A DNA stretch of 64,000 nucleotides from Pseudaquabacterium pictum (GTDB lineage Bacteria > Pseudomonadota > Gammaproteobacteria > Burkholderiales > Burkholderiaceae_C): the NCBI RefSeq assembly GCF_005403045.1, contig NZ_BJCL01000003.1, forward strand, positions 124,001 to 188,000. The letters are read 5' to 3'. Below, one piece after another: positions 1 through 64,000 of the stretch (its first letter is position 1; every line of letters begins with the position of its first letter). A program made the translations under genes and the position numbers. The notes beneath the pieces are model-generated. The model saw only the letters and a program-made list of their open reading frames with translations. It was not told the origin of the DNA and ran no database searches.

Positions 1-3583
<3,583 letters not shown>

Positions 3584-3737
3584 GGGCCATCAGGCGCTGG
3601 GTGGCGGCCAGGGCTGCCTGGGAGATCGGTGGGCGAGCATGAGCGCATCGCTGTCTATCGACAGGTGCTGCTCAAAACTTGAAATCGCAAAAATCAATAA
3701 AAACGCCGGCGACTGCGGTCGCGTGCATAGTTCACGC

Positions 3738-3771
<34 letters not shown>

Positions 3772-3808
3772 GGGCGGACGGCCGGGCCCGTGCGGGCCCG
3801 GTGCTGCG

Positions 3809-4192
3809 TCAAGCCTTGGGCATGCGGAACAGGCCGCAGATCTTGTTGCCGTCGGGGTCGCGCAGGTAGGCCAGGTACAGCTTGCCGGCGGCACCTTCGC
3901 GCACGCCCGGCGGGTCTTCGCAGGTGCTGCCGCCGTTGGCGACGCCGGCAGCATGCCAGGCATCCACCTGCTCGGCCGACTGGCAGGCGAAGCCGTAGGT
4001 GCTGCCGTTGCCCACCGAGGCCGGCTGGCCGTTGATCGGCAGCGACACCGAGAAGGTGCCCGCCGGCGTGCGCCAGAAGATGCGGTGGCGGTCGACGAAA
4101 CCGGGCGCCACGCCCAGCGTGCCCAGCACGGCGTCGTAGAACGCCTTCGAGGCCTCGAGGTTGTTGGTGCCGATCATGATGTGCGAGAACAT
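3809..4192 (-). CDS. VOC superfamily (glyoxalase/bleomycin-resistance-like) protein
   Basis: This is a 127-residue single-domain protein of the vicinal oxygen chelate fold. It opens with FSHIMIGTNNLEASKAFYDA, the usual first beta strand and helix of the family, and ends with YLRDPDGNKICGLFR, the usual metal-side strand (DPDGN-x-I). The ATG at 4192 gives the typical length and has a GGAG about 11 nt upstream; an ATG at 4213 would add seven residues with no ribosome site. The N-terminal His and the region near KICG could supply metal ligands. The substrate cannot be told from sequence. It stands alone between the adhesin and a divergently transcribed binding protein. Confidence 0.85.
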   Translation of the reverse strand: MFSHIMIGTNNLEASKAFYDAVLGTLGVAPGFVDRHRIFWRTPAGTFSVSLPINGQPASVGNGSTYGFACQSAEQVDAWHAAGVANGGSTCEDPPGVREGAAGKLYLAYLRDPDGNKICGLFRMPKA

Positions 4193-4440
4193 GGGGTGGT
4201 TGACTCCAGGCATGGGATGGATGGGACGGGCCACCGGCGGCAACCCGAGGCGCAAGATACACCGGCACGCTGCGGGTCGACGTCGCCTGCGGGTCGATCT
4301 TCGGGTCTGCCCCAGGGTATGCCGCGGCCACAGTTCCCCTTCGCCAACGGCGCATGGCCGGCGGGCCGCGCTGACCCTAGACTCCTGCGCAGCCCGCCCG
4401 GCCAGAGGCGGAAGCCACCACCCTGACGCGAGGAGACCGC

Positions 4441-5697
4441 ATGCACATCCACCACCACCCGTCCACGCCTGTCGCAGCCCGCAGTGCCGCACGCTGGACC
4501 CGCCTGGCCACTGCCGCCGCCCTGGTCGTTGCCGCCGGCGGTGCACTGGCGCAGGACAAGATCTCCGACGGCATCGTCAAGATCGGCCTGCTCAGCGACC
4601 TGTCCGGCGTGTACGCCGACATCGTGGGCCCGGGCGCGGTGATCGCCGCCAAGATGGCCATCGCCGACTTCGGCGGCAAGGTGCTGGGCAAGCCGATCGA
4701 ACTGGTGGTGGCCGACACCCAGAACAAGGCCGACATCACCGCCGCCAAGGCGCGCGAATGGTTCGACACCCAGAAGGTCGACATGCTGGGCGACGTGGCT
4801 GCCACCGCGCCCGCGCTGGCAGCCCTGCAGGTGGCCAAGCAGAAGAACAAGATCGCGCTGTTCCCCAGCGCTGCCAGCAGCCGCCTGAGCAACGAGGACT
4901 GCTCGGCCATCAGCGTGCACTGGACCTATGACACCTACGCGCTGGCCGCCGGCACCGGCCGCGGGGTGGTGAAGTCGGGCGGCGACAGCTGGTTCTTCCT
5001 GACCGCCGACTACGCTTTCGGCACCAACCTGGAGAAGGACACCACCGAGGTCATCAAGGCCGAGGGCGGCAAGGTGATCGGCTCGGTCCGGCATCCGCTC
5101 AATGCCGCGGACTTCTCGTCCTTCCTGCTGCAGGCGCAGTCGTCCAAGGCCAAGATCGTGGGCCTGGCCAACGCGGGCGGCGACATGATCAACAGCATCA
5201 AGGCCGCCAACGAGTTCGGCATCACCAAGAACCAGCGCCTGGCCGCGCTGCTGGTGTTCATCAACGACATCCACTCGATGGGCCTGCCGGTGGCGCAGGG
5301 CATGCTGCTGACCGAAGCGTTCTACTGGGACAGCAGCGACGAGGCACGCAAGTGGAGCCGGCGCTTCTTCGAGCAGCACAAGCGCATGCCCAACATGGCC
5401 CAGGCTGGCATCTACTCCGGCATCACCCACTACCTGAAGGCGGTGGCCGCCACCGGCACCGACGACACCACCACGGTGATGGCCAAGATGAAGGCCACGC
5501 CGGTCAACGACTTCATGACCAAGAACGGCAAGATCCGCGAGGACGGCCGGCTGATCCGCGACATGTATGTGTACGAGGTGAAGAAGCCCAGCGAGTCCAA
5601 CTACCCCTGGGACTACTACAAGCTCAAGGCCACGATCCCGGCCGAGCAGGCCTTCCTCCCGCTGTCCAGGAGCGTGTGCCCGCTGGTCAAGAAGTAG
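4441..5697 (+). CDS. ABC transporter substrate-binding protein, branched-chain amino acid (LivK-like) type
   Basis: A 418-residue periplasmic binding protein of the Peripla_BP_6 family. Residues 1-37 form a signal peptide (Arg-rich n-region, Ala/Val core, GALA-QD cleavage). The mature start DGIVKIGLLSDLSGVYADI and the segment PIELVVADTQNKADITAAKA are characteristic of Leu/Ile/Val-type receptors; in proteobacteria these also bind aromatic acids, amides and other small acids. GAGGAG lies 6 nt before the ATG. No LivH, LivM, LivG or LivF genes are adjacent, so it is an orphan receptor served by a transporter elsewhere. A strong terminator follows the stop codon. The ligand is unknown. Confidence 0.92.
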   Translation: MHIHHHPSTPVAARSAARWTRLATAAALVVAAGGALAQDKISDGIVKIGLLSDLSGVYADIVGPGAVIAAKMAIADFGGKVLGKPIELVVADTQNKADITAAKAREWFDTQKVDMLGDVAATAPALAALQVAKQKNKIALFPSAASSRLSNEDCSAISVHWTYDTYALAAGTGRGVVKSGGDSWFFLTADYAFGTNLEKDTTEVIKAEGGKVIGSVRHPLNAADFSSFLLQAQSSKAKIVGLANAGGDMINSIKAANEFGITKNQRLAALLVFINDIHSMGLPVAQGMLLTEAFYWDSSDEARKWSRRFFEQHKRMPNMAQAGIYSGITHYLKAVAATGTDDTTTVMAKMKATPVNDFMTKNGKIREDGRLIRDMYVYEVKKPSESNYPWDYYKLKATIPAEQAFLPLSRSVCPLVKK

Positions 5698-5734
5698 GCC
5701 GATGGCTCCAGGGCGCGGCGGCGCCCCAAAGACA

Positions 5735-5770
5735 AAGCCCCTGGCGATCTGCATCGCCAGGGGCTTGTTT
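5735..5770. terminator. Bidirectional intrinsic terminator between binding protein and tRNA-Lys genes
   Basis: A perfect 14-bp stem (5735-5748 with 5753-5766) closes a CTGC loop. On the plus strand GTTTTGTT follows. On the minus strand the stem is followed by TGTCTTT. It can therefore end transcription of the binding-protein gene and of the convergent tRNA-Lys operon. Confidence 0.9.
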
Positions 5771-5773
5771 TGT

Positions 5774-5849
5774 TGGTGGGCCCTGAGTGACTCGAACACT
5801 CGACCAACGGATTAAGAGTCCGCTGCTCTACCAACTGAGCTAAGAGCCC
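5774..5849 (-). tRNA. tRNA-Lys(CTT)
   Basis: The 76-nt sequence folds as a cloverleaf. The acceptor is GGGCTCT paired with AGGGCCC (one G-U), with A73 and an encoded CCA. The D-loop region TAGCTCAGTTGGTAGAGC is intact. The anticodon loop CTCTTAA gives anticodon CTT, and the T arm contains GTTCGAGTC. It is the downstream member of a two-gene tRNA-Lys operon. Confidence 0.96.
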
Positions 5850-5892
5850 TGAAACTGTGTGAACCGGACCGGTCTCACCTGACTTTCAACAC

Positions 5893-5968
5893 TGGTGGGT
5901 CGTGCGTGACTCGAACACGCGACCAACGGATTAAAAGTCCGCTGCTCTACCGACTGAGCTAACGACCC
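5893..5968 (-). tRNA. tRNA-Lys(TTT)
   Basis: A 76-nt cloverleaf with acceptor GGGTCGT, A73 and encoded CCA. The anticodon loop CTTTTAA gives anticodon TTT. The T arm carries GTTCGAGTC. It lies 43 nt upstream of the CTT isoacceptor and immediately downstream of a good sigma-70 promoter, so both lysine tRNAs are probably cut from one transcript. Confidence 0.96.
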
Positions 5969-5987
5969 CGTTCGTGTAAAGCACAAG

Positions 5988-6017
5988 ATTCTAGCCCGGA
6001 TTTTGGAGGTCTGTCTA
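5988..6017 (-). promoter_or_regulatory. Sigma-70 promoter of the tRNA-Lys operon
   Basis: On the minus strand a -35 element TAGACA (6017-6012, 5/6 to consensus) and a -10 element TAGAAT (5993-5988) are separated by 18 nt. The expected transcription start is about 12 nt before the tRNA-Lys(TTT) 5' end. Confidence 0.75.
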
Positions 6018-6037
6018 GAGGTGCGGGCCGCTTGTGT

Positions 6038-6712
6038 TCATCCGCGCAGGCGCATCAGCGCATGTTCGCAATCGGGCGCGTCACAGTTGTCGCAGGTCCA
6101 GCGCCAGTCGGGCTGGCTGGCATCCCTGTCTGCCAGACGGCTGAACAGGCCGGCCGCCGGCCCGCGGCGCTGGCGCAGCAGCGGTGCCACCGCATCCACG
6201 GCCGATTCCAGACGTGCCGCGCCCTGGCCGGCCACCAGGGCCCAGGGCAGGCCGTTCTGGATCAGCAGGCTGCGCACGCGGTTGTCGACCGGCACCCGCA
6301 CCTGCGGGCCGTCGCGCTGCAAGCCGTCGGGCTTCCAGGCGATGTCCAGCGCCGTCAGCAGCGTGATCTGGCACTGGCGCTGCCAGGCCACGGCGTCGGC
6401 ATGCAGGCGCTGGTCGTTGAACAGCCAGTCGCTGTAGACAGCGGTCATCAACGGCGTGGTGTCGCAGACCACGACGTCGTGGGTCTGCGCCGCGGCGTCG
6501 ATCAGGGCCTGCTGCTGCGCGGCGATGGCGGGCTGCTCGTCAGGCTGCGGCGTGCGGCCATGCGCATCGCACCAGGCGCGCAGGTGTTCGCCCACCCAGG
6601 TGCAGCGCAGGCCGGTCAGTGTGGTCAGGCGTTCGGCCAGGGCCTGGGCCAGGGCTGTCTTGCCGGTGCTTTCGGCACCGACGATGGCGATGCGCAGCGT
6701 TGCCTCAGCCAT
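6038..6712 (-). CDS. NadR-like nicotinamide riboside kinase (AAA/P-loop kinase)
   Basis: A 224-residue P-loop kinase. Near the N-terminus [20 protein letters not shown] is the Walker A region of the NadR C-terminal kinase domain, which phosphorylates nicotinamide riboside to [22 protein letters not shown] matches the Walker B/DTTP segment of that family. The HTH and NMN-adenylyltransferase parts of enterobacterial NadR are absent. The ATG at 6712 overlaps the pnuC stop by 8 nt, so transporter and kinase are translationally coupled: PnuC import plus trapping by phosphorylation. The C-terminus has an unusual Cys/His cluster ([11 protein letters not shown]) that may bind a metal. The riboside kinase role is inferred from pnuC linkage. 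Confidence 0.88.
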
Positions 6713-7346
6713 GGGCCGGCTCTGCGCGCGCCAGTGTGGTCCAGGCACGCCAGCCGATCACCGACAGCACCGCGAACAGCGCATACAGCGCCGCCGTCAG
6801 CCACAGGCCCTTGACGCTGAACAGCAGCACGCTGACCAAGTTGACGGCCAGCCACACCGGCCAGTTGTCCAGCCGCTTGCGGGCCAACAGGATCTGCCCG
6901 GCAATGCTGCCCACGGTGGGCAGTGCGTCGAGGAAGGGCACGTCGCTGTCGGTCAGCCGCTGCAGCAGCAGGCCCAGCAGCGGCCAGGCGGCCAGCGTCA
7001 GCAGCAGCACCTGCAGCCGCTGCCGGCCGGGCAGGGCGCGCACCTGCAGCGGCTGGCCGGCGGCCTCGGTGCCGCGCAGCCACTGCCACCAGCCCCAGGC
7101 GGCCAGCACGAAGAACAGCAGCTGCAGACCGGCCTCGCCGTACAGCTTGCTGTGCAGGAACAGCACGCCGTACATCGCCGAGCTGGCCATGGCCAGCGGC
7201 CAGGCCAGCGGGTGCACCCGCAGGTTGCACAGCACCATCCACACTGCCAGCACCAGGGCCAGGCCTTCGAGCCAGCTGACGGCCGTGCCGGCGATGGTGA
7301 AGGCCGGTGCCATCAGCGGCGCGGTGGCCGCCAGGAGCTCGGTCAC
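6705..7346 (-). CDS. pnuC: PnuC-type nicotinamide riboside transporter
   Basis: A 213-residue, mostly hydrophobic protein with about seven membrane segments. FTIAGTAVSWLEGLALVLAV, LYGEAGLQLLFFVLAAWGWWQW and the closing NWPVWLAVNLVSVLLFSVKG are typical of PnuC. Start choice: the GTG at 7346 overlaps the ftsB TGA stop as GTGA, and longer readings would replace the ftsB frame. It imports nicotinamide riboside by facilitated diffusion; the kinase encoded next traps it inside the cell. Confidence 0.92.
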   Translation of the reverse strand: MTELLAATAPLMAPAFTIAGTAVSWLEGLALVLAVWMVLCNLRVHPLAWPLAMASSAMYGVLFLHSKLYGEAGLQLLFFVLAAWGWWQWLRGTEAAGQPLQVRALPGRQRLQVLLLTLAAWPLLGLLLQRLTDSDVPFLDALPTVGSIAGQILLARKRLDNWPVWLAVNLVSVLLFSVKGLWLTAALYALFAVLSVIGWRAWTTLARAEPAHG

Positions 7347-7618
7347 CGGCGCGGTGCGTACTGCACCAGGATCTCGTCGGGCTTGACCATGCCCAGATCG
7401 CTGCGGGCGCGCTCTTCCACCATCTCCAGGCCCTGGCGCAGGTCGTCGACCTCGGCCGCCAGGCGCTGGTTGGCGCGCATCAGCTCGGCATTGGCCTGCA
7501 GCTTGGCGTCCAGCTTCGCCTGCTGGCGCAGGACCGCCGGGATGCCGCCATCGCCCAGCCACAGTTCGGCCTGCACGGCAGCCAGCAGCAGCAGCAGGGC
7601 GATGGTGACGAAGCGCAT
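7343..7618 (-). CDS. ftsB: Cell division protein FtsB
   Basis: A 91-residue bitopic protein. A short cytoplasmic tail and one membrane helix (residues ~3-18) are followed by a coiled coil (~28-75) and a conserved end, ERARSDLGMVKPDEILVQY, matching FtsB/DivIC. FtsB joins FtsL and FtsQ in the periplasmic divisome complex. It lies directly downstream of eno on the same strand, the usual proteobacterial arrangement, and its stop overlaps the pnuC GTG start. Confidence 0.95.
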   Translation of the reverse strand: MRFVTIALLLLLAAVQAELWLGDGGIPAVLRQQAKLDAKLQANAELMRANQRLAAEVDDLRQGLEMVEERARSDLGMVKPDEILVQYAPRR

Positions 7619-7637
7619 GGCGGCGCGGCGGTTGGCT

Positions 7638-9267
<1,630 letters not shown>

Positions 9268-9283
9268 GGCAGGGTCCTCGGGT

Positions 9284-10141
9284 TCAGCAGCTGAAGTCGT
9301 TCTCGAGCAGGGGCTGCGCCTTGACCACCCGGTCCAGCGCCACCAGCTGCGCCAGCAGCGCGCGCATGTGCTTCAGCGGCACGGCGTTGGGCCCGTCGGA
9401 CCAGGCCTTGACCGGGTCAGGATGGGTTTCCATGAACAGGCCCGACACCCCGGCGCCCACGCCGGCACGCGCCAGCACCGGCACCATCTCGCGGGCACCG
9501 CCGCTGGAGCCACCCAGGCCACCGGGCTTCTGCACCGAGTGGGTGACGTCGAAGACCACCGGTGCGCCTGACTTGCGCATTTCGGCCAGGCTGCTCATGT
9601 CGGCCACCAGGTTGTTGTAGCCGAAGCTGACGCCGCGCTCGCAGGCCAGGAAGCGGTCTTCCGACAGGCCGACCTCGCGCGCGGCGGCACGGGCCTTGTC
9701 GATCACGTTCTTCATGTCCCAGGGGGCGAGGAACTGGCCCTTCTTGATGTTCACCGGCTTGCCCGACTGGGCCACGGCGCGGATGAAATCGGTCTGGCGG
9801 CACAGGAAGGCCGGCGTCTGCAGCACATCGACCACGGCCGCCACCGCCGGCACCTGGGCCTCGTCGTGCACATCGGTGAGGACAGGCAGGCCGGTCTGCC
9901 GGCGCACCTCGTCGAGGATCTTCAGACCGGCATCGATGCCCACACCCCGCTGGCTGGTGCCGGATGACCGGTTGGCCTTGTCGAACGAGCCCTTGTAGAC
10001 CAGCGGGATGCCCAGCGCGGTGCAGGCCTCCTTCAGCGTGCCGGCGACGTCCAGCGACATCTGCAGGCTCTCGATGGAGCAGGTGCCGGCGATCAGGAAG
10101 AAGGGCCGGTCGAGGCCGATGTCGAAGCCGCAGAGTTGCAT
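9284..10141 (-). CDS. kdsA: KDO-8-phosphate synthase (metal-dependent class)
   Basis: A 285-residue enzyme that condenses phosphoenolpyruvate with arabinose-5-phosphate in lipopolysaccharide core synthesis. [55 protein letters not shown] and [12 protein letters not shown] are conserved KdsA segments. Position 21 is Cys within [11 protein letters not shown], where the metal-independent E. coli type has Asn; this marks the metal-requiring subclass. It lies 13 nt downstream of pyrG. Its presence confirms a Gram-negative outer membrane. Confidence 0.97.
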
Positions 10142-10154
10142 GGGAGCGTTCCGG

Positions 10155-11878
<1,724 letters not shown>

Positions 11879-11970
11879 GGCGAGGGGTGGCTGCGGGCAT
11901 CCCAGCATGGGCCGGGCGGCCGTGCGCAGGCAAGATCGGCACCTCCTCAGACTTCGCGACGGACAACCCG

Positions 11971-12735
11971 ATGCAGTGGATGCGATTCAGCCATGCCGGC
12001 GCCACCGGCTTCGGCCGCCTGGCCGGCGACCAGGTGCAGGTGCACCGCGGCAACCTGTTCGACCAGCCCGAGCCCACCGGCCAGATGCTGCCGGTGGCCG
12101 ACTGCCAGTGGCTGCCGCCCTGCCAGCCGGGGCAGATGCTGGGCCTGTGGAACAACTTCCGCGCCGCCGCCGAGAAGAACGGCTGGGCCACGCCCGCCGA
12201 CCCGCTGTACTTCGTCAAGGCCATCGGCAGCCTGAACGCCCACGGCAGGGCCATCCCGGTGCCCGCCGCCTACGACGGCCGCGTGCTGTACGAGGGTGAA
12301 CTGGCGGTGGTGATCGGCCGCACGGCCCAGGCCGTGTCGCTGGCCGATGCGCCGGCCCACATCTTCGGCTACACCCTGGCCAACGACGTGACCGCGCTGG
12401 AGCTGCTGAACCGCGATCCCAGCTTCCCGCAGTGGACCCGCGCCAAGGGCATGCCCGGCTTCTGCCCGCTGGGCCCGGTGATCCAGACGGACTTCGACCC
12501 ATCGGCCGCCAGCCTGCGCACCCTGGTGGGTGGCCGCGAGCGCCAGAACTACGCCCTGGCCGACATGTTCTTCAGCCCCGCCGAGCTGGTGCACCGCATC
12601 TCGCAGGACATCACCCTGCAGCCGGGTGACGTGATCCTGTGCGGCACCTCATTGGGCGCGATGCCGATGAAGCCGGGCACCGAGGTGCAGGTGGTGGTCG
12701 AAGGCATCGGCACGCTGGCCAACACCTACGGCTGA
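11971..12735 (+). CDS. Fumarylacetoacetate hydrolase (FAH) family protein
   Basis: A 254-residue single-domain member of the FAH family, which cleaves or hydrates acyl-pyruvates and related diketo acids. The metal site is visible: Glu residues in LYEGELAVVIG and Asp in GYTLANDVTA. DPSFPQWTRAKGMPGFCPLGPVI is the family active-site lid and Lys region. GDVILCGTSLGAMPM and the C-terminal GTEVQVVVEGIGTLANT are the closing strands. ATG 11971 and ATG 11980 are both possible; longer frames start in intergenic DNA. No pathway partners are adjacent, so the substrate is undetermined. Confidence 0.9.
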   Translation: MQWMRFSHAGATGFGRLAGDQVQVHRGNLFDQPEPTGQMLPVADCQWLPPCQPGQMLGLWNNFRAAAEKNGWATPADPLYFVKAIGSLNAHGRAIPVPAAYDGRVLYEGELAVVIGRTAQAVSLADAPAHIFGYTLANDVTALELLNRDPSFPQWTRAKGMPGFCPLGPVIQTDFDPSAASLRTLVGGRERQNYALADMFFSPAELVHRISQDITLQPGDVILCGTSLGAMPMKPGTEVQVVVEGIGTLANTYG

Positions 12736-12748
12736 GGCGCGACGCCGG

Positions 12749-13756
12749 TCAGGCCGGCGTCAAGCCCACCTTGGCCTTCTGCTGCGCCAGCGTGTGCGCC
12801 AGCAGCTGCATGGCGCCGTAGATCGCCCCGATCTGCGGCGTGGGCACGCCGGTGATCTGGCCCAGCTCGACCACGGCGCCCACCAAGGCGGCGATCTCGG
12901 GGGCGCGGCCGGCCTCCACGTCCTGCAGCATGCTGGTCTTGTGGGCGCCCACGGCCTCGGCACCGGCGATGCGCTGCTCCAGGCTGATGCGGAAGCGCAC
13001 GCCCAGGGCTTCGGCCACCTTCTGGGCCTCGGCCATCATGCCGGCGGCCAGCGCGCGGCTGGCCGGGAAGCGGCAGATGTCTTCCAGCGTGGCATGGGTC
13101 AGCGCGCTGATCGGGTTGAAGCTCAGGTTGCCCCACAGCTTGACCCACAGCTCGCTGCGGATGTCCTTGCTGACCGGCGCCTTGAAGCCGGCGCGGATCA
13201 GCGCCTGGCTGAGCGCGTCGATGCGCTCGGTGCGCTCGCCGGTGAGCTCGCCGATGGTGAAGCGGTTGCCTTCCACCACCTTCACCACGCCGGGTTCCAG
13301 CAGCTCGGCGGCCGGGTAGACGATGCTGCCGATGATGCGCTCGGGCTCGATGGCCGCGGCCAGCTGGCCGCCCGGGTCCACCGACTCCAGGCCGCGGCCC
13401 TGGTGCGGGCCGGCCAGGCCCTGGAAATACCACCAGGGGATGCCGTTGATCATCGTCACCAGCAGGGTCTGCGGGCCGAACAGGTCGCGCAGACCGGGCA
13501 ACAGGTCGATGACCTGGTGGGCCTTGACCGTCAGCAGCACCACATCCTGCGGGCCGGCATCGGCCATGGACTGCACCGCGCGCACCGCGCGGGTGTGCTG
13601 CTCGGTGCCGTCTTCCTCGATCAGCTTGAAGCCGTTGGCGTTGATCGCCGCCAGGTTGCGGTTGCGGGCGATGAAGGTGACCTCTTCCCCCGCGATGGCC
13701 AGCCTGGCCCCCAGATACCCGCCGATCGCGCCGGCGCCCACCACTGCAAACTTCAT
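12749..13756 (-). CDS. panE: 2-dehydropantoate 2-reductase family (PanE/ApbA)
   Basis: A 335-residue NADP-dependent reductase. FAVVGAGAIGGYLGARLA is the Rossmann dinucleotide motif. VLLTVKAHQV and the central SKDIRSELWVKLWGNLSFN, with the catalytic Lys, are ApbA/PanE landmarks. It lies 15 nt downstream of tctA on the same strand as the last gene of a tctCBA operon. This raises the possibility that it reduces a 2-keto acid brought in by that carrier rather than ketopantoate; the exact substrate is inference. An 8-bp inverted repeat overlaps its 3' end (12741-12761), where it converges with the FAH gene. Confidence 0.88.
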   Translation of the reverse strand: MKFAVVGAGAIGGYLGARLAIAGEEVTFIARNRNLAAINANGFKLIEEDGTEQHTRAVRAVQSMADAGPQDVVLLTVKAHQVIDLLPGLRDLFGPQTLLVTMINGIPWWYFQGLAGPHQGRGLESVDPGGQLAAAIEPERIIGSIVYPAAELLEPGVVKVVEGNRFTIGELTGERTERIDALSQALIRAGFKAPVSKDIRSELWVKLWGNLSFNPISALTHATLEDICRFPASRALAAGMMAEAQKVAEALGVRFRISLEQRIAGAEAVGAHKTSMLQDVEAGRAPEIAALVGAVVELGQITGVPTPQIGAIYGAMQLLAHTLAQQKAKVGLTPA

Positions 13757-13771
13757 CGCATCAGTCTCGCA

Positions 13772-15292
13772 TCACTTCACTTCGCCGAAGGCGCCGCCCT
13801 CGCGCTGCGCCACGCCGCGCTTGACCAGGCCCCACAGAGGCCACAGCAGCATCACCAGCGCCAGGGCCACGATGCTGCCGACCAGCGGATTCGACCAGAA
13901 GATGGCCAGGCTGCCCTGGCTCAGCAGCATGGCCTGGCGGAAGCTGGCCTCGGCCATGTCGCCCAGCACCAGGGCCAGCACCAGCGGCGCCAGCGGGTAC
14001 TTCAGCTTCTTGAACAGGTAGCCCAGCACACCGAACACCAGCATCAGCACCACGTCGAACATCGAGCTGTGCACGGTGTAGGCGCCGATGGCGCAGATGA
14101 CGATGATCACCGGCGCGATCACGCTGAACGGGATGCGCAGGATGGCCGCCCACCAGGGCACGGTGGTCAGCACCACGATCAGGCCGACGATGTTGCCCAG
14201 GTACATGCTGGCGATCAGGCCCCAGACGAAGTCCTTCTGCTCGACGAACAGCATCGGCCCGGGCTGCAGGCCCCAGATCAGCAGGCCGCCCAGCAGCACC
14301 GCTGCGGTGGGGCTGCCGGGGATGCCGAGCGTCAACATCGGCAGCAGGGCGCTGGTGCCGGCGGCGTGCGCCGCCGTCTCGGGCGCGATCACGCCCTGGA
14401 TGTCGCCCTTGCCGAAACGCTCGGGGTGCTTGGCCATGCGCCGGGCCATGCCGTAGCTCATGAAGGACGCGGGTGTGGCGCCGCCCGGCGTGATGCCCAT
14501 CCAGCAGCCGATGGCCGTGCTGCGCAGGAACGTCTTCCAGTATTTGAAGATCTCGGTCCAGGTGTTCCACACCGCGCGGCTGCTGATGCGTGCGCTCTTG
14601 CCCTTGAAGGCCAGACCCTCTTCCATCGTCAGCAGGATCTCGCCGATGCCGAACAGGCCGATCACCGCGATCAGGAAGTCGAAACCCTTGAGCAGCACCG
14701 GCTGGTCGTAGGTCATGCGCAGCGTGCCGGTGACGGTGTCCATGCCCACGGCGGCCAGGGCGAAGCCCAGCATCATCGCGGCCAGGGTCTTGGCTGGCGG
14801 CTCCTTGCTCATGCCCACGAAGCTGGCGAAGGTGAGCAACTGCACCGCGAAGAACTCGGCCGGGCCGAACTTCAGCGCGAACTTCGCCAGCAGCGGCGCC
14901 AGGAAGGTGATCAAGAGCACCGCGAACAGCGCGCCGACGAAGCTGCTGGTGAAGGCGGCCGTGAGCGCCTGCGCCGCCTTGCCCTGCTGGGCCATCGGAT
15001 AACCGTCAAACGTGGTGGCCACGCTCCAGGGCTCACCGGGGATGTTGAACAGGATCGAGGTGATCGCCCCGCCGAACAGCGCACCCCAGTAGATGCAGCT
15101 CAGCATGATGATCGCCGAGGTGGGATTCATGCTGAAGGTCAGCGGCAGCAGGATGGCGATGCCGTTGGCGCCGCCCAGGCCGGGCAGCACGCCGATCAGC
15201 ACGCCCAGGATGATGCCGACGAACATGAAGCCCACGTTGGGCAGCGTGAGGGCGATGTTGAAGCCGTGCGCGAGGTTGCCGAGTTCTTCCAT
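13772..15292 (-). CDS. tctA: Tripartite tricarboxylate transporter large permease TctA
   Basis: A 506-residue membrane protein with about 12 segments. IILGVLIGVLPGLGGANGIA and GMDTVTGTLRMTYD are TctA signature regions, as is the second glycine-rich repeat around GITPGGATPASFMSYG. It forms the large channel subunit of the TTT carrier with TctB and takes substrate from TctC. Its start lies 12 nt from the tctB stop on the same strand. Confidence 0.96.
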   Translation of the reverse strand: MEELGNLAHGFNIALTLPNVGFMFVGIILGVLIGVLPGLGGANGIAILLPLTFSMNPTSAIIMLSCIYWGALFGGAITSILFNIPGEPWSVATTFDGYPMAQQGKAAQALTAAFTSSFVGALFAVLLITFLAPLLAKFALKFGPAEFFAVQLLTFASFVGMSKEPPAKTLAAMMLGFALAAVGMDTVTGTLRMTYDQPVLLKGFDFLIAVIGLFGIGEILLTMEEGLAFKGKSARISSRAVWNTWTEIFKYWKTFLRSTAIGCWMGITPGGATPASFMSYGMARRMAKHPERFGKGDIQGVIAPETAAHAAGTSALLPMLTLGIPGSPTAAVLLGGLLIWGLQPGPMLFVEQKDFVWGLIASMYLGNIVGLIVVLTTVPWWAAILRIPFSVIAPVIIVICAIGAYTVHSSMFDVVLMLVFGVLGYLFKKLKYPLAPLVLALVLGDMAEASFRQAMLLSQGSLAIFWSNPLVGSIVALALVMLLWPLWGLVKRGVAQREGGAFGEVK

Positions 15293-15304
15293 GGTCCGGC
15301 TCCG

Positions 15305-15814
15305 TCACAGCCCGAGCAGCTGCTCGATCGGACCCTTGGGCAGGGGCACCAGGAACCACTTCTCGAACACCGCGAAGAAGAACAGCGGCACGCCGATGGC
15401 CACCGGCAGCGCCACCACGGCCTTGTACTTGCCGTGGCGGAACATGAAGTAGCCGATCAGCAGCGCCGAGGCGATGTAGATGCCGATGGCGAAGATCAGC
15501 GCCACGTAGATCACCATCGGCACCAGCACCGACAGCACCAGCCCCACCTGCTTGCGGGTGGCGAACTCCTCGGTGTCGGCCGACCAGCGGCGCAGCGTGC
15601 CCAGCACCACCCAGCCGCTGGAAGCCGCCAGCAGCAGACCGATGTAGAACGGGAAATAGCCGGCGCGCGGACCGTCATCGGCCCAGCCGATGCCCACCCG
15701 CAGGCTGTCGGTGATCACCAGCAGTGCGATGGCGAACAGGAAACCGGCCACCGCGAGCTCGGGGCCCTGGGTGCGCACGGCGGTGGATCGGTCTTCGCGG
15801 TCGTCGTCGCTCAT
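15305..15814 (-). CDS. tctB: Tripartite tricarboxylate transporter small permease TctB
   Basis: A 169-residue protein with four predicted membrane helices, the size and layout of TctB. After a charged N-terminus come hydrophobic stretches beginning ELAVAGFLFAIALLVITDSL, YFPFYIGLLLAASSGWVVLG, QVGLVLSVLVPMVIYVALIF and VVALPVAIGVPLFFFAVFEK. It sits between tctC (28 nt gap) and tctA (12 nt gap), completing the three-gene carrier. Confidence 0.93.
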   Translation of the reverse strand: MSDDDREDRSTAVRTQGPELAVAGFLFAIALLVITDSLRVGIGWADDGPRAGYFPFYIGLLLAASSGWVVLGTLRRWSADTEEFATRKQVGLVLSVLVPMVIYVALIFAIGIYIASALLIGYFMFRHGKYKAVVALPVAIGVPLFFFAVFEKWFLVPLPKGPIEQLLGL

Positions 15815-15842
15815 CGGGGGCCTGCCTGCGGGTGCGTGGAAA

Positions 15843-16847
15843 CTACTGCGCCAGGAAGCCGGCTTCGCGCATCAGCACGCGGTGCATCTGCTCGTTCTTG
15901 CCCAGCCAGTCGAAGAACTCCTGCCCGGACAGTGCGGTGGTGTTGAAGGCGCCCTTGTCCATGAAGTCCTTCCACTCGGGCAGCGCCCGCACCTTCTTGA
16001 ACAGGTCGGTGTAGAACGCCACCTGGTCGGGCGTCACGCCCGGGGGCATGAAGATGCCGCGCAGCATCACGTAGTCGACCGGCAGGCCGGCCGAGGCGCA
16101 GGTCGGGATGTCGGCCCAGCTCTGGGTGGCGGTGAGCTTGGTCTTGTAGGGCATCGGCGCCTTGTCCATCACGCACAGCGGGCGCAGCTTGCCGGCGCGC
16201 CAGTGGCTCTCGGCCTCGATCGGGTTGTTGACGGTGCTGGTCACGTGGTTGCCCACCAGCTGCACCGCCACGTCGCCACCCCCCTTGTACGGGATGTAGG
16301 TCATCTTCTTGCCGGCGGCCTTCTCGATCATCACGGTGATGATCTGGTCCTCCTGCTTGCTGCCGGTGCCTCCCATCTTGAAGCTGTTGGGCGCGCCGGC
16401 CTTCACCGCGTCCAGGTAGGCCTTGGCCGTCTTGTGGGGCGATTCCTCGTTCACCCACAGCACGAACTGGTCCAGCGCCAGCATCTGCACCGGCGTCAGG
16501 TCACGCCAGTTGAACGGCACGCCGGTGGCCAGCGGGGTGGTGAACAGGTTGCTCAGCGTGATGACGATCTTGTGGCCGTTGCCCTTGTCGCCCTTGACAT
16601 CCAGGAAGCCCTCGGCACCCGCGCCGCCGCTCTTGTTGACCACGATGATCGGCTGCTTCATCAGTTTGTTCTTGGCCACCACGCCCTGGATGAAGCGGGC
16701 CATCTGGTCGGCACCGCCGCCAGTGCCCGCAGGCACCACGAACTCGACCGGCTTGGTGGGCTCCCAGGCGGCCAGGGCAGCCAGCGGCGCGGCGGTCAGG
16801 GCGAGGGCGGCAGCGGCCGAGCAGGCCAGGCGGGTCAACAGCTTCAA
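15843..16847 (-). CDS. tctC: Tripartite tricarboxylate transporter binding receptor TctC (Bug family)
   Basis: A 334-residue periplasmic receptor. The start is TTG at 16847: GAGGAG sits 6 nt upstream and the signal peptide (KLLTRLACSAAAALALTAAP...) begins there, whereas the ATG at 16928 lies in the promoter. The mature domain has EFVVPAGTGGGADQMARFIQ, the Bug-family ligand loop, and KMTYIPYKGGGDVAVQLVGN. Ligands of this family are mono-, di- and tricarboxylates; the one here is unknown. First gene of tctCBA-panE. Confidence 0.94.
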   Translation of the reverse strand: MKLLTRLACSAAAALALTAAPLAALAAWEPTKPVEFVVPAGTGGGADQMARFIQGVVAKNKLMKQPIIVVNKSGGAGAEGFLDVKGDKGNGHKIVITLSNLFTTPLATGVPFNWRDLTPVQMLALDQFVLWVNEESPHKTAKAYLDAVKAGAPNSFKMGGTGSKQEDQIITVMIEKAAGKKMTYIPYKGGGDVAVQLVGNHVTSTVNNPIEAESHWRAGKLRPLCVMDKAPMPYKTKLTATQSWADIPTCASAGLPVDYVMLRGIFMPPGVTPDQVAFYTDLFKKVRALPEWKDFMDKGAFNTTALSGQEFFDWLGKNEQMHRVLMREAGFLAQ

Positions 16848-16873
16848 GGGGTGCTCCTCGGAAAGTTCAGGCC

Positions 16874-16896
16874 AAAGAAAAGCCGCCGAAGCGGCC
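16874..16896 (-). terminator. TTCG-loop intrinsic terminator in the tctC leader
   Basis: The minus strand reads GCCGC-TTCG-GCGGC followed by TTTTCTTT. It lies 95 nt beyond the acyl-CoA ligase stop but downstream of a near-consensus promoter for tctC. It may therefore end the upstream transcript, act as a leader attenuator for tctC, or both. Confidence 0.75.
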
Positions 16897-16901
16897 TTGT
16901 C

Positions 16902-16975
16902 ATCTGAATGTAGGAAGACCGGCGGCAACGGTCAATTCAGATCCGCGCAACAAGTGATTCAGGGAAACCTGAATC
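16902..16975 (-). promoter_or_regulatory. tctC promoter with four ATTCAG/CTGAAT operator-like half-sites
   Basis: On the minus strand TTGACC (16935-16930) and TACATT (16912-16907) are spaced by 17 nt, a strong sigma-70 promoter. ATTCAG or its complement CTGAAT occurs four times: 16904-16909 (over the -10), 16935-16940 (at the -35), 16957-16962 and 16969-16974. The outer two form a perfect 8-bp inverted repeat (GATTCAGG-N4-CCTGAATC, 16956-16975). The two inner ones form another inverted octamer pair (16902-16909 and 16935-16942). No regulator gene is adjacent. Confidence 0.7.
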
Positions 16976-16990
16976 GACAGCGCGGAAAAG

Positions 16991-18526
16991 TCAGCCCAAG
17001 CCCAGCTTCTGCGCCAAGCCGATGCGCTGCAGCTTGCCGGTGGCGCCCTTGGGGATCTCGTCCATGAACAGGATCTTCTTGGGCACCTTGTAGTCGGCCG
17101 CACGGCCGGCCACGAACTGCTGCAGCTCGCGCTCGGTGGTGGTCTGGCCTTCGCGCAGCACCACCACGGCGGCCACTTCCTCCCCCAGCTTGGGGTGGGG
17201 CATGCCGAAGCACACCACCTGGGCCACGGCGGCGTGGTCCATCAGGATCTCGTCGACCTCGCGCGGGCTGACCTTCTCGCCGCCGCGGTTGATGATCTCC
17301 TTGAGCCGGCCGGTGATGCTGATGTAGCCGTCGGCATCCATCACGCCCTGGTCGCCGGTGCGGAACCAGCCGTCGCGGAAGCCCTCGGCATTGGCCTTGG
17401 CATTGGCCTCGTAGCCGGCGGTGACGTTGGGGCCGCGGATGACGATCTCGCCGGTGTCGCCGCGCGGCAACAGGCTGCCGTCCTCGGCCATGATGGCCAC
17501 TTCGGGGCCGGCGGCCACGCCCACCGTGCCGGGCTTGCGCACCGCCGGCGGCAGCGGGTTGCTGGCCATCTGGTGGGTGGCCTCGGTCATGCCGTAGCTC
17601 TCGATCAGCGGCGCCTTGAACACCGCCTCCAGTTCGGCGATGACCTGCGGCGGCATCGAGCTGGACGAGGAGCGCAGGAAGCGCAGCGGGTGCCGCGCGA
17701 TCACATCCAGATTCTTGCTGGCGCGGCCGACGATGGCCTGGTGCATGGTGGGCACGGCGGTGTACCAGGTGGGCTTGGCCTCGTCCATCCAGCCGAAGAA
17801 CTTCAGCGCGTTGAAGCCCGGCGTGCAGAACACCTGCGAGCCGGCAGCCAGCGGCGACAGCACGCCGGCGATCAGGCCGTGGATGTGGAACAGCGGCATG
17901 ATGTTCAGGCCGCAGTCGGTGGCGCTGAACTGCAGCGTGCGCTTGATGTGGGTGGCGCTGGCCGCCAGGTTGCCCTGGGACAGCGGCACGATCTTGGGCC
18001 GCGAGGTGGTGCCCGAGGTGTGCAGCACCATCGACACGTCGCCCGGCTCGGCGTAGCCACCTGCTGTTGTGGAGGTCGCGGCGGCGGTGCCGCCGGCGCC
18101 GTCACGCGGCTGCAGGCTGAACTGGCCGGCCGGCGCGCCGTCGGCCACCACCAGGTCGATCAGGCGCACACCCAGCTTCTGTGCCACCGCGATGGCGGGC
18201 GAGGTGCTGTCGCGCTCCACGATCAACGCCTTCGCGTTCAGGTCGGCCAGGTAGAACTCGAACTCGTCGGCGCGGTAGGCCGGGTTCAGCGGCGCGCTGG
18301 CCACGCCGCTGGCGCAGGCCATGAAGCAGGTGGCCATCTCCGGCCCGTTGGCCAGCACGATGGCGACGCGGTCGTTGCGGCCGATGCCCAGGCCGTTGAG
18401 GGTGGCCAGGGTGTCGGCGATCAAGCTGCGCAGGGCGCCGAAGGACAGCGGGCTGCGCGACGGGGCCGAGATCGCCGGTGCGGTGTCGGCGCCGGTGGCG
18501 AGCAAAGTCTGGAGGGTGGGTTGCAT
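16991..18526 (-). CDS. AMP-dependent acyl-CoA synthetase (oxalyl-CoA synthetase-like)
   Basis: A 511-residue ANL-superfamily adenylate-forming ligase. Motifs in order: phosphate loop LHTSGTTSRPKIVPLSQGNL, ESYGMTEATHQ (A5), YISITGRLKEIINRGGEKVS (A8 hinge) and IPKGATGKLQRIGL, which holds the A10 catalytic Lys. The overall pattern (LNIMPLFHIHGLIAGVLSPL, RFLRSSSSSMP) resembles the small AAE3/oxalate-CoA ligase group. ATG 18526 is preferred to an upstream TTG at 18547. It stands alone upstream of the tct operon. Whether the carrier supplies its acid substrate is conjecture. Confidence 0.88.
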   Translation of the reverse strand: MQPTLQTLLATGADTAPAISAPSRSPLSFGALRSLIADTLATLNGLGIGRNDRVAIVLANGPEMATCFMACASGVASAPLNPAYRADEFEFYLADLNAKALIVERDSTSPAIAVAQKLGVRLIDLVVADGAPAGQFSLQPRDGAGGTAAATSTTAGGYAEPGDVSMVLHTSGTTSRPKIVPLSQGNLAASATHIKRTLQFSATDCGLNIMPLFHIHGLIAGVLSPLAAGSQVFCTPGFNALKFFGWMDEAKPTWYTAVPTMHQAIVGRASKNLDVIARHPLRFLRSSSSSMPPQVIAELEAVFKAPLIESYGMTEATHQMASNPLPPAVRKPGTVGVAAGPEVAIMAEDGSLLPRGDTGEIVIRGPNVTAGYEANAKANAEGFRDGWFRTGDQGVMDADGYISITGRLKEIINRGGEKVSPREVDEILMDHAAVAQVVCFGMPHPKLGEEVAAVVVLREGQTTTERELQQFVAGRAADYKVPKKILFMDEIPKGATGKLQRIGLAQKLGLG

Positions 18527-18635
18527 GGCGGGGGCTGGGAAGGGCAAATCGGCCCGTTATACCCGAGGCACCCTGGCTGGCACACCCGGGCTTGCGTGCG
18601 ATGCTGCGTCGCCACAGCCAGCGCCGCTGGCCCGC

Positions 18636-19451
18636 TCAGGCGCCTGGCGCCGCTGTCGCCTGCAGCCGCGCCAGCAGGTCCAGCACCGCCTCGGCCGTCT
18701 GCTGCGGCTTCTCCATCGGATAGAGGTGGCTGCCTTCCAGCCACACCAGGTCGTCGCCGGCCAGGCGGCGCGCGCCTTCGATGCCGCCCTGGCGGATCTC
18801 GGTCGACCGGGTGCCGGCGATGAAGCCCACCGGGCAGCGCAACGGATGGCGCTGCAGCACCCGGCCCAGGTGGTGGGGCAGGGTGTTGTAGATGCGCGTC
18901 TCCACCTCGCGGGTGAAGCTGAGCACCATCTCGCCGCCCTCCCGGTGGGTGCCGCAGGCGATGTAGTCGGCCAGCACGCCGGGTGCCCAGCGGGCGAACT
19001 TGGGCTTGGCGGCGAAGTGGTCCAGCGCCGCCTGGCGGGTGGGCCAGGCATGGCGCCGGGTGGCCGACACCTTGCCCGGGCCCAGCCGCTGGATCAGCCG
19101 GCTGCGCTTGAGCACCTGCACCGTGTGGCTGCGCCAGCCGGTGAACACCGGCGAGTCCAGCATCACCAGGCTGCGGGCCAGGTCGGGCCGGCGGCTGGCC
19201 GCCAGCAGGCTCAGCAGCCCGCCCAGCGAATGGCCCACCAGGTGGGCGCCCTGCGGCGCCTGGGCGTCGATGAAGTCGATCAGCTGGTCGCGCAGCCGCG
19301 GCCAGTTGCTGGTGACCGGGTAGGCCGGGTCATGGCCGAACTGCTCGACCGCCAGCACCCGCCAGCCCGCCGCCCGCCAGAGGGCGAACAGCTGGCGGTA
19401 GGTGCCGGCCGGAAAGCCGTTGGCATGGGAAAAGACCAGGGTGGGGCGCAT
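18636..19451 (-). CDS. Alpha/beta hydrolase
   Basis: A 271-residue alpha/beta hydrolase fold protein. RPTLVFSHANGFPAGTYRQL supplies the oxyanion HG-type strand (HANG). AHLVGHSLGGLLSLLAASR has the nucleophile elbow G-H-S-L-G. Near the C-terminus GSHLYPMEKPQQTAEAVLD carries the catalytic His, and the Asp probably lies in or near AGTRSTEIRQGG. The HANG variant is common in proteobacterial lipase/esterase-like paralogs. ATG 19451 is chosen because conserved sequence begins immediately. Single gene, substrate unknown. Confidence 0.9.
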   Translation of the reverse strand: MRPTLVFSHANGFPAGTYRQLFALWRAAGWRVLAVEQFGHDPAYPVTSNWPRLRDQLIDFIDAQAPQGAHLVGHSLGGLLSLLAASRRPDLARSLVMLDSPVFTGWRSHTVQVLKRSRLIQRLGPGKVSATRRHAWPTRQAALDHFAAKPKFARWAPGVLADYIACGTHREGGEMVLSFTREVETRIYNTLPHHLGRVLQRHPLRCPVGFIAGTRSTEIRQGGIEGARRLAGDDLVWLEGSHLYPMEKPQQTAEAVLDLLARLQATAAPGA

Positions 19452-19545
19452 CGCGGACAGCTCGGCAGCAGGCTCGGGAAAACCCGCAAGTGTGCCTTGC
19501 GCCCGACCGCGGTTTCTAGAGCGACGGGCCCAGCGGCCGCCCGCG

Positions 19546-22365
19546 TCACAGGAGCAGGGCCAGCGGCTGGGTGATGGTGGGGCTGTCCGGCGCGTCGGTG
19601 CGGCGGGCGGCGGCCAGCGCGCGGTCGCGCAGGGCCTGGGCGCCGGCTGCATCGCCCGCCGCGGCCAGCACCGCCGCGCGCACCCGCCACAGGTAGGCCT
19701 GCATGCGCACGTCGCGGAAGCCGGTCAGCGCATCCCAGGTGGCCAGGGCCTGCTGGCTGAATGCCTGCGCCTCGGCCAGCGCGCCGCGGGCCAGTGCCGC
19801 CCGCGCCAGCCCGGCCTGGGCCAGGGCCACATGGCTCCAGGTCTTGACGGCCGCCTCGTCCACCACCCGCTGCAGCTGCACCCGTGCCGCCTCGGTGCGG
19901 CCCATGTCCAGCAGCAGCCGGCCCAGGCGCTCGCGGCAGGCGGCCGTGGGCTGGCGCTGGGGCGCGTCGGCGGCCTCGTAGGCCGCCAGCGCGGCCTGCA
20001 GCGTGGCCAGCGCCTCGGCCTGCCGGCCCAGGCGGGCCTGGGCGTCGCCCAGGTGGCGCTGCACCCGGCGCTGGTCGAATTCGAACTGCGCACTTCGCTG
20101 GTAGGCGGCCAGCGCCTGCTGCAGCAGCGGCAGGCCGTCGGCCGGGCGGCCTTCGGCGGCCAGGCGTTCGCCGGCGTCCTCGCGCACGATGTTGGCATCG
20201 GGTCCATCCGGCTGCCGGGCGATCTGCGCCAGCAGGCGCTGGAACTGCGCCTGGGCCGGCGCCCGCTGGCCGGCCAGGTGCAGCGTGCGGGCATGCCGGC
20301 TGCGCGGCACCCAGGCCGTGCTGAAGTCGGCGCCGCTGGTGAGCTCGGCGATGTCGGCGGCCTGCCCCAATGCGGCAGCAGCGGCGTCCAGGTCGCCCTG
20401 CTGCTGCAGCGCCAGGCCCAGGTTGCCGTACAGGGTCTGCAACTCGGCCTCGTTTCGCCGGGGCAGGGCTTCGGCCATGGCCACGGCCTGCCGGTTCAGC
20501 GTGATCGCCACGGCATGGCGGCCCTGGGTGCTGTGCTCGGTGGCCAGTTCCATCAGCGCGGTGACGTTGCCGCGCTGGCCGGGCTCCAGCTGCGCAAACA
20601 GGGCCTGCGCCTGCTGCAGCGCTTCCACCCGGGCGGCCGCCTGGTCGGCCTGGTCACGCAGGCAGATGCCGCGGGTCATCCACCAGTGGGCGCGCAGCGG
20701 GTCGGTGTCGCGGCCGGCGCGGCGAATGCTGTCGTCGGCGTCGGCCAGCAGGCGGCGGCAGTCGGCCAGGCTGCCACGCAGGTAGGCCCGGGTGGCGGCC
20801 TCCAGCTGGCCGTTCAGCACGTTGTCGTGCAATGGGCCGTGGCGCTGCAGCACCAGGGCCAGCTGGCGCTGCTGCAGCGCCTCGTAGGCGTCGTCCTCGC
20901 CCAGCTCGCGGTAGACATCGGCGGCGGTGCGCAGCAGCTCGATGCGCAGGTCCGGGTCATCGGCGAACTGCGCGTCGATGCGGGCGGCGCTGCGGTCGAG
21001 CAGGGTCTTGGCGGTGGTCTGGCCGTTGGGTTTGCCGCCCGCCAGGCGTGGGTCGGCCGCGCTGAAGACGCCGAGCAGGAAGTCCTTCACCGCTTCGGCA
21101 CGGCGGGCCTGGGCGCGGGCCTCCTGGGCCTGCCACAGCACGCCGGCCACGCCGGCCACCAGCGCCAGCGTCAGTGCGCTGCCCAGCGCCACCGGCAGCC
21201 GGTGGCGGCGCACGAAGCGCGCCAACCGCTGGCCGGCACCCAGCCGGCGGGCGCGCACCGGCAGGTGCTGGCGGTGGCGGCGCAGGTCGTCGGCCAGGGC
21301 CGCCACCGACGCGTAGCGCGCCTCGGGCGCTGTCTGCAGCGCCTGGGTGACGATGGCGTCCAGGTCGCCCGCCAGCGCCCGGCGCAGCGCCGGCGTGGCA
21401 GCCACGCGGGAGGGCTGCGGCGGTTCGTCCAGCGTGGCGTCCCGCCGCGTTCCGGTGAACGCCGGCTGGTCGGTCAGCAGCTCGAACAGCATCAGCCCCA
21501 GCGCATAGACATCGGTGGCCACGCTCACCGGGCCGCCGGCCAGTTGCTCCGGTGCGGCGTACTGCGGCGTGGCCAGCACGCCCTGGGCGCGGGTGAGCAC
21601 GGTGCTGTCGGCGTCCTCGGCCGGGTTGTCGCGCTCGCCGGCCTGCAGCAGCTTGGCGATGCCGAAGTCCAGCAGCTTGACCTGGCCGTCGGCCGTCACC
21701 AGCACGTTGGCCGGCTTCAGGTCGCGGTGGGCCACCAGGCGGCCGTGGGCATGGGCCACCGCGTCGGCCACCTGGTCGAACAGCGCCAGGCGCGCATCCA
21801 GCGGCAGCTGGCGCTGCTGGCACCAGGTGGTGATGTTCTGGCCGTCCACCGCCTCCAGCGCCAGCCAGGGCTGCCCGTCTTCGGTGACGCCGGCGTCGTA
21901 GAAGCGCGCGATGTGCGGATGGGCCAGCGCCGCCAGGATGTCGCGCTCGCGGGCGAAGCGGCCACGCACGGCGGCGGCGTTCAGGTTCTCCAGCAGGTGC
22001 AGGTGGGGCAGCTTCAGCGCCACCTGGCGGGCATAGGCGCCATCGGCCCGCTCGGCCAGCCAGACCACGCCCATGCCGCCCCGGCCCAGCTCGCGCTGCA
22101 GTTGCCAGGGGCCGATGCGCTGGCCGGCCTGGTGCGCGGGCGTGGCATCGGCGGCCGGCGCCAGGTGGGGCGCGGTGAGGTAGCCGTCGGCCAGCGCATC
22201 GGCCTGCCGGGCCAGCACCGCCGCCAGCCAGGGGCGCAGCACAGCCTCGTCGGCCGGCAGGGCCTCCAGGGCTGCCGCGCGGGCCTCGGCCGGCAGCGCC
22301 AGCAGGGCATCGAGCCGGCGCGAGAAGGCCGGCCAGTGTTCGGGCGGGCAGGGCAGGGCGGTCAT
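19546..22365 (-). CDS. Membrane Ser/Thr protein kinase with C-terminal TPR-like region
   Basis: A 939-residue protein. Kinase domain: glycine loop GRGGMG (~94-99), catalytic-pair Lys in QVALKL (~118), HRDLKPANV (D215) and LLDFGIAK (D233). One membrane helix (LPVALGSALTLALVAGVAGVL, ~390-411) follows. The remaining ~500 residues are Ala/Leu/Gln-rich helical repeats of TPR type that would be periplasmic. The PknB-like kinase-TM-TPR architecture behind an ECF sigma gene recurs in Xanthomonadales and Burkholderiales. The sigma gene ends 64 nt upstream on the same strand, so they form an operon. ATG 22365 is chosen; 22380 is five codons longer. Confidence 0.93.
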   Translation of the reverse strand: MTALPCPPEHWPAFSRRLDALLALPAEARAAALEALPADEAVLRPWLAAVLARQADALADGYLTAPHLAPAADATPAHQAGQRIGPWQLQRELGRGGMGVVWLAERADGAYARQVALKLPHLHLLENLNAAAVRGRFARERDILAALAHPHIARFYDAGVTEDGQPWLALEAVDGQNITTWCQQRQLPLDARLALFDQVADAVAHAHGRLVAHRDLKPANVLVTADGQVKLLDFGIAKLLQAGERDNPAEDADSTVLTRAQGVLATPQYAAPEQLAGGPVSVATDVYALGLMLFELLTDQPAFTGTRRDATLDEPPQPSRVAATPALRRALAGDLDAIVTQALQTAPEARYASVAALADDLRRHRQHLPVRARRLGAGQRLARFVRRHRLPVALGSALTLALVAGVAGVLWQAQEARAQARRAEAVKDFLLGVFSAADPRLAGGKPNGQTTAKTLLDRSAARIDAQFADDPDLRIELLRTAADVYRELGEDDAYEALQQRQLALVLQRHGPLHDNVLNGQLEAATRAYLRGSLADCRRLLADADDSIRRAGRDTDPLRAHWWMTRGICLRDQADQAAARVEALQQAQALFAQLEPGQRGNVTALMELATEHSTQGRHAVAITLNRQAVAMAEALPRRNEAELQTLYGNLGLALQQQGDLDAAAAALGQAADIAELTSGADFSTAWVPRSRHARTLHLAGQRAPAQAQFQRLLAQIARQPDGPDANIVREDAGERLAAEGRPADGLPLLQQALAAYQRSAQFEFDQRRVQRHLGDAQARLGRQAEALATLQAALAAYEAADAPQRQPTAACRERLGRLLLDMGRTEAARVQLQRVVDEAAVKTWSHVALAQAGLARAALARGALAEAQAFSQQALATWDALTGFRDVRMQAYLWRVRAAVLAAAGDAAGAQALRDRALAAARRTDAPDSPTITQPLALLL

Positions 22366-22429
22366 CGCTGCAGGGGCCAACGGGCCCGGCGGGCGGGAAC
22401 GGACACCAGGCCCTCAGCCCATCAGGCCA

Positions 22430-22975
22430 TCAGGCCAGCATGGACCGCAGCAGCAGCCGGGCCTTGTCCCAGTCGCGCCGCACGGTGCGGTCGGTCAGGC
22501 CCAGCACCTGGGCGATCTCGTCATCGCTCATGCCGGCGAAGTAGCGCATCTCCACCACCTGCGCCAGGCGCGGCTCCACCGTGGCCAGGGCGGTCAACGC
22601 CTCGTCCACGCGCAGGGCCTCGGCATCGTCGGGGCCGGCCAGGCCGTCGGCCACCACGGTGTCCAGCGTCACATGGGCGGCGCTGCCGCCGCGGCGGTCG
22701 GCGGCCTGCGCACGCACCAGGTCGACGATCACCGAGCGCATTACCCGGGCGGCATAGGCATAGAAATGGCCGCGGCTGTCGAACTGCAGCGCATCGACCC
22801 GGCCGGCCAGGCGCAGAAAGCTCTCGTGCACCAGGGCGGTGGTGCTGAGGCCGGGCGCGCCATGCTGGGCGGCATGCAGCCGGGCGCGGGCGATCTTCTT
22901 CAGCTCGGGGTAGGCGGCTTCCCAGGAGGCGGGCGGCAAGTCGTCGGCGTCGGCAGTGCGGGCGGGCGGCGGCAT
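22430..22975 (-). CDS. ECF-type RNA polymerase sigma factor (ECF43/Sig70_ECF-like)
   Basis: A 181-residue sigma factor lacking region 1. ASWEAAYPELKKIARARL is region 2.1-like, and HFYAYAARVMRSVIVDLVRA is region 2.3-2.4 of the subfamily found beside Ser/Thr kinases. LAQVVEMRYFAGMSDDEIAQ and VLGLTDRTVRRDWDKARLLL form the region 4 HTH. No anti-sigma gene is present; in this subfamily the linked kinase is thought to control the sigma factor by phosphorylation. The MFS gene starts 131 nt away in the opposite direction and is a candidate target. Confidence 0.92.
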   Translation of the reverse strand: MPPPARTADADDLPPASWEAAYPELKKIARARLHAAQHGAPGLSTTALVHESFLRLAGRVDALQFDSRGHFYAYAARVMRSVIVDLVRAQAADRRGGSAAHVTLDTVVADGLAGPDDAEALRVDEALTALATVEPRLAQVVEMRYFAGMSDDEIAQVLGLTDRTVRRDWDKARLLLRSMLA

Positions 22976-23105
22976 GGGTTCATGTTCGCATGGGTGCTTC
23001 CCCTGAAACTGGGGGGGCGCTGCCCCGCCCGGGCCTGTCGCTCAGGTGCTGGTGGCCACGTGGCGGCGGCGCCACCATGCGCTGCCCTGACGAGGAGACA
23101 CCACC

Positions 23106-24410
23106 ATCGCCACTGCTCTTGGCACCTCCGGGCAGCCACCGGCGCGCGCATCCTTCCTGGCACCGTTCCAGACCCGCAGCTTCCGCTTCCAGTGGCCGGC
23201 CGACCTGTGCACCGCCTGGGCGCTGGAGATGGAGACGCTGATCCTGGGCTGGTATGTGCTGGTGCAGACCGGCTCGGTGCTGTGGCTCACCGCCTTCGGC
23301 GCGCTGCAGTTCGTCGGCACGCTGGCCTCGCCGCTGCTGGGCACGCTGGCCGACCGGCTGGGCCTGCGCCGGGTGCTGGCCAGCATGCGCTTCGCCTATG
23401 CCGCGCTGGCCGGCGTGATCCTGCTGCTGGCGGCCACCGGCCGGCTCAGCCCGGGCGCGGTGCTGGCAGTGGCCGGCGTGGCCGGGTTGCTGCGGCCGTC
23501 GGACATCGGCATGCGCACCGCCCTGGTGGGCGCCACCGTGCCGCCGCAGCACCTGATGGCGGCCATGGGCATCTCGCGCACCAGCATGGATTCGGCCAAG
23601 GTGGCCGGTGCGCTGGCGGGCGCCGGCGTGGTGGCCGCCTTCGGCATGGTGGTGGCCTACGCGGCGATCACCGCCATCCACCTGGGCGGCGCGCTGCTGA
23701 CGTTGCGCGCCGACAGCGGCCGCCACCTGCCGGTGGCGCCAGTGCCGGGCCAGGCGCCGGCGGCACCGCCGTCGCCCTGGCGTGAGCTGCGCGAGGGCCT
23801 GGCCTACATCTGGCACACGCCGGTGCTGCTGGCGGCGATGGCGGTGGCGGCGCTGGTCAACCTGACGGCGTTTCCGCTCAGCGGCGGGCTGATGCCCTAC
23901 ATCGCGCGCGACGTGTTCCATCTCGACCAGCGTGGCCTGGGCTGGCTGGTGGCCAGCTTTGCCGGCGGCGCGCTGGCCGGATCGGTGCTGATGGGCATGG
24001 TGGGCGGCCGGCTGCGGCCGGCGCGCACCATGCTGTGGGGCTGCGGGCTGTGGTACCTGTGCCTGCTGGGCTTCGTGCATGCGCGGCAGCCCGGGCTGGC
24101 GATGGTGCTGCTGGCGGCGGCCGGCGCGGCGCAGAGCATCAGCATGCTGGCACTGTCGATGCTGCTGCTGCGTGGCTCCGACCAGCGCTTCCGCGGCCGC
24201 ATCATGGGTGCGCGCATGCTGGCCATCTACCCGCTGCCGCTGGGCCTGCTGCTGGCCGGGGCGCTGATCCCGCGCATCGGCTATGCCTGGACGGCCCACG
24301 CGATGCTGGCCACCGGCGTGCTGCTGGCCGCGGCCATCGCCTGGGCCTGGCGGGATGCGCTGTGGCGCGCCGACGCACCGGGCAACCTGCGCGCCGTGCC
24401 GCCGGCCTGA
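23106..24410 (+). CDS. MFS transporter, probable ATC start codon
   Basis: A 434-residue major facilitator protein with about 12 membrane helices. LASPLLGTLADRLGLRRVLAS is the cytoplasmic loop 2-3 motif (G-x-L-A-D-R-x-G-R-R-type). The FRFQWPADLCTAWALEMETL region is the expected helix 1. The only in-frame ATG (23229) would remove most of helix 1, and an in-frame TGA lies at 23088. Between them no ATG, GTG or TTG occurs in frame. ATC at 23106 follows GAGGAG (23092-23097) with an ideal 8-nt spacer, so it is the best start. MFS_3-like exporter type; substrate unknown. It is divergent from the ECF sigma gene. Confidence 0.85.
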   Translation: MATALGTSGQPPARASFLAPFQTRSFRFQWPADLCTAWALEMETLILGWYVLVQTGSVLWLTAFGALQFVGTLASPLLGTLADRLGLRRVLASMRFAYAALAGVILLLAATGRLSPGAVLAVAGVAGLLRPSDIGMRTALVGATVPPQHLMAAMGISRTSMDSAKVAGALAGAGVVAAFGMVVAYAAITAIHLGGALLTLRADSGRHLPVAPVPGQAPAAPPSPWRELREGLAYIWHTPVLLAAMAVAALVNLTAFPLSGGLMPYIARDVFHLDQRGLGWLVASFAGGALAGSVLMGMVGGRLRPARTMLWGCGLWYLCLLGFVHARQPGLAMVLLAAAGAAQSISMLALSMLLLRGSDQRFRGRIMGARMLAIYPLPLGLLLAGALIPRIGYAWTAHAMLATGVLLAAAIAWAWRDALWRADAPGNLRAVPPA

Positions 24411-24544
24411 AGGGCCGGGACAGGCGGAGCGCCCCCACGTTCAAGGGGGTGAAGCGTGTCCGGCGGGCGCTGCAGTCTGCGTTGGCTGAAGCAACGGATC
24501 TGCCGTCAAGGGGGCGGCAGACCACGGTTGCAAAGGATCCGACC

Positions 24545-25216
24545 ATGTCCATGCGTTCGTCCCTGGCCTGCCATGCCGCCGCCCTGGCGCTGGCCGCTCA
24601 ACTCGCGCTGCCCGCCGCGGCCCAGACGGTGGTGACGCCCACCGCCTACGACATGCCCAACGGCTATGGCCAGGCCAACCTGGGCAGCTTCAACTACTGG
24701 GACAAGGCCTACACCGGCAGCGGCGACACCAGCCTGGACTTCGCGCCGCTCAGCGGTGGCCTGGGCGACCTGACCGACGGCGTGATCGCCACCGGCCGCT
24801 GGGACGCGGTGGAAAACCTCGAGGGCACCGGCCCCTACGTCGGCTGGGCCGGCATCGACCCGGTCATCACCTTCCACTTCGCGCAGTCGCACAGCTTCAG
24901 CCAGGTCACCATCTGGCATGACGACGCCAACGGTCACGGCAACGTGGCCACGCCGATGGCCTTCACCGTGACGGTGGGCGCGCAGTCGCAGCGCTTCGAC
25001 ATCACCGACCCCGCCGGCGACGCCCCGTTCGCCAGCACCCTGGTGCTGGGCCCCGGCTTCACCGGCAGCAGCCTGCAGCTGCAGGTGCACCGCTTCGACA
25101 CCGCCACCATGCTCAGCGAGGTGCAGATCAGTGCAGTGCCCGAGCCGGCCAGCGCCGCGCTGCTGGCCGCCGGCGCCGGCCTGCTGCTGGCGTTGCGCCG
25201 CCGGGGCGCCGCATGA
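24545..25216 (+). CDS. PEP-CTERM sorting domain protein
   Basis: A 223-residue secreted protein. Residues 1-27 are a signal peptide (ALALAAQLALPAAAQT). The body is beta-rich and acidic with WHDDANGHGNVATPMAFTVT, resembling a discoidin-like sandwich but not firmly assignable. It ends VPEPASAALLAAGAGLLLAL plus RRR: the PEP motif, helix and basic tail recognised by exosortase. AAAGGA lies 7 nt before the ATG. Its stop overlaps the next ATG (ATGA), so the two PEP-CTERM genes are coupled. No exosortase gene is in the window. Confidence 0.92.
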   Translation: MSMRSSLACHAAALALAAQLALPAAAQTVVTPTAYDMPNGYGQANLGSFNYWDKAYTGSGDTSLDFAPLSGGLGDLTDGVIATGRWDAVENLEGTGPYVGWAGIDPVITFHFAQSHSFSQVTIWHDDANGHGNVATPMAFTVTVGAQSQRFDITDPAGDAPFASTLVLGPGFTGSSLQLQVHRFDTATMLSEVQISAVPEPASAALLAAGAGLLLALRRRGAA

Positions 25217-27078
25217 GCCGCCGCCGCCGCGGCCTGCCGGCCGCCTGGCTGCTGCTGGCCCTGCTGCCGCTGGCCGCGCAGGCCGGCCGCGCCCAGGTGG
25301 GCATCGGCATGGGCACCTGGGCCACCACCGACCTGGACGGGGCCAGTGCCAGCGGCCAGGGCTGGCGCGACGGCGTGCTGCTGGAGCGGGTGACCGATGC
25401 CGCCGCGCCGCCCGCCAAGGACTGGGCCACGGTGAGCCTGCGGGTCGACAGCGGCGCGCGCAACACCTCGGCCCGCGCCGAGGCGCAGGCCGAGGCCCGG
25501 CTGCGCAGCAACGGCCAGGCCTTCGCGGGCACCGGCGCGGTGGCCAGCGACGTGGCTGCCGGCACGCTGTCGCTGCAATGGCAGAGCAGTCTGGCGCAGC
25601 AGCCGGGGACGCCGCGCGAGGGCTTCGCCCGCGGCTACCCGTTTGCCGAGCTGTGGGAGACCTTCGAGGTGGTCTACCCGATCGCCCGCGTGGCGCCGAT
25701 CGAGGTCACGTTGTCGCTGCAGCTGGCCGGCCGGCTCACCGGCACCGATCCGGCCGACCCGCTGCGCCCGGGGGTGGAGGCCTTCCTGTGGCTGGGCGGC
25801 GTGGCCACCGGCGACAGCCACCACCCGTTCGACCCGGTCTGGCGCACCGAGGCCGGCACGGCCGGCACGGGGCTCGGCTACAGCGGTGCGCTGCAGTCCA
25901 CCGGCTGCAGCGTGGTGCGCGGCGTGTGCAGCGGCTTCGTCAGCCTGTACGCCGGGCTGGACCTGCGCGGCCGCGTGGCCGGCGCGCCGGCCGATGCCTG
26001 GCAGACCGCCCGCGCGCCGCTGGATCTGGCCTTCGACGGCCAGCTGGCGCTGCGCGTCAGCAACGGCGTGACCCTGGTGCGCGGCGATGTGTCCGACGTG
26101 CTGCCCCCGGTGGCCTGGGCCCAGGTCAGCAGCGTGCCCGAGCCGGCGCCCGCGGTCATGCTGCTGGCCGGGCTGGCCTTGCTGGGGCTGCGCCGGCCGC
26201 GCCTGCGCCGGGGCCTGGCTGGTTCGGCACTGGCGCTGGGCACGCTGTGGCCCGCCGCCGGCATGGCCCAGACCTGGCAGCTGAGCGCCAACCTGCTGGC
26301 CAACGCCGTCCAGTTCACGCCGGGCGCGGGGTTGACCGTCAGCAACAACGACAACCTGAACCTGCTGAACCACCCCGACGCCAGGCAGTTGCAGGTGCGC
26401 AGCGAGCTGTCGGAGACGCCGGTGGGCGGCCGGGCCGATGCCCGGTTCGTTGGCCGGGTGGGCCTGCTCAAGGCCTATGCCGCTGTCAGCAACCCCTACT
26501 GCTGCGACCTGCAGGGCCATGTGCTGACGCTCGGCTACAGCAACGCCACGGTGCAGGGTCGCTTTTATGACACGGTGCTGGTGGGCGGTGCGGGCCTGAC
26601 CCTGGGCACGCCGGTGAGCTACCGGGTCGAGTTCGACATCAGCGGCAGCCTGAGCCGGCCCCTGTTCGAGTCAGGCGGCTTTCTCAGCGTGGACGGACTG
26701 GCCGAGGTGCGACTGCGCGACCTGACCAGCTTCCAGGAGGTGTCGCTCAGCTGGGATGCCAGCAAGAACGCCACGGGCCGCTACGCGCTGACCTTGAACA
26801 CCCAGGTCGGCCACAGCCTGGCCGTGAGCGGCATGCTCTACGCCGGAGCCTATGTCAGCAGTTACGCGACGCTGGGCCGGTCGGCCGTGGCCGACTTCGG
26901 CCACTCGGCGGCCTACAGTCTCACGCCGTCCGTGGCCGGGCTGAACACGGTCGGTGCCAGCGGTCATGACTTCCTGGCGCCGGTGCCCGAGCCGGCCACG
27001 GCGGCCAGCCTGCTGCTGGGCCTGGCGGTGCTGGGCGGTGTGGCCCGGCTCAGACGATCCGGTCCTCGGGCTTGCTGA
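25213..27078 (+). CDS. Double PEP-CTERM protein (two fused sorting-signal modules)
   Basis: A single 621-codon frame containing two complete-looking units. Unit 1: signal peptide (residues ~1-27), a beta-rich domain, then VPEPAPAVMLLAGLALLGLR plus a basic tail at residues 308-335. Unit 2: immediately after comes a second signal-peptide-like stretch (LAGSALALGTLWPAAGMAQ, ~336-355), another beta-rich domain, and a terminal VPEPATAASLLLGLAVLGGV plus basic tail from residue 591. No stop or obvious new start separates them. It looks like two PEP-CTERM genes joined by loss of a stop codon. The ATG overlaps the previous stop, and the 3' end overlaps the convergent Anbu gene by 29 nt. No known enzyme domain recognised. 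Confidence 0.85.
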   Translation: MSRRRRGLPAAWLLLALLPLAAQAGRAQVGIGMGTWATTDLDGASASGQGWRDGVLLERVTDAAAPPAKDWATVSLRVDSGARNTSARAEAQAEARLRSNGQAFAGTGAVASDVAAGTLSLQWQSSLAQQPGTPREGFARGYPFAELWETFEVVYPIARVAPIEVTLSLQLAGRLTGTDPADPLRPGVEAFLWLGGVATGDSHHPFDPVWRTEAGTAGTGLGYSGALQSTGCSVVRGVCSGFVSLYAGLDLRGRVAGAPADAWQTARAPLDLAFDGQLALRVSNGVTLVRGDVSDVLPPVAWAQVSSVPEPAPAVMLLAGLALLGLRRPRLRRGLAGSALALGTLWPAAGMAQTWQLSANLLANAVQFTPGAGLTVSNNDNLNLLNHPDARQLQVRSELSETPVGGRADARFVGRVGLLKAYAAVSNPYCCDLQGHVLTLGYSNATVQGRFYDTVLVGGAGLTLGTPVSYRVEFDISGSLSRPLFESGGFLSVDGLAEVRLRDLTSFQEVSLSWDASKNATGRYALTLNTQVGHSLAVSGMLYAGAYVSSYATLGRSAVADFGHSAAYSLTPSVAGLNTVGASGHDFLAPVPEPATAASLLLGLAVLGGVARLRRSGPRAC

Positions 27079-27874
27079 TCTTGCCCATCGGCGCGTAGCG
27101 CGCGCTGGCCTGCAGCGGGTGCTCGGCGGCGCTGCCGTCCCACACTGGGTCGGCGATGCCCTCGAACACCTCGCGCAGGCGCTGGCCCCAGGTGCTGTGG
27201 ATCATCTGGAAGTAGGGGTTCTGGTCGTCGATGCAGACCATCTGCTCGGTGCGGAAGCTGCCCTCGCGGTAGACCAGCAGGTCCAGCGGCAGGCCCACGC
27301 TCAAGTTGGACTTCAGCGTGGAATCCATGCTCACCAGCGCGCACTTGGCGGCCTCGTCCAGCGGCGTGGAAGGCGTCAGCACCCGGTCGAGGATGGGCTT
27401 GCCGTACTTGCTCTCGCCCACCTGGAAGAAGCAGGTCTCGCGGGTGGCCTCGATGAAGTTGCCGGCCGAATAGACCAGGAACATGCGCATCGCCTCGCCC
27501 TTGATCTGGCCGCCGAAGATCATGCTGGCGTTGAAGTCGATGCCGGCGGCCTTCAGGCTGGGGCCGTCCTGCTGGTAGACGCGGCGCACCGCCGCGCCCA
27601 GCACCCGCACCGCGTCGAACATGCTCTCGGCATTCCAGATCGTCAGCGCCGGCTGGTCGGGGCCGCGGTCGATCTTCTCGAGTTGCAGGATCTCGCGCAC
27701 GCTCTGGCTGATGCTGAGGTTGCCGGCCGACAGCAGCACCATGAAGCGGTCGTCGGCCTTCTCGTAGACCATCATCTTGCGGAAGGTGCTGATCTGGTCG
27801 ATGCCGGCGTTGGTGCGGCTGTCGCTGAGGAACACCAGGCCGGCGTTCAGGCGGATGCCGATGCAGTAGGTCAT
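27050..27874 (-). CDS. Anbu (bacterial proteasome-type protease, HslV/beta-subunit family)
   Basis: A 274-residue Ntn-hydrolase. After Met1 the chain starts TYCIGIRLNAGLVFLSDSRT, matching Anbu proteins, in which Thr2 becomes the N-terminal nucleophile. FRKMMVYEKADDRFMVLLSAGNL and KSNLSVGLPLDLLVYREGSF are further family segments. Anbu assembles into an open helical ring and is usually encoded with an alpha-E protein, an ATP-grasp-type protein and a transglutaminase-like protease; none of these is next to it here. ATG 27874 is chosen because it places Thr at position 2. It converges with and overlaps the PEP-CTERM gene. Confidence 0.93.
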   Translation of the reverse strand: MTYCIGIRLNAGLVFLSDSRTNAGIDQISTFRKMMVYEKADDRFMVLLSAGNLSISQSVREILQLEKIDRGPDQPALTIWNAESMFDAVRVLGAAVRRVYQQDGPSLKAAGIDFNASMIFGGQIKGEAMRMFLVYSAGNFIEATRETCFFQVGESKYGKPILDRVLTPSTPLDEAAKCALVSMDSTLKSNLSVGLPLDLLVYREGSFRTEQMVCIDDQNPYFQMIHSTWGQRLREVFEGIADPVWDGSAAEHPLQASARYAPMGKISKPEDRIV

Positions 27875-27935
27875 GGGATGTGGTGGGTCTGGCAGGCGCC
27901 CGGCACCCGCGGCGCCCGGCAAACCCGCGAGGGTA

Positions 27936-29186
27936 TCAGCCCGCGCCGAAGCGCTGGCGCACCGCCTGCAGGCCGGCCTCGGTGGCGCGCAGCGCCTGGG
28001 CGATGTCCGCCTCGGTGTGGGCCAGGCTCAGGAACATGTTGTGCTTGGGGTGCAGGTAGGCGCCGTGGCGCAGCGCCTCGGCGCAGAACACCATGCCCTT
28101 CTCCCAGGCCGGATCGTCGTCGAACAGCACCAGCGGCATCTGCACCGGGCCGCTCTGGCGGATGCCGATCCCGAGCGCCACGGCCTGCTCGGCCAGGCCC
28201 TGGCGGAACAGGCTGCCGATGCGTTCCAGGTGGACCACCAGGCCGTCGCGCCGGGCCACCGCCAGCGTGGCCAGGCCCGCGGCCATGGCCACGCCGCCGG
28301 CCCAGAACGAGCCGGTGGTGAAGATGCGGCCGGCGGCATCGCGCAGTGCGTCGGTGCCGGTGACGGCGGCCAGCGCATGGCCGTTGGCGATGGCCTTGCT
28401 CCAGGCGCTCAAGTCGGGGCGGATGCCCAGCGGCTCCCAGCTGCCGGGCATGTTCAGGCGCAGGCCGGTGCGCACCTCGTCCAGCACCAAGGCGGCGCCG
28501 GCGCGGTCGCACAGGGCCCGCGCGGCCTGGGCGAAGGCGGGGCTGGGCAATTCCTGGTCGATGCCCAGGTCATGCCGGATCGGCGCCAGCAGCACCGCGG
28601 CCAGGTCGGGCCCGGCCTCGGCCGCGGCGGCCTCCAGGCTGGCCACGTCGTTGTAGCGGAAGCGGATCAGGTGGGCGCGGTCCTCCGGCGTGGTGCCGGC
28701 GGGCACCGGCGTGCACCAGGGCGCGGCGCCGTGGTAACTGCCCTGGGCGGCCAGCACCTTGCGCCGGCCGGTGGCGGCGCGCGCCACCATCAGCGCCACG
28801 GTGGTGGCATCCGTCCCGTTCTTCTGGAACAGCACCCAGTCGGCATGGGCGATGGTGTCGACCAGGGTCTCGGCCAGCTCGACGAAGCGCGGCGTCGGGC
28901 CGTTCAGGCAATCGCCCAGCGCGGCCTGGGCCTGGGCGGCGGCCTCCACCTCCGGGTGGCGGTAGCCCAGCAGGTTGGGGCCCCAGGCGCACATGAAGTC
29001 GATGACTTCGCGGCCGTCCACATCCCACAGCCGGCAGCCGTCACCGCGCTGGAAGAACTGCGGGTAGCCGACCGGCAGCGCGGCGGCGTTGAGGTGGCCG
29101 GTCATGCCGCCCGGCACCACGCGTCGGGCGCGCTGTCGCAGGGCTTGGTCGACGGTCTCGGCGAGCATTTCGGTGGGGTGGGCCAT
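27936..29186 (-). CDS. Class III aminotransferase (glutamate-1-semialdehyde aminomutase-like)
   Basis: A 416-residue PLP enzyme of fold type I. VVPGGMTGHLNAAALPVGYP and GCRLWDVDGREVIDFMCAWG open the fold. VLFQKNGTDATTVALMVARA is the cofactor phosphate region. ALVLDEVRTGLRL carries the Asp that pairs with the PLP nitrogen, and DLSAWSKAIANGHALAA has the Schiff-base Lys. It resembles HemL-like paralogs but lacks several HemL signature residues (for example DEVMTGF), so it is probably not the tetrapyrrole enzyme. AGGAGG lies 7 nt before the ATG. Substrate unknown; divergence from or linkage to the ABC genes is not informative. Confidence 0.88.
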   Translation of the reverse strand: MAHPTEMLAETVDQALRQRARRVVPGGMTGHLNAAALPVGYPQFFQRGDGCRLWDVDGREVIDFMCAWGPNLLGYRHPEVEAAAQAQAALGDCLNGPTPRFVELAETLVDTIAHADWVLFQKNGTDATTVALMVARAATGRRKVLAAQGSYHGAAPWCTPVPAGTTPEDRAHLIRFRYNDVASLEAAAAEAGPDLAAVLLAPIRHDLGIDQELPSPAFAQAARALCDRAGAALVLDEVRTGLRLNMPGSWEPLGIRPDLSAWSKAIANGHALAAVTGTDALRDAAGRIFTTGSFWAGGVAMAAGLATLAVARRDGLVVHLERIGSLFRQGLAEQAVALGIGIRQSGPVQMPLVLFDDDPAWEKGMVFCAEALRHGAYLHPKHNMFLSLAHTEADIAQALRATEAGLQAVRQRFGAG

Positions 29187-29226
29187 GGCAGAACCTCCTG
29201 CCGGCCATGGTAGCCAGGGCGGGCGG

Positions 29227-30390
29227 TCAATCGTTCCAGGGAAAGCGCCAGAGCGCCACCGCGCCGAACAGCGCCGCAAAACCCAGCAGCACCGCCACCG
29301 GCAGGGCCGCATCGGCCAGCGGCAGGGCGCGCCAGGTCATCGCGTCCATGCCCTGCACGGCCCAGTGGGTGGGTGTCCAGGCCGCCACGGCCTGCAGCCA
29401 GGGCGGGAACAGGAAGCTGGGCACCCAGGCGCCGCCCAGCATCACCAGCAGCAGCGTCACCAGGATGGCCAGGCCGCGGGTGGCCTCGGGCGAGCGGCCC
29501 AGCGCCGCCACCATCAGCCCCAGCGTGGCGCTGCACAGCGCGGTGGCGGCCAGCACCGCCAGCAGGCCCAGCGTGCTGCCCTGCACCCGCACACCGAACA
29601 CCGCGATGGCGACGCCGAACACCACCAAGAACACGCCCAGGCCGATCACCGCGCCCGAGGCCACCCGGCTGCCCAGCAGCTGCAGCCGCGACAGCGGCGC
29701 CACCCGCAGCCGCTGCCACAGGCCGCTGCGGCGCAGCAGCAGCAAGGCGATGCCGGTGTCCACCGCCATCAGCAGCACGAACTGCACGCCCATGCCGGCA
29801 AACGAATGGGCATAGCTGTCGTAGCCGTCGCCGGCGCGCTTCTGCACCACCGCGCTGGTCTCCTGCAGGGTGAACGGCAGGGCGAAGTCCGGTCCGCGGC
29901 GCGGGCCGCTGCCATCGGCCGGGCCGCCGAAGGCCGTCTGCGCCACCGCTTGGCTGACATGCTGGGCCAGCAGGCCGCGCAGCAGGGGAAGCACCATGTT
30001 CTGCGATGGGTCATGCGCCAGCGCCAATGCCGGCTTGTCGCCCCGGCCCTGCACCGCCGCCACCGCCTGCGCGCCGAAGCCGGCCGGCACGGTGATGGCC
30101 GCGCGCAGCGTGCCGCGGCGCACGCCATCCAGTGCGGCGGTGGCGCCGGGCGTGCTCAGCTTCAGCGCCGGGTCGGCCCGCAGCGCGGCCAGCAGACGGG
30201 CCGACAGCGCACTGACGTCGAGATCGACCACCGCCACCGGCACCTGCTGCACCTGCGGCTCACGCTGCTTGAACAGGCTGCCGAAGAAGGCGCCGATCAG
30301 GATCGGCGCCACCAGGCTCATCAGCAGCGCGCGGCGGTTGCGCAGGTACAGCAGCAGATCGGTGTGCACCAGGGCGAGGAAGGCGGTCAT
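29227..30390 (-). CDS. ABC-2 type exporter permease
   Basis: A 387-residue permease. One N-terminal membrane helix (LLMSLVAPILIGAFFGSLF) is followed by a large periplasmic loop (residues ~40-195) and then five C-terminal helices. This is the ABC2_membrane_3/YhhJ-like layout of exporters for drugs, lipids or polymers. AVVDLDVSALSARLLAALRA in the loop is typical. Its ATG is separated by one base from the stop of the ATPase gene, so the pair is one exporter. No membrane fusion protein is adjacent. Confidence 0.92.
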   Translation of the reverse strand: MTAFLALVHTDLLLYLRNRRALLMSLVAPILIGAFFGSLFKQREPQVQQVPVAVVDLDVSALSARLLAALRADPALKLSTPGATAALDGVRRGTLRAAITVPAGFGAQAVAAVQGRGDKPALALAHDPSQNMVLPLLRGLLAQHVSQAVAQTAFGGPADGSGPRRGPDFALPFTLQETSAVVQKRAGDGYDSYAHSFAGMGVQFVLLMAVDTGIALLLLRRSGLWQRLRVAPLSRLQLLGSRVASGAVIGLGVFLVVFGVAIAVFGVRVQGSTLGLLAVLAATALCSATLGLMVAALGRSPEATRGLAILVTLLLVMLGGAWVPSFLFPPWLQAVAAWTPTHWAVQGMDAMTWRALPLADAALPVAVLLGFAALFGAVALWRFPWND

Positions 30391-30391
30391 G

Positions 30392-31378
30392 TCAGTCTCT
30401 CAGTTGCCGACCGGTCAGGTCGATGAACACGTCTTCCAGCGTGGCGCGCTGGCTGGCCAGGTGCTGCACAGTGATGCCGCGGGCCGACAGCAGGGCCAGC
30501 ACCATCGCGGCGCTGCCGGCCAGGCCGGGCGCCTCCGGCGCTGCGCTGTCGGCCAGCGTCAGGGTCAGGCCGTCGGGCCGGGCATCGGCCTGGTGCACGC
30601 CGGGCAGGCTGCGCACGGCGGTCAGCAGGGCATCGTCGGCCGGCGTGGCCAGCGCGATGTCCAGCCGCTGGTGGCCCGGCAGGCGCTGGCGCAGCGCGGC
30701 CAGCGTGCCCTGGGCCACCACCCGGCCGTGGTCGATGATCACCAGCTGGTCGGCCAGGCGTTCCACCTCGTCCATGTGGTGGGTGGTGTAGACCAGGGCC
30801 TTGCCGGCGGCGCGCAGCGCCTCCAGCATGGTGAAGATGGCCAGCCGGCTCTGCGGGTCGACGCCGGCGGTGGGCTCGTCCAGCAGCACCAGGGCCGGGT
30901 CGTGCACCAGGGCGCAGGCGATGTGCAGGCGGCGCTTCATGCCGCCGCTGAAGGTCTCGGGCCGGTCGTTGGCCCGGTCCGCCAGCCCCACTTGGTCCAG
31001 CACCGCATCGGCCCGCTGCGCCAATGCTGCGCCGCGCAGGCCGTGCAGCGCGCCGAACAAAAGCAGGTTGCGGCGGGCGCTCAGCGTGTCGTGCAGCGCC
31101 AGCTCCTGCGTCACCAGGCCGATGTGGCGGCGGGCGGCGGCGGGGTCATCGGCTTGACTCTGGCCGGCGATGGTCACGCTGCCGCCGTCGGCGGGCGTGA
31201 GGCCGGCGATCATGGCCAGCGTGGTGCTCTTGCCGGCGCCGTTGGGGCCCAGCAGGCCCAGCAGAGTGCCGGGCGCCACCTGCAGGGACACATCGGCCAC
31301 CGCCTGGCGAGCGCCGTAGCGCTTGGCCAGGTGGCGGGCGTCGAGCAGCGGGGTGGGTGGGGCATTGAGGGGGGACAT
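30392..31378 (-). CDS. ABC-2 type exporter ATP-binding protein
   Basis: A 328-residue ATPase. Walker A LLGPNGAGKSTTLAMIAGL, Q-loop in IGLVTQELALHDTLS, signature ETFSGGMKRRLHIACAL, Walker B ALVLLDEPTAGVDP and the switch His in VYTTHHMDEVERL are all intact. The ~90-residue C-terminal extension ending in TLEDVFIDLTGRQLRD is typical of ABC-2 drug exporter ATPases (DrrA/CcmA-like). ATG 31378 is used; a longer frame to 31438 lacks homology. It pairs with the permease one base downstream. Confidence 0.94.
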   Translation of the reverse strand: MSPLNAPPTPLLDARHLAKRYGARQAVADVSLQVAPGTLLGLLGPNGAGKSTTLAMIAGLTPADGGSVTIAGQSQADDPAAARRHIGLVTQELALHDTLSARRNLLLFGALHGLRGAALAQRADAVLDQVGLADRANDRPETFSGGMKRRLHIACALVHDPALVLLDEPTAGVDPQSRLAIFTMLEALRAAGKALVYTTHHMDEVERLADQLVIIDHGRVVAQGTLAALRQRLPGHQRLDIALATPADDALLTAVRSLPGVHQADARPDGLTLTLADSAAPEAPGLAGSAAMVLALLSARGITVQHLASQRATLEDVFIDLTGRQLRD

Positions 31379-31476
31379 GCAGCCATGCTCCCATGGCCAC
31401 CCGGGCGGCCTGCCTGATCTGCGACAGAGCGCCGCCACCTGTCGCGAGATGCCGCCCGGTGGACGGCAAGCGCGCG

Positions 31477-34110
31477 TCAGCCGCGGCTGGCCAGGCCCTT
31501 GAGCCGGTACAGCGCGTCCAGCGCCTCGCGCGGCGTCAGCGCATCGGGGTCGATGGCTGACAACGCGGCGTCCACCGGCGATGGCTCGGGTGCCGCGCTG
31601 GCCTCGGGCGGCGCGGCGAACAGGTCCACCTGGGCATCACCGGCGCGCTGCTGGGCTTCCAGCGCCTCGAGCGTGGCGCGGGCCTGGCGCACCAGCGTGG
31701 CCGGCATGCCGGCCAGACGCGCCACCTGCACGCCGTAGCTGCGGCTGGCCGGGCCGGGCTCGATGGCGTGCAGGAACACGATGTCGTGCCCCGCCTCCAC
31801 CGCCGAGACATGCATGTTCAGTGCCCGCGGGTGCTTCGCCGGAAACTCGGTCAGCTCGAAGTAGTGGGTGGCGAACAGCGTGAACGCCTGGTTGCGGTCA
31901 TGCAGCTGGCTGGCGATGGCACCGGCCAGGGCCAGGCCGTCGAAGGTGCTGGTGCCGCGGCCGATCTCGTCCATCAGCACCAGGCTGTGCGGCGTGGCGG
32001 CATGCACGATGGCGGCGGCCTCGGTCATCTCCAGCATGAAGGTCGACTGGGCATTGACCAGGTCATCCGCTGCGCCGATGCGGGTGTGGATGGCGTCGAT
32101 CGGCCCCAGCGTGCAGGCCTGGGCCGGCACGAAGGAGCCCATCGATGCCAGCAGCACGATCAGCGCCACCTGGCGCATGTAGGTGCTCTTGCCGCCCATG
32201 TTCGGGCCGGTGATCACCAGCATGCGGGTGCGGGCGTCCAGCCGGCAATCGTTGGCGATGAAGTCCGGCCCGCCGGTCTCCATCAAGCGCGCCTGCACCA
32301 CCGGGTGGCGGCCTTGCGTGATGTCGATGCAGGGCTGGGGCACGAAGCGCGGCCGGCACCACGCCAGCGTGGCGGCACGCTCGGCCAGCGCGGCCAGGGC
32401 GTCCAGCGCCGCCAGCGCCCGGGCCAGCGCGCCCAGCGGCAGCAGGTGGGCCTGCAGCTGCTCCAGCAGCTGGTCGAACAGCCATTTCTCTCGGGCCAGG
32501 GCGCGGTCCTGTGCGCTCAGCGCCTTGTCCTCGAAGGCTTTCAGCTCCGGCGTGATGAAGCGCTCGGCGTTCTTCAACGTCTGCCGGCGCTGGTAGTCGG
32601 CGGGCACCTTGTCCAGCTGCCCGGCCGTCACCTCGATGTAGAAGCCATGCACCCGGTTGAACTGCACCCGCAGGTTGGCGATGCCGGAGCGGCTGCGCTC
32701 GCGCACTTCCAGGTCGAGCAGGAAGGCATCGCAGTTCTGGCCGATGGCGCGCAGTTCGTCCAGCTCGGCATCGTGGCCGGTGGCGATCACGCCGCCGTCG
32801 CGCAGCAGCACCGCGGGTTCGTCGGCGATCGCGGATTGCAGCAGCGCATGCAGCGCGGGCGGCGGCTGCAGCGCGTCGGCGGCCTCGTCGATCAACCTGG
32901 CCGCGCCCGCATCGGGCAGCGTGGCGCGCAGCACCGGCAGCAGGGCCAGCGTGGCGCGCAGGCCGCTCAGCTCCCGCGGGCGCACCTGGCGCAGGGCCAG
33001 CCGGGCGGTGATGCGTTCCACATCGCTGACGGCCCGCAGCGCGGCGCGCAGCGGCTCGGCGCCGTGGTCCAGCAGCGCGGCGATGGCGGCGTGCCGCGCG
33101 GTGGCCGGCGCCCGGTCACGTGGCGGGTGGGTCAGCCAGTGGCGCAGCGTGCGGCTGCCCATGCCGGTCTGGCAGCTGTCGATCAGCGACAGCAGGGTGG
33201 GCGCCTTCTCGCCGCGCAGGGTCTGGGTCAGCTCCAGGTTGCGGTGGGTGGCAGGCGGCAGGTCGATCAGGCTGCTGGCGCGGGCGGCTTCCAGCGTCGC
33301 CACATGGGCCAGGGCCTGGCCCTGGGTGTGCTCGGCGAAGCTCAGCAGCGCGGCGGCGGCGGCCTGGGCGACGGCCAGATCCTGCGCATTGAAGCCCTGC
33401 AGCGAGGCCACCTTCAGCAGCGCGCACAGCTTGCGCTCGCCCAGGGCGGTGTCGAACTGCCAGGCCGGCCGCGCGGTGCGGGCGGCACGGTGCTGGGTGA
33501 TGGCGGCCGGCAGGCTGTCGGCCAGATCGCCGGCTTGTGTGGATTGGGGATGCAGCAGCTCGGCCGGGTCCAGCCGGGCCAGCCAGCCGGCCAGGTCCGC
33601 CTCGCTGCATTCGGTGACGCCCAGCTGGCCGCTGGCCAGGCCCAGCCAGGCCAGGCCCCAGGTGTTGCGGATCTTGGTGGCGGCGCACAGCAGGGTGTCG
33701 ACGCGGTCGTCGAGCAGGGCGCTGTCGGTGATGGTGCCGGGCGTCACCACCCGCACCACCTTTCGCTCGACCGGGCCCTTGGCGGTGGCCACGTCGCCCA
33801 CCTGCTCGGCAATGGCCACCGCCTCGCCCAGCTTGATCAGCCGGGCCAGGTAGTTCTCGACCGAGTGCACCGGCACGCCGGCCATCACCACCGGCTCGCC
33901 GGCGCTCTGGCCGCGGGTGGTCAGGGTGATGTCGAGCAGGCGGTGGGCCTTGCGTGCATCGTCGAAGAACAGCTCGTAGAAATCCCCCATCCGGTAGAAC
34001 ACCAGGGTGTCGGGGAAGCCGGCCTTGATGCCCAGGTACTGGGCCATCATGGGTGTGTGGGCTGAAGCGTCGCCCTTCAAGCGGTCGGCGGTGGGGGTCG
34101 GATCGGGCAT
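31477..34110 (-). CDS. mutS: DNA mismatch repair protein MutS
   Basis: An 877-residue protein, full family length. The mismatch-binding motif is in [19 protein letters not shown] (Phe wedge and Glu). The clamp/lever region includes [17 protein letters not shown]. The ATPase domain has Walker [31 protein letters not shown] (signature), [16 protein letters not shown] (Walker B) and [10 protein letters not shown]. The C-terminus carries the HTH that couples subunits. ATG 34110 is chosen because conserved sequence begins ~20 residues later; the longer frame to 34314 is intergenic. Single gene. Confidence 0.98.
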
Positions 34111-34325
34111 GGCGCGGGCGATGTTAGGGCAGCCGGTCCGGATGCTCGGGCCGCCGCGGGGCCGTTGGCCGGCCGGGGCGTGGTCATCCAGGGCAGCGTT
34201 GGGCCTCCCGCATGGGGGAATGCCGGATGGCTTGCATCCATCCGCATCCGGGCCGCGTATGGGTGGAGGCGCGCCGGCCGGTAGGGTCGGCAGGCCGCCC
34301 CTTTCACCCACCATCCGGACGAAAC

Positions 34326-34865
34326 ATGAGCAAGATCCAACGCATCGCCCCCCTGGTCCGCAAGGCCGTGCTGTCGCTGGCCCTGGTCGCGCCTGCGGCC
34401 TTTGCCGGCCATCTGAACGCGCTGCTGAATGCCGACCTCGACGGGCGCCAGCAGGTCAACACCGCCGGCACCAGCGCCATCGTGGGCGACCCGAACGGTC
34501 GTGGCGAGGTCTACGTCTTCGGCATCGATGCCAACAAGTACACCCTCTGCTACAACCTGCAGGTCAAGCGCATCGGCGAGCTGGATCTGGCGCCGCAGCC
34601 GGGTGTGCGCATGGCGCACATCCACGCCGGCAAGCGCGGCCAGAACGGCCCCGTGGTCGCCAACCTGGCCTGGCCGCAGGGCGGCCAGTCGGCCGACTGC
34701 CTGGACGGCATCAACCAGCGCGCGCGCTTCGCGGCCGACGTGCCCAGCGTGGAAGCCCTGATCGCCGACATCCTGGCCAACCCCGAGAACTACTACGTCA
34801 ACGTGCACAACAGCCAGTACCCGGCGGGCGCCGTGCGTGGCCAGCTGGCCGTGGCTGCCGACTGA
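34326..34865 (+). CDS. Secreted CHRD-domain protein
   Basis: A 179-residue exported protein. The signal peptide spans residues 1-27 ([15 protein letters not shown]). A single CHRD (chordin-like) domain follows: [20 protein letters not shown], then [20 protein letters not shown] and [19 protein letters not shown], the standard alternating beta pattern ending in PAGAVRGQL. The function of bacterial CHRD proteins is unknown; an extracellular or surface role is inferred from export. A 7-bp GC hairpin (34866-34884) lacking a T-run follows the stop codon. Confidence 0.92.
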
Positions 34866-34893
34866 CCCGGCCTGCGCGGCCGGGCCGCCGCCA

Positions 34894-35322
34894 TCACCGC
34901 TGCAGTTCGACGGTGACGGCAGCCGGCTGCCCGGTCTTGTTGGTCCACATCCAGCAGTAGGCCTCATCGACGGTCACCTGCAGGGTGCCGTCGCCCTGGG
35001 CTCGGCCCTCCCGCTTCTCGGGGTAGGTCACGGCCTTGCCCTCGTGGTAGTGGATGTTGAAGTTCATCGGCGCGCTGGCCTGGAAGCGCCACTGCACCGC
35101 CGAGCCGCGGGGGATCTGCCCGCAGGCCTCGGCGAACTTGCCGGCGGCGACCTCGAACCGGTGCGTGAAGCGGCGCTCCGCGTCGAAGCGGATGTCGACG
35201 ATCTCGGCCTGTGCCGGCAGGCCGAGGCCCATCACGGCCAGGATGGCGGTGGCCCACCAGGGCTGCGGACGGTGGGTGCGGTGGTGAGGCGGTTCGTTGG
35301 GTCGCATGGTGGGGCGTGGCAT
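34894..35322 (-). CDS. Small exported hypothetical protein, GOLD-like C-terminus
   Basis: A 142-residue protein (127 if it starts at ATG 35307). A hydrophobic stretch (WWATAILAVMGLGLPAQAEI) looks like a signal peptide with Ala-x-Ala cleavage. The mature part has alternating beta strands: VQWRFQASAPMNFNIHYHEG and DEAYCWMWTNKTGQPAAVTV. The pattern of an aromatic W-x-F strand, an N-I-H-Y-H strand and a YCW strand resembles GOLD/p24-like beta sandwiches, but I cannot assign a family with confidence. The paired His in IHYH could bind metal. It is convergent with the CHRD gene. Confidence 0.75.
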   Translation of the reverse strand: MPRPTMRPNEPPHHRTHRPQPWWATAILAVMGLGLPAQAEIVDIRFDAERRFTHRFEVAAGKFAEACGQIPRGSAVQWRFQASAPMNFNIHYHEGKAVTYPEKREGRAQGDGTLQVTVDEAYCWMWTNKTGQPAAVTVELQR

Positions 35323-35359
35323 GGTGGTGTGGTTGTACGCCGGATGCCGCCCGCCGGAT

Positions 35360-37300
35360 TCAGCGGTCGACCGCTGCTGCCGGCGGGCTGGACGCCCGGC
35401 TGCGCAGGATGCCCGCAAAGTAGGCCGCCAGGCTGCCGCGGTCGGCCAGGGGCAGCACCAGGGCCACATGCTGGTCGGGCCGCACCACCACCATGCAGCC
35501 CGCGGAACGGTCGATGCCCCGCAGCGCGAAGATGTCGGCCTCCGGGCGCTGGTCGGCGCAGAACACCTTCTCGTAGTCGCGCAGGCCGTAGGCACCCACC
35601 GGCGGCCGCAGCAGCGCCGGCATCGCGTTGAAATCCAGCGCGCGGAAGCCCTGCTGGAACACCGCCCGGGTGTCGATCACCGCGTCGATGTCCTCGCCCG
35701 GCGCGGTGTGGCGGCGCAGGGGTGATGCCGTGTCGTCGGCCAGCCAGGCGCACAGGCTGGCCAGCGTGCCGCCGGCTCGGCCGTCGTCGCCCGCCGGGGC
35801 GAACAGGAACAGCCGGAAGCGCGCATCGGCCTCGATGCAGTGGCCCAGCTGCATCGGCCGGGCGTCGGCCAGCCGCACCACCGGAGCCGAGTGCAGGCGC
35901 ATGCCGATGTCGAAACCGCTGGCCAGATCCTGGTGGGTGGCCACGCCGGTCAGCAGGCCGGGTTCGTAGCGCACGGTCAGGCCACAGGTGAAGGGCAGGT
36001 TCTGGACGAAGGCGCGAGCCACGTCCGGCAGGCCGTCGGTGGACGGTGCAGTGGTGCGGGCACCCACCACCCGCGACCAGGTGTGGTCGAAGTCCACCAG
36101 GGCCTGGGCCGCGGCGCGCCGTTCGCCGGTGTAGGTGTGCAGCAGGCCGGCATCGGCCCGGCCGGTCAGCACCGCGATCAGCTTCCAGCCCAGGTTGAAG
36201 GTGTCGCCCATCGACACGTTCATGCCCTGGCCTGCCTTGGGGCTGTGGGTGTGGCAGGCATCGCCGGCCAGCAGCACCCGCGGCGTGCGGCGGGCCGCCT
36301 GGCCGGCCGGCACATCGTCGAAGGTGTCGGTCAGCCGGTGGCCGATCTCGTAGATCGACCACCAGACCACCTCCTTCACCTCCAGCTGGAAGGGCGCCAG
36401 GATGTGCTGCGCCTTGGCGATGATGTCCGCCGCGGCCAGGCCGCGGTCGGCCACCCGCTCGTGGTCGGCCAGCTGGTCCATCTCCACATACAGGCGAACC
36501 AGGTGGCCGCCCTCGCGCGGCAGCACCATCAGCGTGCCCTGGTCCTGCGAACGCACGAAGCTCTTCATCCGCCAGTCGGGGAAGTCGGTCACCGCCAGCA
36601 GGTCGATCACGCCCCAGGCCTGGTGGGCCGCATCGCCGTGCAGCGCGCCACCGATGGCACTGCGGACGGTCGAGCGGGCACCGTCGCAGCCGATGACGTA
36701 GTTCGCGCGCACGGTGTGGGTCTGGCCGGCGCGCTCCGGCGCGGTGTGGGCCAGGGTGACGGTGACCGGATGGTCGTCGGTGCCGGGGTCGACCGTGAGC
36801 CCCGCCACCTTCAGGCCCAGGTCGGGCACCAGGCGGCTGGGCGACTGGCGCATCTGCGCGAGGAACAGGTCATGCACCCGCGCCTGGTTGATCAGCACAT
36901 GCGGCATCTCCGAGATGCCGTCGGGCACGTCCTGCACCCGGGCCACGCGGTCGAGCTGGCGGTTGTCAGCCCCGGGTGCCCAGAAGGTGGTCTCGTTGAT
37001 CCACACCGCCTCGCGCATCACCTGCTCGGCAAAGCCGAAGGCCTGGAACATCTCCATCGAGCGCACGCTGATGCCGTCGGCCTGGCCCTTCTCCATCGGC
37101 GCCAGCTTGGGCTCGACCAGCATGGTGCGGATCTGCGGGAAGCGGGCCAGCTGCGCCGCCAGGCACAGGCCGGCCGGGCCCGAGCCGGCGATCAGCACAT
37201 CCACCTCGGTGGGCAGCGGGTCGCCCGCGCGGCGGTGGCCGGGGGCGGCGGGCTGCAGGTCGGGGTCGCCGGGCCGGAAGCCGTCGCGGTGGTATTGCAT
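35360..37300 (-). CDS. mobA: FAD-dependent aromatic hydroxylase (3-hydroxybenzoate 4-monooxygenase-like)
   Basis: A 646-residue class A flavoprotein monooxygenase. Rossmann motif VDVLIAGSGPAGLCLAAQLA near the N-terminus, DG motif YVIGCDGARSTVRSAIG, and GD motif LLAGDACHTHSPKAGQGMNV. The thioredoxin-like C-terminal domain of phenol hydroxylase-type enzymes ends the protein (GCMVVVRPDQHVALVLPL). Length and the QYHRDGFRPGDP start match MobA-type enzymes, which hydroxylate 3-hydroxybenzoate to protocatechuate with NADPH and O2. A divergent MarR gene and an AT-rich palindrome in the gap support a mob-like unit. The exact substrate needs testing. Confidence 0.85.
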   Translation of the reverse strand: MQYHRDGFRPGDPDLQPAAPGHRRAGDPLPTEVDVLIAGSGPAGLCLAAQLARFPQIRTMLVEPKLAPMEKGQADGISVRSMEMFQAFGFAEQVMREAVWINETTFWAPGADNRQLDRVARVQDVPDGISEMPHVLINQARVHDLFLAQMRQSPSRLVPDLGLKVAGLTVDPGTDDHPVTVTLAHTAPERAGQTHTVRANYVIGCDGARSTVRSAIGGALHGDAAHQAWGVIDLLAVTDFPDWRMKSFVRSQDQGTLMVLPREGGHLVRLYVEMDQLADHERVADRGLAAADIIAKAQHILAPFQLEVKEVVWWSIYEIGHRLTDTFDDVPAGQAARRTPRVLLAGDACHTHSPKAGQGMNVSMGDTFNLGWKLIAVLTGRADAGLLHTYTGERRAAAQALVDFDHTWSRVVGARTTAPSTDGLPDVARAFVQNLPFTCGLTVRYEPGLLTGVATHQDLASGFDIGMRLHSAPVVRLADARPMQLGHCIEADARFRLFLFAPAGDDGRAGGTLASLCAWLADDTASPLRRHTAPGEDIDAVIDTRAVFQQGFRALDFNAMPALLRPPVGAYGLRDYEKVFCADQRPEADIFALRGIDRSAGCMVVVRPDQHVALVLPLADRGSLAAYFAGILRSRASSPPAAAVDR

Positions 37301-37334
37301 GGTGTCTCCGTGCCGTCGTGGATCAATAGTATGT

Positions 37335-37364
37335 ATGCATATCATATGCATGCAACGCTACACT
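37335..37364. promoter_or_regulatory. Divergent mobA/mobR control region with palindromic operator
   Basis: A perfect inverted repeat ATGCATAT-C-ATATGCAT spans 37335-37351 in an AT-rich island. On the minus strand TTGCAT and TACTAT, spaced 18 nt, flank it and would be the hydroxylase promoter, with the palindrome inside the spacer. On the plus strand TACACT (37359-37364) could be the -10 of the MarR gene. A bound repressor would block both. Confidence 0.75.
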
Positions 37365-37404
37365 GGTCAAGCCCGGATCCGGGCACCCACGGAGACCCGC
37401 AGCG

Positions 37405-37827
37405 ATGCACAGGATCGCGATGGCCGGACACCTGATCCGGCGCCTGCACCAGCAATCGACCCAGACCTTCCAGGCCGGCATGCAGGCCATCGGCGTCGAC
37501 ATGACGTCGGTGCAGTTCGCGGCGCTGGATGCCATCGTCCAGCAGCCGGGCATCGACCAGGCCAGCCTGGCGGCCACCATCAGCTTCGACCGCGCCACCA
37601 TCGGCGGTGTGGTCGACCGGCTGGAGGCCAAGGGCCTGGTGCAGCGGCTGGTCAGCCCCGATGACCGCCGCGCCCGCCTGCTGCATGCCACGCCGGCCGG
37701 GCTGGCGCAGCTGGCCGCCGTGCGGCCGACGGTGGAAGCGCTGCAGGCGCAGATCCTGGCGCCGCTGACCGACGCCGAACAAGCCGCCTTCGCCGCGCTG
37801 GCGCGCAAGGCGCTGGGGCTGGATTGA
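37405..37827 (+). CDS. mobR: MarR-family repressor (MobR-like)
   Basis: A 140-residue winged-helix regulator. GVDMTSVQFAALDAIVQQPG, LAATISFDRATIGGVVDRLE (recognition helix) and GLVQRLVSPDDRRARLLHAT (wing with the D-x-R-A-R motif) follow the MarR plan, with dimerisation helices at both ends. It is divergent from the hydroxybenzoate hydroxylase gene with a palindromic operator between them. By analogy with MobR of Comamonas it should repress the hydroxylase until 3-hydroxybenzoate binds; this is inference from layout. Confidence 0.88.
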   Translation: MHRIAMAGHLIRRLHQQSTQTFQAGMQAIGVDMTSVQFAALDAIVQQPGIDQASLAATISFDRATIGGVVDRLEAKGLVQRLVSPDDRRARLLHATPAGLAQLAAVRPTVEALQAQILAPLTDAEQAAFAALARKALGLD

Positions 37828-37836
37828 CGGCGGCGG

Positions 37837-38817
37837 TCAGGCCGCGGGCGCCTGGCCGGCCAGCAGCGCTTCGATGGTCTCCTGCACCGCCAGCGCCTCG
37901 GCAAAGCCGGGCAGGCTGTGCGGCCGGCCCTCGATCAGCGCCACCCACTGGTCGAGCTGGTCGGCCTGGCCGCGCTGGCGCAGGGCAGCCGGGTCGCCGT
38001 CGCCCAGCCAGCTGCCGTCGGCCTGGCGGCGCTGCAGGCCGAACCAGTCGCGCAGTTCCACCGCGCCGGTGCTGCCCTGCAGCAGGAAGCGGTTGAAGTC
38101 GTCCACCGCGCCGGTCACCGCAGCCTGCACCTGCACCGGCACGCCGCCGGCCTGCAGGGTGGCGGTCAGGGCGCGCTCGGCGCTGCGGCCATCGGCCGGA
38201 TAGTCGGGCGCCGACTGCAGCACCTGGGCCGGCCCCAGCAGCCGCTGCAGCACGAAGATGAAGTGCGACAGCACCTCGCGGGTGAAGCCGCCCTCGGCCC
38301 GCTCGGCCAGCCAGGCGCCGGCCGCCGCCTGCCAGGGCCGCGGCCAGGCGGCGAAGGCCAGCGCGATCTGCACCGCCTGCGGCGTGCCGATGCCGCCCTG
38401 CACCGCCGCCTGCAAAGCGGCCAGGCCGGGCGACGAGGCGAGCGAGAAGTTCACCGCTGCACGGTGGCCTTCGGCCGCGATGCGGGCGATGGTGCGGCGG
38501 GCCGCGTCGAAGTCCACCGTCAGCGGCTTTTCGCAGAACACCGCCAGCCCGGCATCGAAGGCCCGGTTCGACAGCACCATGTGCGGCGCCGGCGGCGTGG
38601 CGATGTACAGCGTGTGCAGGTCGGGGCTGGCGATCAGCGCCTCGGCGCTGTCGGCCGGCTGCAGCGCCGGAAAGGCCGCCAGCGTGCGGGCCAGCGCCGC
38701 GGGGTCGGCGTCCCACACCCGGGCGGCGCGCAGGCGCGGGTGCTGGGCCAGGCGCGCCAGCATGCGCTGGCCCATGACGCCCAGGCCGATGAGTCCGACA
38801 TTCAGGAGATCAGGCAT
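37837..38817 (-). CDS. Gfo/Idh/MocA family oxidoreductase
   Basis: A 326-residue NAD(P)-dependent oxidoreductase. NVGLIGLGVMGQRMLARLAQ is the Rossmann motif. TLYIATPPAPHMVLSNRAFD and VFCEKPLTVDFDAARR, with the catalytic Lys of the EKP motif, are family hallmarks. The C-terminal alpha/beta domain carries GGFTREVLSHFIFVLQRLLG, where the active-site His is expected. Members oxidise sugars, inositols or related hydroxyl compounds; no partner here defines the substrate. The gene ends 10 nt from the convergent MarR gene. Confidence 0.9.
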   Translation of the reverse strand: MPDLLNVGLIGLGVMGQRMLARLAQHPRLRAARVWDADPAALARTLAAFPALQPADSAEALIASPDLHTLYIATPPAPHMVLSNRAFDAGLAVFCEKPLTVDFDAARRTIARIAAEGHRAAVNFSLASSPGLAALQAAVQGGIGTPQAVQIALAFAAWPRPWQAAAGAWLAERAEGGFTREVLSHFIFVLQRLLGPAQVLQSAPDYPADGRSAERALTATLQAGGVPVQVQAAVTGAVDDFNRFLLQGSTGAVELRDWFGLQRRQADGSWLGDGDPAALRQRGQADQLDQWVALIEGRPHSLPGFAEALAVQETIEALLAGQAPAA

Positions 38818-38870
38818 GTGTGGTGTCCGTCGACAAGGCCCGCGAGTCTAGTGGCGGCGGCCCGGGCATG

Positions 38871-38900
38871 AAAAAAGGGCAGGTGCCGAAGCACCTGCCC
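38871..38900 (-). terminator. Intrinsic terminator of the small Lys/Ala-rich protein gene
   Basis: On the minus strand GGGCAGGTGC-TTCG-GCACCTGCCC is followed by TTTTTTC. The 10-bp stem with a stable TTCG loop and six T residues sits 22 nt beyond the stop codon at 38923. Confidence 0.93.
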
Positions 38901-38922
38901 TCTTTGGCGGAAGCCCGAAGAA

Positions 38923-39099
38923 TTACTTCTTGGCTTCTTCCTTCTTGGCGGCCGGCTTGGCGTCCTTCTTGGCGGCGCTGGCGGCGGCGGCGGGGGCGCT
39001 GGCGGCCTTGTCCTTCATCGGGGCGCCACCGGCGTGCGAGGCGGCTTGGGCGCCGAAGGCGAAGGCGGTCAGGATCAGGGCGGTGAAGAGCTTGGTCAT
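38923..39099 (-). CDS. Small exported Ala/Lys-rich protein
   Basis: A 58-residue protein. Residues 1-19 (MTKLFTALILTAFAFGAQA) form a clean signal peptide. The mature ~39 residues are almost wholly Ala, Lys, Pro, Ser, Asp and Glu (for example ASAAKKDAKPAAKKEEAKK) and likely disordered and basic. GAGAGA lies upstream of the ATG and a strong terminator follows, so it is an independent, probably well-expressed gene. Similar short Lys/Ala-rich periplasmic proteins are widespread in Burkholderiales without a known function. Confidence 0.82.
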   Translation of the reverse strand: MTKLFTALILTAFAFGAQAASHAGGAPMKDKAASAPAAAASAAKKDAKPAAKKEEAKK

Positions 39100-39301
39100 G
39101 TTGTCGATCTCTCGGTTGGGACAGTGCTGTGGAATCCGGCACAGGGAAAACCCTGAATGCATCGGACCTTGCCGTGGCTGCCGGAACCATCGCACCGTCA
39201 GCACACCTGTCCACAACGCCGGCCTCGCCAATCGGTTGACACGGTCTGCACCAACCCGCTGGCCGCGCCCAGACCGATAACATGCAGCCGTGACCGGATC
39301 C

Positions 39302-40474
39302 ATGACCGCGCTGTTGGCGCTGCCCCTTGCCCTGCTCTGTGCGCTGCCAGCCCATGCAGCGCCCTTCGTCCCCGCCAGCGATGGCCAGGTGCTGGCCACC
39401 GTGCCCGCCCGCGCCACCGACCCCCGCGCCCGGGAATTGCTGGCCCTGCGCCAGGCCTGGCTGCGGGCGCCGCAGGACCTGGCCACCGCCGTCGCCTATG
39501 CCCGCCGCTGCTTCGAGGAGGTGGCTGCCGAGGGCGATCCGCGCTTCGTCGGCCATGCACAGGCGGCGCTCAAGCCCTGGTTCAGCTTGCCGGATCCGCC
39601 GGTGGCGGTGCGGGTGCTGCGTGCGCAGATCCTGCAGTTCGACCACCAGTTCGCCCCGGCGCTGGCCGACCTGGACGCCGCGCTGCAGGCCGAGCCCGCC
39701 AACGGCGATGCCTGGGCCTGGCGCACCGCCATCCAGCTGGTGCAGGCCGACTACGCCGGCGCGCGCCGCAGCTGCGCCGGCCTGGCCCCACTGGCCGCGC
39801 CGCTGATCGCCACCGCCTGCCGCGCGCAGATCGATGCCGTCACCGGCCAGGCGGGCGATGCGGCGGCAGCGCTGCGCACCGCGCTGGCGCAGCAGCCCGG
39901 TGCCAGTGCCGAGGCGCGGCTGTGGGCCACCACCCGGCTGGCGGAGACCGAGGAGCGCCGTGGCGATTTCGCCGCCGCCGAGGCCGCCTTCCGCGCCGGC
40001 CTCGCGCTGGGCCTGCCCGATGTCTACCTGCAGGCGGCCTATGCCGATTTCCTGCTCGACCGCGGCCGCCCGGCCGAGGTGCTGAGCCTGCTGCAGGACC
40101 GCGGCAAGGCCGACGTGCTGCTGCTGCGCCTGGCACTCGCCGCGCGGGCCACCGGCGATGCCAGCGCTGCCGGCCATGCCCAGGCGCTGGCGGCGCGCTT
40201 TGCCGCCGCCCGCCAGCGCGGCGACACCAGCCACCAGAAGGAGGAATCGCGCTTCGCCCTCGGCGTGCAGCGGGATGCCGCGCGGGCGCTGCAGCTGGCG
40301 CAGCAGAATTTCGCGGTGCAGAAGGAGCCGGCCGATGCCCGCATCCTGCTGGAAGCCGCACTGGCCGCGCGCCAGCCCGCCGCCGCCCAGCCGGCGCTGG
40401 ACTGGATGGCCGCGTCCGGCATCCAGAGCGTGGCGCTGCAGCCGCTGGCCGCGGCGCTGAAGGGGCTGCGTTGA
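39302..40474 (+). CDS. Exported tetratricopeptide-like repeat protein
   Basis: A 390-residue protein. A signal peptide (ALLALPLALLCALPAHAAPF) is followed by Ala-rich helical pairs of TPR type, e.g. QFAPALADLDAALQAEPANG, AEARLWATTRLAETEERRGD and AAEAAFRAGLALGLPDVYLQ. A GTG at 39290 would add four residues. Its stop codon overlaps the TTG start of the HupE-like gene (TTGA), so the two are coupled. It probably acts as a periplasmic assembly or scaffold partner for that membrane protein; this is inferred from linkage only. Confidence 0.82.
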   Translation: MTALLALPLALLCALPAHAAPFVPASDGQVLATVPARATDPRARELLALRQAWLRAPQDLATAVAYARRCFEEVAAEGDPRFVGHAQAALKPWFSLPDPPVAVRVLRAQILQFDHQFAPALADLDAALQAEPANGDAWAWRTAIQLVQADYAGARRSCAGLAPLAAPLIATACRAQIDAVTGQAGDAAAALRTALAQQPGASAEARLWATTRLAETEERRGDFAAAEAAFRAGLALGLPDVYLQAAYADFLLDRGRPAEVLSLLQDRGKADVLLLRLALAARATGDASAAGHAQALAARFAAARQRGDTSHQKEESRFALGVQRDAARALQLAQQNFAVQKEPADARILLEAALAARQPAAAQPALDWMAASGIQSVALQPLAAALKGLR

Positions 40475-41637
40475 ACCGCCGCCTCGCCTGGCTGCCGGCG
40501 CTGTGGCCGGTGTTGTGGCTGCTGCTGGCTGGCGCGCCGGCGCAGGCCCACAAGCCGTCGGACAGCTACCTGACGCTGGCGGCGGACGGCGCAGTGCTGA
40601 CCGGCCGCTGGGACATCGCGCTGCGCGACCTCGACCTCGCGCTGGGCCTGGACGCCGACGGCGACGGCCGCATCACCTGGGGCGAGGTGCGCAGCCGCCA
40701 TGCCGACATCGCCGGCCTGGCGCAGGCCCACCTGGCGCTGCGCGCCGACGGCCAGGCCTGCAGCCTGGTGGTGGGCCCGCAGCAGGTGGACGAGCACACC
40801 GACGGCGCCTACAGCGTGCTGCCGCTCACCGCCACCTGCCCGCGGGCGCCGGTGGTGCTGGACGTCGGCTACAGCCTGTTCGCCGACCTCGACCCGCAGC
40901 ACCGCGGCCTGCTCAACCTGGCGGCCAACGGCGCCACGCGGGCCGCCATCCTGGGGCCGCAGGCGCCGCAGCAGGCCTTCACGCTGGCGCAGGTCAACCG
41001 CTGGCGGCAGTTCATCGACTACGCGGCCGATGGCGTCTGGCACATCTGGATCGGCTTCGACCACATCCTGTTCCTGCTGTCGCTGCTGCTGCCGGCGGTG
41101 GGCACCTGGGCGGCGCGTGGCGTTGGCCACCAGCGCGCGGTGTGGCAGCCGGTGCCGCGGCTGGGCGTGGCGGTGTGGGAGGTGTTGCGCATCGTCACCG
41201 CCTTCACGCTGGCGCACTCGATCACGCTGTCGCTGGCCACGCTGGGCTGGGTGACGCTGCCGTCGCGGCTGGTGGAGGCCACCATCGCCGCCAGCGTGGT
41301 GCTGGCGGCGCTCAACAACGTGTGGCCGTTCTTCCAGGGCCGGCGCTGGGCGGTGGCCTTCGGCTTCGGCCTGGTCCACGGCTTCGGCTTCGCCAGCGTG
41401 CTGGCCGATCTCGGGCTGCCGCGTGAAGCGCTGGCGCTGGCGCTGGTCGGCTTCAACCTGGGCGTGGAGGCGGGGCAGCTGGCCATCGTGGCGGTCTTCC
41501 TGCCGCTGGCCTACCTGCTGCGCCGCAGCCTGTTCTACCGCCGCGTGGTGCTGTGGGGCGGCTCGCTGGCCATCGCCGCGCTGGCGGCGGCCTGGTTCGT
41601 CGAGCGGGCGTTCGACCTGCAGCTGTTGCCGTTCTAG
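40471..41637 (+). CDS. HupE/UreJ_2-family membrane protein with EF-hand-like loop
   Basis: A 388-residue protein starting at TTG 40471, which overlaps the previous stop. A signal peptide ends ...APAQAHKPSDSYL. The extracytoplasmic N-terminal half contains DADGDGRITWGE, a canonical 12-residue EF-hand calcium loop. The C-terminal half has about seven membrane helices with WHIWIGFDHILFLLSLLLPA, TAFTLAHSITLSLATLGWV and AFGFGLVHGFGFASVLADLG, the conserved His-rich motifs of the HupE/UreJ family. Those motifs suggest metal transport, but nickel specificity is not shown because no urease or hydrogenase genes are nearby. Confidence 0.88.
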   Translation: MNRRLAWLPALWPVLWLLLAGAPAQAHKPSDSYLTLAADGAVLTGRWDIALRDLDLALGLDADGDGRITWGEVRSRHADIAGLAQAHLALRADGQACSLVVGPQQVDEHTDGAYSVLPLTATCPRAPVVLDVGYSLFADLDPQHRGLLNLAANGATRAAILGPQAPQQAFTLAQVNRWRQFIDYAADGVWHIWIGFDHILFLLSLLLPAVGTWAARGVGHQRAVWQPVPRLGVAVWEVLRIVTAFTLAHSITLSLATLGWVTLPSRLVEATIAASVVLAALNNVWPFFQGRRWAVAFGFGLVHGFGFASVLADLGLPREALALALVGFNLGVEAGQLAIVAVFLPLAYLLRRSLFYRRVVLWGGSLAIAALAAAWFVERAFDLQLLPF

Positions 41638-41731
41638 GCTCAAGTTCCGCCGCGGGCTGCCGACAAACCGGGTTGCGCCCGGTGGTCGGACGGGCGCATG
41701 CATCCCCCACAAGGGGTTCGACGAGGACAGC

Positions 41732-43459
41732 TTGCCCGATCACGCCCACCAACTGCAGATCCAGCCGCGCTTCGGCGCCCGCAGCCGTGCGCTGGTCGTC
41801 GACGGCCATGCCACGGCCCGCAGCCTGCTGGCCGCGCAGCTGCGCGGGCTGGGCGTGGGCCAGGTGCTGCAGTCGGCCACCGCGCACGACGCCCGCCAGC
41901 ACATGGCCACGCTCGGCGTGGATGTGCTGCTGGTGGAATACCAGCTCGACAACGGCGTGCAGGGCCAGACCCTGATCGACGAACTGCGCCGCGACGGCCT
42001 GCTGCCGCTGCGCACCGTGGTGGTGATGTTGTCGAGCCAGGCCTCGTACCAGGTGGTGGCGCAGGTGGCCGAGTCGGCGCTGGACGGCTTCGTCATCAAG
42101 CCCTACACGCCGGGCAAGCTGGAGGACCGGCTGATCAGCGCCTTCCAGCGCAAGGATGCGCTGCGCGAGGTGTACGACGCGATCGAGGCCGACGCGCATG
42201 CCCATGCTCTGGCGCTGTGCGAGGCGCGCTACCAGCAGCGCGGCCCGTACTGGACCCATGCCGCCCGGCTGGGGGCCGAGCTGGCGCTGCGGCTGGAGCA
42301 GCTGCCGCTGGCCAGCGCCATGTACGCCGCGGTGCTGGCCGACAAGGCCGTGCCCTGGGCCAAGCTGGGCCTGGCGCGGGTGCTGCAGGCCGAGGGCGAG
42401 GCCGGCGCGGCGGTGTCCACCATCCGCAACCTGCTGGCCGACGAGCCGATGTACGCCGACGCCTATGACGTGATGGGCCGCATCCATGCCGAGCAGGGCG
42501 ACCTGGCTGGCGCCATCACCGCCTTCCGGCAGGCGGTGGAGATCACGCCGTTCTCGGTGGCGCGGGCGCAGAAATACGGCATCCTGGCCTGGTATGCCGG
42601 CGAGCCCGACGTGGCGCTGGCCGCGCTGGAGCATGCGGCCCAGATCGGCGGCGAATCACCGCAGTTCGACCACCAGACCCTTCTGCTGCTGGCCATGGCG
42701 CGTTTCCAGCGCGGCGATGCCGCCGGCCTGCGGCAGTGCAACAAGCAGCTGGCCGGCGTGCTGGGCCGCCAGACCCGCGCGCCGGACACCGGCCAGGCCG
42801 ACGACGGCCGGCTGGACCGGCTGCGCCGCCTGGGCCAGATGACGCAGGCCCTGGTGGCCGTGCAGGCGCAGGACCGGCTCGGCCTGCAGGCCTGCCTGAT
42901 GCCGGTGGCCGAACAGCTGATGGCGCCCGGCTTCGACGTCGAGGCCGCCACCAACCTGCTGTCGTTGATCGCCACCAGCGCCGCGGCCGGGCTGGCGCCG
43001 CAGCAGGCCGACGACTGGACCCGCTCCGCCGGCCTGCGCTTCTGCGTCAGCAAGCAGGTGACCGAGATGCTGGCCAAGGCCTGCGACCCGGCGCCCTCGC
43101 TGGGCCTGCTGGTGCGCACCGCCCATGCGGAGATCAACGAGATCAGCCGCAGTGCGCTGTCCGAGGGCCTGGCCGGCCGCCACCAGCGGGCGGTGGAGGA
43201 GTTGCTGAAGGCGGTGGAACGCACCCGCAATGCCAAGCTGCTGGAGCTGGCCCAGGCCGCACTGGAGCGCCACCGCGCGCACATCGCCGAGGCCGAGGCG
43301 CTGGCCGAGCGCTGCGGCCTGCTGCAGGCGCTGTGCAGCACCGTGGGCCGCAGCCACCTGCTGGCCCAGGACACCGGCCGGCCGCCAGGCGGGCTGGACC
43401 TGCCCGCGCCGCGCGGCAAGCCGGGGCGGCGGGCGGTGGCGGCGCAGTTGCCGGCCTGA
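41732..43459 (+). CDS. Receiver-like (pseudo-REC) protein with TPR C-terminus
   Basis: A 575-residue protein, start TTG 41732 (GAGGA 4 nt upstream; no ATG or GTG fits). Residues ~17-135 fold as a CheY-like receiver: ALVVDGHATARSLLAAQL at the N-terminus, VVVMLSSQ for the Thr/Ser switch and FVIKPYTPGKL with the conserved Lys. The phospho-acceptor Asp is replaced by Glu69 in VDVLLVEYQL, and the acidic pair is D24-G25. The domain therefore probably cannot be phosphorylated normally and may be locked on. TPR-like helices (~170-330) and a helical C-terminus follow, with no DNA-binding domain. Stand-alone gene. Confidence 0.85.
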   Translation: MPDHAHQLQIQPRFGARSRALVVDGHATARSLLAAQLRGLGVGQVLQSATAHDARQHMATLGVDVLLVEYQLDNGVQGQTLIDELRRDGLLPLRTVVVMLSSQASYQVVAQVAESALDGFVIKPYTPGKLEDRLISAFQRKDALREVYDAIEADAHAHALALCEARYQQRGPYWTHAARLGAELALRLEQLPLASAMYAAVLADKAVPWAKLGLARVLQAEGEAGAAVSTIRNLLADEPMYADAYDVMGRIHAEQGDLAGAITAFRQAVEITPFSVARAQKYGILAWYAGEPDVALAALEHAAQIGGESPQFDHQTLLLLAMARFQRGDAAGLRQCNKQLAGVLGRQTRAPDTGQADDGRLDRLRRLGQMTQALVAVQAQDRLGLQACLMPVAEQLMAPGFDVEAATNLLSLIATSAAAGLAPQQADDWTRSAGLRFCVSKQVTEMLAKACDPAPSLGLLVRTAHAEINEISRSALSEGLAGRHQRAVEELLKAVERTRNAKLLELAQAALERHRAHIAEAEALAERCGLLQALCSTVGRSHLLAQDTGRPPGGLDLPAPRGKPGRRAVAAQLPA

Positions 43460-43481
43460 GCGGGACCAGCCCGCCGGGCGC

Positions 43482-45101
43482 TCAGTAGCCGGCGGCCTGG
43501 CCGTCGCGGCGCGAATCGCTGGCGGCCACGTAGCCGTCCTCCAGGTCGTCGCTCAACTTCCAGATGAACTGGCCGCTGCCGTAGTCCATGTAGGGGTCGT
43601 CGGTGGCCTCGAACTGGTGGCCCAGGGCCTTCAGGCCGGCCTGCAGCGCCGGGGCCATGGTGTGCTCCAGGTCGATCTTGAGCCCCGTGGCCACCTTCCA
43701 GCGCGGCGCGTCACACGCGGCCTGCGGCTGCTGGCGGTGCACCAGCATGCGCACCATGGTCTGCAGGTGGCCCTGCGGCTGCATGTTGCCGCCCATCACG
43801 CCGAAGGGCATCTGCGGCTTGCCGTCCTTGGTCAGGAAGCCGGGGATGATGGTGTGGAACGGCCGCTTGCCGCCGGCCACCACGTTGGGATGGGTCTCGT
43901 CCAGCGTGAAGCCGTGGCCGCGGTTCTGCAGGCTGACGCCGGTGCCGGGCACCACCACGCCGCTGCCGAAGCCCATGTAGTTGCTCTGGATGAAGCTGAT
44001 CATCATGCCGCTCTCATCCGCGGCGCACATGTAGATGGTGCCGCCGGCCGGCGGCGTGCCGTGCCGGAAATCCTGCGCGCGACTGGGGTCGATCAGCTTG
44101 GCGCGCTCGGCCAGGTAGCCGTCGCTCAGCAGGTCGGCCGGCGTCACCTGGGTCATGGCCGAGGCATCGGCCACCCAGCGGTAGGTGTCGGCGAAGGCCA
44201 GCTTCATGGCCTCGATCTGCAGGTGCTGGCCTTCCAGGCTGTCGACCGGGTAGCGGCCGATGTCCAGGTGGTTGAGCATGCCCAGCGCCATCAGCGCGGC
44301 GATGCCCTGGCCGTTGGGCGGGATCTCGTGCACCGTGTGGCCGGCAAAGTCCTTCTGGATCGGCGTGACCCACTCGGGCTGGTACTGGGCCAGGTCCGAC
44401 AGCGTCATCGCGCCGCCGTTGGCCTGGGCGTGGGCCACCAGGGCGGCGGCGATCTCGCCGCGGTAGTAGGCCTCACCCTTGGTCGCGGCGATCTTGCGCA
44501 GCGTGGCGCCGGCCTCCTTGAACACGAAGCGTTCGCCCGGGTTGGGCGCGCGGCCATGCGGCATGAAGGCCTGGGCGAAGCCGGGCTGGTTGTGCAGCTG
44601 CGGCACCTGCAGGCCCCACTTGTGGGCGGTGATGCGGCCCACGCCGTGCCCGCGCTCGGCCAGTTCGATCGCCGGGGCCAGCAGGTCGCCGAAGGGCAGC
44701 TTGCCGAAGCGCTTGGACAGCGCCACCCAGCCGGCCACCGCGCCGGGGGTGGTGACGGTGTCCCAGCCGCGCAGCGGCAGCTTGTGGCCGTTGGCGTCGC
44801 CGTACTTCTGGCGGAAGTAGCCGGGGTTCCAGGCCGCCGGCGCCACGCCGGAGGCGTTCAGGCCGTGCAGGCCCTGGCCGTCCCACAGGATGGCGAAGCA
44901 GTCGCTGCCCAGGCCGTTGGAGATGGGCTCGACGATGGTCAGCGCGGCGGCGGCGGCGATGGCGGCGTCGATGGCGTTGCCGCCCTGCTGCAGGATCCGC
45001 AGGCCGGCCTGCGAGGCCAGCGGATGCGAGGTGGCGACGACGTTGCGCGCCATCAACGGGCTGCGCACCGTGGGGTAGGGGTTGGTCCAGTCGAAGTTCA
45101 T
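43482..45101 (-). CDS. ggt: Gamma-glutamyltransferase family protein (cytoplasmic YwrD-like)
   Basis: A 539-residue Ntn-hydrolase. ATSHPLASQAGLRILQQGGNAIDAAIA, AILWDGQGLHGLNASGVAP and ETHPNVVAGGKRPFHTIIPG are family segments. The maturation site is at PPAGGTIYMCAADESGMMIS: Thr after GG is the expected self-cleaving nucleophile, but the usual following T-H-Y is I-Y-M. There is no signal peptide, unlike periplasmic GGT, which fits YwrD-like enzymes. It probably hydrolyses or transfers gamma-glutamyl groups; substrate uncertain. ATG 45101 is used. It ends 22 nt from the convergent receiver-TPR gene. Confidence 0.92.
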   Translation of the reverse strand: MNFDWTNPYPTVRSPLMARNVVATSHPLASQAGLRILQQGGNAIDAAIAAAAALTIVEPISNGLGSDCFAILWDGQGLHGLNASGVAPAAWNPGYFRQKYGDANGHKLPLRGWDTVTTPGAVAGWVALSKRFGKLPFGDLLAPAIELAERGHGVGRITAHKWGLQVPQLHNQPGFAQAFMPHGRAPNPGERFVFKEAGATLRKIAATKGEAYYRGEIAAALVAHAQANGGAMTLSDLAQYQPEWVTPIQKDFAGHTVHEIPPNGQGIAALMALGMLNHLDIGRYPVDSLEGQHLQIEAMKLAFADTYRWVADASAMTQVTPADLLSDGYLAERAKLIDPSRAQDFRHGTPPAGGTIYMCAADESGMMISFIQSNYMGFGSGVVVPGTGVSLQNRGHGFTLDETHPNVVAGGKRPFHTIIPGFLTKDGKPQMPFGVMGGNMQPQGHLQTMVRMLVHRQQPQAACDAPRWKVATGLKIDLEHTMAPALQAGLKALGHQFEATDDPYMDYGSGQFIWKLSDDLEDGYVAASDSRRDGQAAGY

Positions 45102-45159
45102 GCCCGCATTGTGGCGGGCTGGCGCGGCCGGGCGTGTCGCCCAGGCTGCAAGGCGCCGG

Positions 45160-46293
45160 TCAGTCGTCGCGGCGCTTGGGCAGAGGCCGGCCGGGCGCCG
45201 GCTGGCCGGTGTGGCGCGGGCGGTCGTTGAAGTCGCCGCGGGGCGCGCGCGGGGCACGCGCCGGGGCAGCGCCCTGGCCCTGCGCGCCATCGGCCGCCGG
45301 GGCGTCGACCTTGCGGATGCGCACCGGCTTGCGTTCGCGCTCAGCCGCCGGGGCCGGCTCGGTGGCGGCCACGGCGGTGCCCGCCGCATCGACCGGCAGC
45401 GCGGCGCCAGCCAGTGCATCGGCCGCCGCGGCCAGCGCGCCGGTGTTGGTGTTGGCCGGCGCGGCATCGGCCGGCTCGTCGGCCTTGATCGCCTTGCTGT
45501 ACGGCGCCAGCAGGGTCACCAGCTGGGCGTAGACCTTCGGGTTGCCAGCCACCACCTCACGCTGGTAGAGGAAATCGGCGTCGCCGGTGAAGTTGCCCAC
45601 CAGGCCACCGGCCTCGGTGATGATCAGCGAGCCCGCGGCGATGTCCCAGGGGTTCAGGCCGGTCTCGAAGAAGCCGTCGTACCAGCCGGCGGCCACGTAG
45701 CAGAGGTCCAGCGCGGCGGCACCGGGGCGGCGCACGCCGGCGCAGGCGCCCATGATGGTCTCCAGCATCTTCAGGTAGCGCTGGAAGTTGTCGCCCTTGC
45801 GGAACGGGAAGCCGGTGCCGATCAGGGAGTCGGCCAGGCGGGTGCGCTTGCTCACCCGCAGGCGCTTGTCGTTGAGGAAGGCGCCGCGCCCGCGCGAGGC
45901 GTAGAAGAGGTCGTTGCGGGTGGGGTCGTAGACCACCGCCTGCTCCACCTTGCCGCGGAAGGCCAGCGCGATGCTGACCGCGTAGACCGGGAAGCCGTGC
46001 AGGAAGTTGGTGGTGCCGTCCAGCGGATCGATGATCCAGGTGAACTCGCTGTGCTTGGCGCCATGCTCGCGGCCCGACTCTTCGGCCAGGATGCCGTGGC
46101 CAGGATAGGCGGTGAGCAGCGTCTCGATGATGGCCTGCTCGGCCATCTGGTCGATCTCGCTGACGAAATCGTTCGGGCCCTTGCTGCTGATCTTCAGGAT
46201 GTCCAGGTCCTGCGAGCCCCGGTTGATGATCGCCCCCGCGGCGCGCGCGGCCTTGATGGCGATGTTGAGCATGGGGTGCAGGGATTGCGACAT
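45160..46293 (-). CDS. suhB: Inositol monophosphatase family protein SuhB with long disordered tail
   Basis: A 377-residue protein. Residues ~1-265 form the IMPase fold: [26 protein letters not shown] (metal Glu), [20 protein letters not shown] (DPLDGTTN, metal site) and [20 protein letters not shown]. The extra ~110 residues are Ala/Pro-rich and end in an Arg/Gly/Pro basic segment ([20 protein letters not shown]), predicted disordered; E. coli SuhB lacks this. SuhB also acts as an rRNA antitermination factor with NusA, so a basic tail could contact RNA. It is divergent from trmJ, a conserved betaproteobacterial arrangement. Confidence 0.95.
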
Positions 46294-46407
46294 GGCGTGT
46301 CCGGACAGGGGTGGAGCAGGGCGGCGGAAAGAAAGAGCAGCGGCGTGGCGGTGGCTGGCGGGAGAACGCCGGACAATCACGCAGGCAACCCTGGAGTTTA
46401 CCCGCAC

Positions 46408-47163
46408 GTGACCGCCAACACACCGCTCGCCGCCCACGATGCCACCCGTTTCGTGCTGTTGAACACCAGCCACGCCGGCAATGTGGGCGCGGCCGCCCGG
46501 GCGATGAAGGTGATGGGTTTCTCCGACCTGGTGCTGGTGGCGCCGCGCTTTGCCGATGTGCTGAGCCAGGAGGAGACGGTGGCCATGGCCAGCGGCGCGG
46601 CCGACATCCTGGTGCGCGCCCGGGTGGTGCCCACGCTGGCCGAGGCGCTGGACGGCATCAGCTTCGCCTGCGCCACCGCGATGACGCCACGCGACTTCGG
46701 CCCGCCCACCTTCGCCCCGCGCGACCGGCTGCCGGCCCTGGCTGCCGAGGTGGCCGCCGGCGCGCAGACCGTGGCCTTCGTCTTCGGCAGCGAGCGCTTC
46801 GGCATGGCGAACGCCGATGTCTGGCGCTGCCATGTCTGCCTGAGCATCCCCAGCGCGCCGGACTACGGCTCGCTGAACCTGGCGCAGGCGCTGCAATGCA
46901 TCGCCTACGACTGGCGCTGCGCGCTGGGCGCCTTCTCGGTGCAGGCCCGCACCGCCGCCACGGTGCCCGCCGACGGCGCGGCGGTGGCTGGCGCGCTGGA
47001 CCACTGGCAGCAGGTGCTGGAGCAGATCGGCTTCCTCGATCCCGCCGCGCCCAAGCGGCTGATGCCGCGGCTGCAGCAGCTGATCCAGCGGGCCCAGCCG
47101 ACGGCGGAGGAACTGCACATCCTGCGCGGCATTGCCCGCGCCGTGGGCAAATCAGGCGGCTGA
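46408..47163 (+). CDS. trmJ: tRNA 2'-O-ribose methyltransferase TrmJ (SPOUT family)
   Basis: A 251-residue SPOUT methyltransferase. [20 protein letters not shown] (motif 1, catalytic Asn/Arg), [20 protein letters not shown] (motif 2) and [20 protein letters not shown] (motif 3, knot) match TrmJ, which methylates position 32 of certain tRNAs. A helical C-terminal extension with [20 protein letters not shown] is also typical. The start is GTG 46408 with GGAG 12 nt upstream. It is divergent from suhB. The common neighbour cysE lies ~3 kb further on, separated by three minus-strand genes. Confidence 0.95.
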
Positions 47164-47164
47164 T

Positions 47165-47875
47165 CTACCAGGGCAGGCGCTGGCCGTCGTAGGCCACGAA
47201 GCTGCCGCTGTCGGTCGGTGCCAGCCCATCGAGCGTGGCCAGCATCTGGGCCACGGCCACGTCCGGCGGCCGGCCGATCTCGCCACCGCGGAACGGCGCC
47301 GACAGCCCGGTGCTGACCGTGCCCGGGTGCAGCGCCACCACCACGGTCTGCGGCTGGCTGCGGCGCAGCTCGATGGCGGCGGTGGCCAGCAGCATGTTCA
47401 ACGCCGCCTTGCTGGCGCGGTAGCTGTACCAGCCGCCCAGCCGGTTGTCGCCGATGCTGCCCACCTTGGCCGACAACATGGCCAGCAGCGCGCGCTGGCG
47501 GTCCAGCAGCGGGCTGAAGTGCCGCAGAAGCAGCGCCGGGCCGATGGCATTGGCGGTGAAGGTGGCCAGCAGCTGGGCGGTGTTCAGGTCGCCCAGCTTC
47601 TTCTCGGGCTGGAAGCCGGGGCCGTGCAGCAGGCCGGCGGCATTGACCAGCAGGTGGAAGCGGCCGGCGGGCGCCAGCGCTGCGGCGGCGGCGGCCACGC
47701 TGGCTTCGTCGGCCAGGTCCAGCGCCGGGTCGGTGCCCCGGTGCAGCCCCACCACCGTGGCGCAGCGCGGGTCGGCCTGCAGCGCCTGGACGAAGGCGGC
47801 GCCGATGCCGCCGCGGGCGCCGACCACCAGCGCCCGGTAGCCGTCGGGCAGGGAGGCCATCGACGCTGCCGTCAT
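47165..47875 (-). CDS. Short-chain dehydrogenase/reductase
   Basis: A 236-residue SDR protein. The N-terminal nucleotide motif is GARGGIGAAFV (G-x3-G-I-G), followed by LVNAAGLLHG (the NAG motif). YSYRASKAALNM supplies the catalytic Tyr and Lys, and HPGTVSTGLSAPF closes the active site (PG motif). It resembles csgA/YciK-like single-domain SDRs. Its ATG overlaps the stop of the upstream FHA gene (ATGA), making it the third gene of a protease-FHA-SDR set. It is convergent with trmJ, with 1 nt between stops. Confidence 0.9.
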   Translation of the reverse strand: MTAASMASLPDGYRALVVGARGGIGAAFVQALQADPRCATVVGLHRGTDPALDLADEASVAAAAAALAPAGRFHLLVNAAGLLHGPGFQPEKKLGDLNTAQLLATFTANAIGPALLLRHFSPLLDRQRALLAMLSAKVGSIGDNRLGGWYSYRASKAALNMLLATAAIELRRSQPQTVVVALHPGTVSTGLSAPFRGGEIGRPPDVAVAQMLATLDGLAPTDSGSFVAYDGQRLPW

Positions 47876-48885
47876 GGCGTGCCGTCCTCGCCGTCGTCGG
47901 CGGCGGCCTCGCGGGCGCGCTGCTGCAGCAGGTCGCGCAGCGGCACCAGGGCCTGGTCGACCGCCGGGATGGTGGTGGTGCCGCCCCAGCGCAGCGCCGG
48001 CGGTGGCAGCGTGCTCATGTAGGGCTGGCTGAACACCCGGCCCAGCTGGCGCTGGTTGATCACCCCGGTGACCAGCATGCCGGCCAGCAGCACCGTGGCC
48101 AGTGCGGCGTTGATGGCCACGCCGCGCTGCGGCAGCAGCTGCCGCAGGTGGCTGCGCACCACCAGCATGGCCAGCAGTGGCAGGCCCCACTGGTGGTAGG
48201 CCTGCCACAGCCAGGGCGCGTCGAACGCCGCGGCGCTGAAGGGCATCAGCTGGTCCAGCAGCTCATAGACCAGCAGCCAGGCCAGCGCGATGGCGGCATG
48301 GCTGCTGAACTCGAAGCCATGGCGGAACAGCTTGGAGCCCAGCGCCCACAGGCCGCACCACACCGCCAGGCCGGTGGGCAGGCCCAGCAGCCAGGGCAGC
48401 CACTCGACCAGGTCGGCACCGGGATCGAGCTGCACCCAGCGGTGTGCCACCTGGGCCAGCACCCAGGCGGCCAGCATGGCCCACAGCGCGGTGCCGGCCA
48501 CCAGCGGCCGGGCCAGCGGATATTCGGCGGCCACCGGCGCACCGGCCAGGCGCAGCCGCAGGCGCTGGCCGCCGATCAGCAGCACCGCGCCGGCGGCCGG
48601 CAGCGCGAGTTGCTCGCCCGCGCGCAGCACGCGGCGGCCGATCTGCACGCCGTTGCGGCTGTCGCCCACCAGCAGCTGCGGCAGGCCGTCCTCGCCCAGC
48701 GCCAGCGTGGCATGGTGGGGCGCCACGTGGGGGTCGTCCAGCACCCAGGTGTTGTCCAGTGCGCGGCCCAGCGTCACCGGCCAGGCGTGCACGTCCAGCG
48801 TGCGGCGCGCGCGTCCGTCGCGGTCGAGCAGCTCGATCAGCGCGCGCCGGTCTTCGGGGCGGTGGATGGCGGTGGCGTCGTCCAA
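47872..48885 (-). CDS. FHA-domain multi-pass membrane protein
   Basis: A 337-residue protein. The start TTG 48885 has GGAGG 7-8 nt upstream and lies inside the 3' end of the protease gene (49-nt overlap). The N-terminal third is an FHA domain: [20 protein letters not shown] (R and binding loop), HHATL, and [14 protein letters not shown] (the S-R-N-G turn). Such domains bind phosphothreonine peptides. Four or five membrane helices ([39 protein letters not shown], others) and a cytoplasmic acidic tail follow. It suggests a membrane sensor or scaffold linked to the exported protease. Frame read by eye. Confidence 0.85.
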
Positions 48886-50210
48886 CCGAAGCCCTCCAGG
48901 TAGTGCCGCGCCAGGCGCTGGGCGTTGTCGAAGCTCAGGGCCTGCGCATCCAGCCGGCCCTGCACGCCCGTGGTGCCGCTGTCCAGCGAGGCGGTGAGCA
49001 CGCTCAGGTCGAACAGCTGCGGCAGCTTCTTGTAGGCCTGCAGGCAGACCACCGCCCGCAGCGGCAGGCCGCCGCCCGCGCGCACCGTGCGCTCGGTGCA
49101 CAGGGCGGCGACGCGGTGGCTGTCGCGCCGGCCCACCACCTCGTTGTCGAAGCTGGCGTTGTAGCGCTGCTGGAAGCGCAGCGGGCCCAGCCGGCTGCCG
49201 TCGTAGGTTTCGTGGCGCACGGTGATGGTGCCGGTGCGCAGGCGTTCGTCGATGAACACCGCGCTGTCCATCGCGCAATCGCTGCGCTCGAACAGCAGGC
49301 CGCGGCCGCCGGCGGCCGTGCCGCTGCCCCAGCAGCGCGAGTAGGTCTCCATCGGCACCGGGATGCGGTAGCGCGGATGGCCGGCCGCGCGCCAGGGCTG
49401 GGCGATGAAGGCATCGACCAGGCCGGCCTGGTGGGCCAGCAGCTGGCGCTCGATCTCGCCATGCACCGGTTGGGTGATGGGCGCGGCGTTGCGGCCCCGG
49501 GCCAGCAGGGCTTGCGCCAAGGCCGCGGGCACGAGGAAGCTGACCTGCTCGCCATCCCGCCGGGCAGCCACGTTGACGCCGACCAGCCGGCCCTGGGCAT
49601 CCAGCGCCGGCCCGCCGCTCATGCCGCTGCTGAGCGAGCCACCGAAGAACAGCGTGGGCAGGTAGTGGCGCTCGGCCAGGCCGTTGTAGGCGCCTTCGGT
49701 GACGGCGAAGCCCACATCCAGCGGATTGCCCAGCGAGAAGATGCGGGCGCCGCGCTCGGGCTCGGCGCCATCGGCCCGGAACGGCACGGCGCCGCGCCCG
49801 CGCAACGGTGCCGGGTCCACCGGCTTGAGCAGGGCCAGATCATGCAGCACATCGAAGGCCAGCAACTGCAGCGCGCCCTGCTGGCCATCGACCGTGGCAT
49901 AGACCAGGCGGTGGCGTTCGGGCGCCAGCGCATAGCTGCTGATGACGTGGTAGTTGGTGATCAGGTGGCCTTCGGCCGTGACCAGGAAGGCCGAGCCCAC
50001 CGACGACTGGCTGTCCTGCGTCTTCAGCAGGGTGCGCACCTGCAGCAGGCGGGGCTGCATGTCGGCATAGATGCGCTGGCCGGTGCCCGACACGGTGGCA
50101 CTCGCCGCCGCGGCCGGCGCTGCGGCAGCCGGCGCCTGTGCTGCCGCGGGCCAGACCGTGGCGAAGCTCAGGGCCAAGGCCAGGGCGGAAGCGTGCAGAC
50201 AGCGGATCAC
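48837..50210 (-). CDS. Exported trypsin-like serine protease
   Basis: A 457-residue protein with a signal peptide ([20 protein letters not shown]). The S1 catalytic triad is visible: His in [10 protein letters not shown], Asp in [10 protein letters not shown], and Ser in [20 protein letters not shown]. The ~190-residue C-terminal half (from about [12 protein letters not shown] on) has several Cys and no recognised domain; there is no PDZ domain as in DegP. The start is GTG 50210 because the signal peptide begins there, but it has no good ribosome site. First gene of the overlapping protease-FHA-SDR set. Confidence 0.87.
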
Positions 50211-50294
50211 CGCGCCAGTGTAGGCGCGGGCCGTTGCCTGCACGGCTTGCAGGGCCGCACTACACTGGCACGCCACCCTGTTGCGCGCACCACC

Positions 50295-51074
50295 ATGTTC
50301 AGCCGCCTCCGTGAAGACATCGCCTGCATCCGCGAGCGCGATCCTGCCGCGCGTTCGAACTGGGAGGTGCTGACCTGCTACCCGGGCCTGCATGCGGTGA
50401 TGTGGCACCGCCTGGCGCATGCCGCCTGGGTGCGCGGCCTGCGCTGGCCCGGACGCTTCCTGTCGCACATCGGCCGCTTCCTCACCGGCATCGAGATCCA
50501 CCCCGGCGCCACGCTGGGCCGGCGGGTGTTCATCGACCACGGCATGGGCGTGGTGATCGGCGAGACCGCCGAGATCGGCGACGACTGCACCATCTACCAG
50601 GGCGTGACGTTGGGCGGCACTTCGCTGGCCAAGGGCGCCAAGCGCCATCCCACGCTGGGCAAGGGCGTGATCGTCAGCGCCGGCGCCAAGGTGCTGGGCG
50701 GCTTCACCGTGGGCGATGGCGCCCGGGTGGGCAGCAACGCGGTGCTGCTGCAGCCGGTGCCGGCCGGCGCCACGGCGGTGGGCATCCCGGCGCGCATCGT
50801 GCAGAAGTCGGCCGACGCCGCGCGTGAGCAGGCGGCCGCCAAGATGGGCTTCTCGGCCTATGGCGTGACGGTGGGCGACGACCCGGTCTCCCAGGCGATG
50901 AAGGGCCTGATCGACAACGCCAGCAGCCACGAGCACCAGATCATGCTGCTGTGGCAGGCGATCGAGAAGCTGTCGTCCGGCGCCCGCGAGCTGCCCGGCA
51001 GCGACTGCGTGCCGCAGGACGCGCAGACCAGCGAGGCCTTCGACGCCGACCGGCTGAGCCGGCTGGTGAAGTAG
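50295..51074 (+). CDS. cysE: Serine O-acetyltransferase
   Basis: A 259-residue hexapeptide-repeat acyltransferase that makes O-acetylserine for cysteine synthesis. The helical N-terminal part ([35 protein letters not shown]) precedes the left-handed beta helix: [60 protein letters not shown]. Asp/His in FIDHG are the catalytic dyad. The ~70-residue C-terminal extension is longer than in E. coli CysE. ATG 50295 is chosen; longer frames are shadows. Often next to trmJ in related genomes, here separated from it. Confidence 0.95.
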
Positions 51075-51084
51075 CCCGCCGGCC

Positions 51085-51687
51085 TCAACCGCGCACCGGC
51101 CGCACCGCGGTCTTCGGCCGGAAGGCCTTGCACACCGCGGCATCCGTCTCGATCCACGGCCCGCCGATCAGGTCGATGCAGTAGGGCACCGCGGCGAAGA
51201 TGCCGTGCACCGGCGGCGTGGCATCCGGCAGGCCCTGCAGCGTCTCGGCGATGCTCTTGGGCTGGCCGGGCAGGTTGATGATCAGCGCCTGCTTGCGGAT
51301 CACCGCCACCTGGCGGCTGAGGATGGCCGTGGGCACGAAGCGCAGGCTGATCTGGCGCATCTGCTCGCCGAAGCCGGGCATCTCCTTGTCGGCCACGGCC
51401 AGCGTGGCCTCGGGCGTCACGTCGCGCAGTGCAGGCCCGGTGCCGCCGGTGGTCAGCACCAGGTGGCAGCCTTGCACATCGACCAGGTCGCGCAGCGTGG
51501 CGCTGATGCCGTCCTGCTCGTCGGGGATCAGCCGGGTTACCCAGGTGATCGGGTTCTGCAGCGCGCGGCCCAGCCAGTCCTGCAGCGCGGGGATGCCCTT
51601 GTCTTCATAGACGCCGGCCGAGGCGCGGTCGCTGACCGACACCAGGCCGATGGTGACCGGGTCGAAAGGGTGGGCCGTGTCAGTCAT
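51085..51687 (-). CDS. mogA: Molybdopterin adenylyltransferase MogA
   Basis: A 200-residue MoCF_biosynth protein. TIGLVSVSDRASAGVYEDKG starts the fold. LVLTTGGTGPALRDVTPEAT holds the conserved nucleotide-binding TTGGTG motif, and LIINLPGQPKSIAETLQGLP is the C-terminal signature. It adenylates molybdopterin before molybdate insertion. ATG 51687 lies inside the yjgA 3' end (8-nt overlap). Upstream there is only a GAC-rich repeat and no Shine-Dalgarno sequence, so initiation probably depends on coupling to yjgA translation. Confidence 0.94.
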   Translation of the reverse strand: MTDTAHPFDPVTIGLVSVSDRASAGVYEDKGIPALQDWLGRALQNPITWVTRLIPDEQDGISATLRDLVDVQGCHLVLTTGGTGPALRDVTPEATLAVADKEMPGFGEQMRQISLRFVPTAILSRQVAVIRKQALIINLPGQPKSIAETLQGLPDATPPVHGIFAAVPYCIDLIGGPWIETDAAVCKAFRPKTAVRPVRG

Positions 51688-52270
51688 CGTCGTCGTCGTC
51701 GGTGTCGTCGTCGGTGTCATCGGCATGCGCCGGCTGGCCGGCGGCATCGGCCAGCCAGGGTTTGACGAACTGGAACAGCTCGCGGTACCCGCGGCCGTTG
51801 CGCTGCTCGGGCGCGGCGGCGGCGTCCTTGCGGGCGGCGCGCACCAGGCTGCGCAGGCGCTGCAGGTCGCTGCCGGGGAACTCGGCCGCCCAGCGGGTCA
51901 AGGCGTCGTCATTCGTCACCAGTTCATCGCGCCAGCGCTCGGCCTCGTGCAGGGCCAGCGTGTCCTTGGCCGAGCCGAGCTTGAAGGCATCCACCGCGGC
52001 CTGCAGCGGCGCTGCATCGGCAAAGCGCATCTGCTTGCCGATGAACTGCAGCTGGCGGCGCTGGCCCTCGAAGCTCTTGGTCTTGCGGTACTGGTCGATG
52101 GCGTCACGCAGGCCGTCGGGCATGGGCACGTCCTTGAGCCGGCTGCGCGGCAGGGCCACCAGGGCTTCGCCCAGGGCCTGCAGCTCGTGGGCCTGGGCCT
52201 TCAGCTTGGTCTTGCTGGGCTTCTCGAAGACGTAGGCGTCGGCGGGTTCGGGTTCGGGGCGTTGGCGCAT
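51680..52270 (-). CDS. yjgA: Ribosome-associated protein YjgA/DarP (DUF615) with polyaspartate tail
   Basis: A 196-residue protein. KPSKTKLKAQAHELQALGEA and LVALPRSRLKDVPMPDGLRD are conserved N-terminal DUF615 segments, and FEGQRRQLQFIGKQMR and RELFQFVKPWL follow. YjgA/DarP takes part in late 50S ribosome assembly. The C-terminus is an acidic run (DDTDDDTDDDDDD) encoded by repeated GAC codons, an addition relative to the E. coli protein. It is divergent from pmbA, a conserved neighbour pair. Its stop overlaps the mogA start. Confidence 0.93.
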   Translation of the reverse strand: MRQRPEPEPADAYVFEKPSKTKLKAQAHELQALGEALVALPRSRLKDVPMPDGLRDAIDQYRKTKSFEGQRRQLQFIGKQMRFADAAPLQAAVDAFKLGSAKDTLALHEAERWRDELVTNDDALTRWAAEFPGSDLQRLRSLVRAARKDAAAAPEQRNGRGYRELFQFVKPWLADAAGQPAHADDTDDDTDDDDDD

Positions 52271-52359
52271 GGGCCTGTGTGGCTGGGTCGGGCGTTGGGA
52301 GGGCGTGCAGGGGCCGGTGGCTATGATTGTCGCCCACCTCGCTCCCAGGCCACGCCTCC

Positions 52360-53733
52360 ATGTCCGGTTCCACCACCTCCCAGGGTTTCGCCTTCAACCG
52401 CGGCCAGTTCCAGCAGATCATCGATGACACGCTGGCCATCGCGAAGGACCTGGGTGCCAGCGATGCCGCGGCCGAGGTGAGCGAAGGCGCCGGCCTGTCG
52501 GTGTCGGTGCGGCTGGGCGAGATCGAGAACGTCGAGCGCAACCGCGACAAGAGTCTGGGCGTCACCGTCTATCTGGGGCAGCGCCGCGGCAATGCCAGCA
52601 CCAGCGATTTCTTCGCCGCCGCGCTGCAGCAGACGGTGCGCGCCGCCTACGACATCGCCCGCTTCACCGCCGAAGATCCGGCCGCCGGCCTGCCCGATGC
52701 CGAAGACCTGGCCACGCCCGACATCGCCGGCATCGATCTCGACCTGTTCCACCCCTGGCTGGTGGATGCCGACGGCGCCGCCGCGCTGGCCCGCCGCTGC
52801 GAGGAGGCGGCCCTGGCCACCAGCCCGAAGATCAGCAACAGCGAGGGCGCCGGGGTGTCGGCACAACAGTCGCACTTCTGGGCCGGCAACAGCCGCGGCT
52901 TCCGCGGTGGTTATGCCAGCTCGCGCCATTCGCTGTCGGTGGCGCCGATCGCCGGCAAGGGCGCGGCGATGCAGCGCGACGCCTGGTACAGCAGCCAGCG
53001 CAACGCGATGGACCTGGCCTCGCCCGAGGCGGTGGGCCGCTATGCCGCTGAGCGGGCGCTGTCGCGGCTGAAGGGCCGCAAGGTGCCCACCTGCGAGGTG
53101 CCGGTGCTGTTCGAGAACACACTGGCTGCCGGCCTGCTGGGCAGCATGGTGGGCGCGCTCAGTGGTGGTGCGCTGTACCGCCGCGCCAGCTTCCTGATGG
53201 ACAGCGTGGGCACGGCCGTGCTGGCCGACCACCTGGATGTGGACGAGGACCCGCTGGTGCCGCGCGGCAAGGCCAGCGCCGCCTTCGACGACGAAGGTGT
53301 GCGCACCCGCAAGCGCCGGGTGGTCGACGGTGGCGTGGTGCAGGGCTACTTCCTGTCCAGCTACTCGGCGCGCAAGCTGGGCCTGCAGACCACCGGCCAT
53401 GCCGGCGGCGCCCAGAACCTGGTGCTGAGCAGCCGCCTCACCCGCCCGGGCGACCACCTCGACGAGATGCTGCGCAAGCTGCACCGCGGCCTGTTCGTGA
53501 CCGAGCTGATGGGCCAGGGCGTGAACGGCGTCACGGGCGACTACTCGCGCGGTGCGGCCGGCTACTGGGTGGAAGGCGGCCGCATCGTGCACCCGGTGCA
53601 TGAGGTGACGATCGCCGGCAACCTGAAGGACATGCTGCGCGCCATCGTGGCGGTGGGCGCCGACACCTATGTGTCGGGCGGCCGCACGGTGGGGTCGGTG
53701 CTGCTGGCGCGCATGAAGGTGGCCGGCAGCTGA
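52360..53733 (+). CDS. pmbA: Metalloprotease PmbA/TldE family
   Basis: A 457-residue protein, full family length. IIDDTLAIAKDLGASDAAAE, ISNSEGAGVSAQQSHFW, VPVLFENTLAAGLLGSMVGA, GKASAAFDDEGVRTRKRRVV and GAAGYWVEGGRIVHPVHEVT are PmbA/TldE landmarks. TldE itself has no metal motif; it pairs with TldD, not in the window, to process microcins and modified peptides and degrade CcdA. ATG 52360 is preferred to ATG 52327 because conserved sequence begins shortly after it. It is divergent from yjgA. Confidence 0.95.
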   Translation: MSGSTTSQGFAFNRGQFQQIIDDTLAIAKDLGASDAAAEVSEGAGLSVSVRLGEIENVERNRDKSLGVTVYLGQRRGNASTSDFFAAALQQTVRAAYDIARFTAEDPAAGLPDAEDLATPDIAGIDLDLFHPWLVDADGAAALARRCEEAALATSPKISNSEGAGVSAQQSHFWAGNSRGFRGGYASSRHSLSVAPIAGKGAAMQRDAWYSSQRNAMDLASPEAVGRYAAERALSRLKGRKVPTCEVPVLFENTLAAGLLGSMVGALSGGALYRRASFLMDSVGTAVLADHLDVDEDPLVPRGKASAAFDDEGVRTRKRRVVDGGVVQGYFLSSYSARKLGLQTTGHAGGAQNLVLSSRLTRPGDHLDEMLRKLHRGLFVTELMGQGVNGVTGDYSRGAAGYWVEGGRIVHPVHEVTIAGNLKDMLRAIVAVGADTYVSGGRTVGSVLLARMKVAGS

Positions 53734-53792
53734 CGGTGGCGGGTGCGCCCCGCACTGCAATGGTGTCCGGGTTTCACCGCCCGCTCCGAGGC

Positions 53793-53820
53793 AACCGGCC
53801 CCCCTAGAATGCGGCCGGTT
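53793..53820 (+). promoter_or_regulatory. Inverted repeat enclosing a -10 element before dctP
   Basis: AACCGGCC (53793-53800) and GGCCGGTT (53813-53820) form a perfect 8-bp inverted repeat around TAGAAT (53805-53810), a good -10 element about 39 nt before the dctP ATG. The -35 is poor. This fits an activator or repressor site at the dctP promoter. Confidence 0.5.
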
Positions 53821-53848
53821 TGAATGCAAACTTGCCTAGGAGATCTGC

Positions 53849-54931
53849 ATGGAACGTCGATTGTTTGTCCGTGGTGCCGGCCTGGCCGGGGTCCTCGCCG
53901 CGGGCACTGCGCCTGCCATCGTGCATGCGCAAGCCAACCTGCGCTGGCGCCTCACCTCGAGCTTCCCGAAGGCGCTCGACACGCTGTTCGGCGTGAACGA
54001 CATCTTCGCCGCCAAGGTGAAGGAACTGACCGGTGGCAAGTTCGTCATCACCACCCATGCCCCGGGTGAACTGGTGCCCGCCTTCGGCGTGGTCGACGCC
54101 ATCCAGGCCGGCACCGTGGAAATGGCCAACACCGCGCCGTACTACTTCTTCGGCAAGGACGAGACCTTCGCACTGGGCTGCGCCATCCCCTTCGGCCTGA
54201 ACAGCCGGCAGATGACGGCCTGGGCCTATGAAGGCAACGGCCTGAAGCTGATGCGCGATTTCTACCGCCAGTACAACATCATCAACTTCCCGATGGGCAA
54301 CACCGGCGCGCAGATGGGCGGCTGGTTCCGCAAGCCCATCGCCTCGCTGGCCGACTTCAAGGGCCTGAAGTTCCGCGTCGGCGGCTTCGCCGGCAAGGTG
54401 GTCGAGCGCATCGGCGGCGTGCCGCAGAACATCCCCGGCGGCGAGATCTACCAGGCGCTGGAAAAGGGCACGATCGACGCGGCCGAGTGGGTGGGCCCGT
54501 ACGACGACCAGAAGCTGGGCTTCTACAAGGTGGCCCAGAACTACGCCTATCCGGGCTGGTGGGAAGGCGGCCCGCAGCTGGACCTGTACGTCAACACCAA
54601 GGCCTATGACGGCCTGAGCGCCGAGTACAAGGCGGTGATCGAGTGCGCGGCGGCCTACGCCCACACCGACATGCAGGCCAAGTACGACGGCAAGAACGCC
54701 GCCGCGCTGAAGACCCTGGTGGCCGGCGGTGCCAAGCTGTTCCCGTTCCCGAAGGACCTGATGGACGCGGCCTTCAAGGAGTCGATGGCGCTGTACAGCG
54801 ACATCTCGGCCAAGAACCCGAACTGGAAGAAGGTCTACGAGGACTACTCGAAGTTCCGCGCCGAGCAGAACCTGTGGTTCCGCTTCACCGAGGCCACCTT
54901 CGACGACTTCATGCAGCGCCAGAAGCTGTGA
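53849..54931 (+). CDS. dctP: TRAP transporter substrate-binding protein DctP
   Basis: A 360-residue periplasmic receptor. The signal MERRLFVRGAGLAGVLAAGT resembles a twin-arginine signal (R-R-L-F). The mature domain has RLTSSFPKALDTLFGVNDIF and DFKGLKFRVGGFAGKVVERI; the Arg in KFRVGG is the usual carboxylate-binding residue. IYQALEKGTIDAAEWVGPYD is the TRAP receptor signature. WEGGPQLDLYVNTKAYDGL matches the TakP/2-keto-acid subgroup. AGGAG precedes the ATG and a terminator follows the stop. It is convergent with the dctQ-dctM-rdhA operon and is presumably its receptor. The ligand is a carboxylate. Confidence 0.95.
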   Translation: MERRLFVRGAGLAGVLAAGTAPAIVHAQANLRWRLTSSFPKALDTLFGVNDIFAAKVKELTGGKFVITTHAPGELVPAFGVVDAIQAGTVEMANTAPYYFFGKDETFALGCAIPFGLNSRQMTAWAYEGNGLKLMRDFYRQYNIINFPMGNTGAQMGGWFRKPIASLADFKGLKFRVGGFAGKVVERIGGVPQNIPGGEIYQALEKGTIDAAEWVGPYDDQKLGFYKVAQNYAYPGWWEGGPQLDLYVNTKAYDGLSAEYKAVIECAAAYAHTDMQAKYDGKNAAALKTLVAGGAKLFPFPKDLMDAAFKESMALYSDISAKNPNWKKVYEDYSKFRAEQNLWFRFTEATFDDFMQRQKL

Positions 54932-54968
54932 TGCCGCGGCGGCCGCATGGCCGCCTGCCGCTGCAACC

Positions 54969-54993
54969 AGGCCCCGCACAGCGGGGCCTTTTT
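54969..54993 (+). terminator. Intrinsic terminator of dctP
   Basis: AGGCCCCGC-ACA-GCGGGGCCT followed by TTTTTC, 38 nt past the dctP stop. The T-run is on the plus strand only. It ends exactly at the stop codon of the convergent dehalogenase-like gene. Confidence 0.93.
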
Positions 54994-57098
54994 CATGGGC
55001 GCGTGGCGGGCCCGCGGCGGCGCCGGCGGGCGGCTGCCGGGGTTTCGGACGCGGCGGCGGCGGCCAGGCCGGCGGCGCGGTCCAGCGGCACGGTGGTGGC
55101 CAGCGTGGTGCCGCCGGCCGGCTGCAGCGACGGCGGGAAGAACGCCAGCTTCTGCCCGGCAGCCAGTTTGGCTTCGCGCCCGGGCGAGAGGTCGCGGGCG
55201 TTGGTGCCGGCCGCTGGCGCCTGCACCACGCCATCCACGATCTCCAGATCGAACCACCAGCGCTTGACCGGGTTGCGCACACCGCCGCCGCTGGCGTCGT
55301 CATGGTCGATCAGCTGCCGGCGGGTGGCCGGCACGTCGATCGACAGCCACAGCAGCCGGTCGGACTCGACCAGGTCCTCGCGGTTGTAGGGGCAGGTCTT
55401 CATGCAGCGGCCGCAGGCCGAGCCCTTCATGTTGGTCAGCCGGTACTTGCCGCACTTCTCGACATCGGGCTTCCAGATCTCGTAGCCGTTGAACATCACC
55501 TTCGGGCCGAAGGGAATCGCGTTGCACGGGCATTCACGCGCGCACTTGCGGCACAGGTTGCACACCGCCTGCAGGCCGAAGTCGACCGGCTGGTCCGGCA
55601 CCAGCGGCAGGCTGGTGGTGATGAGCACCGACTTCGACCGCGGGCCGAGGAACGGGTTGAGCACCTGCTCGCCGATGCGCGACAGCTCGCCCAGCCCGGC
55701 CATCAGCACCGCCGGGATGTGCAGCAGCTCCGAGTGCGCATTCGAGTGCACCCGCGCCGAATGCCCCAGCCGCCGCAGGTGGGCCGCCATCACGCCGGCC
55801 AGCAGCGCGCCGCGCAGGTAGGCCCGCATCGACTGGGCGCCCGAGATCCAGTCGTCGCCCGAGGCGCCTTCCATCGTCTCGAAGCCCTGGTCGATCAGCA
55901 GCACGATGGCGAATGGGTGGTAGGCGTCGATGGCGCGGCCCTCGGCCTCGTCGTGCGAGTAGTACATCCAGGGCTCGGCGGCGCAGATGCCGACCAGGTC
56001 GGCACCCAGGAAGTGCGCCAGCGCCTTCACCGCCAGGCTGTTGTGCTCCGCACCGTCCAGCGGCGGCCCGATGCAGGTGGGCGGCAGCGGCGTGCGCGTG
56101 CCCTGCAGCGGCACCAGCCCGCGGATCAGCGGCGTCATCGCCCAGGCCAGCGGGTGCTTGACCGCGAAACGGCTACGCTCCTGCCGGGCCTTGTCGCCCA
56201 GGTCGCCGGCCAGCGCGCGGGTGAACAGGTCGGCGCGCTTCGGCACGCGCTGGATCTCGTCGCGCAGCACCAGGGTGGTGGGCTCGTCCACCCGCGGGAT
56301 GCGTTCCATCGGATGGCGGCCCAGGTGCAGCGGTCGCCGCGCCTGCTCGGCCGCGTCGAAGCCGGGGCGGGTGCCGCCCACGCCCATGTAGGCGTCGCTG
56401 TCGGGCCAGCCCAGCGGCGTGCCGGGGGCGATGGGAAGGTCGGTGGCCATGGCGCAGGTGGTGGTCACTGCGCCCACGCGGAAGCCGTTGCCGGTGAAGG
56501 GCATGGCCAGCACGCCGTCCATCGCCAGGGCGATGCCGGCGCGCTGGGCCAGGGCGCACAGGTCCACCTGACTGTGGCCGTGCACATGGCCCTGCGCCGC
56601 CCAGCCCAGGCTGCGCAGGTAGCCGGCCAGCACCACCGCCACTTCGGCGCAGCGCAGGTCGGTGCGGGCGGCGTTGCTGCCGGCCGTCCAGGCGGCGCCC
56701 GGCTCGTCGGCATGGGCCTCGCGGCTGAACTCGACCAGGAAGACCAGCGCGTGGGTGTGGCCGGCGCAGGGGCCGTCTGCCACCTCGGCGGGCTGCAGCG
56801 TGCACACGCCGGCCAGCGTGGCGTCCAGGAAGCAGGCGGTGGCCTTCAGGTTGTCGGCGCGGGCCTGCAGATCGTCCGGCACCGGCGCCTGGGTGGCGGC
56901 CACGGCGCCCGCCAGGTGGCCGGCACACAGCGCCAGGTACTCCGGCACCACCGCAGCAACGGCTAGGGCGCCCGCGGTGGTGTCGTCACCAGGCTGCCGT
57001 GCCGGCAGTTCCGGAGCGCCGGCCTGCCGTGGCAACCGCTCGGCGGGCAGCGGCCCCAGGTGCACCGGGCGCTGGCGGTGGGAGTGCAGCCGCGCCAT
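54993..57098 (-). CDS. rdhA: Reductive dehalogenase-like cobalamin/4Fe-4S protein (cytoplasmic, catabolic type)
   Basis: A 701-residue protein. Two 4Fe-4S motifs are present: C513-X2-C516-X2-C519-X3-C523 followed by P, and C549-X12-C562-X2-C565-X3-C569 followed by P. The preceding cobalamin-type domain (~350-500) has AGLGELSRIGEQVLNPFLGP and ITTSLPLVPDQPVDFG, conserved in RdhA proteins. A degenerate copy lies at ~80-225 (compare SLPL with ATDLPI), an internal duplication as in NpRdhA-type enzymes (~700 residues). No Tat signal and no RdhB anchor gene, so it is cytoplasmic and not respiratory. No fused reductase domain at the C-terminus; the last ~80 residues are Ala/Arg-rich. QueG is excluded by length and duplication. 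It begins 19 nt after dctM. Confidence 0.82.
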   Translation of the reverse strand: MARLHSHRQRPVHLGPLPAERLPRQAGAPELPARQPGDDTTAGALAVAAVVPEYLALCAGHLAGAVAATQAPVPDDLQARADNLKATACFLDATLAGVCTLQPAEVADGPCAGHTHALVFLVEFSREAHADEPGAAWTAGSNAARTDLRCAEVAVVLAGYLRSLGWAAQGHVHGHSQVDLCALAQRAGIALAMDGVLAMPFTGNGFRVGAVTTTCAMATDLPIAPGTPLGWPDSDAYMGVGGTRPGFDAAEQARRPLHLGRHPMERIPRVDEPTTLVLRDEIQRVPKRADLFTRALAGDLGDKARQERSRFAVKHPLAWAMTPLIRGLVPLQGTRTPLPPTCIGPPLDGAEHNSLAVKALAHFLGADLVGICAAEPWMYYSHDEAEGRAIDAYHPFAIVLLIDQGFETMEGASGDDWISGAQSMRAYLRGALLAGVMAAHLRRLGHSARVHSNAHSELLHIPAVLMAGLGELSRIGEQVLNPFLGPRSKSVLITTSLPLVPDQPVDFGLQAVCNLCRKCARECPCNAIPFGPKVMFNGYEIWKPDVEKCGKYRLTNMKGSACGRCMKTCPYNREDLVESDRLLWLSIDVPATRRQLIDHDDASGGGVRNPVKRWWFDLEIVDGVVQAPAAGTNARDLSPGREAKLAAGQKLAFFPPSLQPAGGTTLATTVPLDRAAGLAAAAASETPAAARRRRRGPATRP

Positions 57099-57117
57099 GG
57101 CCCGGGCCTGCTGCCGG

Positions 57118-58929
57118 CTACTTCTTGCCGGCTTCCTTGTTCACCGATTCCAGCAGCGCCTTCATCGGGTCTTCGTTGTTCTCGGTGGACGACGGCGCGG
57201 TGGCACCCGGGGCGCTGGCATCGATGCCGGGCATCGGCGCCGGCGCCTCTCGCTCAGGCAGCCCCATGCTCTCCAGCGCCTTGTCGGCATCGATCTGCAC
57301 CGTGCTGCCGATGCCACCGGTGACCATGCCGGGGAAGGCGATGACCGCCGCCACCATGATCAGCTGCAGGCAGATGAAGGCGATCGAGCCCTTGTAGATC
57401 TGGGCCGTGGTCACCGCCGGGATGGTGGCGCCGGTGATGCGGTCCTTGTAGTCGGCCTTGGCGGCCACGCTGCGCAGGTAGAACAGCGCAAAGCCGAACG
57501 GCGGTGTCAGGAAGGAGGTTTGCAGGTTCATCGCCAGCACCACGCCGAACCACACCATGATGGCGTCGATCGGCGTGCCGGGCGGGAACAGCTCGGGCAG
57601 GATCTTCTCGGCCACCGGCATCAGGATCGGGATCACGATGAAGGCGATCTCGAAGAAGTCGATGAAGCAGCCCAGGATGAACACCAGGATGTTCACCACG
57701 ATCAGGAAGCCCAGCGCGCCGCCAGGCAGCTTGTCGAACAGGTGCTCGACCCAGATGTGCCCGTCGGCCGCATTGAAGGTGAAGCTGAACACCGTGCTGC
57801 CGATCAGGATGAACAGCACGAAGGTGGCCAGCTTGGCGGTGTTGTCCAGCGCCTGGTGCATCAGCGCGCCGCTGAGCTTGCGCCGGCCCATCGCCATCAG
57901 CAGCGCACCCAGGGCGCCCATGGCGCCGCCTTCGGTGGGCGTGGCCACGCCCAGGAAGATGGTGCCCAGCACCAGGAAGATCAGCACCAGCGGCGGGATC
58001 AGCACATAGGTGAAGCGCTCGGCCAGCTTCGACAGCAGGCCCATGCGCGTCACGCTGTTGACGATGGCCAGGCCCAGCGCCAGGAACGAGGCCACGGTCA
58101 GCGACATGATCAGCACTTCATCACCCGGCGACGGGTTGGTGCGGCCCAGCCAGGCCTTGAACACGCTGTCATGCACCTGGGACCAGGCGTAGGCAGCCGC
58201 GCCGCACACGGCCAGCAGCACCAGCAGCGAGACATGGCCCGAGGCGCCATTGGCCTCGCGGTAGATGCGCGCCTCCTGCGGCAGCGCCGGCACCCACTTG
58301 GGCCGCACGAAGGCCACCACCGCGATGAACACGATGTACAGCGCCACCAGCAGCAGGCCGGGGATCATGGCGCCGGCGTACATGTCGCCCACGCTGCGGC
58401 CCATCTGGTCGGCCAGCACGATCAGCACCAGGCTGGGCGGGATGGCTTGCGCCAGCGTGCCGCTCGCGGTGATGGTGCCGGTGGCGATGGTGCGGTTGTA
58501 GCCGTAGCGCAGCATGATGGGCAGCGAGATCAGGCCCATGCTGATCACCGCCGCGGCCACCACACCGGTGGTGGCGGCCAGCAGCGCGCCCACCAGGATC
58601 ACCGCCACCGCCAGGCCGCCGCGCAGCGGGCCGAACACCTGGCCCACCGTCTCGAGCAGATCCTCGGCCATGCCGGACCGTTCGAGGATGATGCCCATGA
58701 AGGTGAAGAACGGAATCGCCAGCAGGGTGTCGTTCTGCATGATGCCGAACACCCGCTGCGGCAGCGCCTGGAACAGGCTGGTGGGGAACAGGCCCACCTC
58801 CATGCCGATGTAGCCGAACAGCAGTCCGGTGGCCGCCAGGCCGAAGGCCACCGGAATGCCGGTGAGCAGGAACACGAACAAGCCGCCAAACAGCAGCGGC
58901 ACGAAGTTCTGGGTGATGAATTCGGTCAT
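57118..58929 (-). CDS. dctM: TRAP transporter large permease DctM (long form)
   Basis: A 603-residue membrane protein of the DctM/ion-transporter family. FVPLLFGGLFVFLLTGIPVA, FGPLRGGLAVAVILVGALLA, PPSLVLIVLADQMGRSVGDM and GVATPTEGGAMGALGALLMA are signature regions (the last is the second GVATPTE-type hairpin). It exceeds the usual ~430 residues through an insertion of extra helices (~215-320) and a ~60-residue soluble C-terminal tail rich in Pro, Ala and Ser. This long form is known among TRAP carriers for keto acids. Its ATG is one base after the dctQ stop, and rdhA follows 19 nt downstream. Confidence 0.95.
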   Translation of the reverse strand: MTEFITQNFVPLLFGGLFVFLLTGIPVAFGLAATGLLFGYIGMEVGLFPTSLFQALPQRVFGIMQNDTLLAIPFFTFMGIILERSGMAEDLLETVGQVFGPLRGGLAVAVILVGALLAATTGVVAAAVISMGLISLPIMLRYGYNRTIATGTITASGTLAQAIPPSLVLIVLADQMGRSVGDMYAGAMIPGLLLVALYIVFIAVVAFVRPKWVPALPQEARIYREANGASGHVSLLVLLAVCGAAAYAWSQVHDSVFKAWLGRTNPSPGDEVLIMSLTVASFLALGLAIVNSVTRMGLLSKLAERFTYVLIPPLVLIFLVLGTIFLGVATPTEGGAMGALGALLMAMGRRKLSGALMHQALDNTAKLATFVLFILIGSTVFSFTFNAADGHIWVEHLFDKLPGGALGFLIVVNILVFILGCFIDFFEIAFIVIPILMPVAEKILPELFPPGTPIDAIMVWFGVVLAMNLQTSFLTPPFGFALFYLRSVAAKADYKDRITGATIPAVTTAQIYKGSIAFICLQLIMVAAVIAFPGMVTGGIGSTVQIDADKALESMGLPEREAPAPMPGIDASAPGATAPSSTENNEDPMKALLESVNKEAGKK

Positions 58930-58930
58930 G

Positions 58931-59548
58931 TCAGTTCAACTTGGCGGCGGCCAGCTTGGCTTCACGCTGGGCGGCTTCTTCGGCCAGCGCCTGGGCAAAC
59001 TTCTCTTCCTCGAGCTTGTCGTCGAACACGCTGAAGGGCTCGGCCAGGTGGCCGCTCAGGAAGGCGAAGCGCTTGATCAGCTCGCTGATGGCCTGCAGCG
59101 TCAGGATCGCGAAGCCCAGCGGCACCAGCAGCATCACCGGCCAGCGGATCAGGCCACCGGCGTTCTGGCTCATCTCGCCACTTTCCCAGGCGCGCATGAA
59201 CAGCGGCCAGCCCAGGTCGATCATGATGAGCGACAGCGGGATGGTGAAGACGATGATGCCGATGGCATCGATGATGGCGTTGGTGCGCTTGCTGAGCTTG
59301 TTGCTGATGAAGTCGATGCGCACATGGGCGTTCTTCAGCATCACATAGCCCACGCCGAGCATGAACACCGCGGCGAACAGGTACCACTGGATCTCCAGGA
59401 ACGCGTTCGAGCCGATGTTGAAGGCCTTGCGCACGATGGCGTTGGTGGCGCTGATCAGCACCGCCGCCAGCACCAGCCACATGGTGAGCTTGCCGATCAG
59501 CGTGTTCAGCGCGTCGATGGCGCGCGAGAGTTTCAAGAGCAGTTGCAC
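58931..59548 (-). CDS. dctQ: TRAP transporter small permease DctQ
   Basis: A 205-residue protein with four membrane helices: LTMWLVLAAVLISATNAIVR, AFLEIQWYLFAAVFMLGVGY, AIIDAIGIIVFTIPLSLIMI and WPVMLLVPLGFAILTLQAIS. LEIQWYLF and YVMLKNAHVRIDFI are conserved in DctQ. A soluble, charged ~45-residue tail (EEEKFAQALAEEAAQREAKL) follows. The start is GTG 59548 with AGGAG 6 nt upstream; the frame to 59611 lacks a ribosome site. First gene of dctQ-dctM-rdhA. Confidence 0.94.
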   Translation of the reverse strand: MQLLLKLSRAIDALNTLIGKLTMWLVLAAVLISATNAIVRKAFNIGSNAFLEIQWYLFAAVFMLGVGYVMLKNAHVRIDFISNKLSKRTNAIIDAIGIIVFTIPLSLIMIDLGWPLFMRAWESGEMSQNAGGLIRWPVMLLVPLGFAILTLQAISELIKRFAFLSGHLAEPFSVFDDKLEEEKFAQALAEEAAQREAKLAAAKLN

Positions 59549-59740
59549 GGGTTCTCCTGCAAGACGGTCTGGCGGGCGGGATGCAGGCCGGCGGGGCCGG
59601 CATCCACGCAAATCTGCGCAGGTCCATGGCGAACCTGCAACTGGGGCGCGACTGTACGCAAGCCTGGCGCGGCTTCGGCCGCAAAACCCCCGAACCCAGG
59701 GTAATCCCAGGCCAGTCGGGGCCCCCGGGCTGCGGGGCGG

Positions 59741-60718
59741 CTACATGAACAGGTGCTCGCCGGCGTTCTCGCCGCCCAGGATCACGTAGTTCACCTTCTT
59801 GAGATCGGTCAAGACGCGGCCGCCGGCATAGCTGATGCTGCTCTGCAGGTCTTCATGCATCTCGCGCAGGGTGTCGGCCAGCCTGCCCTTGACCGGCTCG
59901 AGGATGCGCTTGCCTTCCACATGCTTGTATTCGCCCTTGTTGAAGTCGCTGGCCGAGCCGTAGTACTCCTTGAACAGCTTGCCATCCACCTCCACCGTGG
60001 CGCCGGGTGACTCTTCATGGCCGGCAAACAGCGAGCCCACCATCACCATGGCGGCGCCGAAGCGCACGCTCTTGGCGATGTCGCCGTGGTGGCGGATGCC
60101 GCCGTCGGCCACGATCGGCTTGCTGGCCACCCGCGCACACCACTTCAGCGCGCTGAGCTGCCAGCCGCCGGTGCCGAAGCCGGTCTTCAGCCGGGTGATG
60201 CAGACCTTGCCCGGGCCGATGCCGACCTTGGTGGCGTCGGCGCCCCAGTTCTCCAGGTCGATCACGCCCTCGGGCGTGCCCACGTTGCCGGCGATGACGA
60301 AGGCATCGGGCAGCCGCTGCTTGATGTGGCCGATCATGCGCCGCACGCTTTCGGCATGGCCGTGGGCGATGTCGATGGTGATGTAGTCGGCGCCGATGCC
60401 GGTGGCCGCCAGCTGGTCGATCACCGCCATGTCGGCCGGCTTCACGCCGGCGCTGATCGACACGTACAGGCCCTTGTCGCGCATGCGGCGGGCGAAGGCC
60501 ACGCTGTCGAGGTCGAAGCGGTGCATCACGTAGAAGTGGCCGCTGGCGGCCAGCTGCTCGGTGATGGCCTCGTCGACCACCGTCTTCATGTTGGCCGGCA
60601 CCACCGGCAGCTTGAAGCGGCGCGGGCCGAACTGCACCGAGGTGTCGCACTCGGCGCGGCTGTCCACCCGGCACTGGCGGGGCAGCAGCAGGATGTTGTC
60701 GTAGTCGAAGATGTCCAT
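59741..60718 (-). CDS. guaC: GMP reductase
   Basis: A 325-residue TIM-barrel enzyme of the IMPDH/GMPR family without CBS domains. [20 protein letters not shown] starts it, and [20 protein letters not shown] has the catalytic Cys and the flap sequence of the GMP reductase type. [20 protein letters not shown] and [20 protein letters not shown] bind phosphate. It reductively deaminates GMP to IMP with NADPH in purine salvage. ATG 60718 is used; the frame to 60769 lacks homology. Single gene upstream of the TRAP operon on the same strand with a ~190-nt gap. Confidence 0.93.
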
Positions 60719-60881
60719 GGGGAAGCTTTCGTCGCAAGTGAGCCGCGGCGTTGTGCAGTGCCACGGCAAAGGCTGCGAGCGCTTGACCTGGGGGGACCGG
60801 CCGGCCTGCGATGCCGCCCGGCAGGGGGCGGTGCAAGCGGAACACCGGACGCCAGAATTTGGGCCCGGTGGCTGATTCTAC

Positions 60882-60903
60882 GCAGGGCGCCGCAGCGCCC
60901 TGC
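60882..60903. repeat. GC hairpin after the secreted hypothetical gene
   Basis: GCAGGGCGC-CGCA-GCGCCCTGC, a perfect 9-bp stem, lies a few bases beyond the stop of the minus-strand gene ending at 60907. No T-run follows on either strand, so it may be a Rho-aided end or an RNA-stabilising hairpin. Confidence 0.55.
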
Positions 60904-60906
60904 GGC

Positions 60907-61578
60907 TCACGGACAGCGGTTGGCTGCCATCGCGATGATGCGGCCGTCGGGCGCTTCCAGCCAGGCGCGGGCCTGCAGGCGGTCGGGCTGGGCGCCTTCG
61001 GGCCAACGCAGCGCACGCAGGTGGCTCAGGCGCTGGCCGGGCGCGGCGCCATCCAGCGGCAGCGGGCCGGCCACGCTGCGCACCAGGGCGCGCGGCTGGG
61101 CATTGCCCTCGCTGCCGGCGGGCAGCAGTTCCACCAATGCCAGCCAGCCGGTGGTGCCGGCCGGCCAGGCCGGCCGCAGTGGTGGCAGCAGGCTCAGTTG
61201 CAGGCCGAAGTAGCCGCGCCAGGCCGGCCCGGCGCCCACCCGCAGCGACAGCCCGGGCCGCGCCGGCACGCTGGCCCGGCGCAGCACCTGGGCCGCGCTG
61301 GCGGCGGGCGCGGGCTGGCCGGTGCGCTGCAGGCGCTGGGCGCTGTCGGTGAGCGCGGCTGCCGCCAGCGGCGCATCGTCCGCGGCCGGGGTGATCCAGT
61401 CCAGCTGCCAGCCCGGTGCGGCACGGACAGCGCCGGGGTCGTCGGCCCAGCAGCCGGCGCAGTCGGCCGCGATGAAGCGCTCGGCCAGCGCCGCGCCCGG
61501 CCCGGGGCAGGCGGCCGCGGCCGCGCTGCCGATGGCCACCCCGGCAAGCAGGCCGGCTCCTAGAATCAATGGATGCAT
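60907..61578 (-). CDS. Exported hypothetical protein
   Basis: A 223-residue protein with a signal peptide (PLILGAGLLAGVAIGSAAAA) and a mature domain with two early Cys (ADCAGCWADD) close enough to form a disulphide. The rest is beta-rich with LSLRVGAGPAWRGYFGLQLS and ARAWLEAPDGRIIAMAANRC. I do not recognise the family. The ATG at 61578 overlaps the divergent uvrD ATG through the palindrome ATGCAT. If the real start is further in, a GTG in the signal peptide (AGVAIG) would be weak. Confidence in the gene is from its signal peptide and coding bias. Confidence 0.78.
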   Translation of the reverse strand: MHPLILGAGLLAGVAIGSAAAAACPGPGAALAERFIAADCAGCWADDPGAVRAAPGWQLDWITPAADDAPLAAAALTDSAQRLQRTGQPAPAASAAQVLRRASVPARPGLSLRVGAGPAWRGYFGLQLSLLPPLRPAWPAGTTGWLALVELLPAGSEGNAQPRALVRSVAGPLPLDGAAPGQRLSHLRALRWPEGAQPDRLQARAWLEAPDGRIIAMAANRCP

Positions 61579-63963
61579 GCACAGTATTCTGAGGCGCCCG
61601 GCACCGGTTCGCTGTTGAAGGGCCTGAACCCCGAGCAGCACGCCGCCGTCACCCTGCCCAGCGGCGCCAGCCTGATCCTGGCCGGCGCCGGCTCGGGCAA
61701 GACACGGGTGCTGACCACCCGCATCGCCTGGCTGATGGCCACCGGCCAGGTGTCGCCGGGCGGGCTGATGGCCGTCACCTTCACCAACAAGGCGGCCAAG
61801 GAGATGCTGCACCGGCTCAGCGCCATGCTGCCGGTGCCCGTGCGGGGCCTGTGGATCGGCACCTTCCACGGCCTGTGCAACCGCTTCCTGCGGGCGCACT
61901 GGAAGCTGGCCGGCCTGCCGCAGAGCTTCCAGATCCTGGACACCGCCGATTCCCTGTCGGCGGTGAAGCGGGTGATGAAGGCGATGAACGTGGACGAAGA
62001 GCGCTTCGTGCCCAAGCAGGTGAGCTGGTTCATCGCCGCACGCAAGGACAACGGCGAGCGGCCGAAGGATGTGGATGCCCACGATCCGCAGAGCCGCAAG
62101 ATGGTCGAGATCTACCAGGCCTATGAAGACCAGTGCCAGCGTGAAGGCGTGGTCGACTTCGCCGAGCTGATGCTGCGCACCTACGAGCTGATGCGCGACA
62201 ACGCCGCGCTGCGCGAGCACTACCAGCACCGCTTCGCCCACATCCTGGTCGACGAGTTCCAGGACACCAACCGCCTGCAGTACGCCTGGCTGAAGATGTT
62301 CGCGCCGCCGGGTAGCCCGCAGAGCGTGTTCGCCGTGGGTGACGACGACCAGAGCATCTATGCCTTCCGCGGCGCGCAGGTCGGCAACATGGCCGACTTC
62401 GAGCGTGAATACCGGGTGAAGCAGGTGATCAAGCTGGAGCGCAACTACCGCAGCTTCGGCAACATCCTCGACAGCGCCAATGCGCTGATCGCCCACAACG
62501 CCAAGCGCCTGGGCAAGAACCTCAGCACCGAGGCCGGCCCGGGTGAACCGGTGCGGGTGGCCGAGGCCACCAGCGACTACGCCGAGGCCCAATGGCTGCT
62601 GGACGAAGCCCAGCAGCTGCACCGCAGCGGCACGCCGCGCAGCGAGATCGCGGTGCTCTACCGCAGCAATGCGCAGAGCCGGGTGGTGGAGAGTGCGCTG
62701 TTCAACGCCGGCGTGCCCTACCGGGTGTATGGCGGCCTGCGCTTCTTCGAGCGGGCCGAGGTCAAGCATGCGCTGGCCTACCTGAGGTTGCTTGAGAACC
62801 CGAACGACGACACCTCGTTCCTGCGGGTGGTGAACTTTCCCACCCGCGGCATCGGCGCGCGCACCATCGAACTGTTGACCGACGCCGGCCGCGCCAGCGG
62901 CCGCAGCCTGTACCAGAGCGTGGGCGCGGTGGTGGGCAAGGGCGGCGCCAATCTGCTGGCCTTCACCGGCCTGATCGACCAGCTGCGCGAGCGCACTCGC
63001 GGCCTGACACTGCGCGAGATCATCGAGCAGATGCTCGACACCTCGGGCCTGGTCGACTTCTACAAGGCCGAGAAGGAAGGCGCCGAGCGCATCGAGAACC
63101 TGGGCGAACTGGTGAATGCCGCCGAGGCCTTCGTTACCCAGGAAGGCTTCGGCAAGGATGCGGTGGCGCTGCCGGTGGACGAGACCGGCGGACCCGGCAC
63201 CCTGGCCGTGGGCCTGCCGCCGGCGCCGGCGGCGGTGGACCTGACGCCGGATGCCGAGACCGGCGAGATCGTCAGCCCGCTGGCGGCCTTCCTCACCCAT
63301 GCGGCGCTGGAAGCGGGCGACAACCAGGCCCAGGCCGGCCAGGATGCCGTGCAGCTGATGACGGTGCATTCCGCCAAGGGCCTGGAATTCGACTGCGTGT
63401 TCATCACCGGCCTGGAGGAGGCGCTGTTCCCGCACGAGAACGCGATGAGCGACAACGACGGCCTGGAGGAAGAGCGCCGGCTGATGTACGTGGCCATCAC
63501 CCGCGCCCGCAAGCGCCTGTACCTCAGCTTCAGCCAGACCCGGCTGCTGCACGGCCAGACCCGCTACAACGTCAAGAGCCGCTTCCTGGATGAGCTGCCC
63601 GAGGGCGCGCTGAAGTGGCTGACCCCGCGCAATGCCGGCTTCGGCTCGGGCTATGCCAAGGAGTACCAGCAGGCCTGGCAGCGCGGCACCGGCCTGGGGT
63701 CGGTGGTGGGCGCAGGGCGCGTGGCTGGGCGGCCGGCCTACACCGCGCCACCGGCGCAGCCGCTGCCCGCGGCCATGCAGAACAAGGCCGGTGCCAGCCA
63801 TGGGCTGCGGGTGGGCCAGGCGGTGTTCCACACCAAGTTCGGCGAAGGCGTGGTGCTGACGCTGGAGGGCAACGGCCCCGATGCGCGGGCGCAGGTCAAC
63901 TTCGGCCGCCATGGCGCCAAGTGGCTGGCGCTGGCCATCGCCAAGCTCACGCCGGTGGACTGA
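61573..63963 (+). CDS. uvrD: UvrD/Rep-type ATP-dependent DNA helicase
   Basis: A 796-residue superfamily 1 helicase. Walker A LAGAGSGKT (~37-44), motif Ia VTFTNKAAKEML, motif II VDEFQDTN (D227), motif III GDDDQSIYAFRGA, motif IV KLERNYRSFGNI, motif V VHSAKGLEFDCVFI (~598) and motif VI YVAITRARKRLYL are intact. The ~100-residue tail ends in KFGEGVVLTLEGNGPDARAQ, a Tudor-like domain that contacts RNA polymerase in UvrD/PcrA. It unwinds DNA in nucleotide excision and mismatch repair, and mutS is in the same window. ATG 61573 is the first plausible start and overlaps the divergent gene. Confidence 0.97.
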   Translation: MHAQYSEAPGTGSLLKGLNPEQHAAVTLPSGASLILAGAGSGKTRVLTTRIAWLMATGQVSPGGLMAVTFTNKAAKEMLHRLSAMLPVPVRGLWIGTFHGLCNRFLRAHWKLAGLPQSFQILDTADSLSAVKRVMKAMNVDEERFVPKQVSWFIAARKDNGERPKDVDAHDPQSRKMVEIYQAYEDQCQREGVVDFAELMLRTYELMRDNAALREHYQHRFAHILVDEFQDTNRLQYAWLKMFAPPGSPQSVFAVGDDDQSIYAFRGAQVGNMADFEREYRVKQVIKLERNYRSFGNILDSANALIAHNAKRLGKNLSTEAGPGEPVRVAEATSDYAEAQWLLDEAQQLHRSGTPRSEIAVLYRSNAQSRVVESALFNAGVPYRVYGGLRFFERAEVKHALAYLRLLENPNDDTSFLRVVNFPTRGIGARTIELLTDAGRASGRSLYQSVGAVVGKGGANLLAFTGLIDQLRERTRGLTLREIIEQMLDTSGLVDFYKAEKEGAERIENLGELVNAAEAFVTQEGFGKDAVALPVDETGGPGTLAVGLPPAPAAVDLTPDAETGEIVSPLAAFLTHAALEAGDNQAQAGQDAVQLMTVHSAKGLEFDCVFITGLEEALFPHENAMSDNDGLEEERRLMYVAITRARKRLYLSFSQTRLLHGQTRYNVKSRFLDELPEGALKWLTPRNAGFGSGYAKEYQQAWQRGTGLGSVVGAGRVAGRPAYTAPPAQPLPAAMQNKAGASHGLRVGQAVFHTKFGEGVVLTLEGNGPDARAQVNFGRHGAKWLALAIAKLTPVD

Positions 63964-64000
63964 CCTCAGCCGGCGCCTCGGCGCCCACCTCGGCCTGCAC

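Follow-up and report, generated by a model that had tools for sequence, protein, structure and literature searches.

An acquired reductive dehalogenase gene probably riding on an older TRAP transporter transcript in Pseudaquabacterium pictum

Background

When a gene for a reductive dehalogenase-like enzyme directly follows the permease genes of a TRAP transporter, the question arises whether the importer supplies the enzyme with its substrate or whether the two have merely come to share a transcript. This question is posed by a locus of Pseudaquabacterium pictum within the 64,000-nucleotide stretch of DNA analysed here (termed the window), for which the original prediction had proposed a cytoplasmic dehalogenase served by a dedicated TRAP carrier of a halo-hydroxybenzoate or another haloacid. 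No title in the literature searched, whose journal coverage is incomplete, names this locus. Here homology searches and structure prediction are combined with a comparison of the TRAP block and rdhA across 100 related genomes and with a survey of rdhA neighbourhoods among the best 80 of 362 relatives.

Results and discussion

On the minus strand, the small permease gene dctQ (58931-59611; Pfam DctQ, 5.4e-19) is followed by the large permease gene dctM (57118-58929; 603 aa; Pfam DctM, 4.8e-85) and by rdhA (54993-57098; 701 aa). (The start of dctQ is either at 59611 or at an internal codon near 59548; judging from relatives, the internal start is the likelier.) The ORF coordinates bear out the predicted order and spacing, with 1 nt between dctQ and dctM and 19 nt between the dctM stop codon and the rdhA start, and this spacing makes the proposed single dctQ-dctM-rdhA transcript likely. 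Convergent to these genes, on the plus strand, lies dctP (53849-54931; Pfam DctP, 3.8e-56), which encodes a TakP-like TRAP receptor and behind which there is a plus-strand terminator-like hairpin (54969-54989; 9 pairs, a loop of 3 and a T run). The rdhA stop codon begins 3 nt past this hairpin; that is, in the window rdhA fills the space between dctM and the hairpin. Convergence and hairpin are thus as predicted, but the promoter that had been assigned to dctP could not be confirmed: a consensus scan of 53700-59900 found no sigma-70-type sites, though a promoter is still possible. An Rfam scan of the window returned two tRNAs and nothing else. Because the gene order mogA-yjgA-pmbA-dctP-rdhA-dctM-dctQ-guaC is identical in a related genome (G010) and the genes are homologous, the arrangement goes beyond chance.

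By homology and by its predicted structure, the rdhA product is a full-length, unfused catabolic reductive dehalogenase of the NpRdhA type and a close cousin of that known enzyme. A phmmer match to NpRdhA (E = 2.3e-284) aligns RdhA residues 3-697, and an AF2 model (pLDDT 90.5, pTM 0.93) superposes on all NpRdhA chains with TM-scores of 0.96-0.97 and 61% identity over 691-695 columns, the N-terminal vestigial domain included, as compared with about 0.35 for PceA. A QueG-like enzyme is ruled out by a far weaker match (E = 0.023, TM about 0.2). The NCBIfam reductive dehalogenase model TIGR02486 scores the protein at 166.7 bits, above its curated cut-off of 160.35 (NpRdhA scores 171.8 and the G010 copy 156.5, just below the cut-off). 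The window protein lacks a match to PF13486, which is uninformative because NpRdhA and BhbA are missed as well. NpRdhA itself (Nitratireductor pacificus pht-3B; PDB 4RAS, 6ZXU, 6ZXX, 6ZY1) shares with it length, fold and unfused state. Nor does the protein appear to be of the respiratory type, as had been anticipated: no twin-arginine pair was seen by eye in its first 40 residues, and no RdhB was noticed among the genes identified around rdhA.

The catalytic residues agree with this assignment. In the alignment Y427, K489, R553, S423, M424, F292 and N453 correspond to NpRdhA Y426, K488, R552, S422, M423, F291 and N452; hence, of the active-site positions named beforehand, the tyrosine and Lys489 are in place but R487 was mistaken, the counterpart of NpRdhA Arg552 being R553. 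Among 82 aligned relatives, Y426, K488 and S422 (NpRdhA numbering) are each conserved in all 82 and R552 in 81, the one exception being a gap. All nine cysteines of NpRdhA 500-590 are likewise conserved, consistent with two [4Fe-4S] clusters. JtRdhA of Jhaorihella thermophila, a catabolic, aerobic-type enzyme, is described as having F291, S422, M423, Y426, K488 and R552 and as being fused to a PDOR-like reductase, at about 39% identity to NpRdhA (PMC10463259). Four substrate-pocket positions of the window protein (L291, R308, A312 and G420) differ from NpRdhA (F290, K307, P311 and A419), so that homology does not fix the exact substrate. These differences, together with a function assigned by homology, are what might suggest a class III cobalamin enzyme acting on something other than an organohalide; given the 61% identity to a proven dehalogenase, the identical phenol-binding and proton-donor residues and the weakness of the QueG match, this is considered highly improbable.

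As predicted, no reductase domain is fused to the 701-aa protein, and electrons must therefore come from another protein. According to PMC10463259, genes for one ferredoxin reductase and two ferredoxins are clustered with that of NpRdhA, whose locus was also examined here at the level of ORFs; in the window, by contrast, rdhA has a TRAP locus instead, and no linked ferredoxin or ferredoxin reductase occurs among the neighbours compared. Since such linked partners are reported, in what that source says of catabolic RdhAs, for some members only (PMC10463259), they are not a defining trait. Elsewhere the genome encodes an unlinked 2Fe-2S ferredoxin homologue (44%) and an unlinked ferredoxin reductase homologue (44%, E = 5.4e-86), as well as a chromosomal PobA (653.9 bits against a cut-off of 538.7). 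A cobalamin riboswitch adjoins a BtuB-like gene, whose product scores 432.7 bits, below the cut-off of 599.7; GATase_3, the marker used for B12 synthesis, also matches 14 of 14 controls. The gene at 35360-37351 matches phenol 2-monooxygenase subfamily PRK08294 (930 bits), a result compatible with a mobA-like gene though short of proof, and no link was found between the putative hydroxybenzoate genes at 35-38 kb and rdhA.

Is this gene in use? Compared with the G010 copy, rdhA has a dN/dS of 0.18 over 697 codons and a dS (0.286) similar to that of pmbA (0.287), a pattern which indicates that it is under selection; moreover, it contains no stop codons and has lost no catalytic residues. These observations weigh against the view of rdhA as a transient passenger that is being lost, with little or no expression and a functionless position in the TRAP operon. 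Such a fate might be read from the broken rdhA remnant at the same site in another relative (G006), from the sparse distribution of the gene (matches at E = 1e-20 in 10 of the 100 related genomes, several of them partial) and from the failure to see, by eye, a clear ribosome site ahead of it; nevertheless, it is regarded as quite improbable.

The related genomes also bear on the relative ages of importer and enzyme. A close DctM occurs in 42 of the 100, and in 32 of those a convergent dctP lies within 10 kb. Among these 32 convergent blocks, 29 are without rdhA, two have an intact rdhA and one has the broken remnant, between dctP and dctM. The dctP-dctM gap in 28 of the 29 rdhA-free blocks is 63-942 bp, too short for rdhA; in the remaining one (G046) a 7.6-kb gap holds other genes and no rdhA. 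A genome of the same genus (G016) carries the TRAP block and an rdhA of 74% identity on separate contigs. Conserved dctQM-rdhA synteny, which the prediction had led one to look for, is confined to G010 and the remnant in G006, and a TRAP block that is mostly rdhA-free suggests that the transporter is older than rdhA. Insertion by a mobile element was rejected, as only short imperfect repeats were found in 54900-57200, though the ends may have decayed; a plasmid search gave 10 records, all of them below 60% identity.

The receptor bears on the likely cargo. DctP is homologous to TakP over its whole length (E = 1e-118) and has all six of TakP's sodium-pyruvate residues (Y99, Q155, R176, E213, W214 and E239), which makes a 2-oxo acid the likelier cargo. 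The known system to which it is closest, the 2-oxo acid transporter TakPQM of Rhodobacter sphaeroides, differs in arrangement, as the window dctP is convergent to dctQM.

What, then, of a TRAP importer dedicated to RdhA, the two forming one functional operon that takes up a halogenated hydroxybenzoate? In its favour, rdhA lies on the same strand as dctM, closely spaced behind it, and is apparently under selection; a genome from another family of the order (G069) has an independent dctP-dctQ-dctM-rdhA series, in which all four genes share a strand and dctM and rdhA are 52 nt apart; and a DctP-like gene lies about 3 kb from rdhA both in Nitratireductor pacificus (upstream of NpRdhA) and in Rhodoplanes serenus. 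The G069 series and the gene near NpRdhA suggest that the RdhA-TRAP link may recur. Moreover, a periplasmic carboxylate receptor gene directly adjoins that of BhbA (Comamonas sp. 7D-2, plasmid pBHB), a member of the same family; however, that receptor is of the TctC rather than the TRAP kind, and BhbA, encoded on a plasmid with protocatechuate dioxygenase genes, is a 1071-aa protein with a fused reductase. Against a dedicated importer stand the many TRAP blocks that do without rdhA, the TakP-type receptor residues, and the survey of the best 80 of 362 relatives, in which a single locus, that of a close relative of the window, has TRAP genes no more than 1.5 kb from rdhA. Likewise, G006 has lost rdhA, yet the adjacent dctP and the on-contig part of dctM remain open. 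On these grounds the dedicated haloacid carrier is rejected as the best reading and is deemed unlikely; the TRAP carrier need not move RdhA's substrate. In the same survey 13 of the 80 loci have a TctC-type receptor no more than 1 kb from rdhA, far above expectation, which favours some coupling of uptake to dehalogenation. Unfused NpRdhA-type genes occur in many Burkholderiales, Limnohabitans included, in varying neighbourhoods.

Conceivably, one substrate might serve both the TRAP carrier and the dehalogenase: the 2-oxo acid that corresponds to halotyrosines is a halogenated 4-hydroxyphenylpyruvate, which the receptor would hold by its 2-oxo acid end and RdhA by its ortho-halophenol end. Although this is a long shot, if true it would mean that the insertion of one gene turned an old importer of 2-oxo acids to the salvage of halotyrosines.

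The interpretation that we consider probable is that rdhA, a gene for an ortho-halophenol dehalogenase, was acquired and now travels on a TRAP transcript that was there before it, with the TRAP transporter not necessarily the carrier of the enzyme's substrate. The gene would have been acquired once, in an ancestor of three close relatives, and would have landed between dctM and the dctP-side hairpin, inside a vertically kept TRAP locus; given the short gap behind dctM, transcription of dctQM probably runs on into rdhA as the final cistron. Its cytoplasmic product, predicted to depend on cobalamin and two [4Fe-4S] clusters, most likely takes a halogen ortho to a phenolic hydroxyl, as in 3,5-dihalo-4-hydroxybenzoate. 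By analogy with NpRdhA, cob(I)alamin would attack the halogen while S423, K489 and R553 hold the phenol oxygen and Y427 donates a proton. The host's unlinked ferredoxin and its reductase would probably supply the electrons, and a 4-hydroxybenzoate product could pass to PobA.

Conclusions

This locus illustrates how the co-location of an enzyme and a transporter can mislead, inasmuch as the importer here appears to predate the enzyme gene. Within the wider family, the recurrent TctC-type neighbour is a better candidate for dedicated uptake than is the TRAP transporter. More generally, the presence of unfused NpRdhA-type genes across the Burkholderiales makes the removal of halophenols by common freshwater bacteria a testable proposition.

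Gene block and enzyme

The block comprises dctP (53849-54931, plus strand) and, on the minus strand, rdhA (54993-57098; 701 residues), dctM (57118-58929) and dctQ (58931-59611). These positions and identities agree with the original prediction: the open reading frames are in place, Pfam assigns DctP, DctQ and DctM, and the rdhA product scores 166.7 bits with the NCBIfam model for reductive dehalogenases, TIGR02486 (cut-off 160.35). Gaps of 1 nt and 19 nt separate dctQ from dctM and dctM from rdhA, respectively; a terminator-like hairpin lies at 54969-54989; and a consensus scan of 53700-59900 found no sigma-70-like promoter.

That the enzyme resembles NpRdhA, the unfused catabolic dehalogenase of Nitratireductor pacificus, is likewise upheld--by TIGR02486, phmmer, Foldseek and conserved residues. 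In phmmer comparisons residues 3-697 align with NpRdhA at E 2.3e-284, versus E 0.023 for QueG. With an AlphaFold2 model (pLDDT 90.5, pTM 0.93; input, 41 window and locus sequences), the top 14 Foldseek matches to the predicted fold are all NpRdhA chains (61% identity, TMq 0.96-0.97), below which come respiratory enzymes (TMq 0.33-0.37) and QueG. PF13486 gives no match to this protein, and equally misses NpRdhA and its fused relative BhbA.

In the NpRdhA numbering, with residues as named in PMC7565698, F291, S422, M423, Y426, N452, K488 and R552 are conserved and correspond to window F292, S423, M424, Y427, N453, K489 and R553. The two proteins differ at four positions of the pocket or its entrance (NpRdhA to window: F290L, K307R, P311A and A419G). 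An alignment of 82 sequences, drawn from 78 of 81 loci (three were left out because no frame was called) together with BhbA, the G069 protein described below and two fused proteins, has glycine at position 419 in 68 and alanine in 11, so that NpRdhA is the exception. Because A419 of NpRdhA adjoins the second halogen, according to the same paper, glycine may enlarge that site.

Electron supply, cofactor and aromatic substrates

According to PMC10463259, NpRdhA is adjoined by a ferredoxin reductase and two ferredoxins; the neighbouring frames at that locus were also read directly here. In the window's genome, by contrast, the homologues lie elsewhere (reductase: 44%, E 5.4e-86; 2Fe-2S ferredoxin: 44%, E 1.7e-19). 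A cobalamin riboswitch lies at a BtuB-like gene whose product scores 432.7 bits, under the BtuB cut-off of 599.7; two GATase_3 matches lie within 12 kb, but GATase_3 is positive in 14/14 control genomes and is thus no proof of B12 synthesis. PobA scores above its cut-off, so the host can probably use 4-hydroxybenzoate. The mob-like gene of the original prediction (35360-37351, minus strand) matches PRK08294, the phenol 2-monooxygenase subfamily of FAD monooxygenases, at 930 bits.

Neighbours of related rdhA genes

A scan of 84,980 genomes yielded 362 rdhA relatives, the best 80 of which were analysed. A quick tree of 82 rows groups the window with L109, taken as the locus of related genome G010 (support 100), and then with L116 from a Rubrivivax MAG (support 95). 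Among these best 80 of 362, TRAP genes occur within 1.5 kb of rdhA at one locus (L109), at least 1.5 kb of sequence being available on both sides in only 63; widening the range to 3 kb adds a DctP at each of L143 (N. pacificus) and L147, as well as a weak DctM match at L183, and within 6 kb DctP occurs at six loci. TctC-type (non-TRAP) receptors lie within 1 kb at 13 of the 80, and one also adjoins the BhbA gene on its plasmid. The 80 loci give 15 such matches (an uncertain one in L165 shares sequence with the rdhA frame; that in L136 is in two pieces), where 2.8 would be expected from how densely such genes occur 1-10 kb from rdhA at these loci; the Poisson P of 2.5e-7 is too small given the shared ancestry of the loci.

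Age of the TRAP locus

The comparison covers 100 genomes, 99 of them relatives of the window's own. A close DctM (E 1e-150) occurs in 42, at 45 places, and DctP (E 1e-100) in 74. The two are convergent and at most 10 kb apart in 32 genomes; at the remaining 13 DctM places, DctP is on a different contig, distant or otherwise arranged. The loci share the flanks mogA, yjgA, pmbA and guaC wherever these were found. The dctP-dctM gap holds an intact rdhA only in the window and G010, and a remnant in G006; 29 of the 32 lack it: in 28 the gap measures 63-942 bp, and in G046 it spans 7.6 kb occupied by other genes. The TRAP locus predates rdhA there. Most simply, rdhA entered once, before the window's genome, G010 and G006 split, and later decayed in G006. 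The remnant (G006:C284, 6556-7132) lies between dctP and dctM and keeps its start, with a large inner part deleted and frames broken; this being a draft genome of 88% completeness, an assembly fault is a possible explanation.

Against rdhA having joined an older TRAP locus counts an independent TRAP-rdhA link in G069, from another family of the order (G069:C50, 1-5214; outside the 80). There a Pfam-checked dctP-dctQ-dctM-rdhA series, separate from the window's, runs on one strand with 52 nt from dctM to rdhA; its receptor is not TakP-like, judged by best match, and its rdhA continues past the contig end, so that a fused domain is possible.

In same-genus G016, G020 and G011, rdhA is present with the TRAP block on another contig; G020 and G011 have long, fused-like catabolic frames (1074-1075 aa) in place of the short one. 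Tandem dctP copies occur at or near the TRAP locus in G004, G012, G053 and G097. The G046 gap (G046:C14, 1119-8703) is filled with membrane-protein genes, Mrp-type antiporter-like by eye; the gap may accept cargo repeatedly.

Of 15 dctP-dctM gaps inspected, a strict search requiring 6 or more perfect pairs detected a stem in 14 (the exception is G019); in eight of the 15 a T run directly follows the best stem. In the window rdhA lies between hairpin and dctM, its stop codon starting 3 nt past the hairpin; from this position it would be served by transcription of the upstream operon. Between window and G010, rdhA has dN/dS 0.18 and dS 0.286 (697 codons), and five neighbouring genes 0.07-0.25 and 0.12-0.29. 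These comparisons indicate that selection maintains rdhA in both genomes, and that their common ancestor already carried it at this place.

Cargo of the carrier

The closest solved relative of window DctP is TakP of Rhodobacter sphaeroides (2HZK; E 1e-118), whose ligands, according to PMC1839085, are 2-oxo acids together with a cation. TakP Tyr100, Gln156, Arg177, Glu214, Trp215 and Glu240 are kept as Y99, Q155, R176, E213, W214 and E239; this retention of 6/6 ligand residues argues for a 2-oxo acid as the likely cargo. A dedicated haloacid carrier for RdhA, as originally proposed, is not sustained: the TRAP locus is older, 29/32 copies lacking rdhA, and the receptor is TakP-like. That carrier and RdhA share a single molecule with a 2-oxo acid end and a halophenol end, as the two motifs would suggest, is very improbable. 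The window's rdhA product is an additional unfused catabolic RdhA in an unusual location.
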